Source of the DNA: Singulisphaera sp. GP187 | GTDB lineage: Bacteria > Planctomycetota > Phycisphaerae > Phycisphaerales > SM1A02 | NCBI GenBank assembly: GCA_945871915.1 | Contig: CAMBXO010000001.1 | Coordinates: 124,001-188,000, forward strand | DNA: 64,000 nucleotides | Reading direction: 5' to 3' | Part shown: piece after piece, positions 1 through 64,000 of the stretch | Numbering within the stretch: position 1 is the stretch's first letter | Layout: each line of letters starts with the position of its first letter | Notes under the pieces: generated by a model | What the model saw: only the letters and a program-made list of their open reading frames with translations | Told to the model about the DNA's origin: nothing | Database searches by the model: none | Program-made: the position numbers and the translations under genes

Positions 1-174
1 AACAATGCAATCGCGATAACCCCTACAGACAATATGGATCCCCTAGACATTTCAGGATCGTACCGAGTTTTCGTGCGTCTCGCAAGGCGGTGAGTGAATT
101 CGTTTCAAGCGATGCAATCGGTATCCAACTTTTACCTCACGACCGATCTCTACCGAACAACATCAATAATGAAA

Positions 175-247
175 TGAGCGCTACAGGATTCGAACCTGTG
201 ACCCTCGCCGTGTAAAGGCGACGCTCTAGCCGCTGAGCTAAGCGCCC
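175..247 (-). tRNA. tRNA-Val(TAC)
   Basis: Reverse complement GGGCGCTTAGCTCAGCGGCTAGAGCGTCGCCTTTACACGGCGAGGGTCACAGGTTCGAATCCTGTAGCGCTC folds as a cloverleaf; anticodon loop TTTACAC; no encoded CCA. Confidence 0.95.
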
Positions 248-302
248 AAAACAACCCAAAACCAACTGGAGCCGCAGCGTGTGCCGCGGCTCCTTCATGC
301 AG

Positions 303-376
303 CGAGGTGGACGGGAATCGAACCCGCAACCACCGGCGTGACAAGCCGGTACTCTAACCAATTGAGCTACCACCCC
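303..376 (-). tRNA. tRNA-Asp(GTC)
   Basis: Reverse complement GGGGTGGTAGCTCAATTGGTTAGAGTACCGGCTTGTCACGCCGGTGGTTGCGGGTTCGATTCCCGTCCACCTC; anticodon loop TTGTCAC. Confidence 0.95.
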
Positions 377-461
377 AACACCAGACCAGCGTCTGGAGGG
401 GCAAGTCTAGCGAGAGCGTGCATGGGGTCAACCGCAACAAAGCCTGCGGTTTTTTTCGATG

Positions 462-3356
462 CTACGCCTCAAACCAGTCATGACCGATCCCACCGGAAGC
501 CTGCAGCGGCACATCCAACTTCATTGCATGCTCCATGACACTCTGCATACAGGCCAGCACCTCTTTGGCATGCGCCTCAGGCGTCTCCACCAGTAATTCG
601 TCGTGAACCTGTAACAAGAGTCGCGAATGGGAGTGATCGCGCTGCAGCCGTTCACTCAATCGAACCATGGCCACCTTGATCAGATCCGCCGCACTTCCCT
701 GCACCACCGTGTTGATGGCCATGCGTTCGCCCAAGGCTCGTTCATTGGGATTGCGAGACAGCACCTGAGGAATGGGCCGGCGGCGACCAAGCATGGTTGA
801 GACGTAGCCATCGGCCTTCGCACGTGCAATGCACGCCTGCAAGAACGCGTCGATGCGATGGAAACGAGCCTTGTAGTCCGCGATGATTGAGCGGGCACGA
901 TCCACTGTCGCACCGGGGCCAAGACGGCGAGCCAAGCCCCACGGCGTGATGCCGTACACAATTCCAAAATTCACCATCTTGGCTGCGCTTCGCTGATCGT
1001 CCGTGACTTGATCGATTGGCACGCCAAACGTCTGCGCGGCAACCGCCTTATGGATGTCCTCACCTCGATGGAATGCTTCACTGAGTCCGGGGTCACCGCT
1101 GAGGTGCGCAAGCAGGCGTAATTCAATCTGCGAATAGTCCGCACTGGCAAAGACATGCCCCGCCGCAGATTTGAACGCCTTTCGAATTTCTCGGCCGTCT
1201 CCAGTTCGAATTGGAATGTTCTGCAAATTTGGATCGCTGCTTGAAAGCCGCCCCGTGGCAGCACCCATCTGGTGAAAACTTGCATGCACACGCCCATCGG
1301 TCGGATCGATCGCGTCCTTCAATCCCACCAAATAGGTGCCCACCAATTTGGTGAATTGCCGATGCTGTAAGACAAGCGACGGAACGATGGACTCCACCTG
1401 CGGATCGGCGGCGAGTTTTTCAAGCACTTCCACATCCGTGCTGGCGCCCGTCTTTGTGCGTTTGACCACTTTCAGACCGAGGCCCGGTGGAGAGTCGTTG
1501 GGATTGTTGAAAAGAATTTCGGCGAGTTGTTTGGGTGAATCCAAATTGAATTCACGCGGACTGGCCCGCAGGACCTGTTCACGAATGGTTTGCAATCGTT
1601 GTTCAAGCCCCACTCGCTGCCGATCCAATTCGGTAGCGTCCACTCCGATGCCCCACTGCTCCATGCGAGAAATCACTTGCACCAAAGGTAATTCCACTTC
1701 CGCTAACAGTTTCTGCAAACCCAATTCGTTCAGACGAGGCGAAAAATACTGATGCAGTCGAAGGGCCATGTCGGCGTCTTCGGCCGCATAGTCACTGGCC
1801 GCGTCCAAATCTGCCTGATCAAACCGCCTCTGATTGCGACCTCTTCCGATGAGCGATTCAATGGAAATGTTTCGGTGACCAAGCAGCGATTCGCTGAGTC
1901 CGTCAAGCCCGTGGCCCATGCGACCGGCATCCACCAGATGACTGCTCACGAGTGTGTCATCGATGAGACCATTCACGCACACACCGTGCCGCTGCAACAC
2001 AATCACATCAAACTTTGCATTGTGCGCTGTCTTACCCACCGAGGGGTCTTCGAGCATCGGCTGAATCAATGGCTTGACCGCGTTCCAGTCCAGATGCCTT
2101 TCAGGTTGCGGACTCCGCAAGGGAATGTAAACGCCGGTCTTGGCGGCATATGAAAATGACACTCCAACAAGACCCGCACGTGTTGGATGAATCGAATCAG
2201 TTTCCGTATCAAAGGCCAGCGTGCCGCCTGCAAGAGCCGCCTCACGCGCACCACGCAAAAACTTTTGAATGCTGTCCACATCGCACAACATGGTGTAGAC
2301 ACCGTCGTGTGCTGGAGGCTGCTCCACCGGCTCAACACTCGGCCCGTCGCCGGACGAATTGTCAAAGAGTGACGGCGCCTCATCCCGCTTTCGCGAAGCG
2401 CCAGGTTTGGGTGCCGCCTTCGCTTTCTCGACTGATGCCGCCACTGGCTGCACAACATCGGCACTCGAAACGCCGAGCACTTCTGCCAAGTCCGTGCGGA
2501 GTCGGTGAAACCCAAGTTGGCGCATCAACTCAAGCACGCCGGCCTTGTTGGCCTTGGACAAGTCCAGCGGCGCATCCTCAACACCAGACGGAACAAGGCA
2601 ATCGACCTTAAGTGAAACCAAACGGTGCGCTAGCTCAAATCCCGATTGAGCCGCTTCGATTGCTTGCCGCTTCGCGGGAGTGAGTTGATCCAAATTCTGA
2701 AGCACGCCTGCCAGCGAACCAAATTGAGTCACCAAAGCCGCGGCAGTCTTAGGCCCAATCCCCTTGGCACCAGGAATATTGTCAGCCGTGTCGCCCATCA
2801 AGGTGAGCATGTCCACCACCTGATCGGGCCGAACACCCTTGCTCTCAAAGAGCATCTCAGCATCCATCAACTGCCCGGTCTGACCATCCACCAGTGACGT
2901 CTTGGCATCTAACAATTGTGCAAGGTCTTTGTCTCGACTCACAATTCGAATCGCAAGGGCTGGATGCGCCGCGCGGGTTCGTTGCACCAGCGTGGCAATG
3001 GCGTCATCGGCTTCGACTTCTGGAACGGCGACAACCGGAATGCCAAGCAACTGACACAGTTGCACGCAGCGATCCACTTGCGGACCAAAGTCGTCGGGTG
3101 GAGGATCCCGATTGGCTTTGTAATCGGGATACATCTGCGAGCGAAACGTGCCTTGATCACCAGCGGCATCAATCACCAACACCAGTCGAGTTGGTTTTTT
3201 CTCGCGAAGCAGTTTCAACAACACGCCAGTGAATCCAAAGACCATGTGCGTGGCCTCGCCGGTAATCGGACTGGTCATACCACCGCGGATGGCGTGGTAG
3301 GCACGAAAAAACTGTGCGTGGCCATCAACAATCCACAGTTCATCCGCTGCGGTCAC
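462..3356 (-). CDS. polA: DNA polymerase I (5'-3' exo, 3'-5' exo and polymerase domains)
   Basis: 964 aa; motifs LAFDTETD (exo), SADYSQIELRLLAHLSGD, KMVNFGIVYG, QVHDELLVE. Confidence 0.97.
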   Translation of the reverse strand: MTAADELWIVDGHAQFFRAYHAIRGGMTSPITGEATHMVFGFTGVLLKLLREKKPTRLVLVIDAAGDQGTFRSQMYPDYKANRDPPPDDFGPQVDRCVQLCQLLGIPVVAVPEVEADDAIATLVQRTRAAHPALAIRIVSRDKDLAQLLDAKTSLVDGQTGQLMDAEMLFESKGVRPDQVVDMLTLMGDTADNIPGAKGIGPKTAAALVTQFGSLAGVLQNLDQLTPAKRQAIEAAQSGFELAHRLVSLKVDCLVPSGVEDAPLDLSKANKAGVLELMRQLGFHRLRTDLAEVLGVSSADVVQPVAASVEKAKAAPKPGASRKRDEAPSLFDNSSGDGPSVEPVEQPPAHDGVYTMLCDVDSIQKFLRGAREAALAGGTLAFDTETDSIHPTRAGLVGVSFSYAAKTGVYIPLRSPQPERHLDWNAVKPLIQPMLEDPSVGKTAHNAKFDVIVLQRHGVCVNGLIDDTLVSSHLVDAGRMGHGLDGLSESLLGHRNISIESLIGRGRNQRRFDQADLDAASDYAAEDADMALRLHQYFSPRLNELGLQKLLAEVELPLVQVISRMEQWGIGVDATELDRQRVGLEQRLQTIREQVLRASPREFNLDSPKQLAEILFNNPNDSPPGLGLKVVKRTKTGASTDVEVLEKLAADPQVESIVPSLVLQHRQFTKLVGTYLVGLKDAIDPTDGRVHASFHQMGAATGRLSSSDPNLQNIPIRTGDGREIRKAFKSAAGHVFASADYSQIELRLLAHLSGDPGLSEAFHRGEDIHKAVAAQTFGVPIDQVTDDQRSAAKMVNFGIVYGITPWGLARRLGPGATVDRARSIIADYKARFHRIDAFLQACIARAKADGYVSTMLGRRRPIPQVLSRNPNERALGERMAINTVVQGSAADLIKVAMVRLSERLQRDHSHSRLLLQVHDELLVETPEAHAKEVLACMQSVMEHAMKLDVPLQASGGIGHDWFEA

Positions 3357-4633
3357 GAGCCAGATCCGACGCTTCGAGCGTGCAGCGCCATCAACGCACC
3401 TCGTTCGGCCGGATGCAGCGTTTCGCCTCGGCGTTTCATCACGATCTGGGCTGTTTCAAGAAAGCGGTCAAGCCGATGCACCTTCTGCCCCGCATCGGTG
3501 ATCCATGCAAAGCGAGATGTGCAAGTAGGCGGCGGAACGCTGCAGGCAATCATGGAAGCGGTGCCCAGCGTGGTGCCAGTCATGATGCGTGTGCCGATCG
3601 CGGTCTTGACATGGTCGCCGATCAAGCACCCCATGAATTGCCGACCTGTGCGTTCAACGGATCCATCCACCTCCACACGCATCAGCACTTCACCGTAGGT
3701 ATTGAGCAAATTGCTATTCACCGTGCCAGCACCAAGGTTGACCCAACGACCAACCAAGGCATCACCCAAGTGGCCATCGTGCGCCTTGTTGGAATCGCCA
3801 TGAAAAATCGTCGAACCAACTTCGCCGGCTACACGACACCGTGGACCAATCACGGTTCTGGGTTTCAACAGGGCGTGCGGCGCGACAATGCTGCCAGCAC
3901 CGACATACACCGGCCCTTGTAAGACGGCGTGCTCACCGATCTGCGCGTCTCGATCAATCACCACCGGGCCCAATCGCGAATCAAGAACAGCAAAGGCACC
4001 CACGCGAGCGCTTGCGTGCACCATGATCGAGTCGCCCTCTAGGGCAATCGGCTTCGTCCGCCAACCGGTCCATTTTCTTGCCCAGGACTTGCCCCTCTCG
4101 TTTCGCCACGCGGCGATCTGTGACGGCTTGGCAAGTTCCCCCTTCTTCTTCCATCGCCTCGCTAAGAAATCTGCATCCGATTGCAGGCGTTGCTCCAAGG
4201 CCTCATTGGCCAAGATGTCCCATGGACGCCGCATCATGCGGGCGTCGGCATAGGGCGCTCGCCGAAGCGTCGATGGCCAATGGCCATGGATCACTTCGCC
4301 AGCAGATTGGGCACTCAGGCACGCCGCGATGATGGACCCGTCCGTCGAATCCTCAATCGCCTCACCCTCGCCAAGTTTTTTCAAACCCGCTGGTTCGTCA
4401 AGTAACCGACTATTCAGAAACAGAAACCGTTCCCCTTTGGGTAACACATTGACCGGGCATGTGTTTCGTGCGGCCACGGCTTCGGCCACCGCCGCACTGA
4501 CCACCAGTGCTTCTGCACCAAGTCGTTCATGGGAGAGCCTTGCACCGATTCGAATCTCGCAACAGGTTCGAAGATCCGTTAGCGGCCCCAGTCGAGCCAT
4601 TCCGTCTTCGAAGGCGATTCGGGTCGCAGCCAT
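3353..4633 (-). CDS. GlmU-like protein: putative sugar nucleotidyltransferase with left-handed beta-helix hexapeptide acyltransferase domain
   Basis: Hexapeptide-type repeats (VHASARVGAFAVLDSRLGPVVIDRDAQIGEHAVLQGPVYVGAGSIVAPHALLK...GNLGAGTVNSN-like); start inferred at the internal ATG MAATRIAFEDGMARL. Confidence 0.75.
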   Translation of the reverse strand: MAATRIAFEDGMARLGPLTDLRTCCEIRIGARLSHERLGAEALVVSAAVAEAVAARNTCPVNVLPKGERFLFLNSRLLDEPAGLKKLGEGEAIEDSTDGSIIAACLSAQSAGEVIHGHWPSTLRRAPYADARMMRRPWDILANEALEQRLQSDADFLARRWKKKGELAKPSQIAAWRNERGKSWARKWTGWRTKPIALEGDSIMVHASARVGAFAVLDSRLGPVVIDRDAQIGEHAVLQGPVYVGAGSIVAPHALLKPRTVIGPRCRVAGEVGSTIFHGDSNKAHDGHLGDALVGRWVNLGAGTVNSNLLNTYGEVLMRVEVDGSVERTGRQFMGCLIGDHVKTAIGTRIMTGTTLGTASMIACSVPPPTCTSRFAWITDAGQKVHRLDRFLETAQIVMKRRGETLHPAERGALMALHARSVGSGS

Positions 4634-4665
4634 GGGGCGAGAGTACCGCCAGCGCCGCCCCATGT

Positions 4666-5274
4666 TCATCGATGTCGGCGCGAGGCGGGGAAACCCCACT
4701 GATCAAAGGTGCGGCCCAGCAACCACGCTACGGGGAATGCGGCCACCGAACTGACAAAGCACCACATCATGCGCTTCCACAATTCGCCAGCGGAACTGCC
4801 CACCCACGGGGGCGAGCCGTCGGGCCACCAGCCTCGAATCGTCCACGCCATGATCCATGCAACGCTTGCCAACACCAGAAGAATCATGGTCGCCGACGCC
4901 GCGGCCACCATACTTCTGCGCATGACTTCGCTTCGCAATGACAACACACCTGCGGCTCCAAGAGTGAGGCCAAGCGCATACGGACCCGGCACAAACACAA
5001 TCATTCCGCCCACGGAAACCGGGCTTGAGAGATCGAGCAACACGCCAAGAATCCAGCACCCCCACCACGCGCGGCGGCGTTCGGCGTGCAGAGCAACAAA
5101 CGCCGCAAGGCATCCGATGAGCGATGGTGTGGTGCCGGCGAATTCAAAAATCGGCATCAGTGAAACATCCAGCGTGAGTGCCACGGCGGCGGCCAAGATG
5201 AACGCACTCCAATTCACTGAGTCACCTGAACTTTCAGCGTGACTTGTCGCAGGCGGTCTGGGTCGGCGCCGCAT
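4666..5274 (-). CDS. mreD: Rod shape-determining protein MreD-like membrane protein
   Basis: Hydrophobic multi-TM protein directly downstream of mreB-mreC; start uncertain (may be near VNWSAFILAAAVALTLDV). Confidence 0.65.
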   Translation of the reverse strand: MRRRPRPPATSHAESSGDSVNWSAFILAAAVALTLDVSLMPIFEFAGTTPSLIGCLAAFVALHAERRRAWWGCWILGVLLDLSSPVSVGGMIVFVPGPYALGLTLGAAGVLSLRSEVMRRSMVAAASATMILLVLASVAWIMAWTIRGWWPDGSPPWVGSSAGELWKRMMWCFVSSVAAFPVAWLLGRTFDQWGFPASRRHR

Positions 5275-6071
5275 TCCACCTCGACCACCGATCGAAGCGG
5301 ATTTCGATCACTCAACCGCACCGATCGCACCCTGCCAACCCGCATCCCTTGTGCTGCGGCTTTCCATGTTGGATCAGCCAACCGCACCACATCGCCCTCA
5401 CCCACCTTGCCCGCTTCATCCACTTCGCCAACCAAGAAACCTCGTGCATCGGGCCGAACTTGTGCCAGCGTTCCCTCAGAGGGCGGCGCTTCGGGCCGAT
5501 CTGCGGGAGCCAAATAGACATCCAAACGACCCGTGGATGGATCCGTGAGCGGCGCCAGCCAACAACTCACTTCCGTTGGATCGCCAACCACACGGCCCAC
5601 CAGCAAATCCCCGCCGATCACCGCTGGATCTCCCGCTTGCACGCCCTCTCGCATTCCAGCATTCAGAGCCAGAAACCGTTCACTCGATCCAACGCCTCGC
5701 CCCGTCACGGAAGCCAGCAACGGTTCCACCGGCACGCCACCTCGATCCATTTTGTTGGCCCGATCCAATTGCGAAAGCTGCTGCGCAAGGTCTTCGGCTC
5801 GCAAACGCTCGGCATGCCACAACGCACGAAATCGATCTCGCTCATCGAGCAAGAATTGAGCGTCCCGTGGACCCGCGTCTTCCTGCGGCGGCCGAAGCCA
5901 ATGCCGAAGGATGGTCAGGCCATGTGCCGGGGGACGAAGCGGCAACCAAAGCACCGCCGAGAGGTCATTGGTGAACGAGGCCAACCACTTCGCTGGAAAC
6001 AAGCAGAGCACCGCGGTGCCAAGCACCACGATGGCGAAGGACTTTCCAGGTCCATGCATGCCGCGTGTCAC
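5214..6071 (-). CDS. mreC: Rod shape-determining protein MreC
   Basis: N-terminal TM, coiled coil, then VTGRGVGSSERFLALNAGMREGVQAGDPAVIGGDLLVGRVVG; follows mreB. Confidence 0.85.
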   Translation of the reverse strand: MTRGMHGPGKSFAIVVLGTAVLCLFPAKWLASFTNDLSAVLWLPLRPPAHGLTILRHWLRPPQEDAGPRDAQFLLDERDRFRALWHAERLRAEDLAQQLSQLDRANKMDRGGVPVEPLLASVTGRGVGSSERFLALNAGMREGVQAGDPAVIGGDLLVGRVVGDPTEVSCWLAPLTDPSTGRLDVYLAPADRPEAPPSEGTLAQVRPDARGFLVGEVDEAGKVGEGDVVRLADPTWKAAAQGMRVGRVRSVRLSDRNPLRSVVEVECGADPDRLRQVTLKVQVTQ

Positions 6072-6086
6072 GGCATCGACTCCAGA

Positions 6087-7136
6087 TTAGATCTCGTCGC
6101 TGTCGGACTCGAGCGTGGACTTCCACTGCTCAAGGCTCTCAAGGTAGATGGCCGTACCGCGTGCGACGCAGGTCAACGGATCATCGGCAATTTTCACACT
6201 AAGACCGGTTTTGGTCTGCAACACGATGTCGAGACCCCGCAACAGGGCACCACCACCTGCGAGCACAATTCCGTTTTCAACAAGGTCAGCAGAGAGTTCT
6301 GGTTCGGCGTGTTCCAGCGTTCGACGTACCGCTTCAGCGATGGCATCGACCGGCTCGGCCAATGCATCTCGGATTTCATCACTCGACACACTGACTTTCT
6401 TTGGCAGGCCATCCACCACTCCCCGACCTCGCACATCCATTGTTGTTGGCGGACCGACTGCAGCCGCGGAACCAATTTCTATTTTCACGCGCTCGGCGGT
6501 CTGTTCGCCAATCGCCATGCCGTGTCGACGCTTCATGTAGGTGATGATGGCTTCATCCATGTCGTCACCTGCCACACGAACGCTTTCACAACATGCGATA
6601 TCACCCAAGCTCATGATGGCTACTTCAGTTGTGCCTCCACCAATGTCCACGATCATGCTTGCCGTTGGCTCAATGATGGGTAAACCAGCCCCGATTCCAG
6701 CGGCCATGGGTTCTTCCACAAGAAACACGCGACGGGCACCCGCCTGCTCGGCGCTATCCAGCACGGCTCGTTTTTCGACCGCCGTAATTCCACTTGGAAC
6801 TGCAATCACCACGCGAGGCCCAAAGAGCCGCCCGCGACCGTTGACCTTGCGGATGAAATAACTCAGCATCGCTCCGGTCATCTCAAAGTCGCTGATCACA
6901 CCATCCTTCAGCGGACGAATCGCACTGATGGACCCCGGAGTCTTGCCAAGCATTTCTTTGGCTCGCCAGCCAACGGCTTCACCATTGTCCAGCACCTTGT
7001 TCGTTCCGCGCCGCACTGCCACCACGCTCGGCTCGTTGAGCACAATGCCCTCACCGCGCACGCACACCAAGGTATTGCAGGTTCCAAGGTCGATCCCCAT
7101 GTCGACGCTAAACCAACTCAGAAGCGAATCCAGCAT
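6087..7136 (-). CDS. mreB: Rod shape-determining protein MreB
   Basis: Actin-like motifs MGIDLGTCNTLVCVRGEGIVLNEPSVVA, IVDIGGGTTEVA, VLAGGGALLRGLD. Confidence 0.97.
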   Translation of the reverse strand: MLDSLLSWFSVDMGIDLGTCNTLVCVRGEGIVLNEPSVVAVRRGTNKVLDNGEAVGWRAKEMLGKTPGSISAIRPLKDGVISDFEMTGAMLSYFIRKVNGRGRLFGPRVVIAVPSGITAVEKRAVLDSAEQAGARRVFLVEEPMAAGIGAGLPIIEPTASMIVDIGGGTTEVAIMSLGDIACCESVRVAGDDMDEAIITYMKRRHGMAIGEQTAERVKIEIGSAAAVGPPTTMDVRGRGVVDGLPKKVSVSSDEIRDALAEPVDAIAEAVRRTLEHAEPELSADLVENGIVLAGGGALLRGLDIVLQTKTGLSVKIADDPLTCVARGTAIYLESLEQWKSTLESDSDEI

Positions 7137-7220
7137 GAGGAGAGTCTCGTTCCCAGTCTCGTCTCCGGTGCCTCCGGAGCGGTTCCGTCCGAAGCGGGAC
7201 GGGGCGCGATAGGTCAGCCG

Positions 7221-7427
7221 TCACTTCGAAAGGAATTCGAAGGGACCGCCTTGCATGGAACCGCCTGAAGTCATGTCCGTGTTCTTCAGTGCCAACCACA
7301 CACTGCCAGCGACCAGAAGAATCACTGACGCAGCCAACAGCGCGCTGTAAATATCCGGCTGGGCTCGCCGCTGTGGAATGTTGGGTACGAAGTCGGCCAC
7401 GATTGCCTCACTCACCCTTTCGAGCAA
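7221..7427 (-). CDS. Small single-TM hypothetical protein
   Basis: 68 aa ORF with one hydrophobic segment (YSALLAASVILLVAGSVWLAL), tightly spaced in the same-strand gene run. Confidence 0.5.
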   Translation of the reverse strand: MLERVSEAIVADFVPNIPQRRAQPDIYSALLAASVILLVAGSVWLALKNTDMTSGGSMQGGPFEFLSK

Positions 7428-8310
7428 TCACGCGAAGACCGGCCTTCACCTCGCCGCGTGCGGCAGTGTCTTCCAATTCGACCACACCAACCGACCGATT
7501 CACATCGACGGTGGTGATACGAAGATTGCCAATGAATTTGCTGCCATCCGCAATGGTCATGGACCAGCCTGGCTGCACGCCATCTCGGCTGCCAGCGTTG
7601 ATTTCAGCAAGCGTGTGGTCCGCGCCGCGTCGCACAGAAATAATGGACGCACTCAGCGAGCGATCCGCTGGAACCTTGGCCACCGGATCTCGTGTGGCAC
7701 CGGGGCGTGCAGACGGCAACTCGCCAACCACCGCAACAAATTGACTCAACTTTGATTGAGCCTGTTCCTTGTCGGTGCGAACCTGCTTGAGTTCTTCCTG
7801 CAACTGACGACGCTCAGCCTTGATCACTTCGTTCTCGCTGTTGATCGTGGCCACCTGCTCGTCCAAGCGAATGTTGTCTCGCTGTGAACTTGCCAGATTG
7901 GTCCGCAAGCTGTTCATTTCGTTGGTGATCGACACAACCAAGTCATCCTTCACCTTGTTGCTCTCGGTCAGCACCGTCAAGTTGCTGGTGAGCCGATCCA
8001 ATTGTCGCTGCGTTCCAGCGGACTGACTGGAGATACGAGCCACTTCGGTCAGCGAGGTATCACGCTCCACTTGAATGCGTTCCAGCCGAGCACGAAAGTC
8101 ACTCGCGGTGTTCATGGCGGCGCGCGTTTCAGAATCCTGCAACCGCACGGCAGCATCTTTCTGGAACACGGCATCTTTCACTCGTGCTTGTTCATCCAGC
8201 CAACGACGCTTAAAGGTGTCATCATTGGCAGTGTTCAACATGACCAGCGGCACCAAGGCCACGGTCAGCAACGCGGTCAGAACGACAAAGATCTTTGTGA
8301 GAATATGCAA
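7408..8310 (-). CDS. Hypothetical membrane-anchored coiled-coil protein
   Basis: N-terminal TM (LHILTKIFVVLTALLTVALVPLVML) followed by a long coiled coil; a TTG start preceded by GGAG is more plausible than the ORF-track ATG at 8418. Confidence 0.7.
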   Translation of the reverse strand: MHILTKIFVVLTALLTVALVPLVMLNTANDDTFKRRWLDEQARVKDAVFQKDAAVRLQDSETRAAMNTASDFRARLERIQVERDTSLTEVARISSQSAGTQRQLDRLTSNLTVLTESNKVKDDLVVSITNEMNSLRTNLASSQRDNIRLDEQVATINSENEVIKAERRQLQEELKQVRTDKEQAQSKLSQFVAVVGELPSARPGATRDPVAKVPADRSLSASIISVRRGADHTLAEINAGSRDGVQPGWSMTIADGSKFIGNLRITTVDVNRSVGVVELEDTAARGEVKAGLRVIARKGE

Positions 8311-8473
8311 GGCATCAACTCCATCATCAGGTTGCAGCGCACATGTTTGGCCGATCGGCCTCGTGGGGTGCGCCGTCCTCGGTTCGGCGGCGCACCGTCG
8401 AACCTTAGAAGCGTGCATTCATACCCTTTCGAGGGCTGAAATGTCAATCGTCTACCCATCCCCAAACCCAACC

Positions 8474-11233
8474 TCAGTTCGTTGATTGGCTTGTGGCAAC
8501 GGCGATTCGAAGGATGCTCGCCGCCGCCGCAATTTGTACGGCCGGTTCTCGATCCCGAACCAGTCGAGCCAAGGCCCCGTCGGCTTGCGGAAGCGTAAAA
8601 AATCCAAGCAACTTGGCAGCAATTGCACGGACTTCGGGCCGAGGATCGGTGGCTCCAATCACGCCGAGTTCAACCAAAGAAACGGGCCCCGGTCGCATGA
8701 TGTCCATAATCGCCACCGCCGCGACAAGCCGAATTTCCATAGGCCGGGTATCCAGCCCATTGGCATCAATCAGCCGTTGAAGCATGGGCAATGAAGTCTG
8801 ATCTCGAAGGCTTCCAACAATCTGACAGGCCAAACCAATGCACTCCCCTTGGTCACTTCTGGAAAAGAGCGCCGCGTGAATCGGTTCCAACTGTGCAAGG
8901 TCACCCAATTTCACCATGGCCTCACCAATCTGGAGATCCACCACGCGAATTTGTGCCGACATGGCGCGAGGCATGGGCGTGAGCAGCACATCATTCAACA
9001 TAGGAAGAGCCGTGCGGTTTCCAATGTCGCCGATCACCATCGCGGCATTGCCACGCACTTCGGGGCTTGCAGAAAAAATCATGCGTGCCAGCGGAGAGAG
9101 ATCCACCGTTCGGCCGCTTCGATGCAGCGCCAATAAAGCACCCGCACGAACGCTTTCATTTGGATCCAAGAGCAGCGGTTCAAAGAGTGGCGCCAATCCC
9201 GGCAACTTGGCTCGACTTCCGACCACAGTCGCCACAAAGCGAACGCCCGGATTGGCATCCCCAAGGCCTCGCCGAACGGCCGGTTCCAGAATCACCGGAT
9301 CAGGCTCCATCGCTTCAATCGCAATCGCTCGCATCATGGGATCGGTGGCCCGTGATGCTTCATCCAACAATTGCGTGGCGTTTCGGCGAGGATCTCCCGC
9401 AGCACTCACCACAAACTGTGGTCGAGGTTTCAATCCGGAATTCAGTTTCGAAGGTGCGTCGGGATGAATGCTTTGTTCCCGACTACTCCACGATGGCAAC
9501 TTGTCCTGTGTGGGACTCTCGCACGCTGGCAGTCCCAGCAACACGAATGCAGCCAGAACCGTGGGCGTCAATCGCCTCGGAGGGTGCATGCGAATCATCA
9601 TGAAAATGCTTGCAAAAAACATGACCCACGATACTACATCGCCCACATGTGCATAGATGGATGGATAGGCCACCACCGGAATTTCCATTCTTCGAAGTCC
9701 ACTGGTTTGGCCAGCAATCGGCTCCACCAATCGACGCCCACTTGCATGAAAGGCCGACGTGATACCTGTGTTGGCCACTCGAACCAAAGGAGTTCGCAGT
9801 TCGATGGACCTCCATCTGGCAGCCTGTTCGTGGTGCACGCGGGCGGGGTCGAATGTGCCGAACCACCCATCGTTTGAAAGATTCACAAGCACGTGTGCGC
9901 CGTGATCACTTTGTGCAATTGCACGCGTTGCACGAGCGACTGTGTCTTCAAAGCAAATCGGAACGCCAATTCGAATCTCTCCATCTGGAGTCTGCACTCG
10001 CATCAGGCGTGGGGAATCACCAACATCCAGATCAAATCTCATTCCCCGTGCTCCCAGATCCAGCATGCTCTGCTCCAGCCACGGCCAATGGGAGATGTAC
10101 GGCATCGTCTCTCCAAATGGCGTCAGCAAAATCTTGTCAATGCGGTCAAAGTCTCCGGGGCCCCGCACCAGATAGCCGCTGTTGAACTGCTTGGTCCATC
10201 GATAGCGGTCGCCATCAATGTTCAGCCCGATATACGCACCACTGCCAAGCAGAATCGGCGTGCCTCGCGCGGCCAACGATTCGATCGGCTCCACATAGCG
10301 ATCTGCCGGCCACAACCCCCGCTGCTTTTGCAAGAGGATCGCATCTCGCTCGAATCCAAATCCTGGGACCACCGTTTCCGGCCACACCACAAGGTCAATT
10401 CGCTCGCCCTGCGAGACCGCTTCGGCCAAGCCTCGCTGCGTTTCACTCAAAAGAGTTTGCACCTGTGCGTCGCGAGCTGCGAGCGTTGGCGAATCTTTAT
10501 TGCTTTGCGCCACATTTGTTTGCACCGCAAGAATGGAAAGTGTCGCGTCAGGCTCTTGAGAAACCTGAGGCAAGCGAACAATTCCATAGGCCACACTCGC
10601 CACACAGAGGGAGCCAGCAACCCACGCTCCCATGCTTCGTCGCTTGCGTGCAATTTCATCGCGACTCGCAAGCCACGCATCTGCAAGTGCCCCGGCAATC
10701 GCTGCAGGAAGCACACCCATGCCCGCGGCACCGATCACATCAGCCCCCTGTGCCAGCACCAACCATTCAATGAGTGGCTGCGCCGGCATGAACCACGGGT
10801 AGCCATCCATAAACACGCAACCTCGGAGCCATTCACAACCGGTCAGCAATACCGCGGCTCGAATTGCCAGAGGCCATCGCATCAGGTGCGTCATGGACTC
10901 ACTGCGAGCGATGGCCCATGCGTACAGACCGTCATACACCGCCATCACCAAGGCCAGAGCAGGCCATCCCGCTTCGCTGACCGGACCGATCCACTGCTCA
11001 AGCCATAGCCAACGTGCAAACGAAAAGGCCACAGCCACCAGCACCAACCGCATGACCGCCTGTCGATCGCCAACCAGCCGAGCCTTGGCCGCCTCGCCCG
11101 CCGCAACCGTAAGCGGTGCCCACGCAACCAGTGCGAGCCACCACCAACCAAACGGGTCCAACGATCCCACATGCAACACGTTGCCCAGTGCTGCCAAAGC
11201 AGCGGGTCGGCACCAGAGGGCCCATCGATTCAT
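8474..11233 (-). CDS. lnt: Apolipoprotein N-acyltransferase fused in frame to a HEAT-repeat domain with an internal lipobox
   Basis: Multi-TM N-terminus, nitrilase-type domain (VVWPETVVPGFG, ILLTPFGETMPY, VPICFEDTV, VNLSNDGWFG), then MHPPRRLTPTVLAAFVLLGLPAC and HEAT-like repeats; start set at MNRWALWCRP. Confidence 0.85.
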   Translation of the reverse strand: MNRWALWCRPAALAALGNVLHVGSLDPFGWWWLALVAWAPLTVAAGEAAKARLVGDRQAVMRLVLVAVAFSFARWLWLEQWIGPVSEAGWPALALVMAVYDGLYAWAIARSESMTHLMRWPLAIRAAVLLTGCEWLRGCVFMDGYPWFMPAQPLIEWLVLAQGADVIGAAGMGVLPAAIAGALADAWLASRDEIARKRRSMGAWVAGSLCVASVAYGIVRLPQVSQEPDATLSILAVQTNVAQSNKDSPTLAARDAQVQTLLSETQRGLAEAVSQGERIDLVVWPETVVPGFGFERDAILLQKQRGLWPADRYVEPIESLAARGTPILLGSGAYIGLNIDGDRYRWTKQFNSGYLVRGPGDFDRIDKILLTPFGETMPYISHWPWLEQSMLDLGARGMRFDLDVGDSPRLMRVQTPDGEIRIGVPICFEDTVARATRAIAQSDHGAHVLVNLSNDGWFGTFDPARVHHEQAARWRSIELRTPLVRVANTGITSAFHASGRRLVEPIAGQTSGLRRMEIPVVAYPSIYAHVGDVVSWVMFFASIFMMIRMHPPRRLTPTVLAAFVLLGLPACESPTQDKLPSWSSREQSIHPDAPSKLNSGLKPRPQFVVSAAGDPRRNATQLLDEASRATDPMMRAIAIEAMEPDPVILEPAVRRGLGDANPGVRFVATVVGSRAKLPGLAPLFEPLLLDPNESVRAGALLALHRSGRTVDLSPLARMIFSASPEVRGNAAMVIGDIGNRTALPMLNDVLLTPMPRAMSAQIRVVDLQIGEAMVKLGDLAQLEPIHAALFSRSDQGECIGLACQIVGSLRDQTSLPMLQRLIDANGLDTRPMEIRLVAAVAIMDIMRPGPVSLVELGVIGATDPRPEVRAIAAKLLGFFTLPQADGALARLVRDREPAVQIAAAASILRIAVATSQSTN

Positions 11234-11237
11234 GGAT

Positions 11238-12074
11238 TCACTTGCCCGCAAAGTCGATCACGCGACCGATCTCGCTGCGAAGTTGTGAGCGATGCACGAT
11301 GCGATCAACAAATCCGCACTCCAGCAGAAATTCTGCCGTCTGAAATCCGGGCGGAAGATCTTGGCGAATCGTTTGACGAATCACGCGCGGGCCAGCAAAA
11401 CCAATCAACGCACGCGGCTCGGCAAGAATGACATCACCCAACATGGCGAAACTTGCGGTGACACCTCCAGTGGTTGGATCGGCCAGGACACTGATAAAGA
11501 GTCCGCCTGCATCGTCAAGCCGGCCGAGGGCGGCGGCTGTCTTGGCCATCTGCATGAGTGAGAAGCCGCTCTCCATCATGCGGGCTCCTCCTGAACAACT
11601 CACGATCACCAGCGGCAAGTCATGATCGGTTGCATGTTCAATCAGAAGCGTGAGTTTTTCACCGATCACACTGCCCATCGAACCGGCCAGAAAGGTGAAG
11701 TCCATGCAACCCAACGCCACACGCCGTCCCTTGATAAATGCAGTGCCGGTTTGCACGCCGTCATTCTCGCCGGTGATGCGCTGCGCGTCCGCGATGCGAT
11801 CCGCGTAAGACTTCAAGTCACGAAACTTCAGCGGGTCACGAGGCGCCATCTTGGCATTCATGGGTTCAAAGGAACCGGGATCCACCAGTTGCTCCACGCG
11901 CTGCCGGCCCGAAATGCGATGGTGATAATCGCATTGTGGACAGACCCACACATTGGCTTCTAAAGCCTTTCGAAACAGCGTGGCGCTGCAGGATTCACAG
12001 GGAATCCATAACCCATCTGGAACGGACTTTTTGGCCACCGCCGCGCCAGCAGATTCCCACGTGGGTTCAGACAT
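11238..12074 (-). CDS. accD: Acetyl-CoA carboxylase carboxyltransferase subunit beta
   Basis: Zn finger WIPCESCSATLFRKALEANVWVCPQCDYHHRI and carboxyltransferase motifs VIVSCSGGARMMESGFSLMQMAKT, VTASFAMLGDVILAEPRALIGFAGPRVI; start at MSEPTWES. Confidence 0.95.
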   Translation of the reverse strand: MSEPTWESAGAAVAKKSVPDGLWIPCESCSATLFRKALEANVWVCPQCDYHHRISGRQRVEQLVDPGSFEPMNAKMAPRDPLKFRDLKSYADRIADAQRITGENDGVQTGTAFIKGRRVALGCMDFTFLAGSMGSVIGEKLTLLIEHATDHDLPLVIVSCSGGARMMESGFSLMQMAKTAAALGRLDDAGGLFISVLADPTTGGVTASFAMLGDVILAEPRALIGFAGPRVIRQTIRQDLPPGFQTAEFLLECGFVDRIVHRSQLRSEIGRVIDFAGK

Positions 12075-12777
12075 GCGCTGCATCGTATCCGACCGATGCC
12101 GCCCGATGAAGCGCTGCGGCGTTGGCTTGGATGCCACCACCACCAAAGAGCGCCGAGGCACTGACCAAGACATCGGCACCCGCTCGCACGCAATCACTCG
12201 CGGTGGTGGCCGTGATGCCGCCATCCATTTCAAGGCGAGCCTCGCTGCCAAGGCGCTGCCGCAACCATCGGGTCTTCTCTAACGACCTCGGAAGAAATGC
12301 TTGGCCACTAAAGCCAGGATGCACGCTCATCACCAAGTGCACATCGAAGGCGCGAAGGAATGGTTCATGCCGATGCACCGGTGTTTCAGGATTGCTAGCC
12401 AGTCCAACGCCCATGCCGAGTGCCCTCGCTTTGGTGGCAAGGTGCATAGGGTCTTTGGCCACTTCCACATGAAAGGTGATCGAACTCGCACCCGCCTTGG
12501 CAAATGGTTCAAGAAAGCATCCGGGGTCGGTCACCATGAGATGCACATCCAGAAACGCATGAGGACACGCTTTCCGAACAGCCGCACAGACGGCGGGACC
12601 CATGGACAAATTGGGCACAAAGTGCCCGTCCATCACATCCACATGAATCAGATCGGCTCCATGCGTCATGGCTTCGATGCACTGCTCACCAAGTCGGCCA
12701 AGATCGGCTGACAAAATGCTTGCGGCCAGCAGCGGGTGAGCTGGCGAGCGGCGAAACAGCGAGGGATCAGCCGCCAT
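12067..12777 (-). CDS. rpe: Ribulose-phosphate 3-epimerase
   Basis: LLAASILSADLGRLGEQ, DLIHVDVMDGHFVPNLSMGP, LVMSVHPGFSGQAF, EMDGGI motifs. Confidence 0.95.
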   Translation of the reverse strand: MAADPSLFRRSPAHPLLAASILSADLGRLGEQCIEAMTHGADLIHVDVMDGHFVPNLSMGPAVCAAVRKACPHAFLDVHLMVTDPGCFLEPFAKAGASSITFHVEVAKDPMHLATKARALGMGVGLASNPETPVHRHEPFLRAFDVHLVMSVHPGFSGQAFLPRSLEKTRWLRQRLGSEARLEMDGGITATTASDCVRAGADVLVSASALFGGGGIQANAAALHRAASVGYDAAHV

Positions 12778-13822
12778 TGGGCTTCCCAGCAGCGGCCGTG
12801 CCCCGCTTTCCGCTGGCGCGATATTCATCGAGCGTCCGTTTGATGGAGGCTTTGTCAATCGGATCGGCGGTCATCCATGCATCGGTCTGCAACTCAACCG
12901 CTTTCGTCTGATCGCCCTGTGCAAAGGCAACCACAGCTTGCGTTTCCATAGCGCGAGAACCCCCCTTCGTTCCCATCACTTCGGCAATCGCCGCCGCAAC
13001 CGCGACATCGCGGGGAACCACTTCGGGGTCTTTCACAATCATGTTCACCAATTCCTGCAAGGCAACCGGATCACTGCCGTACCGCTTACGAGCGTTGTCG
13101 ACCAACCACTCCCCTGCGGCCTTTGGATTTTTTTCCTTGAGAAGGGTCACCTTAAAGCGTTCAATCGTGATGTCCAGCAACAAACGCGGATCCGTCTCAA
13201 TGGCCTCGTCATAGTGCTTGTAACCCTCGGTCCAGTTTCGAACGTCCACGCACTTGCGAGCGGCGTCGATCATGGGTTCTGTTTTCTTGCGCATCACCGG
13301 GTCGTAGCGACCGGTCAACGCCTTGCGAAGCGTGGGCTCAAATTTTTCATCCAAAGGATTCCCGATCCACAACACGCGTCCACCGCGACCCACCAGAAAG
13401 GCGCAAGGAATTCCCTCTTGATTCGCGGCCTTGAGCCAATTGTTGGCCATTTCGCCGTCCTTGTCGGACGCGATGGGATACGACATGGCGACACCTTTTT
13501 TCTTGACAAACTCGGAAACGATTTTGTCTTCCTCTTCACTGACCGCAATGATCTGCAGGCCGCGATCCTTTAATTCACCATAGAGTTTGTTCAAGTGTGG
13601 AATCGACTTCATGCAGGGAACGCACCACGTTGCCCAGAACTCCACCAACACACATCCGGTTTCGGTCTTGAGGTCCGGCAGGTCACCTTGGATTAGCTTG
13701 AGCGGATTGACAGCCGGCGCATCCTTACCCGGCTTGAGAACCTTGTCCTCTTCCTCACCTGCCCACGCGCCGTGAGCAACCAGCAGACTCAACGCAACCA
13801 ACCAAATGCACCGATGGGTCAT
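12767..13822 (-). CDS. Secreted thioredoxin-like (TlpA/ResA-type) protein
   Basis: Signal peptide; LVEFWATWCVPCMKSIPHLNKLYGE. Confidence 0.85.
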   Translation of the reverse strand: MTHRCIWLVALSLLVAHGAWAGEEEDKVLKPGKDAPAVNPLKLIQGDLPDLKTETGCVLVEFWATWCVPCMKSIPHLNKLYGELKDRGLQIIAVSEEEDKIVSEFVKKKGVAMSYPIASDKDGEMANNWLKAANQEGIPCAFLVGRGGRVLWIGNPLDEKFEPTLRKALTGRYDPVMRKKTEPMIDAARKCVDVRNWTEGYKHYDEAIETDPRLLLDITIERFKVTLLKEKNPKAAGEWLVDNARKRYGSDPVALQELVNMIVKDPEVVPRDVAVAAAIAEVMGTKGGSRAMETQAVVAFAQGDQTKAVELQTDAWMTADPIDKASIKRTLDEYRASGKRGTAAAGKPNGG

Positions 13823-15078
13823 AGTTCATTTCTCCTTGCCAACTTCTGCATAGTAGGCGTCGATTCGTCTGAGGCGACTAACGGTTCGAGGCTATCGAAT
13901 ACCTTGCCTTCGAGCATTTCAAGACTTGCACCGCCACCGGTTGAAATGTGTGTGAACACCTCAGCGACTCCTGCAACTTCAACAGCCGCAGCAGTATCCC
14001 CGCCGCCAGCGATGGTGACGCAACCGTCACGCGTGGCCTGTGCGAGAGCCTTGGCAATGGCAATCGTTCCGTGATCAAATGGCGGCACCTCAAACGCCCC
14101 CATCGGTCCATTCCACACCACCAGTCGGGCTCGTTTGATTTCCTGTGTAAATGCGGCCTCGGTTGCTGGACCAATGTCGAGCCCCATCCAATCCTCGGGC
14201 ACCTCTGAACAGGTTTGCACCGCCGTTCCTTCCACTAAGGACTCGCCGCACACATGATCGACAGGCAGAACAAGGCGAGTGGATTTGGACTGTGCAAGGT
14301 CCACGATGGACTGCGCCTCCTTCACCAGATCTCGCTGAACCAGACTGCGACCCACGGACTGTCCAGCGGCCAGTAGAAAGGTGTAGGCCATCGCTCCGCC
14401 AACAAGAATCGCATCGACGCGACCGATCAGGTGTCGCAATGCCGGCAACTTGTCGCTGACCTTTGCGCCTCCAAGCACCGCCACAAATGGCCGCGGAGGA
14501 TTGCCGATCGTTTCCCCAAGAAATTGCAATTCTTTCGCCAGCAACAAACCCGCAACACATGGCCGAGGTTTCATGGCGTTGGGCAAGGCCAGCATGCTGG
14601 CGTCATTGCGATGGCTTGCGCCAAAGGCATCGTTGCAGTAGGCGTCGGCGTAGGCCGCCAACTTTGCGGCGTACGCGGCGTCCCCCTTCTTCTCGCCATT
14701 CTCAAAGCGAAGGTTTTCAAGAAGCAACACTTCTCCAGGTCTTAGAACGGCCGCCGCAGCAGCCGCGTCCACATCGGTTGCGAGCGATCCCACCAACCGA
14801 ACACTGATGGCGTCGGAGCCAAGCAATTCCCGCAGTCTTTGCGCAACGGGTGCAAGCGAATAGGTGGTTTCATGTCCATTCCCGGCAGGTCGACCAAGAT
14901 GACTCGCGGCCACCACACTTCCACCTCGGGACAGCACGCTTCGAATGGTGGGAAGCGTTGAATGAATCCGGCGGTCATCGGTGATGCGTCCGTTGGCATC
15001 TTGCGGCACATTGAAATCCGCCCGCACAAAGACTCGGCGACCCTTTACATCAATTTGATCAATCGTTTGTTTGGCCAC
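13819..15078 (-). CDS. pgk: Phosphoglycerate kinase
   Basis: RVFVRADFNVPQD, VVAASHLGRP, NDAFGASHRNDAS, GGGDTAAAVEVAGV. Confidence 0.97.
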   Translation of the reverse strand: MAKQTIDQIDVKGRRVFVRADFNVPQDANGRITDDRRIHSTLPTIRSVLSRGGSVVAASHLGRPAGNGHETTYSLAPVAQRLRELLGSDAISVRLVGSLATDVDAAAAAAVLRPGEVLLLENLRFENGEKKGDAAYAAKLAAYADAYCNDAFGASHRNDASMLALPNAMKPRPCVAGLLLAKELQFLGETIGNPPRPFVAVLGGAKVSDKLPALRHLIGRVDAILVGGAMAYTFLLAAGQSVGRSLVQRDLVKEAQSIVDLAQSKSTRLVLPVDHVCGESLVEGTAVQTCSEVPEDWMGLDIGPATEAAFTQEIKRARLVVWNGPMGAFEVPPFDHGTIAIAKALAQATRDGCVTIAGGGDTAAAVEVAGVAEVFTHISTGGGASLEMLEGKVFDSLEPLVASDESTPTMQKLARRNEL

Positions 15079-15120
15079 AAGCTTCTCCTCAGAATCACGC
15101 CGTGATCATAACTTGCACGC

Positions 15121-16053
15121 ATGCCAACGCCTCTCTGCCTTCTGATCGCTGGGCCCACCGCTGGCGGCAAGAGTGAACTGGCGATGCAGTTGGCTCGCAC
15201 GCTGCCAGGTGGCGGAGAAATTATTTGTGCCGACAGCATGCAAGTGTGGCGAGGCATGGACATCGGAACGGCCAAGCCAACGGCGGATCAACAAACTGAA
15301 ATTCCACATCACGCACTCGACCTGGCGGACCCTCATCGCGACACCTTCACGGCAGCAACGTGGCACGGCATGGCCAATGACTGCATCGAGCACATCCAAA
15401 GCCGGGGTCGTTGGCCCATTGTTGTTGGTGGAACCAATTTGTATTTGCGACTGTTGATGGAAGGCATGGTTGCGCATACCAGTCTGGATCCTTTGTTGCG
15501 GCAGGAATTGAATGCACGGGAAACGGGCTCCCTTCGAATGGAATTAGAAAAGGTGGATCCCGCAACCGCTGCCAGCCTTCACCCCAATGATCGCCGCCGC
15601 ACGATTCGAGCCCTTGAAATCCGCCTCATCACCGGCACTCCCGCAAGTGAAACGCGGACTCAATGGAACGCCACGGGTCCTCGCATTCCAGACACCATGA
15701 AATTGATCGGCCTCGACTGGTCGGTGCCCGCCATCAACGCCCGCATTCACAAACGGATTCATCACATGATTGATTCCGGTTGGCAAGACGAAGTTCACCG
15801 ACTTCTGAATCAAGGCCCCTTGCTCGAGCAACCTATGGAAGCACTCGGATATCGCGAGCTTGTCATGGCTGCCGAAGGTCGCCATTCACTGGCCCAAGCC
15901 ATCGAACTCATCAAGGTTCGAACGCGTCGATTGGCCAAGCAACAGCGATCGTGGCTCAAAAAATTCCGGGTTTCGAAAAATTCTTTTTGGATTTCTGCGG
16001 ACCAGTCCCCCGAAGGGAGTTGGGCAGCGAACGCCCTTGGGATGGTTTCCTAG
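15121..16053 (+). CDS. miaA: tRNA dimethylallyltransferase
   Basis: LLIAGPTAGGKSELAMQLAR, IICADSMQVWRGMDIGTAKPT, PIVVGGTNLYLRLLMEG. Confidence 0.96.
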   Translation: MPTPLCLLIAGPTAGGKSELAMQLARTLPGGGEIICADSMQVWRGMDIGTAKPTADQQTEIPHHALDLADPHRDTFTAATWHGMANDCIEHIQSRGRWPIVVGGTNLYLRLLMEGMVAHTSLDPLLRQELNARETGSLRMELEKVDPATAASLHPNDRRRTIRALEIRLITGTPASETRTQWNATGPRIPDTMKLIGLDWSVPAINARIHKRIHHMIDSGWQDEVHRLLNQGPLLEQPMEALGYRELVMAAEGRHSLAQAIELIKVRTRRLAKQQRSWLKKFRVSKNSFWISADQSPEGSWAANALGMVS

Positions 16054-16097
16054 GGGTTCTCGGACTTGCAATTCACTAACTTCGGCTTGACTTACCG

Positions 16098-18824
16098 ATG
16101 GTGGCGGCGCAAGGTGTTCAACTCAATATGTCCACAAAGCCACCCACCAAACGCACTGTGAAGCAAAAAACATCCAAGGCCGCCGCTACGTCTGTTGTGC
16201 CAACCGGGGCTCAACTGGTCATTGTCGAGAGTCCAACCAAGGCCAAAAAGCTGCAGAGTTTCCTTGGAAAAGGCTACAGAGTGATCGCCTGCCTTGGCCA
16301 CATCCGTGATCTTCCCTCTCGAAATCCAAAGGGCGTCAAGCGCATGGTTCCTGGCGTAGATGTCGAAGAGGGAACCTTTGAACCCCATTACGAAGTGCCC
16401 TCGACCAAGAAACCAGTTGTGGCGGAACTTCGCAAATTAGCCAAGGTGGCCAGTGAGATTTGGTTTGCAACCGACCTTGACCGCGAGGGAGAAGCGATTG
16501 CTTGGCACTTGGCCGACGTCCTTGGAGTGAATCCAGAGACCGCCAAGCGTGTGGTGTTCAATGCTGTCACACGCACCGCGGTGCTTGAAGGTTTTCAGCA
16601 GCCGCGACCCATCGACATGGACCGCGTGAATGCTCAACAGGCTCGTCGCATTCTTGATCGACTGGTGGGATATCAAGTCAGCCCCGTCTTATGGAAAAAA
16701 GTTGCTGGCGGTTTGAGTGCTGGCCGAGTTCAGAGTGTGGCCACTCGATTGGTTGTTGAACGAGATAAGGAAATCAGAGCTCACATTCCTGATGAGACAT
16801 GGAGCGTGATCGTTCATCTCACTGGTGAGCCCGCCAAGTCTTCAACGATGGCCCGCCACTTTGCTGAATTGCTCGCACGAGTGGATGAACGCGGCAAGGG
16901 CCCAACGCAACGGGAACAAGTGCAGTGGTTGGCCGACCACGGCGGGTTTGAAGCTGAATTGGTTGAATTGAATTCGACCAAGTTTGAACTCGGCTGCCTC
17001 AGCACTGCCCCACGGGATCTTTCAAAGGAGGCAACCAACGCAGCGGCCGCATGCGGACTTTTGCACACGAAGGCAGAACGCAGCGAAAACCCTGGCGGCA
17101 AAGGCCCCGCGGCGCATCGTGTCACGGTAACCGGCACGCTCGACCCCGCGGCACGATTTCGTGTGTCAAGCATTGAACGCAAGAGCGAAACCAATCGACC
17201 CTATGCCCCCTTCAAAACCAGCACCATGCAGCGAGCTGGCGGCTCGATCGGTTTCACAGCCGATCGAACAGGCCGCGTAGCGCAACAGTTGTACGAAGCC
17301 GGCTGGATCACCTATATGCGAACGGACAGTTTGCATCTGGCACCCGAAGCGGTGCAGGCGGCCCGCACATTTATTGAGAAAAATTTTGGGGCCGCCTATG
17401 TGCCTGATCAGCCGCGTTCCTATGTCGAGAGCAATGTGGCTGGTGCACAAGAAGCGCACGAAGCCATTCGCCCAACGGATCCCAATCGAACACCCGACTT
17501 TGCCAATCGCGAATTGCCGGAGGAGCAGGCCAAACTCTATGGACTCATTTGGCGTTGCTTCATGGCGTGCCAGGCGGCGGACGCACAATGGGAACGCACC
17601 ACGGTGCGACTGGAGCGATCGGATCGCGATACCGGCGCCGTGCTGCGAACCAGCGGCCGCACACTGGTGTTTGATGGATTTCTCAAATTGGCCCCGCGAG
17701 GCGCTGATGATTCGGTGCTTCCCAAACTTTCGCAAGGCACTGAAGTGGCACCCTTTGATATTGATGCGCACCAGACTTTCTCCTCGCCACCTTCACGATT
17801 TACCGAGAGCAGTCTGATCAAAATGTTGGAAGACGAAGGCATCGGTCGGCCGAGCACGTACGCCAGCATCGTGAAGACCATCGTGGATCGCCAATATGTG
17901 GAGCGACGCGGCACCAGTTTGGAAAGCACGGCACTTGGGGAAAAGGTGACGGACTTCCTTGTGGAAAACTTCGACGCAATCTTGAATGTGGGCTACACAC
18001 GCGAGATGGAAAAGGAATTAGACGAAGTGGCCCAACGCATAGTGGAATGGCACGAAATGCTCCGCGAATTCCAAAGAATCCTCAAACAGTTGGTTGACGA
18101 TGGCATGGGGGCAGATCACGTGAAGGCCAAGATGGATCCGGCGCCGTACGCCTGCCCCATGTGCAATGCCGCGACGGGATATCGCTTTGGTAAGGGCGGC
18201 CGCTTTCTGAGTTGCGGCACCTATCCGAATTGCAACTATGCAGCACCGGTTGATCGCGAAGGGCGACCCATGCTGCCGGAGAGAGTCAATATCAAAAGCC
18301 CCGACAACGGTCTGCCCATGATCCTTCGCACCGGGCGTTTCGGACAGTTCATCGCACCGGACATGCCACCAGCACCCAAAGTAAAAAAGAGCCGAAAGAA
18401 AAAGGGTGACGTGGACATGCCCAAACCCAAGGGCCCCATCATTCTGAATGTGGATCTGAAGGGACGCATCAAGTTGCCAAGTCCCCCCGCTTTGTTGACG
18501 GACCTCGATTGCCCAAAGTGCGCCGCGCGAAAGCTCAATCTGCGTCTGGGAAAAAGAGGCCCGTGGCTTGGGTGCAGTGGCTTTCCAAAATGTCGCGGTC
18601 GCGAACAGTGGTCCAAGTTGACACCGGAACAAGTCGAACACCTCACCAAAGCCTTAGAACTTCATGTTCAAGCCAATCCCGGTGTCACAGTGACCACGAT
18701 GGATGGCCGTCCGGTTGAATCTGGCATGAACGCCAGTGACTTCACGCTTCCTGGCGGCTTGCAAGAGTTGAAGATTCACCCCGATGGTCAGCGAGCCATG
18801 CTGGCTCACGCCAAAGCGGGTTGA
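16098..18824 (+). CDS. topA: DNA topoisomerase I
   Basis: VIVESPTKAKKLQSFLGKGY, FATDLDREGEAIAWHLA, ITYMRTDSLHLA, C-terminal zinc-ribbon-like C-x2-C segments. Confidence 0.97.
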   Translation: MVAAQGVQLNMSTKPPTKRTVKQKTSKAAATSVVPTGAQLVIVESPTKAKKLQSFLGKGYRVIACLGHIRDLPSRNPKGVKRMVPGVDVEEGTFEPHYEVPSTKKPVVAELRKLAKVASEIWFATDLDREGEAIAWHLADVLGVNPETAKRVVFNAVTRTAVLEGFQQPRPIDMDRVNAQQARRILDRLVGYQVSPVLWKKVAGGLSAGRVQSVATRLVVERDKEIRAHIPDETWSVIVHLTGEPAKSSTMARHFAELLARVDERGKGPTQREQVQWLADHGGFEAELVELNSTKFELGCLSTAPRDLSKEATNAAAACGLLHTKAERSENPGGKGPAAHRVTVTGTLDPAARFRVSSIERKSETNRPYAPFKTSTMQRAGGSIGFTADRTGRVAQQLYEAGWITYMRTDSLHLAPEAVQAARTFIEKNFGAAYVPDQPRSYVESNVAGAQEAHEAIRPTDPNRTPDFANRELPEEQAKLYGLIWRCFMACQAADAQWERTTVRLERSDRDTGAVLRTSGRTLVFDGFLKLAPRGADDSVLPKLSQGTEVAPFDIDAHQTFSSPPSRFTESSLIKMLEDEGIGRPSTYASIVKTIVDRQYVERRGTSLESTALGEKVTDFLVENFDAILNVGYTREMEKELDEVAQRIVEWHEMLREFQRILKQLVDDGMGADHVKAKMDPAPYACPMCNAATGYRFGKGGRFLSCGTYPNCNYAAPVDREGRPMLPERVNIKSPDNGLPMILRTGRFGQFIAPDMPPAPKVKKSRKKKGDVDMPKPKGPIILNVDLKGRIKLPSPPALLTDLDCPKCAARKLNLRLGKRGPWLGCSGFPKCRGREQWSKLTPEQVEHLTKALELHVQANPGVTVTTMDGRPVESGMNASDFTLPGGLQELKIHPDGQRAMLAHAKAG

Positions 18825-20155
18825 CGACGTCGCGGCAAACCCACCATCAGCCACACACAGACGGCACCGCCGATCGCTGCTTCGGTCCACCACACGGCTG
18901 GCCAACTGGAACCTGTTGCTGGAATGTGAACTCCACAACCCATCAGCACGCGCTGCCACATTGACGCCACGCCAGTTGCTCCGGCACTGCTGACTCCATC
19001 CAAGAATCCGTTGTACACCCCCACCAGAATCGGACCGCATCCCAAGATGGCAATTCCAAAAGCGGTCTGGGTGCTGTGGCGTGCATCCGCCGGCGCTTCT
19101 CGATCAATAAAGAGGAACGCACAGGCAAAGAAGAACGCATAACAAAAGCCGTGTAACGCAATGCCTGCATACGCCATCGAAGGCCCAGTCGCCAAAGCAA
19201 AGCAGGCGAACCGCAGACAATACGCACAGGCACCGATCACCAGAACGCGCTTGTGCCCAAGCCTTGCAATGAAAAATCCGAGCATGGCCAGCGTTCCCAT
19301 TTCCACCATCTGACCGACTGTCATCGCTGCCGGAGCGTTGGCCTTTGTAAATCCAACGGTTTCCAGCCAACTCGCCGTGCGTATGAAATAAATGTTGTGA
19401 ATCATCGAGATCACCACCGCCGCAAGTGTGAGCACCCACACGGCGCGGCTTTTCAGTAACGCAAAGGCCTGCAAGAACGCGAGAGGGTGCGGCGCATTTC
19501 CCTTGGGGGGTGTGCGGGGCAGAAGCCAGAATGCGTACGCCGCGTACAGAAAGCTGACCACGGCAGAGACTCGCAACGCATCGGGTGCAAGACTGGTGGC
19601 GTTGGCTTTCTCAACTCCAACAACAAACCACGGCACCAGCGTGAGGTGCAATTGATCTTGCAGCCACAGCAATGGAAACGCCGCACTGGCCACGATCCAT
19701 CCAACGGTTCCCCACACTCGGACGCGAGGAAAATCTGTTGTGGGGTTGGATAGGTTCGTCATCGCAATCGAATTCGAAAGCGACAACGTGGGCATATACA
19801 GAACGCTGTAGAAAATCGACAAAATCAGGAACGATTCATACGAAGTCGCGCCGGCCAAGAGCCAGTTGATTACGGCACCAAGCAGCAGCAACATGCCGAG
19901 CGCCTTCTCCGCATTCATCATTCGATCGGCAACTTGGCCCGCGATCAGTGGTGCCAGAATGGCCCCACATGCGCCGGCCGTTCCAAGAATCATGCCGATC
20001 TGCGCACCGGTGAAACCAAGTCCGCCCGCTGCCTGCGGCGAGCCAAGGTAGCCACCCAGCACCGGCAGCCAGACACCCCAGACGGCGTACTGAAGGACCA
20101 TCATGAACGAGAGGCGAATCTTCAAGAACGACGCGGTCGATGGCGATGAATGCAT
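18806..20155 (-). CDS. MFS transporter, nucleoside permease-like
   Basis: About 12 TM; N-terminal KIRLSFMMVLQYAVWGVWLPVLGGYL resembles the nucleoside:H+ symporter family. Confidence 0.7.
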   Translation of the reverse strand: MHSSPSTASFLKIRLSFMMVLQYAVWGVWLPVLGGYLGSPQAAGGLGFTGAQIGMILGTAGACGAILAPLIAGQVADRMMNAEKALGMLLLLGAVINWLLAGATSYESFLILSIFYSVLYMPTLSLSNSIAMTNLSNPTTDFPRVRVWGTVGWIVASAAFPLLWLQDQLHLTLVPWFVVGVEKANATSLAPDALRVSAVVSFLYAAYAFWLLPRTPPKGNAPHPLAFLQAFALLKSRAVWVLTLAAVVISMIHNIYFIRTASWLETVGFTKANAPAAMTVGQMVEMGTLAMLGFFIARLGHKRVLVIGACAYCLRFACFALATGPSMAYAGIALHGFCYAFFFACAFLFIDREAPADARHSTQTAFGIAILGCGPILVGVYNGFLDGVSSAGATGVASMWQRVLMGCGVHIPATGSSWPAVWWTEAAIGGAVCVWLMVGLPRRRQPALA

Positions 20156-20221
20156 GCTCGCCCGAGCATAGCGTTGGAACGATTTTCAGAGACTTCCACA
20201 CCTCCCGCTACACTGACCCAC

Positions 20222-21475
20222 ATGATTGAGCGACAAAAAACGAGTCAAGTGTCCATCGGTGATGATCGAGTTGGTCGCGTGCGGATTGGTGGTGATGCAC
20301 CCGTTTCGGTGCAGACCATGACCGCTGGGTACACCCACGACATTGATGGCTGCGTTGCCGAAATCAACCGTTATGTGGAGGCCGGCGTGGATGTGGTGCG
20401 CGTTGCGGTTCCGGAACGCAAGGACACCGAGGCGCTCAAAGAGATCATCAAGCAAGTCAAAGTTCCCATCGTTGCCGATGTGCACTTTCACTATCAACGA
20501 GCCCTCGAAGCCGTCGAATCAGGTGTTCACAAAATCCGTTTGAACCCCGGCAATATCAGCGATCGCAACCAAGTCAATCAAGTGATCGATGCGTGCAAGG
20601 ATCGAGGCATTCCTATCCGCATCGGCGTCAATGAAGGCAGCATCATTGAGCGCAAAGACAAGCAGCGACGAGCCGAAGAACTCGGCATGTATTTCGAGGG
20701 ACATAAGTCGGGCCATCTTCTGGCACTCATGGTGGCCAAGCTCGAGGAGTACCTCGACATCTTCGATGCCCGCGGATTTCATGACATCGTCATCAGTGCC
20801 AAGTCCATGGATGCCTCGCTGTGTATCGACGCCTACACCGAAATTGCCAAACGATTTCCCTATCCGCTCCACCTTGGCGTCACGCATGCAGGCCCCAAGA
20901 CAACGGGTGCCATCCGCACCGCCATTGCACTTGGGACGCTCCTTGCCAACGGCATCGGCGACACCATTCGCATTAGTTATGCCAGCGATCACATGGATGA
21001 AGTGAAGGACGGTTTGGAAATTCTCTATTGCCTAGGGTTGCGTCCTCGCAAGGGCATCGAACTGATCGCCTGCCCCACGTGCGGCCGAATTCAGGTGGAT
21101 CTCTTTACGCTGGTGAAGGAAGTGGAGAAGACACTCAGTCGAGAAATTGAGTTGCCGCTCAAGGTCGCTGTGATGGGATGCGTGGTCAACGGCCCCGGTG
21201 AAGCAGAGGGAGCCGATGTTGCGGTCTTCGCGGGCGACCGCCGAGGCATTCTTTATGTGCAAGGCCAGAAAGTGGCCAATGTTCCAGAGGAAGAAATCCT
21301 TGCTCGCCTGTTGCATGAATGCAAGCAATTGCAAGACAAGGTGCGCCGCGGCGAAGCCAAGTTGGGCGAGAAAAAAGTCGACATCGTTCCACCCGATCCG
21401 ATCGGTGAACTCGGCTCAGGGGTTGATCGAATCCGCAAGGGGTTGGTCGAGAAGATCACGGTCAGCGGTCGCTGA
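20222..21475 (+). CDS. ispG: (E)-4-hydroxy-3-methylbut-2-enyl-diphosphate synthase
   Basis: RVRIGGDAPVSVQTMT, VPIVADVHFHYQRAL, KIRLNPGNI, IACPTCGRIQVDLF, VMGCVVNGPGEA. Confidence 0.96.
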   Translation: MIERQKTSQVSIGDDRVGRVRIGGDAPVSVQTMTAGYTHDIDGCVAEINRYVEAGVDVVRVAVPERKDTEALKEIIKQVKVPIVADVHFHYQRALEAVESGVHKIRLNPGNISDRNQVNQVIDACKDRGIPIRIGVNEGSIIERKDKQRRAEELGMYFEGHKSGHLLALMVAKLEEYLDIFDARGFHDIVISAKSMDASLCIDAYTEIAKRFPYPLHLGVTHAGPKTTGAIRTAIALGTLLANGIGDTIRISYASDHMDEVKDGLEILYCLGLRPRKGIELIACPTCGRIQVDLFTLVKEVEKTLSREIELPLKVAVMGCVVNGPGEAEGADVAVFAGDRRGILYVQGQKVANVPEEEILARLLHECKQLQDKVRRGEAKLGEKKVDIVPPDPIGELGSGVDRIRKGLVEKITVSGR

Positions 21476-22117
21476 CGAGGCCTGTTTGGAATCATGCATT
21501 GGTGGTGGTCTGCGTGGCATGCCAGTTTGTGCGGCGGAAATCACCGACTCCATGCGGCCGATGGCTCGATCTGCAAGACCCTTGAAAGCCATATAGGGAA
21601 AGAGCGTCACCAGCGCCACCGCCAGCCCCGTTGCGGTGGCGATCAGTGCCTCGCCAATTCCACCGGAAACGCCGCGTGGATCCGCGAGTTGTGATTGAGC
21701 CCCAAGCACATTGAAACTTTTGATAATGCCGATCACGGTTCCAAGAATTCCAATCATCGGGCTTGCGGTGATGATGGTTGAAAGCAGCACACTGAATCGC
21801 TCAAGGCGATGTCGCTGAATTTCCGCGGCCGCCATCGCCACACCGTCATCCGCACCGTCGAGCGTCATCCGCAGGGCGACCATCATTTCAGGTTGCAGGC
21901 TTCCCTCGCACATCTTGATCACTTCGGCCCGCCTCCCAAATCGCAACGCCTCCATCAAACGATTGGTTCGACCCTTGGCAGCGGCACCTGAAACCTTGGA
22001 CCAAAACAGAATGCGTTCAACCGTAATGCCCATCGAAAAGATGCTCAGTGCGAGCAACGGCCACAGAACGGGTCCGCCCTTTTGCATGAAGTGAAGGAAT
22101 GATGCTGCTGCGTTCAT
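21416..22117 (-). CDS. MotA/TolQ/ExbB-type proton channel family protein
   Basis: FLHFMQKGGPVLWPLLALSIFSMGITVERILF and IASPMIGILGTVIGIIKSF...GGIGEALIATATGLAVAL. Confidence 0.88.
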   Translation of the reverse strand: MNAAASFLHFMQKGGPVLWPLLALSIFSMGITVERILFWSKVSGAAAKGRTNRLMEALRFGRRAEVIKMCEGSLQPEMMVALRMTLDGADDGVAMAAAEIQRHRLERFSVLLSTIITASPMIGILGTVIGIIKSFNVLGAQSQLADPRGVSGGIGEALIATATGLAVALVTLFPYMAFKGLADRAIGRMESVISAAQTGMPRRPPPMHDSKQASSATADRDLLDQPLADSINP

Positions 22118-22167
22118 ATCGTGCGATCATACGGATCACGGCATGCTTTTCTCTATACTTCCTTCGC

Positions 22168-23049
22168 GTGAAAACCGAGATTCTCCAGATCGACGACACC
22201 TTCATTCTGCAGGCCATCGAGCAGCAACTTGCCGAGGCGATCGAGGCTCGACCACTTGCGCCAAAGCTGGCCGAAGCCATGCGATATGCAGCACTTGGTG
22301 GCGGAAAACGAATCCGGCCGCTTCTGACGGTTCGATGCGGATTGGCGGCTGGGGCCTGCGAACTCACCTCCTTACTGCCAGCAGCCATTTCATTTGAGTT
22401 GTTGCACTGTTTCAGTTTGGTGCATGACGACCTCCCGGCGCTGGACAACGACGATCTTCGCCGCGGTCGGCCCACCACCCACAAGGTCTACGGCGAGGCA
22501 CTCGCCATCTTGGCTGGAGATGCGCTTCAATCCCTCGCTATGGAAACCTCGCTCGCGTCGCCCCGACACGCTGCGGCGATCGCAACAGAAGTCGCCAAGG
22601 CCTGCTCCGACATGATTTCGGGACAGGTCTTGGACACGCTCGGCGGATTTCCTGCCGAGTGCACGGACCAAGCCAGTCAACTGGAAATGATCCATCGTCA
22701 CAAGACCGGAGCGCTCATTCGAGGGGCGTGTCGAGCCGGCGCCATCGCCGCCGGTGCGTCCACCGACTTGCTGGCTCGCCTCACTCGCTATGGTTCTGCG
22801 ATGGGGCACATGTTCCAAGTGGTTGATGACATTCTGGACATCACACAGAACAGCCAAACACTTGGCAAGAGCGCTGGCAAAGATTCGGCGCAGGGAAAAA
22901 CAACCTATCCGTCCGTGCATGGGCTCCCAATGAGTCGCCGTTTTGTCGCGGAATTACTTTCGGAATCGGAATCAGCTCTATCTGGAATCGAAGCCGATGC
23001 CTCGGCACTTTCAACCATGGCGCGAACTTTGGCAACGCGCACGCATTAG
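22168..23049 (+). CDS. Polyprenyl (farnesyl/geranylgeranyl-type) diphosphate synthase
   Basis: First Asp-rich motif HDDLPALDNDDLRRGRPT and second VVDDILDITQ; a GTG start at VKTEILQ is likely. Confidence 0.9.
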   Translation: MKTEILQIDDTFILQAIEQQLAEAIEARPLAPKLAEAMRYAALGGGKRIRPLLTVRCGLAAGACELTSLLPAAISFELLHCFSLVHDDLPALDNDDLRRGRPTTHKVYGEALAILAGDALQSLAMETSLASPRHAAAIATEVAKACSDMISGQVLDTLGGFPAECTDQASQLEMIHRHKTGALIRGACRAGAIAAGASTDLLARLTRYGSAMGHMFQVVDDILDITQNSQTLGKSAGKDSAQGKTTYPSVHGLPMSRRFVAELLSESESALSGIEADASALSTMARTLATRTH

Positions 23050-23135
23050 GCCAATTCCCCAACTCGGCAGCGACTTTCCACCCTTGTTTCGCTAGTATCT
23101 CCGCTTGGAATGGGGCACGCAGTCCCTTCAAACGC

Positions 23136-25106
23136 ATGGCCATCCTTCCAACCATTCACGGACCCGCCGACCTGCATGCCCTTCCGATCTCGGCGCTTCC
23201 GGAACTCGCGGCTGAAGTTCGAAAGAGCATCTGTGATCAATGCATGAAGTCAGGCGGTCACTTGGCTCCCAATCTGGGAGTCGTGGAACTCACCATCGCC
23301 CTTCATCGCACCTTTGACTTCGGGCACGATCGGCTTCTGTGGGATGTTGGTCATCAGTGCTACACCCATAAGTTGCTCACGGGCCGACAAAATCTTCTTG
23401 CACGACTGCGTCAGCGAGATGGCATGAGCGGCTTCCCCGAACCTCGCGAGAGCGGGTTCGATCTCTTTAGCGTTGGACATGCAGGCACGGCCATCAGCAC
23501 GGCTATTGGCATGGCACGCGGTGATTCGTTGTCTCATCAGGGCTGGTCGCCGGACAATCCAACGGGCCGCCGCGTGGTCAGCCTGATCGGCGATGCAAGC
23601 ATTGTCAATGGCGTTGCGATGGAAGGACTCAATGCCGCCGGAACGCTCAAGCGGCAATTTCTGGTGGTGCTCAATGACAATGGCATGAGCATCGCCAAGC
23701 CGCAGGGTGCCATGGCCAGCACCTTCGATCGCATGCGACTCAGTCACGGCTTCACCGAATTCAAGAAGCGTGCCAAGGATCTTGCCAAACATCTTCCTGG
23801 CGGCAAGGAACTTTCCGATCTCTACCGCCGACTCGGCGAGATGAGTAAGGCTGCGGTCAGTCGAGACGCATGGTTCGAGCATTTCGGCATGGTGGCCGTG
23901 GGCCCCATCGATGGCCACGACTTTCCATCGCTGCTGGAGTTCCTCAACGAAGCCAAGCACCTTGATCGCCCCATGGTTCTGCACGTGAAGACCGTCAAAG
24001 GCAAGGGTTTTTCCTTTACCGAGAACGATCCCAGCGCCACACATTCTCCTGGGCCATTTACCGTTCCTGATGACATGGAGAACGAAGGGTGTCGCATCGA
24101 ACTGAAGAAGAGCGCGAGAAGTTTTACCGGTGCCGCAGGTGATGCGATCATCGAATTGATGACCAACGACGACCGCGTGGTCGTAGCGACCGCCGCCATG
24201 CCAGATGGCACCGGCGTGAACAAGGCCCTGAACAAATTTCCTGATCGCTCCTTTGATACCGGCATTTGCGAAAGCCACGCCATGGACATGTTGGCCGGGC
24301 TTGCCAAGACTGGATGGAAGCCATTCTTCGCCGTCTACAGCACCTTCCTCCAACGAGCCTTCGATCAAGTCTTTCAGGAAGTTGCGTTGCAGGGCCTTCC
24401 CGTGCGGCTCCTGCTTGACCGAGCAGGATTGGTTGGCGGAGATGGCGCAGTGCATCACGGATTCTGTGACATTTCGCTGCTGGCCACCATGCCCCACGCC
24501 GCGGTGATGGCCGCGATGGATGAACCAAGCCTTCAGGCAGCGATCTCGTTCATGGCAAATTATGAATCCGGCGTAAGTGCCGTTCGCTATCCGCGTGATG
24601 CCGTAAGCCAGATGTTCTGCGATGAAGTGTGTCCGCCGTTCCAACTCGGCACCGCTCGCGCACTCCTTACGCACGAGGCACCCGATGCGGCGGTGCTTGG
24701 CTACGGCGTGATGGCGATTGAAGCCATGGAGGCGGCGCGACAGCTCGACAGCGAGTACCGCATCAATGTGTACGACGCTCGCTTTGCCAAGCCGGTGGAT
24801 GCCGGCTTGCTTCGTGATCTCTTGTCCCGTGGCATTCCTGTGATCACTGTTGAGGATCATTCGATCCGCGGCGGCTTCGGAAGTTGCGTCTTAGAAACCT
24901 GCGCCGATCTGGGTTTGGACACTCGGTTGATTACGCGTCTGGCCTTGCCGGATCATTGGATTTATCAAGGCGAACGGCGCGAACAATTGATCGAAGCGGG
25001 TCTTGACGCGGCCAGCATTTCGCGTGCCATTCGAAGTGCTGTTGAGTCGGCTCCTTCCACGCCGCATCAGGCTGCGAAGCTTGAGAAGACCCCAGTTTCC
25101 CGCTAA
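23136..25106 (+). CDS. dxs: 1-deoxy-D-xylulose-5-phosphate synthase
   Basis: GHLAPNLGVVELTIALH, WDVGHQCYTHKLLTGR, GHAGTAISTAIGMA, LNDNGMSIAKPQGA, HVKTVKGKGF. Confidence 0.96.
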   Translation: MAILPTIHGPADLHALPISALPELAAEVRKSICDQCMKSGGHLAPNLGVVELTIALHRTFDFGHDRLLWDVGHQCYTHKLLTGRQNLLARLRQRDGMSGFPEPRESGFDLFSVGHAGTAISTAIGMARGDSLSHQGWSPDNPTGRRVVSLIGDASIVNGVAMEGLNAAGTLKRQFLVVLNDNGMSIAKPQGAMASTFDRMRLSHGFTEFKKRAKDLAKHLPGGKELSDLYRRLGEMSKAAVSRDAWFEHFGMVAVGPIDGHDFPSLLEFLNEAKHLDRPMVLHVKTVKGKGFSFTENDPSATHSPGPFTVPDDMENEGCRIELKKSARSFTGAAGDAIIELMTNDDRVVVATAAMPDGTGVNKALNKFPDRSFDTGICESHAMDMLAGLAKTGWKPFFAVYSTFLQRAFDQVFQEVALQGLPVRLLLDRAGLVGGDGAVHHGFCDISLLATMPHAAVMAAMDEPSLQAAISFMANYESGVSAVRYPRDAVSQMFCDEVCPPFQLGTARALLTHEAPDAAVLGYGVMAIEAMEAARQLDSEYRINVYDARFAKPVDAGLLRDLLSRGIPVITVEDHSIRGGFGSCVLETCADLGLDTRLITRLALPDHWIYQGERREQLIEAGLDAASISRAIRSAVESAPSTPHQAAKLEKTPVSR

Positions 25107-25126
25107 TTCATTCGAGCCACCAGAAC

Positions 25127-26611
25127 ATGTTCGAGCGTCTGACCGATCGACTTGGCACGGCCTTTCGAAACCTTTCGGGCCGAGGTCGGATCAGTGAAGA
25201 AAATGTGCATCAGGTGATGGCCGAGGTGCACACGGCGCTCCTTGAGGCTGACGTGCATGTGGAAGTGGCCCGCCAGTTCTGCGACGAAACGCAACGGGAT
25301 GCCATTGGTCTTGGAGTCACTCAAAGTCTGACGCCCGCGCAGGAAATGGTGGGCGTGGTGCATCGCAAACTCGTCGAGTTGATGGGCTCGAGCGATCCCA
25401 ACATTCCGCAGGTGGCTCCGGGGCCAACGGTGGTTCTGCTCTGCGGATTGCAGGGGTCTGGCAAGACCACCACGGCAGGAAAGTTGGCGGCTCACCTGAA
25501 GCAGCAAGGGCGAAGCGTCTTAGTAGCTGCGTGCGATCTCCAACGACCCGCAGCCGTGGAGCAACTCCGTGTGGTGGTCCAGCGTGTTGCAACAGAGGCC
25601 AAGGGTGGTTCACGCGTTGAATTCTTTGGTGAACCCGAACGCTGCGCGGAATATGGCAAGGCTCTTGGGGTGGCCGTCGGCGTTGCTCAACGAGCCCTTC
25701 GCGCAGCCCGTGATGGAAAGTTTGACACGCTCATTGTGGATACGGCTGGTCGCCTTCACATTGATGACGTCCTGATGCGTGAACTTGAAGGCGTTCGCCG
25801 AAGTGTCGAACCGCACCAAACCATGTTGGTGGTCGATGCCATGGCTGGGCAGGATGCGTTACTCGCGGCCAAAACTTTTCACGATCGCTTCGGTCTCGAC
25901 GGCATCATTCTGACCAAGTTTGATGCGGACCCTCGCGGCGGTGCCGCCCTGAGTGTTCGTGCCGTCACTGGTGCGCCGATTCTCTTCACCGGTACGGGAG
26001 AAAAATTTCAGGACCTCGAACCCTTTCATCCCGAACGCATGGCGGGTCGCATTCTTGGCATGGGCGATGTGGTCACCCTTGTTGAAAAGGCGCAGGGCGA
26101 AGTGGATCACGCCGAAGCACAGCGCGTCGCGGATCGAATGGCCAAAGGGCAACTCACCCTCGACGATTTTCTGGGGCAACTCAAAACCATTCGTCGCCTT
26201 GGCCCAATCAAGAAAGTGCTCGGCATGCTGCCCGGTGTCGGGAACATGATGAAGGACTTGCCGATCGACGAGGGTCAACTCGATCGAGTCGAAGGCATCG
26301 TTCGCAGCATGACCCCCAGCGAGCGTGCAAATGTGCGCATGGTGGATCAGCAGAAGAGTCGCGTTCGTCGCATCGCCAAAGGAAGCGGAACCAAACCTGA
26401 AGAAGTCGGCCGCCTTGCCAAGCAATTTGAGATGATGCAAAAGTTAACGAGTCAGATGACCGGCAAGGGCGCAGTTGGAAAGATGAAGGCCATGCAGAAC
26501 ATGGCGGGCGGTGCGGCGGGTACCCCCACAGGTTTCCCGGGCTTTGGTAGCCGCGGAAGCACGCAAACGCAAAGCATGAAGAGCCGATTCAAGCAGCGCA
26601 AAAAGAAGTAG
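25127..26611 (+). CDS. ffh: Signal recognition particle protein Ffh
   Basis: VVLLCGLQGSGKTTTAGKLA, ACDLQRPAAVEQL, DTAGRLHID, TKFDADPRGGAAL, Met-rich M domain. Confidence 0.97.
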   Translation: MFERLTDRLGTAFRNLSGRGRISEENVHQVMAEVHTALLEADVHVEVARQFCDETQRDAIGLGVTQSLTPAQEMVGVVHRKLVELMGSSDPNIPQVAPGPTVVLLCGLQGSGKTTTAGKLAAHLKQQGRSVLVAACDLQRPAAVEQLRVVVQRVATEAKGGSRVEFFGEPERCAEYGKALGVAVGVAQRALRAARDGKFDTLIVDTAGRLHIDDVLMRELEGVRRSVEPHQTMLVVDAMAGQDALLAAKTFHDRFGLDGIILTKFDADPRGGAALSVRAVTGAPILFTGTGEKFQDLEPFHPERMAGRILGMGDVVTLVEKAQGEVDHAEAQRVADRMAKGQLTLDDFLGQLKTIRRLGPIKKVLGMLPGVGNMMKDLPIDEGQLDRVEGIVRSMTPSERANVRMVDQQKSRVRRIAKGSGTKPEEVGRLAKQFEMMQKLTSQMTGKGAVGKMKAMQNMAGGAAGTPTGFPGFGSRGSTQTQSMKSRFKQRKKK

Positions 26612-26652
26612 CGCGACGAACGACCCCCAAAGGTCTCCTTTCTTTTTCTTGT

Positions 26653-28008
26653 TTAGCCCTGATCAAGCGGCAGCGGATCGCCAGCTCGCCCATCACTCCA
26701 CGCTCGCACGCGAGGCAGCACCACTTCTCGCAGATAAATTTTGAAACACGCCGCAACAGGAATGCTCAACAGCATGCCGTACACGCCTGCTATCGCAGCG
26801 CCCGCAAGCACCGCCACAAAGATGCTGACAGGATCAAGGTCCGTTGCCTTGCCAGCGATCAATGGAATCAGCACATACCCCTCCAGGGCTTGCACAATTG
26901 CGTACACCATGGCTGGCCCCAGCACGATCCACACCCATGTCATGCGTTCGGCTTCAGGCACCGCCAATTGATCCACAATCAGCAATCCAATGGCGATCGG
27001 CAATCCCACCACGCTCAGATAGGGCACCAAACTAAACACCCCCACCACCACACCGAGCGTGATGGCGTACGGCACACCGAACAATTTCCATCCCACTGCA
27101 ATCAGAATGCCCATGATCGAACTCACCACAATGCGACCGCGAACGAATCCGCTTACGGCACGATCCATCTCAGAGGCCAGTTTCAGAATTCGATCTCGCG
27201 ATGAAATTGGCAAGAGTCCCTGAAGCGATTGAAGGGCCGCTGGGAAATTGATCGAGAAGAACCAGAAATAGAATGGCACCAGCGCGGCCAGAAATCCAAT
27301 CGTCAGAACTTCGACCGCTGTTTGCAACACCTGTTCGGCACTTGAACCGAGCAGCATTCCCAAATTTGGGCCGCCTTCCGACGTCTTGGAGCTCGTCGTA
27401 CTCAGCACGCCTCGCCGATCCAACTCTGCTGCGACAGCTTTCTGAATGGCTGCGGCCTCCAATTCCGCTTCCACACGCTTGGCATCGGGCGCAGGCAGCG
27501 GTTTTGCACTTGCATCCACGCCACCAGGTCGACCCACTGGCGCCGTGCTGGCCGCGCTGTTAAACCATGCCTTGAACCGCTCCACTTCGCTGCGATATTC
27601 CTCTGGAACCAACTGTTCAACCCGCTCCACGGCAGAATTGAATCGGCCCTCCCGGAAACTCTGCACGAAACTGGAACTCTGTCCAACGACGACCGGCACC
27701 ATCACGGCAACCGCCGCAACGAATGCCACGCCTGCTGTTCCCATGAGGGTGCCAACCGCTGCCGTTCGGCTGAACCCAAATTTTCGAACCAGCCCCTGCA
27801 CAACCGGTTCAACAAGGTAGGCCAATCCAAACGCCACCAGCAATGGCACGCTCACACTTCGCATGGCATACCCGAGATACACAATCGTAAGAACGCACGC
27901 CACCACCACAATGTCTCGCACCCCTTGAATCTGCCACAGGTGCAACCGCGCCAGTCGAACCTCGCCGCTCTGTGCCGATGACTTGTCTCCTGGCATTGGG
28001 CTCATCAT
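26653..28008 (-). CDS. AI-2E family transporter (PerM-like)
   Basis: Multi-TM; ...VVGVFSLVPYLSVVGLPIAIGLLI... and C-terminal membrane region typical of the family. Confidence 0.8.
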   Translation of the reverse strand: MMSPMPGDKSSAQSGEVRLARLHLWQIQGVRDIVVVACVLTIVYLGYAMRSVSVPLLVAFGLAYLVEPVVQGLVRKFGFSRTAAVGTLMGTAGVAFVAAVAVMVPVVVGQSSSFVQSFREGRFNSAVERVEQLVPEEYRSEVERFKAWFNSAASTAPVGRPGGVDASAKPLPAPDAKRVEAELEAAAIQKAVAAELDRRGVLSTTSSKTSEGGPNLGMLLGSSAEQVLQTAVEVLTIGFLAALVPFYFWFFSINFPAALQSLQGLLPISSRDRILKLASEMDRAVSGFVRGRIVVSSIMGILIAVGWKLFGVPYAITLGVVVGVFSLVPYLSVVGLPIAIGLLIVDQLAVPEAERMTWVWIVLGPAMVYAIVQALEGYVLIPLIAGKATDLDPVSIFVAVLAGAAIAGVYGMLLSIPVAACFKIYLREVVLPRVRAWSDGRAGDPLPLDQG

Positions 28009-28481
28009 GCAGATCTTCGTCCGATGGCGGTCAGCAGGCGATCGCGGCTAAACGCTTCGTGAAAGTCGTACACGCCACGAAAGTCCTCCGCCGTGTCGCG
28101 AGACGTCTTGCTGAGCAATCCCGCGTCAATCATCGTAAACACAATGCGACCGAAATCGTCGGTGCGTTGAACATTCCAGTTGCTCAGCACATTGAACGCC
28201 AGCATTCCGTACCGTTCGATGGCATATTCACGAAGCCCAACACACAGCTGTTGCCCGCTCACGTGCCGATCGCCTTCCGGTGCGGAACTCTGCTTATGCA
28301 ACAACTCCATGGTTCGTCCAAGTCCTTCGCGAACAAAGTGGTAGGCCTCCGGTGGATAGGGTCCACCCTTTGCGGCCAGTCTGCGCCAATCGACTTCAGA
28401 TGCTGTGTTTGCCATAAGACTCCTGACTCCATATCGGCTCGCGAACCTTGAGAACTTCTCGGTAACCACAAGCCTAGGCAA
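28005..28481 (-). CDS. Minf_1886-like conserved protein
   Basis: Sequence YPPEAYHFVREGLGRTMEL...HVSGQQLCVGLREYAIERYGMLAFNVLSNWNVQRTDDFGRIVFTMI. Confidence 0.75.
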   Translation of the reverse strand: MPRLVVTEKFSRFASRYGVRSLMANTASEVDWRRLAAKGGPYPPEAYHFVREGLGRTMELLHKQSSAPEGDRHVSGQQLCVGLREYAIERYGMLAFNVLSNWNVQRTDDFGRIVFTMIDAGLLSKTSRDTAEDFRGVYDFHEAFSRDRLLTAIGRRSA

Positions 28482-29787
28482 TCACCGAATCCACGGGCGG
28501 AACAATCCATTGGGGTGACACGTCGTGGTCGAGAACGGACCGGAAGCCAAGGTGCGGATTGGTGACCTCGAACCCAATCAATCCATTTTTGGCACCCGGT
28601 TGTAGCAATGCTTTTTCGATTGCAAGTCCCATCGCTGCAAGACCATGCACGGAGAGCATGGCCAGCAAGGTTTGGGCGTCAACGGAGCCCTGCTTCCACA
28701 ACACTCTGGCATCGTCAAGAGGCGAAAGGCGATCGCTCCGATCCAGGCTGCAGATGCCGTCGGTTGCCAAACACACACGAACGCCGGCCTTCATCATGGC
28801 TCGCCACGGATGCACACGGGGCTGCGGTCGGGCCGAGTCAAAGAATGCATTTGATCGAACGCAATACATCACCACCACACCCTTCTGCGAAAGCTGGTCC
28901 ACCATTTCGGGTTCGATCAGATTCACATGTGCGGCTGAAATGGATTGAGTTCGATCGCTTGGAATTCGATCCAGAAACCATGGCACAGGATGCGTGCCTG
29001 GCGGTTTCCACGTGGGGCTTATCAATCCAAGTGAATCATTGAGCTGCCTCATTGGGCCACCGCCATGTTGCATGAATTCCAATTCTTCCGAGGTCTCTGC
29101 AAGATGGGTGGTCAACGGCATGGGTCGTTGCATCGCTGCCTCAAACGACAGCGGCCCGCTGGAGTACGGCGCATGAGGAGAGACTCCTAATTGCACGCCA
29201 CCTCGTCGCTGCGGAACAAGGGCGCGAAGAAACTCCACCGTTGCCGCTTGATGGTGTCCGCACAATCCAAACACTTCGAGGTAACTCACGCCTTCAAGCG
29301 AAGACTTGGACAGCATTTCAAAACTCACCATGCTCCGCCTGCCTGCAATATCACCGACCCATCCCACGCCACCACCGTGACTGAGTTCAATGCCTCGCTG
29401 CACTGCCGCACACAGGTCTTCATTCGACTCAGGCCGATCACAACGCACTCGATTGAGCCACGCTGCAAATCCCTGCTCTTGGTAGACCGTGGCCAAGTCC
29501 GTCAGAAAGGACAGATCAAGGTGAGTGTGTGCATTGACAAACGGGGGAACCACCACGCATCCAGAGCAATTTCGAATCGTTGCACCCGAAACCGCACCGA
29601 CCCGCACAGGAGCGTCCACCGCTTCCACCACCCCGTCCCGCACCACAATCGCAGCCGGGGCAACAAGCCGCCCGCCGCCGTCCACGGCACTTCCGGCCAT
29701 CACCACTTCGCACTTGCCACGCTGGGATTCCATTATGGTTACACTCATGTTTCGTACCGGAGAGTTCCAGTACGAGATTCCACACAA
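28474..29787 (-). CDS. Amidohydrolase (ATZ/TRZ/deaminase type; possibly aminodeoxyfutalosine deaminase-like)
   Basis: VNAHTHLDLSFL, SPHAPYSSG, TTHLAET, AHVNLIEPE, LATDGICSLDRSDRLSPLDDAR. Confidence 0.75.
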   Translation of the reverse strand: MCGISYWNSPVRNMSVTIMESQRGKCEVVMAGSAVDGGGRLVAPAAIVVRDGVVEAVDAPVRVGAVSGATIRNCSGCVVVPPFVNAHTHLDLSFLTDLATVYQEQGFAAWLNRVRCDRPESNEDLCAAVQRGIELSHGGGVGWVGDIAGRRSMVSFEMLSKSSLEGVSYLEVFGLCGHHQAATVEFLRALVPQRRGGVQLGVSPHAPYSSGPLSFEAAMQRPMPLTTHLAETSEELEFMQHGGGPMRQLNDSLGLISPTWKPPGTHPVPWFLDRIPSDRTQSISAAHVNLIEPEMVDQLSQKGVVVMYCVRSNAFFDSARPQPRVHPWRAMMKAGVRVCLATDGICSLDRSDRLSPLDDARVLWKQGSVDAQTLLAMLSVHGLAAMGLAIEKALLQPGAKNGLIGFEVTNPHLGFRSVLDHDVSPQWIVPPVDSVIA

Positions 29788-29802
29788 GGCGGAGGATTTC
29801 GA

Positions 29803-30654
29803 ATGGTCTTGAAACGATGCATCGTTCTCGCGATTCTCTCAACTGCTTTCACTGCATGTGTTCCGCAGCAAAAGTATGACGACCTCTTGACAGCGTATCG
29901 AGGTCAAGAGCAACAACTTCTCGCAACGCAAAGCGATTTGCAGACGGCTCGCGATAATGTGGAGCGGCTGCGCGCCCAATTGGCCGCTGCAGCAGGCGAC
30001 CTTGATCAGCTGGCCGCCATTCGAAACGGCGCCAAGGGCGACATCGACAAGTTGCTCGCGGACTACGAGCGGCTTCTCAAGCAAGTCGGCAATCTGAACA
30101 TGGGCCCTCTGCCTGCCGAATTGAATAAGGCATTGGCGGAACTCGCGGCTCAGTATCCCGATGTGCTCACCTTCGATCCTCGCAGTGGCATGCTTCGATT
30201 TAGCAGCGACTTTACATTTGCCTCGGGATCGGCCGCTCTGAGCAGCAATGCTCAAGCACTGGTCAGCAAGTTGGCAACGATTCTGAACACGCCCATTGCA
30301 CAACCCTTCGAAGTGAAGGTGGTCGGCCACACGGACACGCAGCCCATTCGCCGCGTGGCCAGTCAGCACCCAACCAATATGTATCTCTCCGCTCACCGTG
30401 CCATTAGTGTTCGAGATGCACTCGTAGGCGATGGCGTAGGTGCCAATCGCATGCAAGTTGCCGGGTACGGCGAGTACCGCCCCATTGTGCCCAACGGCCC
30501 CAATGGAGCTGCCGCCAATCGACGCGTGGAAATCTTCCTTGCACCGCTCACTGTTCCACTGGCTCCAACAGGTAACCCGATGGAATCAGCTGCCCCTGCC
30601 AAGACTCCCAATCCGGTTACAAACCGCGAAGCAAACGACGAACCCACGAAGTAA
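29803..30654 (+). CDS. OmpA-family lipoprotein (peptidoglycan-binding C-terminus)
   Basis: GGAGG SD upstream of ATG at 29803; signal/lipobox MVLKRCIVLAILSTAFTAC; OmpA motif VKVVGHTDTQPI...NMYLSAHRAISVRDAL...GYGEYRPIVPNGPNGAAANRRVEIFL. Confidence 0.88.
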   Translation: MVLKRCIVLAILSTAFTACVPQQKYDDLLTAYRGQEQQLLATQSDLQTARDNVERLRAQLAAAAGDLDQLAAIRNGAKGDIDKLLADYERLLKQVGNLNMGPLPAELNKALAELAAQYPDVLTFDPRSGMLRFSSDFTFASGSAALSSNAQALVSKLATILNTPIAQPFEVKVVGHTDTQPIRRVASQHPTNMYLSAHRAISVRDALVGDGVGANRMQVAGYGEYRPIVPNGPNGAAANRRVEIFLAPLTVPLAPTGNPMESAAPAKTPNPVTNREANDEPTK

Positions 30655-30703
30655 GTTTTGGGGTCAAGCGACCGCTGAGATCGCCTCAACCTGACTTTTG
30701 CCA

Positions 30704-30738
30704 CGACGCCGGATTCCAATCCGGCGTTGTTTTTTTTG
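30704..30738 (+). terminator. Rho-independent terminator of the OmpA-family gene
   Basis: ACGCCGGATT-CC-AATCCGGCGT followed by TGTTTTTTTT. Confidence 0.85.
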
Positions 30739-30985
30739 ATCCACGGCCCCTCTCAACCCGTTGCAGAGTCCGTGTAACCGCCGTTTTGACCCTGAATGTG
30801 CGAATTGCGTCAAGCATTCGTTCTGGATTGGCAAGGTTCTGCAGGATCCGTGAAGTCCATTCTTGTGCCTGAGAACATCGGGGTTAGACTGTCAAAAACC
30901 GGTCTGATGCCTTTTCAGAGGCTGCGAGAAGGATTCCGCGCTCTGGCATGGGTCAAGTTCGGTTTATAAATAAGGGCACTCGACC

Positions 30986-33900
30986 ATGCGCACCACGATT
31001 TCACTCCTCGCCACTTGCTTGGCTGCAGCCACCGCTTTCGGCCAGTCGATCAACGAAATCCGCACGCAACAGACCGGTATCGACTTGGATGTCTACGCCG
31101 AAATTTCCGGGACCGCAGGCGCTGACCTCGGGGACCTCACACTCATTGTGATCGGTGGAGATGACTTTGCCATTGCGCCAGCACAAAACGGATACATCGA
31201 AGCCGTGATTCCGTTGACGGGGCAAATCATTCCAACAAGCGGCTATTTCGTTGTTGGTGCAACGACCTACTCACTGAGCACACCGGACCTCGTGAGCGTG
31301 CTCAACTTTGAAGTTGACAACAACAAGACCTACATGCTGGTGAGTGGTTTTTCCAGTTTCGAAGGCGACGATGTTGACTTGAATGATGACGGCACGCTGG
31401 ACTATGAACCATGGACGGGCGTTCTTTCGTCGGTGGCTCTTGTGAAATATCCCGCTCCCGATGGATTGACCGGCGACTTCACCTATGGCGCAACGTCCGT
31501 TGGGCCCGACGGTGGATCGTTCCCAAGTCAAGTGAAACAGTGCCCCGATACCGCTGGTTGGAAAATCGGCTTTGCCGACACTGCTTCAGGTAGCGACACA
31601 CCAGGAGTCGCCAATCCAAGTTGCACTGGCGGTTCAACGGTGGTCATGATTTCGGAACTTCGAACCGATCAGACTGGCACAGATAACGACGAATACGCTG
31701 AATTGACCGGTGATCCTGGCACGTTGCTTGATGGGCTCACCTACTTAGTCATCGGTGACGGAACCACCACCACCAAGAGCGGCGTGGTGGAGTGCATCAT
31801 TCCACTTGATGGCAAATCCATTCCTGCGAGCGGCATTTTCGTTATTACAAGCCTCGTTTCGCCACAAGATGGAATTGCTTTCGGACAAGCTGGCGATTTT
31901 CAGACCAACAAACTCATCTTTGAAAACTCAGATCATGTCACGCACCTCGTGGTCCGTGGATTTTCTGGAACCGCAACCACCGGGCAAGATCTTGACTCAA
32001 ACGATGACGGCGTCCTCAACCTCACCCCGTGGCTCTCAGTTGTTGACAGCGTTGCCAATGTGAAGGTTGCCAGCACCGGGGGGCCGGTGAAGGCCCCCGA
32101 TGTGGGCACAACCCTTGGCGAATGGACCTACCAATTCACCAACGCCGATGGTTCGCTTACGCAGATGGTCGGACCAGATGACATTTACAACCCGGGTCAC
32201 ATCTACCGTTGCTCGCCACAAGGATCGTGGCTCATCGGATTCTTTGATCCAGTCTCGGCGGGGTCCAACAATAAGGACACGCCAAAGTTTGTTAACCCAG
32301 AGTGCTCAACCTGCGGCGTTCCAGGCAGCGGAAGTTGCTTTAGCGTCCATGCAGGTGTGGGTTGCGACAAGGGTTCATGCTGCAGCATTGTGTGTGCATT
32401 TGTGCCAGCGTGCTGCGACACGACATGGGACTCCACCTGCGTCGAAACCGCTATGTCAAACTGTTTGGCTGGCGGTGCACCACCAACCGTCATGCTGAGC
32501 GAAATGCGAATTCGAGATGTGAACAACACGGTGAATGGCAGTCCAACCAATCAGTATGTTGAACTTGTTGGCACCGCCAATGCGTCGCTGACCGGCGTTT
32601 CACTGATCGTGGTTAACGATCAGGACACTGGCACCCGAGACGATATGGGTGTGATCGATGCCGTTGTGGATCTGAGTGGTCTTCGCATCAATAGCGCAGG
32701 CCGGTTCTTGATCACCGAAAGCACATTCAATATCGCAGGCGTGTCTCCGGACTACAACTGCGGTGGCGGATTGGTCCTGGATAACGACGGCACCAGCAAC
32801 GTGTACTTGGTGTGGAACAACTTTGGTGCACGCAATCTGGATCTAGATACCGACAACAACGGCGAATACGACGTTGCATTCCCGTGGCTTGAAGTCATCG
32901 ACAGCGTGTCGGTGGTTGGCGGAAGTGGCAACCCGTATTGCACTGACCTTGTCGGACCTGCAGGCGGTGCGACCCCATCGCAGGTGTACCGTTGCCTAGA
33001 AACCAGCGAGTGGAAGATGGGTGGCACCAATGTGACCGCTCCGTACGACTCGCCAGGAGCCGACAACGCAACCTGTGATCTGGAACGGCCCTTTGATTGT
33101 GGTGATAGCGATGCAGGCGACTGCTTCGTGGCCCACACCAACGGCCACTGCTTCAATCGCGGCTGCTGCGAAATGGTCTGTGCTGTGGCACCTGACTGCT
33201 GCAACGTTGCATGGGATGATGCCTGTGTCGAAGTTGCAGCCGCGACCACGGCATGTGGTGGTGGTTCGCCCACTGCGTACATCAGTGAAGCACGCGTCGA
33301 TCAATCGGGCACGGATGACGACGAGTACATCGAACTTCGAGGCGCTCCCGGCACCTCCCTCGATGGCCTTTCGATCGTGGTGATTGGTGACGGCACGGCC
33401 CCAACGGGTGGAGTCAATCCACTCAGCGGTGCTGTGGAGTGCGTCATTCCGCTCACCGGCAGCGTCATTCCAGACAGTGGATTCTTCCTCATTACGAAGC
33501 TTGCCGATCCGCCAACTGCATCCGATGACGGCATTGCCTTGGGCATTGCGGGCGATCTACAGACTCCGCTCTTGAACCTTGAGAATGGTGACAACATCAC
33601 CATCGGATTGGTGCAAGACTTCGTGGGTGCGGTGAATGACGACCTCGATCTTGACAACGATGGACAGATTGATGTGGAGAGTGGCAATCCAATCGATTAT
33701 GTTTCGATCGTCAGTTCGATCAGGACGGCGCCTGGCAGTTCGCAGGAATGGTGGTATGGGCCGCGCGTTCCACCCAACTCAAGTGGCATCGCGTTCCACA
33801 TCTACCGTTGCGATCCGGTTGGATACTGGCAGACCGGCAACGGCTACCTGCTGGATCCAGCATCACTCACTGACACGCCCGGTGCAACAAATGGCATGTG

Positions 33901-34087
33901 CCCAGTGGTCGGCAGTGCATGCTTCGGTGACGTTGACATGAGTGGATATGTGGATGCAGGCGATGCGGCCTTGGCTCTGCTGGACTTTGGTCCATGCCCA
34001 GGATGCGCACCGGATCTTGACGGAACAGGCGAAGTCGACTTTGGTGACATCGCACTGATTCTGCTCAGTTCCGGCCCCTGCGAGTGA
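30986..34087 (+). CDS. Large secreted protein: four lamin-tail-like domains, two Cys8 modules, C-terminal dockerin-like EF-hand pair
   Basis: Signal peptide MRTTISLLATCLAAATAFGQ; repeated ISELRTDQTGTDNDEYAEL...GLTYLVIGDG units; C-terminal DVDMSGYVDAGDAALALLDFGPCPGCAPDLDGTGEVDFGDIALILL. Confidence 0.85.
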   Translation: MRTTISLLATCLAAATAFGQSINEIRTQQTGIDLDVYAEISGTAGADLGDLTLIVIGGDDFAIAPAQNGYIEAVIPLTGQIIPTSGYFVVGATTYSLSTPDLVSVLNFEVDNNKTYMLVSGFSSFEGDDVDLNDDGTLDYEPWTGVLSSVALVKYPAPDGLTGDFTYGATSVGPDGGSFPSQVKQCPDTAGWKIGFADTASGSDTPGVANPSCTGGSTVVMISELRTDQTGTDNDEYAELTGDPGTLLDGLTYLVIGDGTTTTKSGVVECIIPLDGKSIPASGIFVITSLVSPQDGIAFGQAGDFQTNKLIFENSDHVTHLVVRGFSGTATTGQDLDSNDDGVLNLTPWLSVVDSVANVKVASTGGPVKAPDVGTTLGEWTYQFTNADGSLTQMVGPDDIYNPGHIYRCSPQGSWLIGFFDPVSAGSNNKDTPKFVNPECSTCGVPGSGSCFSVHAGVGCDKGSCCSIVCAFVPACCDTTWDSTCVETAMSNCLAGGAPPTVMLSEMRIRDVNNTVNGSPTNQYVELVGTANASLTGVSLIVVNDQDTGTRDDMGVIDAVVDLSGLRINSAGRFLITESTFNIAGVSPDYNCGGGLVLDNDGTSNVYLVWNNFGARNLDLDTDNNGEYDVAFPWLEVIDSVSVVGGSGNPYCTDLVGPAGGATPSQVYRCLETSEWKMGGTNVTAPYDSPGADNATCDLERPFDCGDSDAGDCFVAHTNGHCFNRGCCEMVCAVAPDCCNVAWDDACVEVAAATTACGGGSPTAYISEARVDQSGTDDDEYIELRGAPGTSLDGLSIVVIGDGTAPTGGVNPLSGAVECVIPLTGSVIPDSGFFLITKLADPPTASDDGIALGIAGDLQTPLLNLENGDNITIGLVQDFVGAVNDDLDLDNDGQIDVESGNPIDYVSIVSSIRTAPGSSQEWWYGPRVPPNSSGIAFHIYRCDPVGYWQTGNGYLLDPASLTDTPGATNGMCPVVGSACFGDVDMSGYVDAGDAALALLDFGPCPGCAPDLDGTGEVDFGDIALILLSSGPCE

Positions 34088-34110
34088 TCCACTGATTTAG
34101 AGTTTCACAC

Positions 34111-34147
34111 ACGGGCCTCGGCGAAAGCCGGGGCCCGTTTCGTTTTC
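34111..34147 (+). terminator. Rho-independent terminator
   Basis: ACGGGCCTCGGC-GAAA-GCCGGGGCCCGT followed by TTCGTTTT. Confidence 0.8.
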
Positions 34148-34150
34148 CCC

Positions 34151-35011
34151 ATGTGTGGGAACGCAAGTTATGCTCGTTGCGTGAGCGTCGTTCCACGAAT
34201 CGCGGCATTCGGCTTTGCGACTCAGCAAAATATTTGCGGCTTTGGTCGCTTTGTCCGATTTTCCACTGCCACCATGCGACACCTCGTTGGGCACCCCCTT
34301 CAGAGCCTGCGGTGGCGACTGCTGGGGCCTCAGTTGTATTCCGTTGGAGTGCTCAGTATTCCGGTGGTTGCGATCACGGGTGCGTTCATTGGCATGATCC
34401 TCTCGCTTGAGGGCTTCAATCAATTTGCCGCGATCGGTCAGCAGGATCGCCTCGGCGGCATCATCAATGTAAGTGTGGTGAAGCAGATCGGGCCGGTCCT
34501 GGCCGCGGTGATGGTGGCTGGCAGAGTGGGCGGTGCGCTCGCCGCTGAACTGGGAACCATGCGTGTTACCGAGCAGCTGGATGCACTGCGAGCCATGGCT
34601 ACCGATCCGATCCAGTATCTGGTGGTCCCACGAGTGGTTGCCTGCACCATCATGACGCCGATCCTCACGATTTACTCCAACATGCTCGGCAGTCTTGGGG
34701 CGTGGTTTGTTACGGTGAAGATTTTCGGTGTCAGCGGACAGGATTACTGGTTCTGGACAGCACAATTTGTGACGTGGCGAGAGCCGGCGGGCGGCGTGTT
34801 CAAGAGCATGTTCTTCGGCTTGGCGATTGGATTGATCGCCTGCTACAAGGGCTTTAATTGTCGCCCCGGCGCGGCAGGTGTGGGTCAGGCAGCCACGGCA
34901 AGCTTCGTCAGCAGTTTCATGGCCATCATCATGATCAATCTGGTGTTGGCGCAGTTCATCAACACGCTGGTTCGATGGGCCTATCCGAACTTGCCCAATG
35001 TGTTTGGGTGA
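34151..35011 (+). CDS. mlaE: MlaE-type ABC transporter permease
   Basis: VVAITGAFIGMILSLEGFNQF, QIGPVLAAVMVAGRVGGALAAELGTMRVTEQLDALRAM. Confidence 0.88.
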   Translation: MCGNASYARCVSVVPRIAAFGFATQQNICGFGRFVRFSTATMRHLVGHPLQSLRWRLLGPQLYSVGVLSIPVVAITGAFIGMILSLEGFNQFAAIGQQDRLGGIINVSVVKQIGPVLAAVMVAGRVGGALAAELGTMRVTEQLDALRAMATDPIQYLVVPRVVACTIMTPILTIYSNMLGSLGAWFVTVKIFGVSGQDYWFWTAQFVTWREPAGGVFKSMFFGLAIGLIACYKGFNCRPGAAGVGQAATASFVSSFMAIIMINLVLAQFINTLVRWAYPNLPNVFG

Positions 35012-35072
35012 TTCCCGCGAACCGCGTGCCATCCCCCATTCAATTCACCGTGCCTTACACTTCGCCGGCTCT

Positions 35073-35144
35073 GCGGGAGTAGCTCAGTGGTAGAGCGGCA
35101 GCCTTCCAAGCTGCATGTCGCGGGTTCAAGTCCCGTCTCCCGCT
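35073..35144 (+). tRNA. tRNA-Gly(TCC)
   Basis: GCGGGAGTAGCTCAGTGGTAGAGCGGCAGCCTTCCAAGCTGCATGTCGCGGGTTCAAGTCCCGTCTCCCGCT; anticodon loop CTTCCAA. Confidence 0.95.
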
Positions 35145-35203
35145 TTTCTGTTTTTGGCTGGGTGCGTTGATTCGATTCATGCACAACCCGTCCAACTCCG
35201 CGG

Positions 35204-35725
35204 TCACTCCTTCTCAACGACCGCCGGCACCACATGAACAGTGAGCGACGCCGTCTTGACCGGCGCAACGCCTGACTCCCATGGATGCGCAAGAGCAAAC
35301 TGCACCTGGCACACGCCAATACTCGTCGGCTCGAGAGTAAAGGTCCAAATCATTCGACCGCCCATCACACCTCGATCAATCGGTCGCGTGCTGGGCTGGC
35401 CAATCACTTTCAGCGGAGCATCGCCTGGCAGCGTGCAATTCCAGACGTAACCCGTACCGGCGTTCGCAGGCAACTCAACTTTGAAGAGATAATTGATCGG
35501 CACAGAGACTTCTCTCGAACTCTCTAGGTCAAGAACGCGGCCTTCGACTGGTTTGTCCGTCGCACTCGTTGCCGTTTCGGTGGCAATATTGCGAACGCGA
35601 TGAGTGATCACTCCCTGCTCAACCGCCCCTTGAGCCGTTGAGATTTCCGTCACCGGGCCGCTCTCCCAATCGCAAGCTGACATCACCGCGACCGCAACGC
35701 TGATTGCACACAGTCGCTTTAGCAC
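35204..35725 (-). CDS. Lipoprotein with chagasin-like (peptidase inhibitor I42) domain
   Basis: Lipobox MLKRLCAISVAVAVMSAC; chagasin-type loops ELPANAGTGYVW, GVMGGRMIWTFTL, ALAHPWE. Confidence 0.7.
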   Translation of the reverse strand: MLKRLCAISVAVAVMSACDWESGPVTEISTAQGAVEQGVITHRVRNIATETATSATDKPVEGRVLDLESSREVSVPINYLFKVELPANAGTGYVWNCTLPGDAPLKVIGQPSTRPIDRGVMGGRMIWTFTLEPTSIGVCQVQFALAHPWESGVAPVKTASLTVHVVPAVVEKE

Positions 35726-36186
35726 GCCTTGACTGCCTTTTCGATTGCGTCAAAATCCACCTGCATGCTTGGATCTTCGCTGATCCATGCGTAGCGAACA
35801 ATTCCTTTGGCATCCACCACAAAGACCGCTCGCTTGGTGACACCCTTCATGCCTTTGAGATCGGCATGCAGTGCCCCATACGCGGCGGCCATTTCCTTAT
35901 TGAAATCACTCAGCACCGGAAATGGGAATCCCTCGATCTCGCGGAACTTTGCGGCAACGAAGGGTGAATCGATGCTGATTCCAAAGATGTTGCATGAAAG
36001 CTCTTTCCACTTGGACCAGTTGTCGCGAAAGGTGCAGAGCTCCGCCGTGCAAACCGGGCTGAATGCGAGCGGAAAGAACAAGAGCACCGTGATCTGCTTG
36101 CCAAGCGAGGTTGAAAGATCAACGGGTGTTCCGGGTTTGCATGCAAGTGTGAAGGCGGGTGCGTGGCTGCCAACGGCGATGGACAT
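35719..36186 (-). CDS. Peroxiredoxin (AhpC/TSA family)
   Basis: VGSHAPAFTLACKPG, VLLFFPLAFSPVCTAELCTFRD; start at MSIAVGSHAP. Confidence 0.9.
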   Translation of the reverse strand: MSIAVGSHAPAFTLACKPGTPVDLSTSLGKQITVLLFFPLAFSPVCTAELCTFRDNWSKWKELSCNIFGISIDSPFVAAKFREIEGFPFPVLSDFNKEMAAAYGALHADLKGMKGVTKRAVFVVDAKGIVRYAWISEDPSMQVDFDAIEKAVKAC

Positions 36187-36434
36187 GGGTGGTTTCCTGA
36201 ATTTAAAGAAGCTGGGAATTGCTCCCAATGCAGTCGAGACGCTAGCAGGCTCTGGAATTCCCGGCTCGCCGCGAGATTGGATTGAAGGCCCACTCAGGTT
36301 GCTCTAGGGCACTTTTGCCATTGAATTGTGGACAAATCGTGGAAAGACAGCAGGTTGTAGAAAAAAGGAACTGGCTTCCAAACTTCGACTCCGCAGATGA
36401 CAGGCTTCCATCAGAACTCATGGAGCCACACACC

Positions 36435-37697
36435 ATGCGAATCCGCCAGCTGCTTAGCCGCCACATTCTCAGCCGCCTCATTCTTAGTCGACTCGGCATC
36501 TGCCTTGTTTCGGTCACATTGCCGCAAAGTCTGTCGTTAGCGCAATCCCCCTGTTGCCAACCGGCCACCACAGCGGGCTGTGCCGACACTTCATGCAGCG
36601 AGGTGGTGTGCCAGCACGATCCATATTGCTGCACGACTGCATGGGACCAGCGATGTGCAACCGAAGCATCCGTTCTGTGTCCCGCCTGCAACGAGCAATC
36701 CCCCTGCCTTCTGCCCAGTCCGGATGACTTCGAGTGGGAACCATGTGGTGCAGAACTCGACGACCCCTGCGGACTCGCAGGCACCACCGCGCAATCCATC
36801 CAATGGAATCGAGTACTGCACGGGACCGCGTGGGCCGGGGATCAAACGCGTGATGTGGATTGGTTCGAGATTGTGTTAGCCGAGCCAAGTTTGGTGCAGG
36901 TTGAGTGCTGGAGCGATGGGCCAATCGGCATAGCGATCATGGACGATGGGTGCCCGCCCACGATGCAGAATGACGGCCCAGATGGGTGCCCTGCTCGCTT
37001 CACTGCATGCCTTCCTCTTGGTGTGTATCGAATCGTTGTCCGTTCCTTGTTGTTCGAGCCAATCGATTGCGGTGATTCACGAACCGAATATGCCCTTCGA
37101 GTGAGCCGGTCCCCATGCACTCCAGATCGACCCGACAATGACCGCTGTGATTCGGCTCAATTCATTCAAGAGGGAGTGAACTCCTTCGACTCCACCGAAG
37201 CCACCACCGAACCCGCTTGGTTACCCGAGTGGTGCAATGAGGGCGCCGGCCTGACACTCACCCACGATGTCTGGTTTTCATTCACCGCCTCGCAAAGTGC
37301 GGTGTACCGCATTTCAACTTGCGGATTCGCTGACTTTGATAGCCGGATTGCCTTGTACGAAGCATGCGGCGAAGGAGTCTTGGCGTGCAGTGATGATGCC
37401 TGCCCGGATGGCGGTGCCGCCGTTGAAGTTGGGCTTGCGTGCGGTTCCACCTCCCTGATTCGAGTGGGTGGATGGGGTCATGGGGCCGGTGCAGAACTTG
37501 AGATTTCGGTGGTTGAGACTTCGGCCTGCAATTGCCCGGCTGATCTGGATGGTGATCGATCGGTCAATTATGCCGATGCGGCACTGCTGTTGTTGTCTTT
37601 CGGTGACCCCGGCGGACCAGCCGACCTGGACTTTGATGGGCTCGTTCAGTTTGGAGACTTAGCCCTTTTGCTCTTGGATTGCGGGGAGTGTCCATAA
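36435..37697 (+). CDS. Secreted Cys-rich protein with Cys8 module, PPC-like beta-sandwich regions and C-terminal dockerin-like module
   Basis: Signal-like N-terminus; CCQPATTAGCADTSCSEVVCQHDPYCCTTAWDQRC; DVWFSFTASQSAVYRISTCGFADFDSRIALY; C-terminal CPADLDGDRSVNYADAALLLLSFG... Confidence 0.75.
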   Translation: MRIRQLLSRHILSRLILSRLGICLVSVTLPQSLSLAQSPCCQPATTAGCADTSCSEVVCQHDPYCCTTAWDQRCATEASVLCPACNEQSPCLLPSPDDFEWEPCGAELDDPCGLAGTTAQSIQWNRVLHGTAWAGDQTRDVDWFEIVLAEPSLVQVECWSDGPIGIAIMDDGCPPTMQNDGPDGCPARFTACLPLGVYRIVVRSLLFEPIDCGDSRTEYALRVSRSPCTPDRPDNDRCDSAQFIQEGVNSFDSTEATTEPAWLPEWCNEGAGLTLTHDVWFSFTASQSAVYRISTCGFADFDSRIALYEACGEGVLACSDDACPDGGAAVEVGLACGSTSLIRVGGWGHGAGAELEISVVETSACNCPADLDGDRSVNYADAALLLLSFGDPGGPADLDFDGLVQFGDLALLLLDCGECP

Positions 37698-37790
37698 CCA
37701 GCGATTGAGGTGGCCATCCTTCGAAAAACTTGGAAGAATCAGAGAGAATTCAATTCCGGATTGTGTGCGGTGTACGGATAGACTCGCGGA

Positions 37791-39611
37791 ATGTCAGTTT
37801 TTCGGTTTAGAGCTCAATGCCGTACCCGCCGCGGACGGTTGATTCCATTGGCAGTGTGGCTGCTGTGTGCAGCGACCGCCCATGCTCGCCAGACCCAGTG
37901 CAATCAGGTGCATGAAACTCCGAGCTGCGATGATGCGATTTGCAGTGCCTTGGTATGCGAATATAAGCCCGCATGTTGCGCCGATACATGGGATTCCGCA
38001 TGCGTGGCCTACGCCAACAGTGTGTGTTCGGGCTGCGGCGTGAACCAGCGAAGTTGCCGAGAGATTCATTGGGATGTTTCAGGTTGCGGCAATACGGAGT
38101 GCTGCAATTTGGTCTGCGCAATAGACCCCTTCTGTTGCCAAGTGGAGTGGGACTTTTCGTGCGTTGTCTACGCGGGTGCATGCCCAGCTCCACCGCCTTT
38201 AGAGTGTGGTGCCGCCGGCACCGAGTCGTGCAACGCCCCCCATGATTCTCCAAGTTGTTCAAATGCCGACTGCTGCGAACAGGTTTGCAGTTACGGTGAA
38301 TTGAGTTACTGCTGCAGCGAGGGGTGGGACGACTTCTGCGTGCAAGCCGCCAATTGGTATTGCCCCGACCAGTGCGCCACCATTTGCCCACTGCAGGCGG
38401 ACTTGGAAACCGAATTCTGCAGCGAGAACACAAACGACCCCGGATTTCGCTCGGAGTCGGTTGGTACGCCCCAAGCATTGACGACTGTTGACATGGTCTG
38501 CGGAACCGTGCAGGTCACCGGTACAGCCAGCGAGACGGATGTAGATGTGTATGCCTTGAACCTTACAAACGAGGACACAGACGGCGACGGCTTGGTGAAA
38601 GTACGAATGACCTTTCTTTCGGGAAGTCCCATGTTTGTTTCCCTGGTGCCGCCTGCGGTCAATGTTGCAGGCCTTGCTTCAGCACATTTGACGGTGAATT
38701 CAGACCATTGCGGCGAATCAACTCAGTGGTCTTGCGTGGCTCCAGGTCTCTACTGGGTGGTGGTCGCACCGGGCACTGATGGAACAATCGATGATGCCAC
38801 GGAAATTGATTGCGGTGGCCACCTTCGCAACTACCACCTCACCGTTGAACATGCGGCGGTATGCGGAACGCCCTGCGGCGCTTCGAGCGAATCGTGCTTT
38901 CAAGTGCACGAAGGAATCTCCTGTTCTGATCCAGCGTGCTGTGCAATCGTGTGCGGTACTCGTCCGCTTTGCTGCGATCTTGGATGGGATACAGGGTGCG
39001 CCGAAATTGCCATCGATGTGTGCACTCTTCCATTGGCTGCCAATGATGTGTGCGGCGATGCGACTCCGATGACGGATGACATCACAGCATTTGAATTGCT
39101 CACGGCAACCGCCGACAGTCTCGCTTGTTCATGTGCGGTCAGCGTGACCCCAATCGGACAAGATGTCTGGTTTGCATGGCAGCCCACAGACAATGGCGTC
39201 TATCAGGTTTCCACATGTGGAACAGATTTCGACACACGACTGCAAGTGTTTTCAGGAGCCTGCCACGCTCTGAGTCCGATCGCCTGTTCAGACAATTCCA
39301 GTGCGTGTTCGCCTCCACAAGCCAGTGTGACCAAGCCCACAGTTCGCGGCGGGTACGTGTATCTGATTCGAGTTTCGGCCGTCGGCGATCAGCGTGGCAT
39401 CGGGCAACTCTCCATTACTCCGGTGCTGACAACGCCCGCGTGCAGAGCGGATGTGGATGGATCCGGCGAAGTCGACTTTGGTGATATCGCGTTTGCGTTG
39501 CTTGACTTCGGCCCTTGCGAAGGGTGTGCGGGCGATCTTGACAACAGCGGATCCATTGACTTTGGAGACACCGCCGTCATGTTGCTTGAATTTGGACAGT
39601 GTCCGCAGTGA
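37791..39611 (+). CDS. Secreted Cys-rich protein with four Cys8 modules, PPC-like regions and C-terminal dockerin-like module
   Basis: Signal peptide; four C-x3-H...CC..VC...CC...WD..C modules; C-terminal CRADVDGSGEVDFGDIAFALLDFGPCEGCAGDLDNSGSIDFGDTAVMLLEFG. Confidence 0.85.
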   Translation: MSVFRFRAQCRTRRGRLIPLAVWLLCAATAHARQTQCNQVHETPSCDDAICSALVCEYKPACCADTWDSACVAYANSVCSGCGVNQRSCREIHWDVSGCGNTECCNLVCAIDPFCCQVEWDFSCVVYAGACPAPPPLECGAAGTESCNAPHDSPSCSNADCCEQVCSYGELSYCCSEGWDDFCVQAANWYCPDQCATICPLQADLETEFCSENTNDPGFRSESVGTPQALTTVDMVCGTVQVTGTASETDVDVYALNLTNEDTDGDGLVKVRMTFLSGSPMFVSLVPPAVNVAGLASAHLTVNSDHCGESTQWSCVAPGLYWVVVAPGTDGTIDDATEIDCGGHLRNYHLTVEHAAVCGTPCGASSESCFQVHEGISCSDPACCAIVCGTRPLCCDLGWDTGCAEIAIDVCTLPLAANDVCGDATPMTDDITAFELLTATADSLACSCAVSVTPIGQDVWFAWQPTDNGVYQVSTCGTDFDTRLQVFSGACHALSPIACSDNSSACSPPQASVTKPTVRGGYVYLIRVSAVGDQRGIGQLSITPVLTTPACRADVDGSGEVDFGDIAFALLDFGPCEGCAGDLDNSGSIDFGDTAVMLLEFGQCPQ

Positions 39612-39612
39612 T

Positions 39613-41088
39613 TCAGGCGCCAAGCCCACGCGTGCTTGGATTCAGATTTCGTCTGAGAATCTTCCCTGTTGCATTCCGTGGCAAGGCTTCAAGGTGGCGA
39701 ATCTCTCGAGGCACTTTGTAAGCAGGTAACACCTCTCGACAGTGGTGCTGCAGGGCCGAGGCATCAAAGTGGGCACCTTCGTGCAGTTCAACAAAGGCCA
39801 AGGGCACTTCGCCACGCATCGCATCCTGCATGCCGATCACCGCCGAGTCCTTGACCGATGGATGCCGATTGAGCACTTCTTCCATCTCTCGTGGAAAAAC
39901 GTTTTCACCTGAAATGATCAGCATCTCCTTGATTCGACCAGTGATGAACAGGTGCCCATCCGTATCGAAACGCCCCATGTCACCTGTCTTGAAGAATCCA
40001 TGTGCGTCGAAAGCTGCAGCGGACTCCTCCGGAAGATTCCAGTACCCGTGCATCACATGTGGCCCCTTGATGCGCACTTCGCCATCTTGAAGCGCCCCAA
40101 GCACTCGTTCATCCGGAGCCACAATTCGCTCTTGCACTTCCGGCAGCGGTCGTCCCACACTCCGAGGCCTCCACTCGCTGGGCAAACACCAATTGCTCAC
40201 CGGACTCGTCTCGGTGAGGCCATACCCCTCGGCGATGCGGACACCAAATCGCTGATGAAAAGAATTCGCCACAGCATCCGGAAGCGGTTCCCCACCACTC
40301 ACTGCATACCGCAAGGCTGCAAAGCACTCAGGCCCACCATGTTTCGCCGCGTGCAATGCGTTGTACATACTGGGAATGGCCACAAACGCAGTCACTTGAT
40401 GACGCAACGCAAGATCAAGCACTTTGCGGGGCTGGAATTTGGCGGTGTAAATCGCTCTCGCTCCAATCGCCAGAGGTAAGAGCGTCAGAACCGTCATGCC
40501 GAATGAGTGAAATTGAGGCAAGACCCCCAGCAGCACATCGCGATGATCAAATTCCGCCCAACGGATGATCTGGTCGATGTTGGACTCAAGATTGCCAGCC
40601 GACAGCATCACACCTTTCGGGCGACCACTGGTTCCACTGGTGTACAAAAGTACGGCCAGATCCTCCGGCTTTCGCCGCTTGCTGCATCGAATAGGTGGGA
40701 ACCCCTTGAAGTTGAGCGATTCCAACTTGAGCGGCTTCATGGATTTCGTCGGACCGTGAATAAAGTCCAGCATCGGCTCGACCGTGACCACCGTGTCGGC
40801 ACCGGAATCCTGCATGACAAACTCCAAATCCTCCCGAGAGAGCAGGTAATTCAAAGGCACGGCGACCCTCCCGGTCATCCATGTCGCTAGGAGCGCCGCT
40901 GGAAACAGCCCACCCGTCGGCAGCAGCAACCCAACTGCTTTGCGATCGGTCGATCGATCAATCGCGCGGGCAATGTGCCACGCTGCCACCAGCAGGGTGA
41001 GACCGGTCCATGTTCGCTGGTCGTCCACCACGAATGGCCGAAAGGGATGGCGAACGAATTGGTGCAAGGTGCGCTGAAGCAATCGCAT
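39613..41088 (-). CDS. AMP-dependent synthetase / long-chain acyl-CoA ligase-like
   Basis: AVLLYTSGTSGRPKGVMLSAGN, GYGLTETSPV, FFKTGDMGRFDTDGHLFITGRIKEMLIISGENVFPREME, PRNATGKILRR. Confidence 0.93.
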   Translation of the reverse strand: MRLLQRTLHQFVRHPFRPFVVDDQRTWTGLTLLVAAWHIARAIDRSTDRKAVGLLLPTGGLFPAALLATWMTGRVAVPLNYLLSREDLEFVMQDSGADTVVTVEPMLDFIHGPTKSMKPLKLESLNFKGFPPIRCSKRRKPEDLAVLLYTSGTSGRPKGVMLSAGNLESNIDQIIRWAEFDHRDVLLGVLPQFHSFGMTVLTLLPLAIGARAIYTAKFQPRKVLDLALRHQVTAFVAIPSMYNALHAAKHGGPECFAALRYAVSGGEPLPDAVANSFHQRFGVRIAEGYGLTETSPVSNWCLPSEWRPRSVGRPLPEVQERIVAPDERVLGALQDGEVRIKGPHVMHGYWNLPEESAAAFDAHGFFKTGDMGRFDTDGHLFITGRIKEMLIISGENVFPREMEEVLNRHPSVKDSAVIGMQDAMRGEVPLAFVELHEGAHFDASALQHHCREVLPAYKVPREIRHLEALPRNATGKILRRNLNPSTRGLGA

Positions 41089-41113
41089 GACAGACGGTAA
41101 AGTATGCCCCACC

Positions 41114-42031
41114 ATGCGTCTTCACCACTTGCAGCTCTGTGTGATTGTGCTTCCATTCACATTCGTTTTTCTTGTGGGCTGCCAAGGGCCGCAACAGAAA
41201 CTTGATGATGCCACTCGCGCTTACGATGCAAGTGATTGGGTGAAGGCGTACGGTGACGCGTCCGCTGCACAGTCCGAGGCTCAACCCCCACTTAAGCAGC
41301 ATGCGGCGTTTGTCGCTGGATTGGCGGCTTATCGCCAAGATCAATTTGACGAGGCTCGCACCCGATTTCTTTTTGCAGAGACGAGTGATGACAAGCAAAT
41401 CAGCGGACAAGCCAAGGTCATGCTCGGCGATCTCTTGGTAAAGAATGGCCAGCCAGCCGCTGCGGCCGCGAAGTACGATCAAGCCGCGTCGCTTCTTTCC
41501 GGCGATGCCGCCCAGCGAGCGAGCCGCCTTGCCGAATCGGCCAGGGAACAGTCCAAGGCTCCGCCGGCAACGCCTGCACCGATCATTGAGCAGGCCAACG
41601 ATGACTCACAGGACTCTGATCCGGAATCCATGCCGCGAGCCGCACCGCACAATAAGAAAGCATCGGCGGCCAAGTCGGATCGCGTTGCAAAGCAAGGATC
41701 AAATTCAAGCGACAAGGCCGCTTCGAGCAGGTCGAGCGACAAGGTCACTTCGACCAAAGCGAACATCGCAAAAACAAAAACGGCCAAGCGATTCACGATT
41801 CAATGTGGTGCCTATGTCCATGAGTCTGCCGCTCGACGCCGCGCCAAAGATCTCACGGATGAAGCAAAGCGGGCAGGTCTTGCGGCGCCCAAGGTGCATC
41901 GTGAAACCGGCCGGGATGGCAAGCACTTGTGGGTCGTTTCCATTGGCTCATTCACCTCGCGGGATGCTGGCAAGAAAGCCATGGCGAAACTGAAAGTGGA
42001 TCACGCAGAAGTGCTCCCGGTGACCGGCTGA
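41114..42031 (+). CDS. SPOR-domain lipoprotein
   Basis: Lipobox-like VFLVGC; C-terminal FTIQCGAYVHESAARRRAKDLTDEAKRAGLAAPKVHRE...LWVVSIGSFTSRDAGKKAMAKL. Confidence 0.8.
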   Translation: MRLHHLQLCVIVLPFTFVFLVGCQGPQQKLDDATRAYDASDWVKAYGDASAAQSEAQPPLKQHAAFVAGLAAYRQDQFDEARTRFLFAETSDDKQISGQAKVMLGDLLVKNGQPAAAAAKYDQAASLLSGDAAQRASRLAESAREQSKAPPATPAPIIEQANDDSQDSDPESMPRAAPHNKKASAAKSDRVAKQGSNSSDKAASSRSSDKVTSTKANIAKTKTAKRFTIQCGAYVHESAARRRAKDLTDEAKRAGLAAPKVHRETGRDGKHLWVVSIGSFTSRDAGKKAMAKLKVDHAEVLPVTG

Positions 42032-42034
42032 TCT

Positions 42035-42403
42035 TCAATCGCGGTTCATCATGAAGGTGGCCGTGCGTTCAAAGTATTCCATCATCTGTTCTCGAAACGG
42101 CGAGGCGATCTGTGCATCGTCGAGTGCTCCACGCATGCACTCCACCCATGCATTTCGCGCCGCAAGGTCAATCGCAAACGCGGCATGGCGCATACGCAAT
42201 CGAGGATGCCCCTTGCGATCGGAGTAAGTTGTGGGGCCGCCGAAATACTGAATCAGAAATTCTGCCTGATTTCGAATCGGCTCCTCAAGATCAATTGGAA
42301 ACATCGGACGCAGCAAGCCATCTTGACTGATGCGTCCATAGAACGCTCTGGCAATTTTCCAAAACGCTTCGGACCCCAGGACTGCATGAAGACTTGGTGT
42401 CAT
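42035..42403 (-). CDS. Truncated hemoglobin (group II-like)
   Basis: FYGRISQDGLLRPMFP, QYFGGPTTYSDRKGHPRLRMRHAAFAI. Confidence 0.85.
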   Translation of the reverse strand: MTPSLHAVLGSEAFWKIARAFYGRISQDGLLRPMFPIDLEEPIRNQAEFLIQYFGGPTTYSDRKGHPRLRMRHAAFAIDLAARNAWVECMRGALDDAQIASPFREQMMEYFERTATFMMNRD

Positions 42404-43569
42404 CGCCGAGCCTTCAAGGCGATCAGCAATCGCTCATAGTGTTCTGGAAGGTTGTAGATGGCGGCACTCACTCGCACCCACCACCGACCGCCCCAGTCGA
42501 TGATCGGTACTTCAATGCGCTCGGTCGCGTACAGATCCGCTTGCAACGCCTCCACCGTACCGAATCGACGAAGTGTGTCGGGTAACTGCACGGTGGCCAT
42601 CGATGTAAGGCAACAACCATCGAGCGGACTTGCCGGTGAAACATCCAGGCCATGAACCAGCAGTTGATGCGCCCAACACGCCAAGGCATGATTGTGTTGA
42701 AGCACCCGTTCAAATCCGAGTTCATGCAGAAACGCCAGAGCCGCCGGCACTGCCAGCCATGCGGAGAAATCTCGTGTGCCTTGCCAGTCAAATTCCCGCT
42801 GGAAACTGCTGCCAAAGTGATGACTGATCACGCAGGGGTGAATCTGATTCGCATAATCCGCTTGCACGCGAAGAAACGCACTCCCCTTGGGAGCCATGAT
42901 CCACTTGTGCAAATTGGCGGCGTAGAACTCGGCATGGACTGCACTCACATCCAGTTGGATGGAGCCTGGTGCATGCGCGCCATCGACCAGCAACAAGGTG
43001 CCCGCGGGTAATTGCGATCGCAATTGCCCCACAGGAAAGTGAAGGGCCGTCGGACTGGTGACATGATCGATAACCAGCAATTTGGTGTGTGCATTCACCG
43101 CTGCAAGAATCGGACGCAGCAAGGCGTCGGGACTTTGGGTTGGAATCTCGACAGGCACTTCACGCACCGTCGCGCCACACTCACCCGCTCGACTTCGCAT
43201 CGCCTGCTTGACGGCGAAATAGACATGATCGGTGCAAAGCAGTTCATCCCCCGGATTCAAACGCAGAGATCGCAGAACCGCATTCACACCCTCCGTTGCA
43301 TTGGTCACAAGACCATACTCAGCAGGCAATCCGCCAAACGCTTTCGCCAAGTGACCCTTGACCTCTGCCAGCATCGACTCGATGCGCCGGCCGATCATTT
43401 CAATTGGGTCCGCTTCAAGGCGATCGCGCCAGGTGTCTTGTGCCGCACGAACGCATCGAGGCACCGACCCAAATGAGCCGTGATTCAAGAACACCAAATT
43501 TGGATCAAGACCAAATTCCTTCCGAACCGCTTCCGGAAATTGCACGGGTGGTTGAAGGTTTTTTTCCAT
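42400..43569 (-). CDS. Class V aminotransferase (isopenicillin N epimerase-like)
   Basis: FLNHGSFGSVPRCV, LVTNATEGVNAVLRSL, LLVDGAHAPGSIQLDV, YAANLHKWIMAPKGSAFL. Confidence 0.88.
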   Translation of the reverse strand: MEKNLQPPVQFPEAVRKEFGLDPNLVFLNHGSFGSVPRCVRAAQDTWRDRLEADPIEMIGRRIESMLAEVKGHLAKAFGGLPAEYGLVTNATEGVNAVLRSLRLNPGDELLCTDHVYFAVKQAMRSRAGECGATVREVPVEIPTQSPDALLRPILAAVNAHTKLLVIDHVTSPTALHFPVGQLRSQLPAGTLLLVDGAHAPGSIQLDVSAVHAEFYAANLHKWIMAPKGSAFLRVQADYANQIHPCVISHHFGSSFQREFDWQGTRDFSAWLAVPAALAFLHELGFERVLQHNHALACWAHQLLVHGLDVSPASPLDGCCLTSMATVQLPDTLRRFGTVEALQADLYATERIEVPIIDWGGRWWVRVSAAIYNLPEHYERLLIALKARR

Positions 43570-43723
43570 GGAACGGGAAACTATCCCCTTGGCTGCACGG
43601 CAATGCCCACTTTACCGGTCGCCTTCTGTTTGGCTAACATATACCGAACAAATTGTGGTGCCGCCTTCGGTGTTCGTCCGATTGGGTTTCAAGACTGATC
43701 GATACGAAAAAAGGAGCCACACC

Positions 43724-44293
43724 ATGCGACTGACCTCAACGAATCCTCTCCATGCACGCCACCGATTTCTGCAACCCACCTTTGAACACGACGCGCCACT
43801 GCTGTGCACCGGGCCGGGTGGAGACTTTACAACTCGCTACCACGCATTCGGCGGCGGATTGGTGGCCGTGGAGGGTGGGCCGCAGACCGACTCCGTGGCC
43901 GTGGTACGCCAACGCGTCGACTGGATTGAACGGTTGCTCGGTGTTCGCAGATGGAAAATGTTTCGGCGCGTTGACACACCGGCGACCGCGCCGCCAATCC
44001 CTCAACCAACTTCAGGTCCCAATCAGCCATGGCGCCATGGCCGATGGGCGTCTGAACTCGCTCTTGCAAGGAACCTAACCCATGTCCATGACACTCACAC
44101 CGCAGCAAATTCGAATCTTCCGCCTCATTCGCGACTCACGGAACAAGCGTGGCTATTCCCCCACCATGCAGGAACTCGCCGACGAACTCGGCATCAGCAA
44201 AGTGACCGTGTTCGAGCATGTCGGAGCACTCGTGGACAAGGGAGCTCTGATTCGACAACCGAACAAGGCTCGCTCTTTAGCCATCGCCGATGA
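43724..44293 (+). CDS. Hypothetical protein, SD-supported start, extends out of frame into lexA
   Basis: AAGGAG at 43711-43716, 7 nt before ATG; 190 aa ORF, but its last ~70 codons overlap lexA. Confidence 0.35.
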   Translation: MRLTSTNPLHARHRFLQPTFEHDAPLLCTGPGGDFTTRYHAFGGGLVAVEGGPQTDSVAVVRQRVDWIERLLGVRRWKMFRRVDTPATAPPIPQPTSGPNQPWRHGRWASELALARNLTHVHDTHTAANSNLPPHSRLTEQAWLFPHHAGTRRRTRHQQSDRVRACRSTRGQGSSDSTTEQGSLFSHRR

Positions 44294-44714
44294 TGCAACG
44301 CTGCCCGATGAGCGGATCACTTCTGGAACGCTTCCACTGGTTGGCCGCATTGCCGCTGGACAACCCATTGAGAAATTTCCGCAAGACGAAACACTGGAGT
44401 TAGAAAGCATTTTCGGTGCCCGCCGAGGCCAAAGCGGAAACCTGTTTGCGCTGCAAGTGGATGGCATGAGTATGCGCGACGAGGGAATTCTGGATGGTGA
44501 CTATGTCATTGTCGAGCAACGAAGCGTGGCCCGAAACGGCGAGCGTGTTGTTGCTTTGCTGCCAAATGGGGAAACAACTCTGAAGACCTTCTTCAAGGAA
44601 AAGGGACACATTCGGCTGCAGCCAGCCAATCCGGATTTCGACGCGATCATTGTCGCACAGTGCGCCATTCAGGGTGTGGTAGTTGGCGTGGTGCGTCGCT
44701 ACGGTCGCAACTGA
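44082..44714 (+). CDS. lexA: LexA repressor
   Basis: LTPQQIRIFRLIRDSRNKRGYSPTMQELADELGISKVTVFEHV and peptidase S24 domain FALQVDGMSMRDEGILDGDYVIVEQ...ERVVALLPNGETTLKTFFKE. Confidence 0.95.
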   Translation: MSMTLTPQQIRIFRLIRDSRNKRGYSPTMQELADELGISKVTVFEHVGALVDKGALIRQPNKARSLAIADDATLPDERITSGTLPLVGRIAAGQPIEKFPQDETLELESIFGARRGQSGNLFALQVDGMSMRDEGILDGDYVIVEQRSVARNGERVVALLPNGETTLKTFFKEKGHIRLQPANPDFDAIIVAQCAIQGVVVGVVRRYGRN

Positions 44715-44782
44715 CCCGCACAGGATCTGCACCAGAGTTCAGAACGTTTCATCGCGCCGTCAGTCTCAGCGTGCCGTCGGTC

Positions 44783-45568
44783 TCATTTCGCCGTCAGTAA
44801 TGAAGTCGCAAACTCTCCCGCGCGAACCGCTGCAAGTGTGGCGTCGCCTTCTGCCAAGCGGCGAACTAGCGAACTTCCAACGATGGCCGCATCGGCGTAT
44901 TGCAGCACGGCCTTCACCTGCGCTGCCGTACTAATTCCAAATCCAACCGCCAGCGGAAGCTGCGTGTGAGCTCGAACGCGTGCAACCAAAGCCTTGACAT
45001 CGGGTGCGTCGTGGCGTTCGCCTGTAAGACCTTCCCTTGCGAGCAAATAGACAAAGCCGGTACTGAATCGCACCAGTCGGGCGATGCGTTCACTCGAACT
45101 TGTGGGCGCCACCAACATGGTGAAGGACATCGCTCGCTTCGAAGCCGCCTCTGCAAGCGGCGACACCACTTCCAAATCCACATCCGGAATGATGATCCCA
45201 TCAAAGCCCGCATCCGAGAGTTGCTCGATAAACGCCGGCCCCCCGCCTCGATGCACTAGGCTCTCGCTCACCATAGCCACAAGGCCGATGGTCAGTTCAG
45301 ACCGAGCGGATTTGATCGCCTGCAGAATTGTCTTGGGTGTCACTCCCCGCACAAGCGCGCGGTGCATGGCCTGCGAAATCACCGGACCATCGGCGATCGG
45401 ATCTGAGAATGGAATCCCGATTTCCACCACGCTTGCACCTGCGGACTGGAGAGATTTCAGCGTGGGGACAAGCGTTTCAAGAGATGGATCACCCGCGACA
45501 ACAAATGGCATCAGCGCCTTGCGATTCGACGATCGCAAGTCAGCGAAGATTCGGTCGATACGTCCCAT
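44783..45568 (-). CDS. trpA: Tryptophan synthase alpha chain
   Basis: ALMPFVVAGDPSLETL, VVEIGIPFSDPIADGPVIS, GIIIPDVDLE, AVGFGIS. Confidence 0.95.
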   Translation of the reverse strand: MGRIDRIFADLRSSNRKALMPFVVAGDPSLETLVPTLKSLQSAGASVVEIGIPFSDPIADGPVISQAMHRALVRGVTPKTILQAIKSARSELTIGLVAMVSESLVHRGGGPAFIEQLSDAGFDGIIIPDVDLEVVSPLAEAASKRAMSFTMLVAPTSSSERIARLVRFSTGFVYLLAREGLTGERHDAPDVKALVARVRAHTQLPLAVGFGISTAAQVKAVLQYADAAIVGSSLVRRLAEGDATLAAVRAGEFATSLLTAK

Positions 45569-45615
45569 GGAAACGATGCTAGCGGTAGGCTTTCTCCGTC
45601 GGTTCATTGCGGAAT

Positions 45616-45688
45616 GGCCTGGTAGCTCAGCGGACAGAGCATCTGACTCATAATCGGAAAGACCTCGGTTCGAATCCGAGCCAGGCTA
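45616..45688 (+). tRNA. tRNA with CAT anticodon (Met or Ile2; not resolved)
   Basis: GGCCTGGTAGCTCAGCGGACAGAGCATCTGACTCATAATCGGAAAGACCTCGGTTCGAATCCGAGCCAGGCT; loop CTCATAA. Confidence 0.9.
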
Positions 45689-45709
45689 TTGGTTGACTGG
45701 AACTCCCCG

Positions 45710-46537
45710 ATGCGCACCACCCTTCTTGGATTTATGTTTGCTCTGCTCGCCGCCTGCACAACGGTGGAGGGCACTGGCAGAGGTCAACTGAATTTGTTTT
45801 CTCCGGATCAAGAAGCGGAACTTGGTCGCGAGGCCTACGAAGACGAACTCAAGGGATCCAAGATTCTTCCCGAGACCGATCCGAAAACAATCCGCGTACA
45901 GGCCATCGGCCGGCGCGTGGAAGCAGCAGCGAAGATTCGTTCGCCCACCATGGCTCAACGCATGGAGTGGACGTGGACCGTTGTGGATGACCCAAAGTCC
46001 ATCAATGCATGGATGGTTCCGGGTGGCCGCGGTGCGGTGGACACGGGCATGGTGGACTTTGTGAAGAGCGATGATGAACTTGCCATTGTGATGGGGCACG
46101 AGGCGAGTCACGCACTGGCTCGCCATGGAACAGAACGAGTCAGCCACGGAATTCTTCTTGGCGTTGGTGTCGAAGTGACTGGCGCCGCCACGGGAAGCGA
46201 GGCGGTGGGCGAGGGTGTTTCGGCCGCCGTGGAACTGGGGTTGACCCTTCCACATAGCCGTGAACAGGAAAGTGAAGCGGATGACCTTGGTTTATTGATC
46301 GCTGCACAAGCCGGGTACGACCCAACGCAAGCCATTGATTTGTGGCGTCGCATGGAGGCTCGCGGTGAAGGAACATTTGAATTCCTCAGTACGCATCCAA
46401 GTGAAGCCACTCGCATCGAACGCTTGCAGCGACTTATGCCGCAGGCGTTGGAGGTGTATCAGCGTGCCAAACTCGACGCTGCTTTGCCAGTTTCCACTTC
46501 AGGCGAGCCGCGTTCCCAATCACACTCAGATCACTAA
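45710..46537 (+). CDS. M48-family zinc metalloprotease, lipoprotein
   Basis: Lipobox FALLAAC; VMGHEASHALARHGTERVS; STHPSEATRIERLQRLMP. Confidence 0.88.
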   Translation: MRTTLLGFMFALLAACTTVEGTGRGQLNLFSPDQEAELGREAYEDELKGSKILPETDPKTIRVQAIGRRVEAAAKIRSPTMAQRMEWTWTVVDDPKSINAWMVPGGRGAVDTGMVDFVKSDDELAIVMGHEASHALARHGTERVSHGILLGVGVEVTGAATGSEAVGEGVSAAVELGLTLPHSREQESEADDLGLLIAAQAGYDPTQAIDLWRRMEARGEGTFEFLSTHPSEATRIERLQRLMPQALEVYQRAKLDAALPVSTSGEPRSQSHSDH

Positions 46538-48638
46538 GAGCCATCGCAGCCGCAGCCACAGCGGGGCCGTGTGAACCAAGCAATGCAAAGGCCGCTGCAG
46601 GAATTGCGATGACGTTGTAGAGAAAGGCAAGGACAAGATTTTGCCGCACACAACGAAGCGTGCTGCGACCAATGCGGATCAACTCTGGCAGAGCATTCAG
46701 GCGAGCTGCGACCAGCACCACCGCCGCGCTCTCACCCGCTACCGCCACACCTCCGCCCATGGCGATGCCAAGGGCACTGTGAGCAAGGGCCGCGGCGTCA
46801 TTCACTCCATCACCGACCATGGCAGCTTGAGGGCCGGAATTCTGCAGAATGGACGCCTTTTCTGTGGGCATCAGGTTGGCATGGACTTCACTTGAATGGA
46901 TCCCCGCTGCATGTGCAATCCGCTGCGCTTCCGGCAGGCGATCACCTGTCAACAGGCCAATGGAGAGCGAGAGCGATTGCAATTGTTGGATGACATGTGG
47001 TGCTTCGTCACGCAGCGTGTCCACCACATGAAACCGCACGCGGTCCACGCCATCGATGCGAACAAGACAACTCGCCTGAGCATCTCGCACCACCTCCACC
47101 GTAGAGCCGTGAACGGTTGCACGAACTCCCATGCCTGGCGTGGCGACGAAATCGCTCGCCGTAGGAATTGCCACTTCAAGATCAGTTGCGCGACGAACAA
47201 TCGCCCGGGCAATTGGATGTTCACTGCCTAACTCCGCGGCGGCCGCAAACACAATTGCCTGATTGGTATCGCCAGCGATCGCTTGCACCGATTCCACACG
47301 CGGCTCGCCTTTGGTAAGCGTTCCCGTTTTGTCAAACCAAATACGAGATACCCGCCCGGCTCGCTCCAATGCTCCAGCATCCTTCACCAGAACTCCTCGC
47401 AAACTTGCTTCACCGGATCCAACCATGATGGCCATGGGTGTGGCCAGCCCCAGCGCACACGGACAACTGATAATGAGCACCGTCGTCGCCGCAAGAATTC
47501 CCGTTGACCAATCGCCTGCAAGCCCCCACACCACCGCGGTGACTGCAGCAATGGCGAGCACCGCAGGAACAAAGACTCCGGCCACGCGATCGGCCGTGGC
47601 TTGAATAGGTGCGCGGCTCGCCTGTGCTCGTTGCACCTGCAGGGCGACCTGCGTCAAGGAAGTGCCGCGACCATCCACCGTTGATTGCACGACTAGATCT
47701 CCCGTGAGATTAAGTGTTCCGGCAAACACGGTGGCTCCCACGGTGCGATTCACCGGAAGAGATTCCCCGGTAATCACGCTCTCATCCAGATCACCGCCGC
47801 CAGAAACGATCAATCCATCGATGGCTACTCGACCACCAGGGCGAATTCGAATGCGATCGCCGGGCCGCACCAGTTCCGTTGCGACCACGCTTACGACACC
47901 CTGTTCGTCCATTCGGTCAACCTGGAGTGGCTGCAATTCAAGCAACTCGCGAACGGCAGCTCCAGCTTTCGCCGTGGTCGCAGACTCCATCCAGTGGCCA
48001 ATGGAAATGATCGCTAAGAGTGCCGCCGCTTCGCTGAACCAAGTCGGTTGATCCTGCAGGGAACCGAATCGCTGCGCAACAAAGGTGACAACACTTGCCG
48101 CATACGCCGTGGTGGACCCCAGTGCAATGAGCACATCCATATTGGTTCGCCCGTGCCGCAATGCCGTCCACGCACTGCGCCAGAATCCAACTCCAACCAG
48201 TGCCATACTCACGGAACTCCCCGCGAGCATGATGGCGTCGACCACAACACTATGCGTGCTCCACGACATGGCAATCCAATGAAAGGTTTCCAGTGGAACC
48301 CAAATGATGCACCCCACGATCGCACGCCATCGCCACGCACGCCATTGATCATGTTGTCGTCGCTCCACCTCTGCCCGAAGAAGGCGTGGATCCTCAAAGG
48401 TTTCGCAGGGTTCTGCTTGATATCCACTTCTTTCAACGGCCCGTTGCAACACCTCAAGTTCCGCAACGCCTTCCACCGTAGCCAAACCTGATGCGTAATC
48501 GACTTCGGCCGACCGAACGCCTTCGACCGCCCGCAGCGCAACCCCAACCGCGATCGAACACCCCGCACAATCCATGCCGTGTATGCGAAGCGTTCGGGTT
48601 GTTCCGTTTGAATTCACAGCGTCATGGTAGAGAGTCAT
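46434..48638 (-). CDS. Heavy-metal (copper-type) translocating P-type ATPase
   Basis: HMA motif HGMDCAGCS, CPCALGLATP, FDKTGTLTKGEP, VGDGVNDAAALAHSALGIAMG. Confidence 0.95.
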   Translation of the reverse strand: MTLYHDAVNSNGTTRTLRIHGMDCAGCSIAVGVALRAVEGVRSAEVDYASGLATVEGVAELEVLQRAVERSGYQAEPCETFEDPRLLRAEVERRQHDQWRAWRWRAIVGCIIWVPLETFHWIAMSWSTHSVVVDAIMLAGSSVSMALVGVGFWRSAWTALRHGRTNMDVLIALGSTTAYAASVVTFVAQRFGSLQDQPTWFSEAAALLAIISIGHWMESATTAKAGAAVRELLELQPLQVDRMDEQGVVSVVATELVRPGDRIRIRPGGRVAIDGLIVSGGGDLDESVITGESLPVNRTVGATVFAGTLNLTGDLVVQSTVDGRGTSLTQVALQVQRAQASRAPIQATADRVAGVFVPAVLAIAAVTAVVWGLAGDWSTGILAATTVLIISCPCALGLATPMAIMVGSGEASLRGVLVKDAGALERAGRVSRIWFDKTGTLTKGEPRVESVQAIAGDTNQAIVFAAAAELGSEHPIARAIVRRATDLEVAIPTASDFVATPGMGVRATVHGSTVEVVRDAQASCLVRIDGVDRVRFHVVDTLRDEAPHVIQQLQSLSLSIGLLTGDRLPEAQRIAHAAGIHSSEVHANLMPTEKASILQNSGPQAAMVGDGVNDAAALAHSALGIAMGGGVAVAGESAAVVLVAARLNALPELIRIGRSTLRCVRQNLVLAFLYNVIAIPAAAFALLGSHGPAVAAAAMALSDLSVIGNAARLKWKLAKQRRVWHADTPPTPAA

Positions 48639-48674
48639 GCCGGATCCCCGCATGTGTGGCTATCCTTTGCATTC

Positions 48675-48977
48675 ATGGACTCCACGCCGCGAGGTCAACC
48701 CAGTGCATCCGCGACCTGTGTCGCACTTGCCATGCTGCTCAGCATCTCGCTGGCCGCACTGGCAAGCGGAAGCGGCACGGTCTGTGGACACTCCACCACG
48801 GTGGCGATGGCCTTGCGTCCGTTAGGCCTTGCAACCGATCAAGCAGCCACGCGAAGTGAACAACGAAATGAAGGTGCACTGTGCGGTTCCTTGCCACAGT
48901 CGCCACAAGGCTGCAGCGTCGTCCTGTCCGCACCCGCGGCATGGCAGACCCTTGATCTTCCGCCACCCACGCGGTAA
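48675..48977 (+). CDS. Small hypothetical protein with signal-like N-terminus
   Basis: Hydrophobic segment ATCVALAMLLSISLAALASG; no competing ORF; ends upstream of secA. Confidence 0.45.
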   Translation: MDSTPRGQPSASATCVALAMLLSISLAALASGSGTVCGHSTTVAMALRPLGLATDQAATRSEQRNEGALCGSLPQSPQGCSVVLSAPAAWQTLDLPPPTR

Positions 48978-49057
48978 TCAGGTTCTTCGGCGCGTCGGCA
49001 CTTTTTCAATGTATTCGTCATTGCGGGCAAACCCCGCACCACTTTCGGAGCAACCCT

Positions 49058-52000
49058 ATGGCTGTCCCCATCTTTGGTTCTTTGGCTCGCAAGATCTTTG
49101 GCACTCGCAATCAACGCATGGTGAAGCGCTATCTTCGCGTGGTTGCGGAGGTCAGCCGCTTCGAGCCAACCATGCGTTCCATGACCGACTCGCAACTGCG
49201 AGAACAGACTGACCTGTTCAAGACTCGCATGAAGGCCGGAGCCACGCGGTTTGAACTCATGCCCGAAGTTTTTGCTGTGGCGCGTGAAGCGATGGATCGT
49301 GCAGTCGGGTTGCGCAACATATTCAATCCCGAACACGCGTTTGATCCGTCGGTTCTTCCATCGGAGGCGCAACAACTTTACGCAACCACCAAGACTCAGA
49401 TGGATGCAACGCCTGCGGCTGAACCGGTCGAGGATCTGCTCGGCAGCACGCAAGCCGTCCCATCCTGGAACTTTGTTGACATTCCGCCCGCACTCTACGA
49501 AGCAGTGCGTGCGGTGTATGAACACAGCAAACCTCCATTTCGAGCTCGGCCGTTTGATGTGCAAATCATTGGTGGTGTGGTGTTGAGCGAAGGCCGCATT
49601 GCCGAAATGAAAACCGGCGAAGGGAAGACCATCGTGGCGCCGCTGGCGTGCTACCTCGCGTGCTGCGAAGGCAAGCAAGTGCATGTGGTCACAGTGAATG
49701 ACTATCTCGTGCAGCGCGACCGCGATTGGACTTTTCCGTTTTTCCGCGCCCTGGGCCTTACCGTGGGCGCCATCCACCCCACGCATATGCAGAGCAATGA
49801 AGCCAAGCGTTCGGCCTACCACTGCGATGTGGTCTATGGAACCACCAGCGAGTTTGGATTTGATTACTTGCGAGACAACATGAAACTTCGCGTGGAAGAT
49901 CAGGTTCAGCGCCATCGCGACTTCGCTATTGTGGATGAAGTCGATTCAATTCTGATTGACGAGGCTCGCACTCCGCTGATTATCAGTGGCCTTGCAGATC
50001 GGCAGAAGCCTCGCTACGAAGTGGCCGACACCATTGCTCGACAATTGGTGGATCGACAGAAACCGTGGAACGTAGCGGATGAGCGTGTGCATGCCTGCAG
50101 GGTGGAAGTCAGCACACTCGAAGGTGAGATTCGCAACGCCCGGGAACGCGATCGAATTCCTGAAATGAAGAAGGCGATGCAAGCCGCACGCACCCGTTTG
50201 CCCGAACTTGAAAAGGCGCGCGATGGTCACACGCAGTTCTATGAAGTTGAACTCGATAAGAAGAAAGCGATCCTCACGCACGACGGTATTGGCGAGGCTC
50301 AGAAACTCGCTGGAGTTGGAAGTTTTTATGTGGGCGAGAACATTGATATGCCCCACTTGCTTGAGCAATCCATTCGCGCCCATGTGGTCTACCAACGGGA
50401 TCGTGACTATGTGGTTGCTATGGATGACGACGGTCAAATGGGCGTGGTCATCGTCGATCAAAACACGGGTCGCAAGATGGTCGGGCGCCAATGGAGCGAC
50501 GGTCTGCATCAAGCAGTCGAGGCCAAAGAGAATGTGCGGATCAAAGAAGAGACGCAGACCATGGCGACCGTCACCATCCAGAATTATTTCAAGCTCTACA
50601 AGCGGCTTGCTGGCATGACGGGAACTGCCGACACCGAAGCCACTGAATTTCACGAGATTTATCACCTCGATGTGGTCAGCATTCCAACCAACCTTGCGAT
50701 CACGCGGCGGGATCGCGAAGACCTTGTCTTTCTTGGCGAGAAGGACAAATGGAACGCCATTCTGGACGAGATCATTCGCATGCACGACATCGGTCGCCCG
50801 GTCTTGGTCGGCACCACCAGCGTGGAAAAGAGCGAGACCCTGAGCCAAATGCTGACCAAGCGTTTCAGCGTGAAGCATGAGGTGTTGAATGCCAAGCAAC
50901 ATGAGCGAGAGGCCGACATCGTGGCCGGTGCGGGGCAACTTGGTGCCGTCATGATCGCCACCAACATGGCGGGTCGTGGAACGGATATCAAACTCGGTCG
51001 GGCGGACCGAGCAACGCTGCTGGAACATTGGAAGAAGCGCAACCTTGTGCCTCGCGAAGCACACGCGGGCGAGAGTGACGAGGCGATTCTTGCGTCTGCG
51101 CATCGGCACATGCTTCGAACGCACGCGAAGGTGGATCGGCAGGCGGTCGCAGCGATGGACGATCAAGCCGTTCGGTTGGCATTGCTTCGGCACTGGGTGC
51201 TGGAACTTCGACCCGTAACGGAAAAGCGTGCGGCATCCATGAAGGAGGCGGAGCTTCTGAAGGAACTTGATGCACACGGCGGATTCAAACTGCATCGACT
51301 CACGTTGTGGCCTTCTATCGAGGCGATGGGTGGCTTACATATTGTTGGCACCGAGCGTCACGAAAGTCGCCGGATTGACAATCAATTGCGAGGCCGTAGC
51401 GGTCGGCAAGGAGACAACGGAAGCAGCCGATTCTTCTTAAGCCTTGAAGACGATCTCATGAAGATGTTTGCTGGGAAAGCCACGCTGGGGCTGCTCTCCA
51501 AACTCGGAATGAAGGAGGGCGACTCCATCGAGGCACCCATGCTGACCCGCGCCGTGGAAAAGGCGCAACGCAAGGTGGAAGAGCGCAACTTCACCATGCG
51601 CAAGAACATTCTTGAGTACGACGAGCCGATGGAGTTCCAGCGACGCGGTTTCTACGGCATTCGCCAACCGATCTTGGAAAGTCGTGGCGTACGCGATGTT
51701 GTTCTGAAGTATGTGACAGCCTCTGCCGAAGATGCCGCTCATCTCTTTCTGGGTCCTGATCACGCCGGCCGTTGCATGAGCGAATGGGTGCGGGAGCACT
51801 TTGGAACCACCATTGAGCCCAAGCGTTTTCGCCGCAAAGATGCAGCGGAAGTCCACAAGATGATTCTGGTGGATGCCCAAGAAGAAGCCCAGAATCGCAT
51901 TTCACTCGCCGTCGCTGAGTTCATGCCCACCGAAGGCGATTCGGCTGACTTTGACGCATCAGGATTGTCCAAGTGGGCGCTCGACACCTTTCAATGCACG

Positions 52001-53101
52001 CTTGATCCACAAATGGTTCGAAGCGGTCATCGAGCCGATGTGCAAGCAGCGATTGAGAAATCCGCGGAGGCCATGTATCACGCCATCGACCTACAACCGA
52101 TCGACGGTTTTCTCGTTCCTGATTTTGCGATTCGCGAACTCACCAATTGGACCGACCGCGTGCTTGGCGTCACCGTGGCGGCCAGTGAATTTGAAGGGGT
52201 GGATGGTCCTGACAAAGCCGCTGAGCGGTTGTTGCAGGCCTCGAAGAGTGCGTACAGCCACCGCGAAAAAATGTACGGCATTGACTTTGCGCTCGATTTC
52301 ACCACATCGCAATTGCAATCGAATCCACAGAATGCGCTCGTGCAATTCTGCCAGTGGGCCAATTCTCGATTCAATCTTGCGTGGGATCCGCAGGCCCTTC
52401 CGAGCAATGACCCCCGAGAATTGCGGAAACTCTTGGAGCAGGCGGCAGCCGCCATGGACGACAGCGCGATCGCCCAACGGGCTCGTGTGTGTTTAGAGGG
52501 TGGCCGAGAAGCTGCATCGATCGCGGAGTGGTTTGCCAAACACGGTCTCGCTCACTTGAACGATTCCGAACTCGAACAGGCTTCAGCCGATCCGGATGGC
52601 TTCGTGCCTGCTCGCATTCGAGAGTGCCTGCGAGCCGAACTGACCCATTTCGAGCGTTGGATCTTGCTTCAAACGCTGGACAACACGTGGAAGGACCACT
52701 TGCGGTCGATGGATCAAATTCGAGATGCGATTGGATTCCGGGCCTTCAGTCAAAAGGACCCTCGGATCGAATTCAAGAAGGAAGCCGCCAGACTTTATGA
52801 CGAGATGCTAGTGTCGGTACGCGACCGCGTGGCTGAAGTGGCCTTCAAGGGACGGCTTGTTCCGCAAGTCAAACCCGCGCCTCCATCGCAAGAGCAAACC
52901 GAACTGCCATCCGTGGAGCCGCAACCGAGTCCAGCACAGCAGGCTGCCCTTGCTGCGGGTGAGCGTGCAGGTGGGTCGAGTGTTGCACCCACGCCGGTCG
53001 TTCACCGTGCCGCGCCAGCAGTGGTGGGTCGCAATGAACCGTGCCCATGCGGAAGCGGAAAAAAGTTCAAGCATTGTCATGGAGTGAAGTCGCCAGCGTG
53101 A
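49058..53101 (+). CDS. secA: Preprotein translocase ATPase SecA (unusually long, 1347 aa)
   Basis: EMKTGEGKTIVAPLACYL, VDEVDSILIDEARTPLIISG, MAGRGTDIKLG, IVGTERHESRRIDNQLRGRSGRQGD, C-terminal SEC-C motif CPCGSGKKFKHCHG. Confidence 0.96.
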   Translation: MAVPIFGSLARKIFGTRNQRMVKRYLRVVAEVSRFEPTMRSMTDSQLREQTDLFKTRMKAGATRFELMPEVFAVAREAMDRAVGLRNIFNPEHAFDPSVLPSEAQQLYATTKTQMDATPAAEPVEDLLGSTQAVPSWNFVDIPPALYEAVRAVYEHSKPPFRARPFDVQIIGGVVLSEGRIAEMKTGEGKTIVAPLACYLACCEGKQVHVVTVNDYLVQRDRDWTFPFFRALGLTVGAIHPTHMQSNEAKRSAYHCDVVYGTTSEFGFDYLRDNMKLRVEDQVQRHRDFAIVDEVDSILIDEARTPLIISGLADRQKPRYEVADTIARQLVDRQKPWNVADERVHACRVEVSTLEGEIRNARERDRIPEMKKAMQAARTRLPELEKARDGHTQFYEVELDKKKAILTHDGIGEAQKLAGVGSFYVGENIDMPHLLEQSIRAHVVYQRDRDYVVAMDDDGQMGVVIVDQNTGRKMVGRQWSDGLHQAVEAKENVRIKEETQTMATVTIQNYFKLYKRLAGMTGTADTEATEFHEIYHLDVVSIPTNLAITRRDREDLVFLGEKDKWNAILDEIIRMHDIGRPVLVGTTSVEKSETLSQMLTKRFSVKHEVLNAKQHEREADIVAGAGQLGAVMIATNMAGRGTDIKLGRADRATLLEHWKKRNLVPREAHAGESDEAILASAHRHMLRTHAKVDRQAVAAMDDQAVRLALLRHWVLELRPVTEKRAASMKEAELLKELDAHGGFKLHRLTLWPSIEAMGGLHIVGTERHESRRIDNQLRGRSGRQGDNGSSRFFLSLEDDLMKMFAGKATLGLLSKLGMKEGDSIEAPMLTRAVEKAQRKVEERNFTMRKNILEYDEPMEFQRRGFYGIRQPILESRGVRDVVLKYVTASAEDAAHLFLGPDHAGRCMSEWVREHFGTTIEPKRFRRKDAAEVHKMILVDAQEEAQNRISLAVAEFMPTEGDSADFDASGLSKWALDTFQCTLDPQMVRSGHRADVQAAIEKSAEAMYHAIDLQPIDGFLVPDFAIRELTNWTDRVLGVTVAASEFEGVDGPDKAAERLLQASKSAYSHREKMYGIDFALDFTTSQLQSNPQNALVQFCQWANSRFNLAWDPQALPSNDPRELRKLLEQAAAAMDDSAIAQRARVCLEGGREAASIAEWFAKHGLAHLNDSELEQASADPDGFVPARIRECLRAELTHFERWILLQTLDNTWKDHLRSMDQIRDAIGFRAFSQKDPRIEFKKEAARLYDEMLVSVRDRVAEVAFKGRLVPQVKPAPPSQEQTELPSVEPQPSPAQQAALAAGERAGGSSVAPTPVVHRAAPAVVGRNEPCPCGSGKKFKHCHGVKSPA

Positions 53102-53154
53102 ACGCCGTCGATGCTTGCCGTTCGATCGAGAAATCACTAGGCTTCTTGCTTCGC

Positions 53155-53227
<73 letters not shown>

Positions 53228-53235
53228 TGTTCCAT

Positions 53236-53270
53236 AACGGACCGTTTACGCGGTCCGTTGTGTGTTTTTG
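53236..53270 (+). terminator. Rho-independent terminator downstream of tRNA-Lys
   Basis: AACGGACCG-TTTACG-CGGTCCGTT followed by GTGTGTTTTT. Confidence 0.8.
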
Positions 53271-53549
53271 CTACATCCACCATCGCCCTGTGATCAGCGG
53301 CAACAGCAGTGCAAGAACCAGCAGACCGGCGATCGCAAGAATGACCGCCCGCCGAATCCGTTCGCGTCGTGGATGCCGCCGCATGGCATCGCCGGCGGTG
53401 TAACAGAAACACTTGGGGCACACTTCGGCATCCGGATGCATGGCTTCACCACAATCCGGGCAAAACACTTTCGCCCCTTCGGGATCGGCTTCATGCCCGA
53501 ACCTGCGAATATCTTCATCGCTCGGTCCTTCGTCGCGTACGCGTGGCAT
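53271..53549 (-). CDS. Small zinc-ribbon protein with C-terminal TM
   Basis: FCPDCGEAMHPDAEVCPKCFCY followed by a hydrophobic C-terminus. Confidence 0.7.
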   Translation of the reverse strand: MPRVRDEGPSDEDIRRFGHEADPEGAKVFCPDCGEAMHPDAEVCPKCFCYTAGDAMRRHPRRERIRRAVILAIAGLLVLALLLPLITGRWWM

Positions 53550-53619
53550 GCTTCGATTCTACGATTCGCCATGACGCATCCGAAATCACTTTCTCCTTCC
53601 GCCCTTCAGAGGTCCACAC

Positions 53620-54177
53620 ATGCCAGCACTCCCAAGCACCATGGTTCCGCTCGGAACGCCACTTCCCCACTTTGACCTCCCGGATGTTCGCACGGGGTTG
53701 CATGTACGCACCAAAGACTTCACCGGGCGAGCGGTGCTGGTGATGTTCTTGTGCAACCATTGCCCCTTCGTAATGCATGTGCGGGATGAAGTGGCTCGAC
53801 TTGGGCGAGAACATTCAACCGGCGGACTTGCTGTCGTAGGCATATCGAGTAACGATCCGATTTCGTATCCCGAAGATGCACCTGAGCGGATGGCTGAAGA
53901 GGCTCGCTCGGCTCAGTATTGTTTTCCCTACTGCTTCGATGCAACCCAGCAAGTTGCCCGTGATTTCAAGGCCGCATGCACACCAGATTTTTTTCTCTAT
54001 GACACTCACCATCTGCTCGCCTATCGAGGCTGCCTTGATCGGAGTCGGCCGGGAAGTGCCATCCCGGTGACTGGCCACGAACTTAAGATGGCCATCGCCG
54101 CTGTTCTTGCAGGTGCTCCAGCAAGCACCGATCAGCATCCCAGCATCGGTTGCAGCATCAAATGGCGTGGTGGGTGA
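53620..54177 (+). CDS. Thioredoxin-fold (AhpC/TSA-like) protein
   Basis: LPHFDLPDVRTGLHVRTKDFTGRAVLVMFLCNHCPFVMHV. Confidence 0.85.
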   Translation: MPALPSTMVPLGTPLPHFDLPDVRTGLHVRTKDFTGRAVLVMFLCNHCPFVMHVRDEVARLGREHSTGGLAVVGISSNDPISYPEDAPERMAEEARSAQYCFPYCFDATQQVARDFKAACTPDFFLYDTHHLLAYRGCLDRSRPGSAIPVTGHELKMAIAAVLAGAPASTDQHPSIGCSIKWRGG

Positions 54178-54253
54178 GGCGAAATTGCTGATCGAATTGG
54201 CTTTTTTAAAATGATCGCTTTGGACAATCCCAATGGCGAGGTAGATTGGGTCA

Positions 54254-56818
54254 ATGCATTGTGTTCCCAACGCGTGGCTGGTGTGGTGCCGTTCGCTCTG
54301 CATCATTCCCGTCCTGTGGGTTGCCACGGCTGCGCACTCGCAACTGCAGCGCCCGCCACAGGATGAAATCATGTACCAAATCATGCCGATTGCATGGCGT
54401 GACTCCAACAACGACACCGTAGGTTCTGTCACAACGCGATTCGGAGACTTTGGTGGTCTCGCATCCACTGCCAGCCTTGATTACCTGCAATATCTCGGCG
54501 TGACCATGATCTATTTGCAACCGATTTTTCCATCGGCGGCTTACCACGGCTACCAGCATGGACCCGCCGACTCGCTGAATAGTCGCTTTGGAACTGAATT
54601 GGAATTCTTGGCGTTTGTCAACGCGGCCCACGCTCGTGGGATGAAGGTGATCCTGGACTTTGTGGCCTATGGAATCAGCCAGAACAGCCTTTGGTTTCAA
54701 TCCGCGTTTGGCAACCCAGCAAGTGTCTATGGCTCGTGGCTTGCGTTTACCAATGCAGGCAAGACCGAGTATGTGGGTTCGCAATACAACACTTGGAATG
54801 GCTCGCAAGTTGGTTTCATTCATTGGAACCTGGACAATGCGGCAGTGGTTGACTTGGTCACCAACTGGGCAAAGAAGTGGCTTGATCCCAACGGTGACGG
54901 CAACACGAGCGATGGCGTGGATGGATTTCGACTGGATCATGCATGGGCAAGCGGTGGTGAGGGTTGGGGAGCCAATATTTCCTTTTGGGAAAAGTGGTGT
55001 TCGTCTCTGCGGGCTTTGAAGCCCGAAGTCTTCCTGTTCTGCGAAGCATCGGACTGGGGCAATTATGGAACGGACCTGCTCACACCGAACGCCTTTGATG
55101 CGGTGATCACCAAGCCACTTGAATTTTCGATTCGCAATGCAGTCACGGCCCGCAATGCGTCCGGGCTCTCTTCCACCATCGCAACGACGGTCGCCGCCAT
55201 TCCTATTGGCAAGCTTGCGGTCGCCGAATCCAATGACCACGATTCCGACCGACTGGCGTCTGTGTTTTCCAGCAACAATGCTCGACAAAAAGTCGCCGCC
55301 GCCGTTTTATTGACCCTTCCATTTCCGCCCAATATTTATTACGGCGACGAAATTGGCATGAAGGGATCCAAGGCAAGTGTGGGAAGTGACGCCAACGACA
55401 TTCCGATGCGAGAACCCTTTAAGTGGAATGCCGTGGCTGGCGCACCCATGTCCAACTACCCGGCGCTGGCAATCTCCCCGCAGCCTCCTACTTCATCCGC
55501 AAACAATGATGGCCGAAGTGTTCCCGAACAGAAAGGTGTATCGGGTTCCATCTTGGAGACCTATCGATCCCTGATCGCGGTCCGCAAGGCCAGTGTGGCT
55601 CTTCGCCGCGGGTCGTACACAGCGGTGTCGTGCTCGGACAGTGCGGTGCTTGCCTTTGTCCGTCACGATGCTTCGGAAACGGTAATCGTGGCCATCAGCC
55701 TTGCGTCGTCAAGTGTGAATGCAACGCTTAATCTCAGCGGATTCACGCTTCCGACTGGCGGAGCGATTCCAACAAGCCTTGAGAACGGGCAACCGCTCAT
55801 AGCCATCACACAGGCGAATCAGGCGGCGTATCCAATTCAACTCGATGCTCGTTCGTGGTTTATTGGCCGGGCAAGTCTCTCAACGCCCGAAGTAAGTTCA
55901 CACGCCGATATTGATGGGCTGAATCTTCTTACGGATGCGGGAGCGAATGCAACGCTGGCTTCACAGAGTTGTTTGTCCATCTTCGGCGACAATGTTGGTG
56001 AATTGAATCAGCTGTTGGTTCGACGCGACGAAGATGCGATACGCGTTTCGATTTCTGGAAACTTGCCACAGAACGCCACCGCGCTCACGCTCTTCATCGA
56101 TACCGATCCGGGAGCAAGCCTTGGGCAGAATCCACTTCGCACAAACCATCTTGCTTCACCTCCAGGCGGCCTTGCCGAACTTCATGGCCTCGCCTTTGAC
56201 AGCGGCTTCGACCCCGATCTGATGTACTTCGTCAATGCGCCGGGATCCATCATGTTTGTGGATTCAATCAACCTGCCAGACGCTTCGCTGGCCGTCAAGG
56301 ATTATCGCGGAGCATGCGCGGTCAATGGCGGACGCGGAGTTCTAAGTGGCGGCGTCAACACCAACAATCTTGAAGTGGCTTTGAACAACACCAATACGGC
56401 TGGCATCACCGCGTCGAGTGTGGCCAATGCTTCCACCGCCACCAATGGATTTGAATTTCGAATTCCGCTGGTTGAACTTGGCCTTGCCAGTGATCACCAA
56501 GGTGAGATCGGCCTTGCGGCGTGCCTTGTGCGATCCAACGGGTCCGTGACCAATCAGTGGCTGCCTGGGGTTCCGGCTGGCACCTCGGAACTCGGCCTTG
56601 CGCCCACCATGCAAACGGTCGCAGGAGTGCAGTACGCGCTGGTCTCCATTACCACCAACGTGGATGGCGACCTTGATGGCAGCGGCGCCGTCGACTCTGG
56701 CGACATCGCTCTGATCCTTCTTGACTTTGGTCCGTGCAGTGAGTGCAGCAGCGATTTCGATCAAAACGGATCGGTCGACTTTGGTGATGTCGCTCTGGCG
56801 CTCCTGATGTTTGGCTGA
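54254..56818 (+). CDS. Secreted GH13 alpha-amylase-family glycoside hydrolase with C-terminal dockerin-like module
   Basis: QIMPIAWRDSNNDTVG, DGFRLDHAW (nucleophile region), EVFLFCEASDW, ESNDHDSDR; C-terminal DGDLDGSGAVDSGDIALILLDFGPCSECSSDFDQNGSVDFGDVALALLMFG. Confidence 0.9.
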   Translation: MHCVPNAWLVWCRSLCIIPVLWVATAAHSQLQRPPQDEIMYQIMPIAWRDSNNDTVGSVTTRFGDFGGLASTASLDYLQYLGVTMIYLQPIFPSAAYHGYQHGPADSLNSRFGTELEFLAFVNAAHARGMKVILDFVAYGISQNSLWFQSAFGNPASVYGSWLAFTNAGKTEYVGSQYNTWNGSQVGFIHWNLDNAAVVDLVTNWAKKWLDPNGDGNTSDGVDGFRLDHAWASGGEGWGANISFWEKWCSSLRALKPEVFLFCEASDWGNYGTDLLTPNAFDAVITKPLEFSIRNAVTARNASGLSSTIATTVAAIPIGKLAVAESNDHDSDRLASVFSSNNARQKVAAAVLLTLPFPPNIYYGDEIGMKGSKASVGSDANDIPMREPFKWNAVAGAPMSNYPALAISPQPPTSSANNDGRSVPEQKGVSGSILETYRSLIAVRKASVALRRGSYTAVSCSDSAVLAFVRHDASETVIVAISLASSSVNATLNLSGFTLPTGGAIPTSLENGQPLIAITQANQAAYPIQLDARSWFIGRASLSTPEVSSHADIDGLNLLTDAGANATLASQSCLSIFGDNVGELNQLLVRRDEDAIRVSISGNLPQNATALTLFIDTDPGASLGQNPLRTNHLASPPGGLAELHGLAFDSGFDPDLMYFVNAPGSIMFVDSINLPDASLAVKDYRGACAVNGGRGVLSGGVNTNNLEVALNNTNTAGITASSVANASTATNGFEFRIPLVELGLASDHQGEIGLAACLVRSNGSVTNQWLPGVPAGTSELGLAPTMQTVAGVQYALVSITTNVDGDLDGSGAVDSGDIALILLDFGPCSECSSDFDQNGSVDFGDVALALLMFG

Positions 56819-56830
56819 ACCGCCCTGCCA

Positions 56831-57574
56831 TCAATCAAGCGGCTTCACCCGAATATTTCGAAACCACACTCGGTCGCCGTGATCCTGCAGGGCAATGTGG
56901 CCCCTGCTGTTGGTTGCGTAACGAGGCATCTTGCTGAATTTGCTTTCCGCCACACGTCGCTTCCAGTCGTCGCTTCCACGAATAAAGTCCGCAGTCTTCA
57001 CGCCATTGAGCCAATACTGAATATGCATGCCCTCCACCAGCATGCGGATCCGGTTCCATTCACCGATCGGTTTCACGGCGCCGATCGGCGCGGGATACAA
57101 GGCGTAATCGGATCCGGCGCATGTCAAGCGATCCTTGCCATCCACATGAATCGAGTCATCCAGAATTTGCATCTCGGGACCCGTTTCCCATGTGTTGTTC
57201 GCGTCTTCACTCACGTGATACATAATTCCGCTGTTGCCGCCGGGTGCAAGTTTCCACTCCAATTCAAATTCAAAACTTCCATAGGACTGACGCGTGACAA
57301 GGTCGCCGCCACCCTTGCCGGAATGCACAAGGCACCCATCCTCGACCGTCCAGTCTGTTGGCACGGATTCCTTTTTGAAGCCTCTCCAATTTTTTGCTGG
57401 ATCTCCACCATCAAACAGCGTCACCCATGGACGGTTCGACGCCTGCGACTGCGACACAGCGATTGAATTCGGTGCCGCGACCGGAGTGACTCCAGCGGTG
57501 CTGGTGGTATCCCGGCATGAACTCACTGCACCCACGACCGACACCATTGAGAGAGCGAGAAAGGTTTTCATCAT
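56831..57574 (-). CDS. DUF1080 (3-keto-disaccharide hydrolase-like) lipoprotein
   Basis: WVTLFDGGDPAKNWRGFK, DFELEWKLAPGGNSGIMYHVSEDANNTWETGPEMQILDD-type motif, GHIALQDHGDRVWFRNIRVKPL. Confidence 0.88.
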   Translation of the reverse strand: MMKTFLALSMVSVVGAVSSCRDTTSTAGVTPVAAPNSIAVSQSQASNRPWVTLFDGGDPAKNWRGFKKESVPTDWTVEDGCLVHSGKGGGDLVTRQSYGSFEFELEWKLAPGGNSGIMYHVSEDANNTWETGPEMQILDDSIHVDGKDRLTCAGSDYALYPAPIGAVKPIGEWNRIRMLVEGMHIQYWLNGVKTADFIRGSDDWKRRVAESKFSKMPRYATNSRGHIALQDHGDRVWFRNIRVKPLD

Positions 57575-57617
57575 GCCACTAGAGTGCCGAACTCCAGTGA
57601 AGTTGGCAATGGGTCGT

Positions 57618-57878
57618 TCAGCGACCGCGGGCTCCGCCAAAACCGGACCGCCGTTGTCCGCCTCCAGCAACGGGCCCAGAACGCTTGACCGGTCCGCGAT
57701 TCAGGCCCTTGGACAGCCCATACTGCTGACCCTTGCCCTTTTGATTGCCAGCACCATATGGAATGCCGGGAATTCCACCTTGTTTCTTCGGGTTACCCGC
57801 AGCATCTCCAAGGGTTCCCTGCGATTTGGAATCCAATCCACTCTTGGGGTCATTGTTCGGTGGCGTGGTGTTGTTCAT
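57618..57878 (-). CDS. Small Gly/Lys/Asn-rich hypothetical protein
   Basis: 86 aa low-complexity basic ORF MNNTTPPNNDPKSGLDSKSQGTLGDAAGNPKKQGG...; no competing gene if the DUF1080 gene starts at 57574. Confidence 0.4.
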   Translation of the reverse strand: MNNTTPPNNDPKSGLDSKSQGTLGDAAGNPKKQGGIPGIPYGAGNQKGKGQQYGLSKGLNRGPVKRSGPVAGGGQRRSGFGGARGR

Positions 57879-58055
57879 AGGTGTTCGTCGATTCTGATTG
57901 CGGTGAGTGATGAAACCGGGCCTTCGTCTAACTACGGAACTGTACTGCCCAAATGCGAGTCAATCAAATGCTGAGGATGAAAGCACTGTCATCAATGAGG
58001 CGGAGAGGCGGACTCGGCGATTCGGCTTGAGTGACTCCTAGCGTTGTTGCATTGC

Positions 58056-59216
58056 CTACCTCAATTGTGCAAATTCTTTGGGAAGCATCTGAAAAATGAA
58101 TTCCTTTCGTCGTGAACGCATGGTTTCGCCACCGCTTCGACACAGATACAGGAACACATTCTTGATGGCCCTGTAAAAGTCGATGTTCTCCTCGATCACC
58201 GCCAAGGCATCCGGGGCTGGATGACCGAAGTAACTCGCGACAAACTTCTTCCATACTCGTACCGCGATCGCATCGCTCAGCCCAATAAACGTGTGGCAGA
58301 GACCCATGCCTCCGCAATAATGCAGGACATGCTTGATCTGTCCCAGATCGAAAAATGGCGTGCCCACAGCCATGTCACCCATATCGATCAAGCAGAGGTT
58401 CTCTCCATCCCTCATGATGTTGCTCGGATGAAGATCCCAGTGGATGAGCGTGCCGTGTCGCTCGGTGCGTACCAAGCGATCCTTCAAGAACGCTCGCTGG
58501 CGTTCATTGAAGAAATCACACGCGTCCACGTATCCGCAGGCGAGTGTCACGGCATCTGGAAAGGTGTTGGGGGCAGGCACAATGGCATGGATCTTCTTGC
58601 AGAAGCCCACATACAGCTCCACAACTTCATCGAAACGATCGACATTCGTCTCGATGTACTTCGAGAGCGTGTCCGCCCTGATCATTTCATACAAAATGCC
58701 TCTGCGGTCGCCGCACGCAACCACATCAAAGGAGATGGGAGTCGGCACCCCTGCAACGAAGGCCTGTTTCGCCAGTTCCTTTTCCTTCACGGCGTACGCT
58801 TCTTCGACGTAATCGAAATACAGTTTCAAAACGGTTTCGTCATCAACCTTGTAGCACTCGCCATTGGCACCCTTGGCGATCATCTGAAGGCCAGCAACAG
58901 ACATCGACCGAGGCTTTCTCTCACAATGCAATATGCGGTCGAGACCAGTCACCTCGAAAACGTCGGCGGTCGACTTGGTCACATTCTTCAACAGCAATCT
59001 TCCGTGTGAATCCTTCATCTTCTGGTGTGCCTTCAATATGGCACGCAGTCCGACTGAGGAGACAGAGTCAACACCACCACAATCCAGCATGAGTTCCTTG
59101 ATGTTCGCAAGTTGATGTTCGATCAATTCGTCTAACACCGGTGCCGTATGGACATCGAGCCGCCCGGAAATCTTGACGGTCATGCGCGCACCATCGACCA
59201 TGACGTCCATTTTCAT
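58056..59216 (-). CDS. STAS-domain protein fused to an aminoglycoside-phosphotransferase-like kinase
   Basis: STAS: MTVKISGRLDVHTAPVLDELIEHQLANIKELMLDCGGVDSVSSVGLRAILKAHQKMK; kinase: GTLIHWDLHPSNIMRDGENLCLIDMGDMAVGTPFFDL. Confidence 0.82.
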   Translation of the reverse strand: MKMDVMVDGARMTVKISGRLDVHTAPVLDELIEHQLANIKELMLDCGGVDSVSSVGLRAILKAHQKMKDSHGRLLLKNVTKSTADVFEVTGLDRILHCERKPRSMSVAGLQMIAKGANGECYKVDDETVLKLYFDYVEEAYAVKEKELAKQAFVAGVPTPISFDVVACGDRRGILYEMIRADTLSKYIETNVDRFDEVVELYVGFCKKIHAIVPAPNTFPDAVTLACGYVDACDFFNERQRAFLKDRLVRTERHGTLIHWDLHPSNIMRDGENLCLIDMGDMAVGTPFFDLGQIKHVLHYCGGMGLCHTFIGLSDAIAVRVWKKFVASYFGHPAPDALAVIEENIDFYRAIKNVFLYLCRSGGETMRSRRKEFIFQMLPKEFAQLR

Positions 59217-59341
59217 ACCATCATCTTCTTGAGCCTTGAAATCCGTTGTGGCAACTGCACGACCTTTGCATCGACATTGTCCATTGGACCAAACCTCGCC
59301 CATCGTTGGGCTTGGTTCACTGCGAGCGTATTCGGAATGCG

Positions 59342-60841
59342 TCAACCGCAGTTGCTCGAATAAACGCCTCCGGCGCCGTCAGAGAAGTAGTCGCAGGTCC
59401 CATCGTTTCCAAGAAACGTTCCGCTCGGAAGGTAATTGGTTGATGTCTCCTCGTATGTGCCGCAGGTCCCGTCGGCGTAGATCGTGGTTGTCGATGTGCC
59501 GACCTGCCAATCGATCCCGCCCACCACCACCGTGATTGACCATGAGCTGCCTGAAATCATGGTTCCGTACGCAGGGCATGAAATGGTGTCCGTGTAGTAA
59601 CTGCCAGCGCCATCCGAGTAATAGTTCGAATTGCTATCGCTTCCGAGGAGCGTGCCGTAGGGCAGATACTCGGTCGAGGAGAGGTCGTACGAATTGCAGT
59701 TACCGTCAGCAAACGTGGTCGTGTAGTACGTGCCGACCAACCAATCCATACCGATCACGTTGATAAAGATTCCGTTGCTTGTGGACGAAATCACGGTACC
59801 CGAGCTGGGGCATCCAATCGGAACCGTGTAGTACCACCCATTGCCGTCCGAGTAGTAGTCGTAGATGCCATCCGAGCCCAGAATGGTGCCGTATGGCAAC
59901 CACTCATATTGCGTTGCCTCGCGTGTGCCGCACTCGCCGTCCGTCTCAGCCACCACGACTTCGTCTCCAACTGTCCATGTATACATGCCATTGACAGTCA
60001 CGGTGACCTCTGTTCGGGAGATCTCCTCCATCACCTGGCCGGCTGGTGGACAGGTGCGAATCGCAACATAGCCGCCTGTTCCGTTGGAGAGAAAGCTCCA
60101 CCCGTCACAGGATCCAATCTGGGTTCCAAAGGGCGTGTAGTGCGGATTGATCGGCCATCCCCAGTAAAGACCGCATTGACCGTCGTGATACTGGATTCGA
60201 ACAGCGCGACCCACCGTGTACGTTTCCCCGCAGTCACCCTCTGATGGGGTGACCGTGATCGCAAATGAGCGGTCTACCGCGGCAATTGTTTTTTCGGCCG
60301 GGCATGGGTTCGGCGGCGTTGTGGGTCCAGTGAAGTAGGCGCAGTTTCCGTCCGCGTAGTACGTGAACTGTGCATCGACGCGGATGGTGGTCCCGTAGTC
60401 GTAACACACTGACTGGTAGTTCGAGTTGAAAGTCGTGCACTCTCCGTCGGGCGACGACGAAGTGAATCGCTGCCAGCCAGTTGAGACGATGTCCCACCAG
60501 CGCATGCCAACGGTGAGGTCGTTGTAGAGAATCGGTTCTGGCCCACCGCTTGCCACGACTGAACCCCACGCCGGACATGGGTTGTCGCCCGGTCCTTCGG
60601 GGCAGGCGCCGAAGTCGAGCAGCATCAGCGAGATGTCACTACTGTTCACCACGCCGTCACCATCGAGGTCCGATGGACACTCAAAGCAGGGACCGAATTC
60701 GAGAAGGAGCTCGGCAAGGTCTGCGGCGTCCACCGCGCGATCGAAGTTCAGGTCGGCCGGGCAGTTAGCCGTCTGGGCGCTGGCCAGTGACTGGATGAAT
60801 CCGGCGGCGATGGTGATGACAAATAAGCAGAGCTTGTTCAA
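59342..60841 (-). CDS. Secreted protein with N-terminal dockerin-like module and five tandem ~80-aa repeats
   Basis: Signal peptide MNKLCLFVITIAAGFIQSLASAQ; NCPADLNFDRAVDAADLAELLLEFGPCFECPSDLDGDGVVNSSDISLMLLDFGACP; repeats CPxxGTxI...DGxCGT...YLPYGTxLGSD...YYSDGxGxYY. Confidence 0.85.
   Translation of the reverse strand: MNKLCLFVITIAAGFIQSLASAQTANCPADLNFDRAVDAADLAELLLEFGPCFECPSDLDGDGVVNSSDISLMLLDFGACPEGPGDNPCPAWGSVVASGGPEPILYNDLTVGMRWWDIVSTGWQRFTSSSPDGECTTFNSNYQSVCYDYGTTIRVDAQFTYYADGNCAYFTGPTTPPNPCPAEKTIAAVDRSFAITVTPSEGDCGETYTVGRAVRIQYHDGQCGLYWGWPINPHYTPFGTQIGSCDGWSFLSNGTGGYVAIRTCPPAGQVMEEISRTEVTVTVNGMYTWTVGDEVVVAETDGECGTREATQYEWLPYGTILGSDGIYDYYSDGNGWYYTVPIGCPSSGTVISSTSNGIFINVIGMDWLVGTYYTTTFADGNCNSYDLSSTEYLPYGTLLGSDSNSNYYSDGAGSYYTDTISCPAYGTMISGSSWSITVVVGGIDWQVGTSTTTIYADGTCGTYEETSTNYLPSGTFLGNDGTCDYFSDGAGGVYSSNCG
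59345..60577 (-). repeat. Five tandem ~80-aa protein-level repeats within the 59342-60841 gene
   Basis: Units start at CPAWGSVV, CPAEKTIA, CPPAGQVM, CPSSGTVI, CPAYGTMI; the last two are 78 aa each and clearly alignable. Confidence 0.8.
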
Positions 60842-60862
60842 CTTCGTTGCTCCTTCGAGGAT

Positions 60863-61309
60863 CTAAAAGAAATATTGATGGATAGGAATTCGCTTTACCA
60901 GTGTCGCGGGCGAACACCCGACAACTCCACTGTGAAACAGAGATTCCGTGAAGGGAGAATAACCATTCGAGGAGTGAAATCCAACTGCCTTATGTGAAAT
61001 GGTCACATGTTTAGAAACTGGTGAAATATGTTTCGTTGCAGGGCAGAAGATGGAAAAACAAGTCCTGCGGCCTCTGACGCCTTTCAACGATCGTTCGCTC
61101 GTTTCGCGGCCCAGTCGGCCATCATGCCCTGTCCCGAACCACTCATTGAAGCCAATGACTCCAGCCGAGGTCGTGCTGGTGAGAGTGGCGAGTGCAAGGA
61201 CAGAAACGGATGGACCGACGACGAAGCGGGCGATGCACATGAATGGCTTTCGAATGATGTGAATTGGGGAAGAGAAAAAACGAATGCTTTCGATGCTGGA
61301 CAGGATCAA
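60863..61309 (-). pseudogene. Possible remnant of a secreted-protein gene (signal peptide followed by unstructured ORF)
   Basis: FVVGPSVSVLALATLTSTTSAGVIGFNEW looks like a signal peptide; the remainder has no recognisable domain. Confidence 0.25.
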
Positions 61310-61311
61310 GC

Positions 61312-62085
61312 CTAGGCAGTTGGCATTGCCGAGTGGGACACCGAATCCATTAGCCGAGTGATTCCAGCGAATGTGGCGGCGGCTCCTGCGATGATGGCAT
61401 CTTGCTCAGCGGTGGAAAACTGTTGAGCGTCAAGAGTTGTCCGGAACTCTTCCCAGAACGCGCGCGTGTCGCTGCCGTGGGGGTCGAGCGATGTGAGCGT
61501 GTCGTCGCCTACGTTCCAAGTTCGGCGGAGGATTCGAGCGATCGCCTGTCCCCCGTTGGAACTCCCTTCGACCACATAAAGAACTCCCAGCCACGCAAGC
61601 GGATGGATGTGGGTCGAGCCACCCAGCCAATCCGACGGTTGCACTTCGGGCGTCGCAACCACGCAGCCGCCGAGCAGAGCGATGTCGCGATCGAACGCTG
61701 CGAGCCTGCGATGGCGACCTACAAAGATCGCACCAATGCGTGTGTCTTGTTTCGAGAGCGTGTCGAGCTGTGATTCCATGACCGAGTGCACTCGCCGCAT
61801 GGCTGAGGCAAAGGAGGCGTAGTCGCTCTTCGAAATAGTCCCTCTGACAATCGATTGCTGGAGAGGATGGTGCTCTGCAGCATGGTGCAATTCCTTCGTG
61901 GACTCTTTGAGCCGTTTCGCGAGCGATCCGGTCTTGTCCCGCCCGAATATCTTTGCGAATGGGCAGCGTGCGACCTTGGCCTCCGACGCGGCTGCGAATT
62001 GAGGCGAAGCCCCGGACGCCGCAACTCCCGCGATTATTTGAGCGGGCTCACCCCCAACCGGTCCAATCTGATGCGGAGATTCCAT
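61312..62085 (-). CDS. Biliverdin-producing heme oxygenase-like protein
   Basis: LKESTKELHHAAEHHPLQQSIVRGTISKSDYASF, LGVLYVVEGSSNGGQAIARIL. Confidence 0.85.
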   Translation of the reverse strand: MESPHQIGPVGGEPAQIIAGVAASGASPQFAAASEAKVARCPFAKIFGRDKTGSLAKRLKESTKELHHAAEHHPLQQSIVRGTISKSDYASFASAMRRVHSVMESQLDTLSKQDTRIGAIFVGRHRRLAAFDRDIALLGGCVVATPEVQPSDWLGGSTHIHPLAWLGVLYVVEGSSNGGQAIARILRRTWNVGDDTLTSLDPHGSDTRAFWEEFRTTLDAQQFSTAEQDAIIAGAAATFAGITRLMDSVSHSAMPTA

Positions 62086-62262
62086 TTTTCCATTTCTACC
62101 ATCGGCGTGGCTTGAATACAAAAGACTGGGTTGCGGGCCTGTCGCGAAGCAATGAAGCTCGGTTTTGATCCCCCCAGGAAATGGAAACCCTCGAGGCACG
62201 CTTCGAGCTGGAACGACCCGACAGCAAGGCGTGCGCTGCGTGCACACGCAAAATCACTCAAA

Positions 62263-62336
62263 TGGACTGTACTGGGCTCGAACCAGTGACCTTCTCCGTG
62301 TCATGGAGACGCGCTAGCCAACTGCGCCAACAGTCC
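62263..62336 (-). tRNA. tRNA-Val(GAC)
   Basis: Reverse complement GGACTGTTGGCGCAGTTGGCTAGCGCGTCTCCATGACACGGAGAAGGTCACTGGTTCGAGCCCAGTACAGTCCA; loop ATGACAC. Confidence 0.92.
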
Positions 62337-62398
62337 TAGTGCAACAGAGTGTAGCGAATGGCACCATTCGTTCGATGCTAGATGCATAGGAGAACCCA

Positions 62399-62722
62399 AT
62401 GCAGCAACCATCCACCCACTTTCACACACACAAGGCACGCCGATCAAAGGCCTCGCGTCTTGCAATTCCAATTGCGATTGCCTGCGTGGGATCTGCCGCT
62501 CTCTTGCTTGCCGCTCGTCCTGCAAGCACAACATCGCAAGATGCTCGCGGCAAGCCCGTCAGCATTGCCATTGAAACGACACCGTATGGCATGAGCCTTT
62601 TCCGGCTCTGGGGGAATGGCGACATGGAAGTCATGGTGCTGAATTCCAACAATGTGTGGAGCGATTGGCAGAGTGTTGGCCCTGGCAAGAGCGGCTACGC
62701 ACCAGCATCAAAACCTGACTAA
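62399..62722 (+). CDS. Small secreted/membrane hypothetical protein
   Basis: TAGGAG SD before ATG; signal-like IPIAIACVGSAALLLAARPAS; 107 aa. Confidence 0.6.
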   Translation: MQQPSTHFHTHKARRSKASRLAIPIAIACVGSAALLLAARPASTTSQDARGKPVSIAIETTPYGMSLFRLWGNGDMEVMVLNSNNVWSDWQSVGPGKSGYAPASKPD

Positions 62723-62796
62723 GTCACAAGACCGTTCTGTGTGAGGATCTACGGCGGCGAGAAATCGCCCGTCGATGTACGACCGTGTGCCGAGGA

Positions 62797-62816
62797 CTCA
62801 GTGAGAGATCACTGAG
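62797..62816. other. Inverted repeat CTCAGTGA-GAGA-TCACTGAG
   Basis: Perfect 8-bp arms, 4-nt loop, in the intergenic gap between the 62399 gene and gltX (convergent). Confidence 0.7.
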
Positions 62817-62846
62817 AACTCTTTCTGCGACTGAATCAACACTCGA

Positions 62847-64000
62847 TCAGTGTGTGCCGAACATTTGTAAGGCGCGATCCACCCGTGCCAGCGTGCTGCC
62901 CCGTCCCAAAATCACAAGCGTGTCGAAGATCGGCGGACTCACGGTGGTGCCACTCACTGCCACACGCAAGGGCTGCGCAACCTTTCCAAGCTGACCTGCG
63001 GTGTGTGCCTCGGCAAATGCCTTGATGGCCCCCTCAAGTGATGGCGCATCCCACGCCTTCACTTCGCTTAGCACTCCACGCAATGCACGCAGGTGCGAGA
63101 GTCCATTGGGCTCAGCCCCCTGCAAGTTCTTTTCTGCAGCCTTGGAGTCAAAGCACACCGCCTGATCGTCCGTCACAAGGAAACGATTCAAGCGAAAGAG
63201 GTCGTCAAGGGTCTTGGATCTCTCATGACTTGCGGCTGCGAGCGTGTCAAACTGCTCGGCAGAAAGTTTGCGCATAAAGTCGGAGTGATACGCATGCCCA
63301 TGATTTCGCACGCGATTCACAAACTCGTCGCGAGGCATACCGGTGATCGCATCGCAGTTGAAACTCAGCAATTTCACGCGGTCGAACTTGGCAGGCGTCT
63401 TGACGACGCGAGATAGATCAAAGGCTTGTGCCAAGAATGCATTGTCAAACTTCTCTCGGTTTTCGCCGGGGCTCCAACCGTTCAGCGCGAGAAAGTTGCA
63501 CATGACTTCCGGCAGATACCCACTTCGCCGAAAGTCATCCACATTGATCTCCGGAAGCACCACCTGAAGCGCCGCCGCAAGCCGGTCCGCCTGTGCATGT
63601 TCAAGTTGAACATTCTTGCCCGCAAGCCACGCGGAAAATTCTTCTTGCGACACCGTGTTCGTCGGTGGCTGTGAAATTTTTCGCTCGGTCACTGCCTTAC
63701 GCAGCATCTTGTCCTTGTCCCGTTTGCTCATCTTGCTGCCATCGGGATTGAAGATCAACGGCAAATGCCCGTAGGTGGGCCGACGAAACCCCAGTGAATC
63801 CTGCAGCACCATGTGTTTGGCGGTGTTATTGAAATGTTCCTGCGCACGCAGCACATGCGTGACACCCATCAATTCATCGTCGACGACAACCGCAAAGTGA
63901 TAGGTGGGAAACCCGTCCGCCTTTCGGAGAACAAAGTCGTCCACCTCTCCTGCCGGAAGCGTTGCTTGACCGAGTATTGCATCCTGAATGGTGATCGGTC
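62847..64000 (-). CDS. gltX: Glutamyl-tRNA synthetase (5' end beyond window)
   Basis: DDFVLRKADGFPTYHFAVVVDDELMGVTHVLRAQEHFNNTAKH, KMSKRDKDKM; reading frame continues through position 64000. Confidence 0.93.
   Translation of the reverse strand, partial: PITIQDAILGQATLPAGEVDDFVLRKADGFPTYHFAVVVDDELMGVTHVLRAQEHFNNTAKHMVLQDSLGFRRPTYGHLPLIFNPDGSKMSKRDKDKMLRKAVTERKISQPPTNTVSQEEFSAWLAGKNVQLEHAQADRLAAALQVVLPEINVDDFRRSGYLPEVMCNFLALNGWSPGENREKFDNAFLAQAFDLSRVVKTPAKFDRVKLLSFNCDAITGMPRDEFVNRVRNHGHAYHSDFMRKLSAEQFDTLAAASHERSKTLDDLFRLNRFLVTDDQAVCFDSKAAEKNLQGAEPNGLSHLRALRGVLSEVKAWDAPSLEGAIKAFAEAHTAGQLGKVAQPLRVAVSGTTVSPPIFDTLVILGRGSTLARVDRALQMFGTH

Follow-up and report, generated by a model that had tools for sequence, protein, structure and literature searches.

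A widespread cysteine-rich domain of exported-looking planctomycete proteins, of myxobacteria and of phage structural gene clusters, unnamed in Pfam-A, NCBIfam and the PDB

We describe a short cysteine-rich module that occurs seven times in three neighbouring planctomycete proteins and is a real, widespread domain, unnamed in Pfam-A, NCBIfam and the PDB. The reading that we favour, and hold to be reasonably probable, is that of an undescribed, autonomous extracellular domain of about 45-50 residues, built of three short disulfide-held helices and serving as a brick for binding or scaffolding. The domain is new as a family and ordinary as a kind. Copies in two bacterial phyla and in phage structural clusters run into the hundreds, yet the domain is absent from Pfam, NCBIfam and the PDB; in Planctomycetota and Myxococcota this deprives many large secreted proteins of an annotation that a name would supply. 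The interest of the family rests on its size, its presence in phages and a swap of cysteines, while its function is something we infer.

A six-frame scan of the window (the whole 64-kb stretch of DNA analysed) confirmed every copy reported by the first-pass annotation at its place on the + strand (7/7) and revealed no eighth copy anywhere in the 64 kb. The modules are distributed over three neighbouring, exported-looking + strand ORFs, here called proteins A, B and C, each of which opens with a signal-peptide-like stretch, as judged by eye from the sequence, in keeping with their earlier description as exported proteins. The features are as follows.

30986..34087, + strand: protein A (1033 aa, ORF list); signal-peptide-like N-terminus, two modules, C-terminal dockerin-like domain
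32336..32464, + strand: module 1, in protein A
33122..33256, + strand: module 2, in protein A
33920..34084, + strand: dockerin-like domain of A (own HMM, 68.3 bits)
36435..37697, + strand: protein B; signal-peptide-like N-terminus, one module, PF23759 domain, dockerin-like domain
36552..36680, + strand: module 3, in protein B; adjoins the signal-peptide-like stretch, starts with CC, lacks the His
37533..37694, + strand: dockerin-like domain of B (own HMM, 71.2 bits)
37791..39611, + strand: protein C (606 aa); signal-peptide-like N-terminus, four modules, C-terminal dockerin-like domain
37899..38027, + strand: module 4, in protein C
38055..38183, + strand: module 5, in protein C
38229..38363, + strand: module 6, in protein C
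38895..39023, + strand: module 7, in protein C; the copy used for structure prediction
39441..39605, + strand: dockerin-like domain of C (own HMM, 72.9 bits)

For module 3 the position given earlier was right but the string was not: one cysteine had been dropped, the true start being CC at 36552, and Ala replaces the His. The probable start of protein B is the ATG at 36435, the mechanical ORF beginning at a TTG at 36282; its PF23759 match has an E-value of 1.1e-6 in Pfam. Protein A matches no Pfam or NCBIfam family; by eye it contains about four repeats of an LTD-like stretch (E-[ILM]-R...), for which the Pfam LTD model gave no match. Orthologs of protein C within the genus share 40-47% identity and keep the module cysteines and WD pairs, with the exception of C18 of module 4, which varies.

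The consensus of 76 copies from many genomes reads GxCxxxHxxPGCxDxxCCxxVCxxDPxCCxxxWDxxCxxxAxxxC; this 76-row alignment adds further genomes and excludes one sequence with an unread base (codon GTN) and one less typical copy. The module had been counted as having eight cysteines, but its usual core has nine (positions 3, 12, 17, 18, 22, 28, 29, 37 and 45), and a further cysteine in the linker is frequent. Besides the cysteines, the seven window copies have V21, W33, D34 and A41 in common, and the alignment, whose failure outside the cysteines had been set as a refutation check, holds at these conserved positions over about 50 columns. With the 76 rows as input, AlphaFold2 confidently predicts module 7 to be a three-helix mini-fold (pLDDT 89.7, pTM 0.68), with helices at residues 15-24, 27-30 and 35-44, and also with a bridge that involves residues 7 and 33. 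The prediction for full-length protein C, made from six sequences, was too poor for use (pLDDT 60.7).

The first-pass annotation did not recognise the module as a named domain, and a profile hit to one had been set as the other refutation check; searches of sequence and structure collections yielded no such hit. Against Pfam-A there was no consistent match across module copies, only single-member matches at E 0.06-0.2; none of the 76 modules matched any NCBIfam model at E<=1; and no module match was found among PDB sequences or, by tblastn, among phage and plasmid records. The motif was not found described in the literature searched. Foldseek returned 0 matches at E<=10 for the predicted module against the PDB, at a sensitivity limited by the query of about 50 residues, and nothing significant against BFVD (best E 1.5; hits partly to uncultured-virus proteins). 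This absence of a structural match may be taken as weak evidence for a new fold; a name would also make the domain a well-defined target when a first structure is sought.

Several known families invite comparison. The small disulfide-rich extracellular repeats of the EGF and thrombospondin type 1 kinds are short, cysteine-rich, repeated and mixed with many partner domains. The module resembles them in all these respects, but it has another cysteine pattern and an all-helical predicted fold and gave no profile or fold match. TIGR02232 (myxo_disulf_rpt) and PF13948 (DUF4215) are likewise cysteine-rich repeats of bacterial proteins, and each matches 2 of 58 planctomycete carriers. They differ from the module, however, as shown by the blank NCBIfam search and by the absence of DUF4215 from the 10 Pfam families listed, and membership was rejected because no profile match covers the module. 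The phospholipase A2 motif is CC-x2-HD-x-C, to which the CC-x3-WD-x2-C of the module bears a superficial likeness. We rejected this link too, since Trp replaces the catalytic His in essentially all copies and no Pfam, PDB-sequence or PDB-fold match exists.

The window genome (2.24 Mb) contains 13 module matches in eight proteins: A, B and C; paralogs of 778 and 813 aa, which end in dockerin-like domains; two FG-GAP-type proteins, one of them cut by the contig end; and one subtilase-like protein with one normal and one divergent module. All 15 other searched genomes of the genus have the module, and a relative in the window's family has 76 matches. In the phylum survey (E<=1e-4), the module was found in 12 of 294 genomes of Planctomycetota, each of them one of the 14 listed for the family of the window, and in 50 of 189 genomes of Myxococcota; the samples of Bacteroidota (1/198) and Pseudomonadota (1/200) each yielded just the genome that had served as entry point. 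Scanning a genome collection by DNA pattern gave at least 115 stretches. To the genus belongs the public contig VGYX01000002.1 of a lake MAG, whose module sequence is the same as that of contig 2 of genome G006. Paraliomyxa miuraensis has 55 module matches; on its contig 72 (G320, approximately 465644-467425) six copies with identical or near-identical scores recur at a spacing of 330 bases, pointing to a recent expansion. On a gammaproteobacterial Wenzhouxiangella MAG contig (L027), a single module lies in a 133-aa frame ahead of a hydrophobic segment and a basic tail resembling a C-terminal sorting signal; this would reflect either transfer or a misbinned contig.

The partners of the module are domains of surface or secreted types. 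In 58 planctomycete carriers they include Dockerin_1 (14), PF23759 (9) and subtilase (7), and also FG-GAP, C-type lectin, LTD and others; in 37 other carriers we found Kelch, a MopE-type motif, metalloproteases and a trypsin. The module had been described as always accompanied here by a dockerin-like domain, which is true of A, B and C in the window but does not hold in general: by our own dockerin profile, of the planctomycete carriers whose 3' ends are intact 37 of 59 have the domain, as against 0 of 36 of the myxobacterial ones, grouped by record title. Each of these three dockerin-like ends has a pair of Ca-binding-loop repeats, of the D-x-D-x-[ST]-G-x-[VI]-D type, which can be seen in the sequences themselves and where the orthologs of protein C are aligned. 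Against PF00404 the end of B scored 10.6 bits (cut-off 22.9) and those of A and C were not listed, and the best NF041540 score in the genome was 19.2 bits (cut-off 29); among the 58 related planctomycete carriers, at E<=0.01, PF00404 matched 14 and NF041540 matched 8. Two other proteins of the window have a dockerin-like domain and no module, one near the N-terminus (residues 34-88 of the protein at 59345-60862, - strand) and one at the C-terminus (54254-56818, + strand).

A hypothetical cohesin/dockerin complex, the planctosome, has been put forward for the freshwater Nemodlikiaceae (PMC6461901). With their dockerin-like ends, A, B and C recall that model, which suggests that they attach to a partner bearing a cohesin; the LTD-like protein and the secreted proteases are further features in common with it (PMC6461901). 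The passages of the source drawn on here do not contain this module, and the word cysteine is absent from its main text (PMC6461901). The window genome shows a single cohesin match (PF00963, 27.8 bits against a cut-off of 24.1), at a contig end; in the genus, 3 of 16 genomes have such a match. Because all three bear a dockerin-like C-terminus, A, B and C are probably tethered through a cohesin partner to a cell-surface or secreted complex. This tether is the weakest step of our explanation, since the one cohesin lies at a contig edge and the dockerin scores fall below the Pfam and NCBIfam cut-offs.

We propose that, once the domain has been exported, its cysteines join in disulfides, about four or five of which would hold three short helices around an invariant Trp; C22-C29 is the one pairing assigned. 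The core would stay fixed while the variable surface would meet protein or glycan partners outside the cell, making the domain a binding or scaffold brick comparable to the EGF- or thrombospondin-type modules of animals. A fixed core with a variable surface leads one to expect high entropy at non-cysteine positions other than V21, W33, D34 and A41, and this is the pattern observed, most non-cysteine positions except these four having high entropy. Naming the domain would make outer-surface construction by these bacteria a testable question.

The module could instead be a passive spacer, a rigid, protease-resistant, disulfide-locked link devoid of specific binding. Tandem arrays of 14-17 copies (L019 and L066) and the great diversity of partner domains would suit such a role; in L019, the relative with 76 matches, 14 modules follow one another in a single protein. 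However, many single copies lie just past a signal-peptide-like stretch or at the extreme C-terminus, where there is nothing to separate, and modules at the same position are conserved between species beyond the core. Their non-cysteine identity across species is 0.39-0.42, versus 0.24-0.33 for modules at different positions, and this greater likeness implies that the duplications predate the species split. We regard the spacer reading as unlikely. Less likely still is a role in protease control, in which the module would serve secreted proteases as prodomain, inhibitor or substrate-docking part: a subtilase is present in 7 of the 58 planctomycete carriers, metalloproteases and a trypsin occur among the others, and the subtilase-like protein of the window genome has its two modules before the catalytic domain, but most carriers have no detected protease domain.

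The cysteines behave like disulfides in the way they are lost. Of the 333 copies that could be used, 324 have both C22 and C29, 8 have lost the two together and 1 is discordant. The paired losses include L059, L131 and L099, which look separate, and a subtilase subfamily that holds several of them, so they do not amount to eight independent events. C17+C18, mostly planctomycete, alternate with C4+C20, mostly myxobacterial: 127 of 227 complete copies have C17+C18 only and 42 have C4+C20 only. Such alternation is the trace expected if disulfides had been swapped, and the two layouts offer a natural experiment in the rewiring of a disulfide framework. Of the two suggestions made by the first-pass annotation, disulfide locking is supported by the paired loss of cysteines, and metal binding is not supported. 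A metal ion held by Cys, His and Asp was suggested by the paired CC and the His and Asp of most window copies; yet His7, also named as a module feature, is present in just 44% of 289 unique copies, with Asn in 18% and other residues elsewhere, the paired loss of cysteines fits disulfides, and the export-type N-termini suggest an oxidising compartment. We rejected metal binding on the variability of the His and consider it very improbable.

A chance or low-complexity cysteine pattern without homology, such as arises easily among cysteine-rich sequences, has a negligible probability and is already contradicted by shuffling (0 full module matches in 30 shuffles of the window; 0.07 CC-x3-W-x3-C cores per shuffle; 4 exact matches of a DNA-level pattern in the window versus 0 in 100 shuffles), by the conservation of V, W, D and A outside the cysteines, by the control phyla with their seed genomes alone, by the confident predicted fold and by dN/dS. 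The last was 0.057 in the modules versus 0.088 outside them in L139/L140, the single close ortholog pair for which it is usable, more distant pairs being saturated at synonymous sites; in that pair the modules are under strong purifying selection.

A scan of viral contigs gave 17 stretches. Matches at E<1e-6 are encoded by 12 of them, which include three pairs with the same module sequence; L179/L170 are putatively viral. L175 and L167 are T4-like, with genes in the order portal, two smaller genes, a large two-module protein, head maturation protease and scaffold.

L175, 6805-10713: module protein, between the portal and head maturation protease genes; it also bears an RCC1-like propeller
L167, 3047-5275: module protein, between the portal and head maturation protease genes

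A head-tail adaptor gene lies on contig L178. The place of the module proteins in the head gene cluster suggests that they are part of the virion. Phage proteins are synthesised in the cytoplasm, and disulfide formation is not normal there, which counts against an explanation by extracellular disulfides. A broader reading, possible but doubtful in our judgement, is that one planctomycete family, myxobacteria and T4-like phages have in common a new extracellular domain family whose disulfide-rich helical fold is also new; it would be a recognition module of general use, on virions as well as on cell surfaces, and hosts and phages would have passed it to one another. On another viral contig of 61.7 kb (L023, 3-3875), a 1290-aa cysteine-rich protein has one clear module and what looks by eye like a second, divergent one, and its neighbours match phage exonuclease and HNH families.
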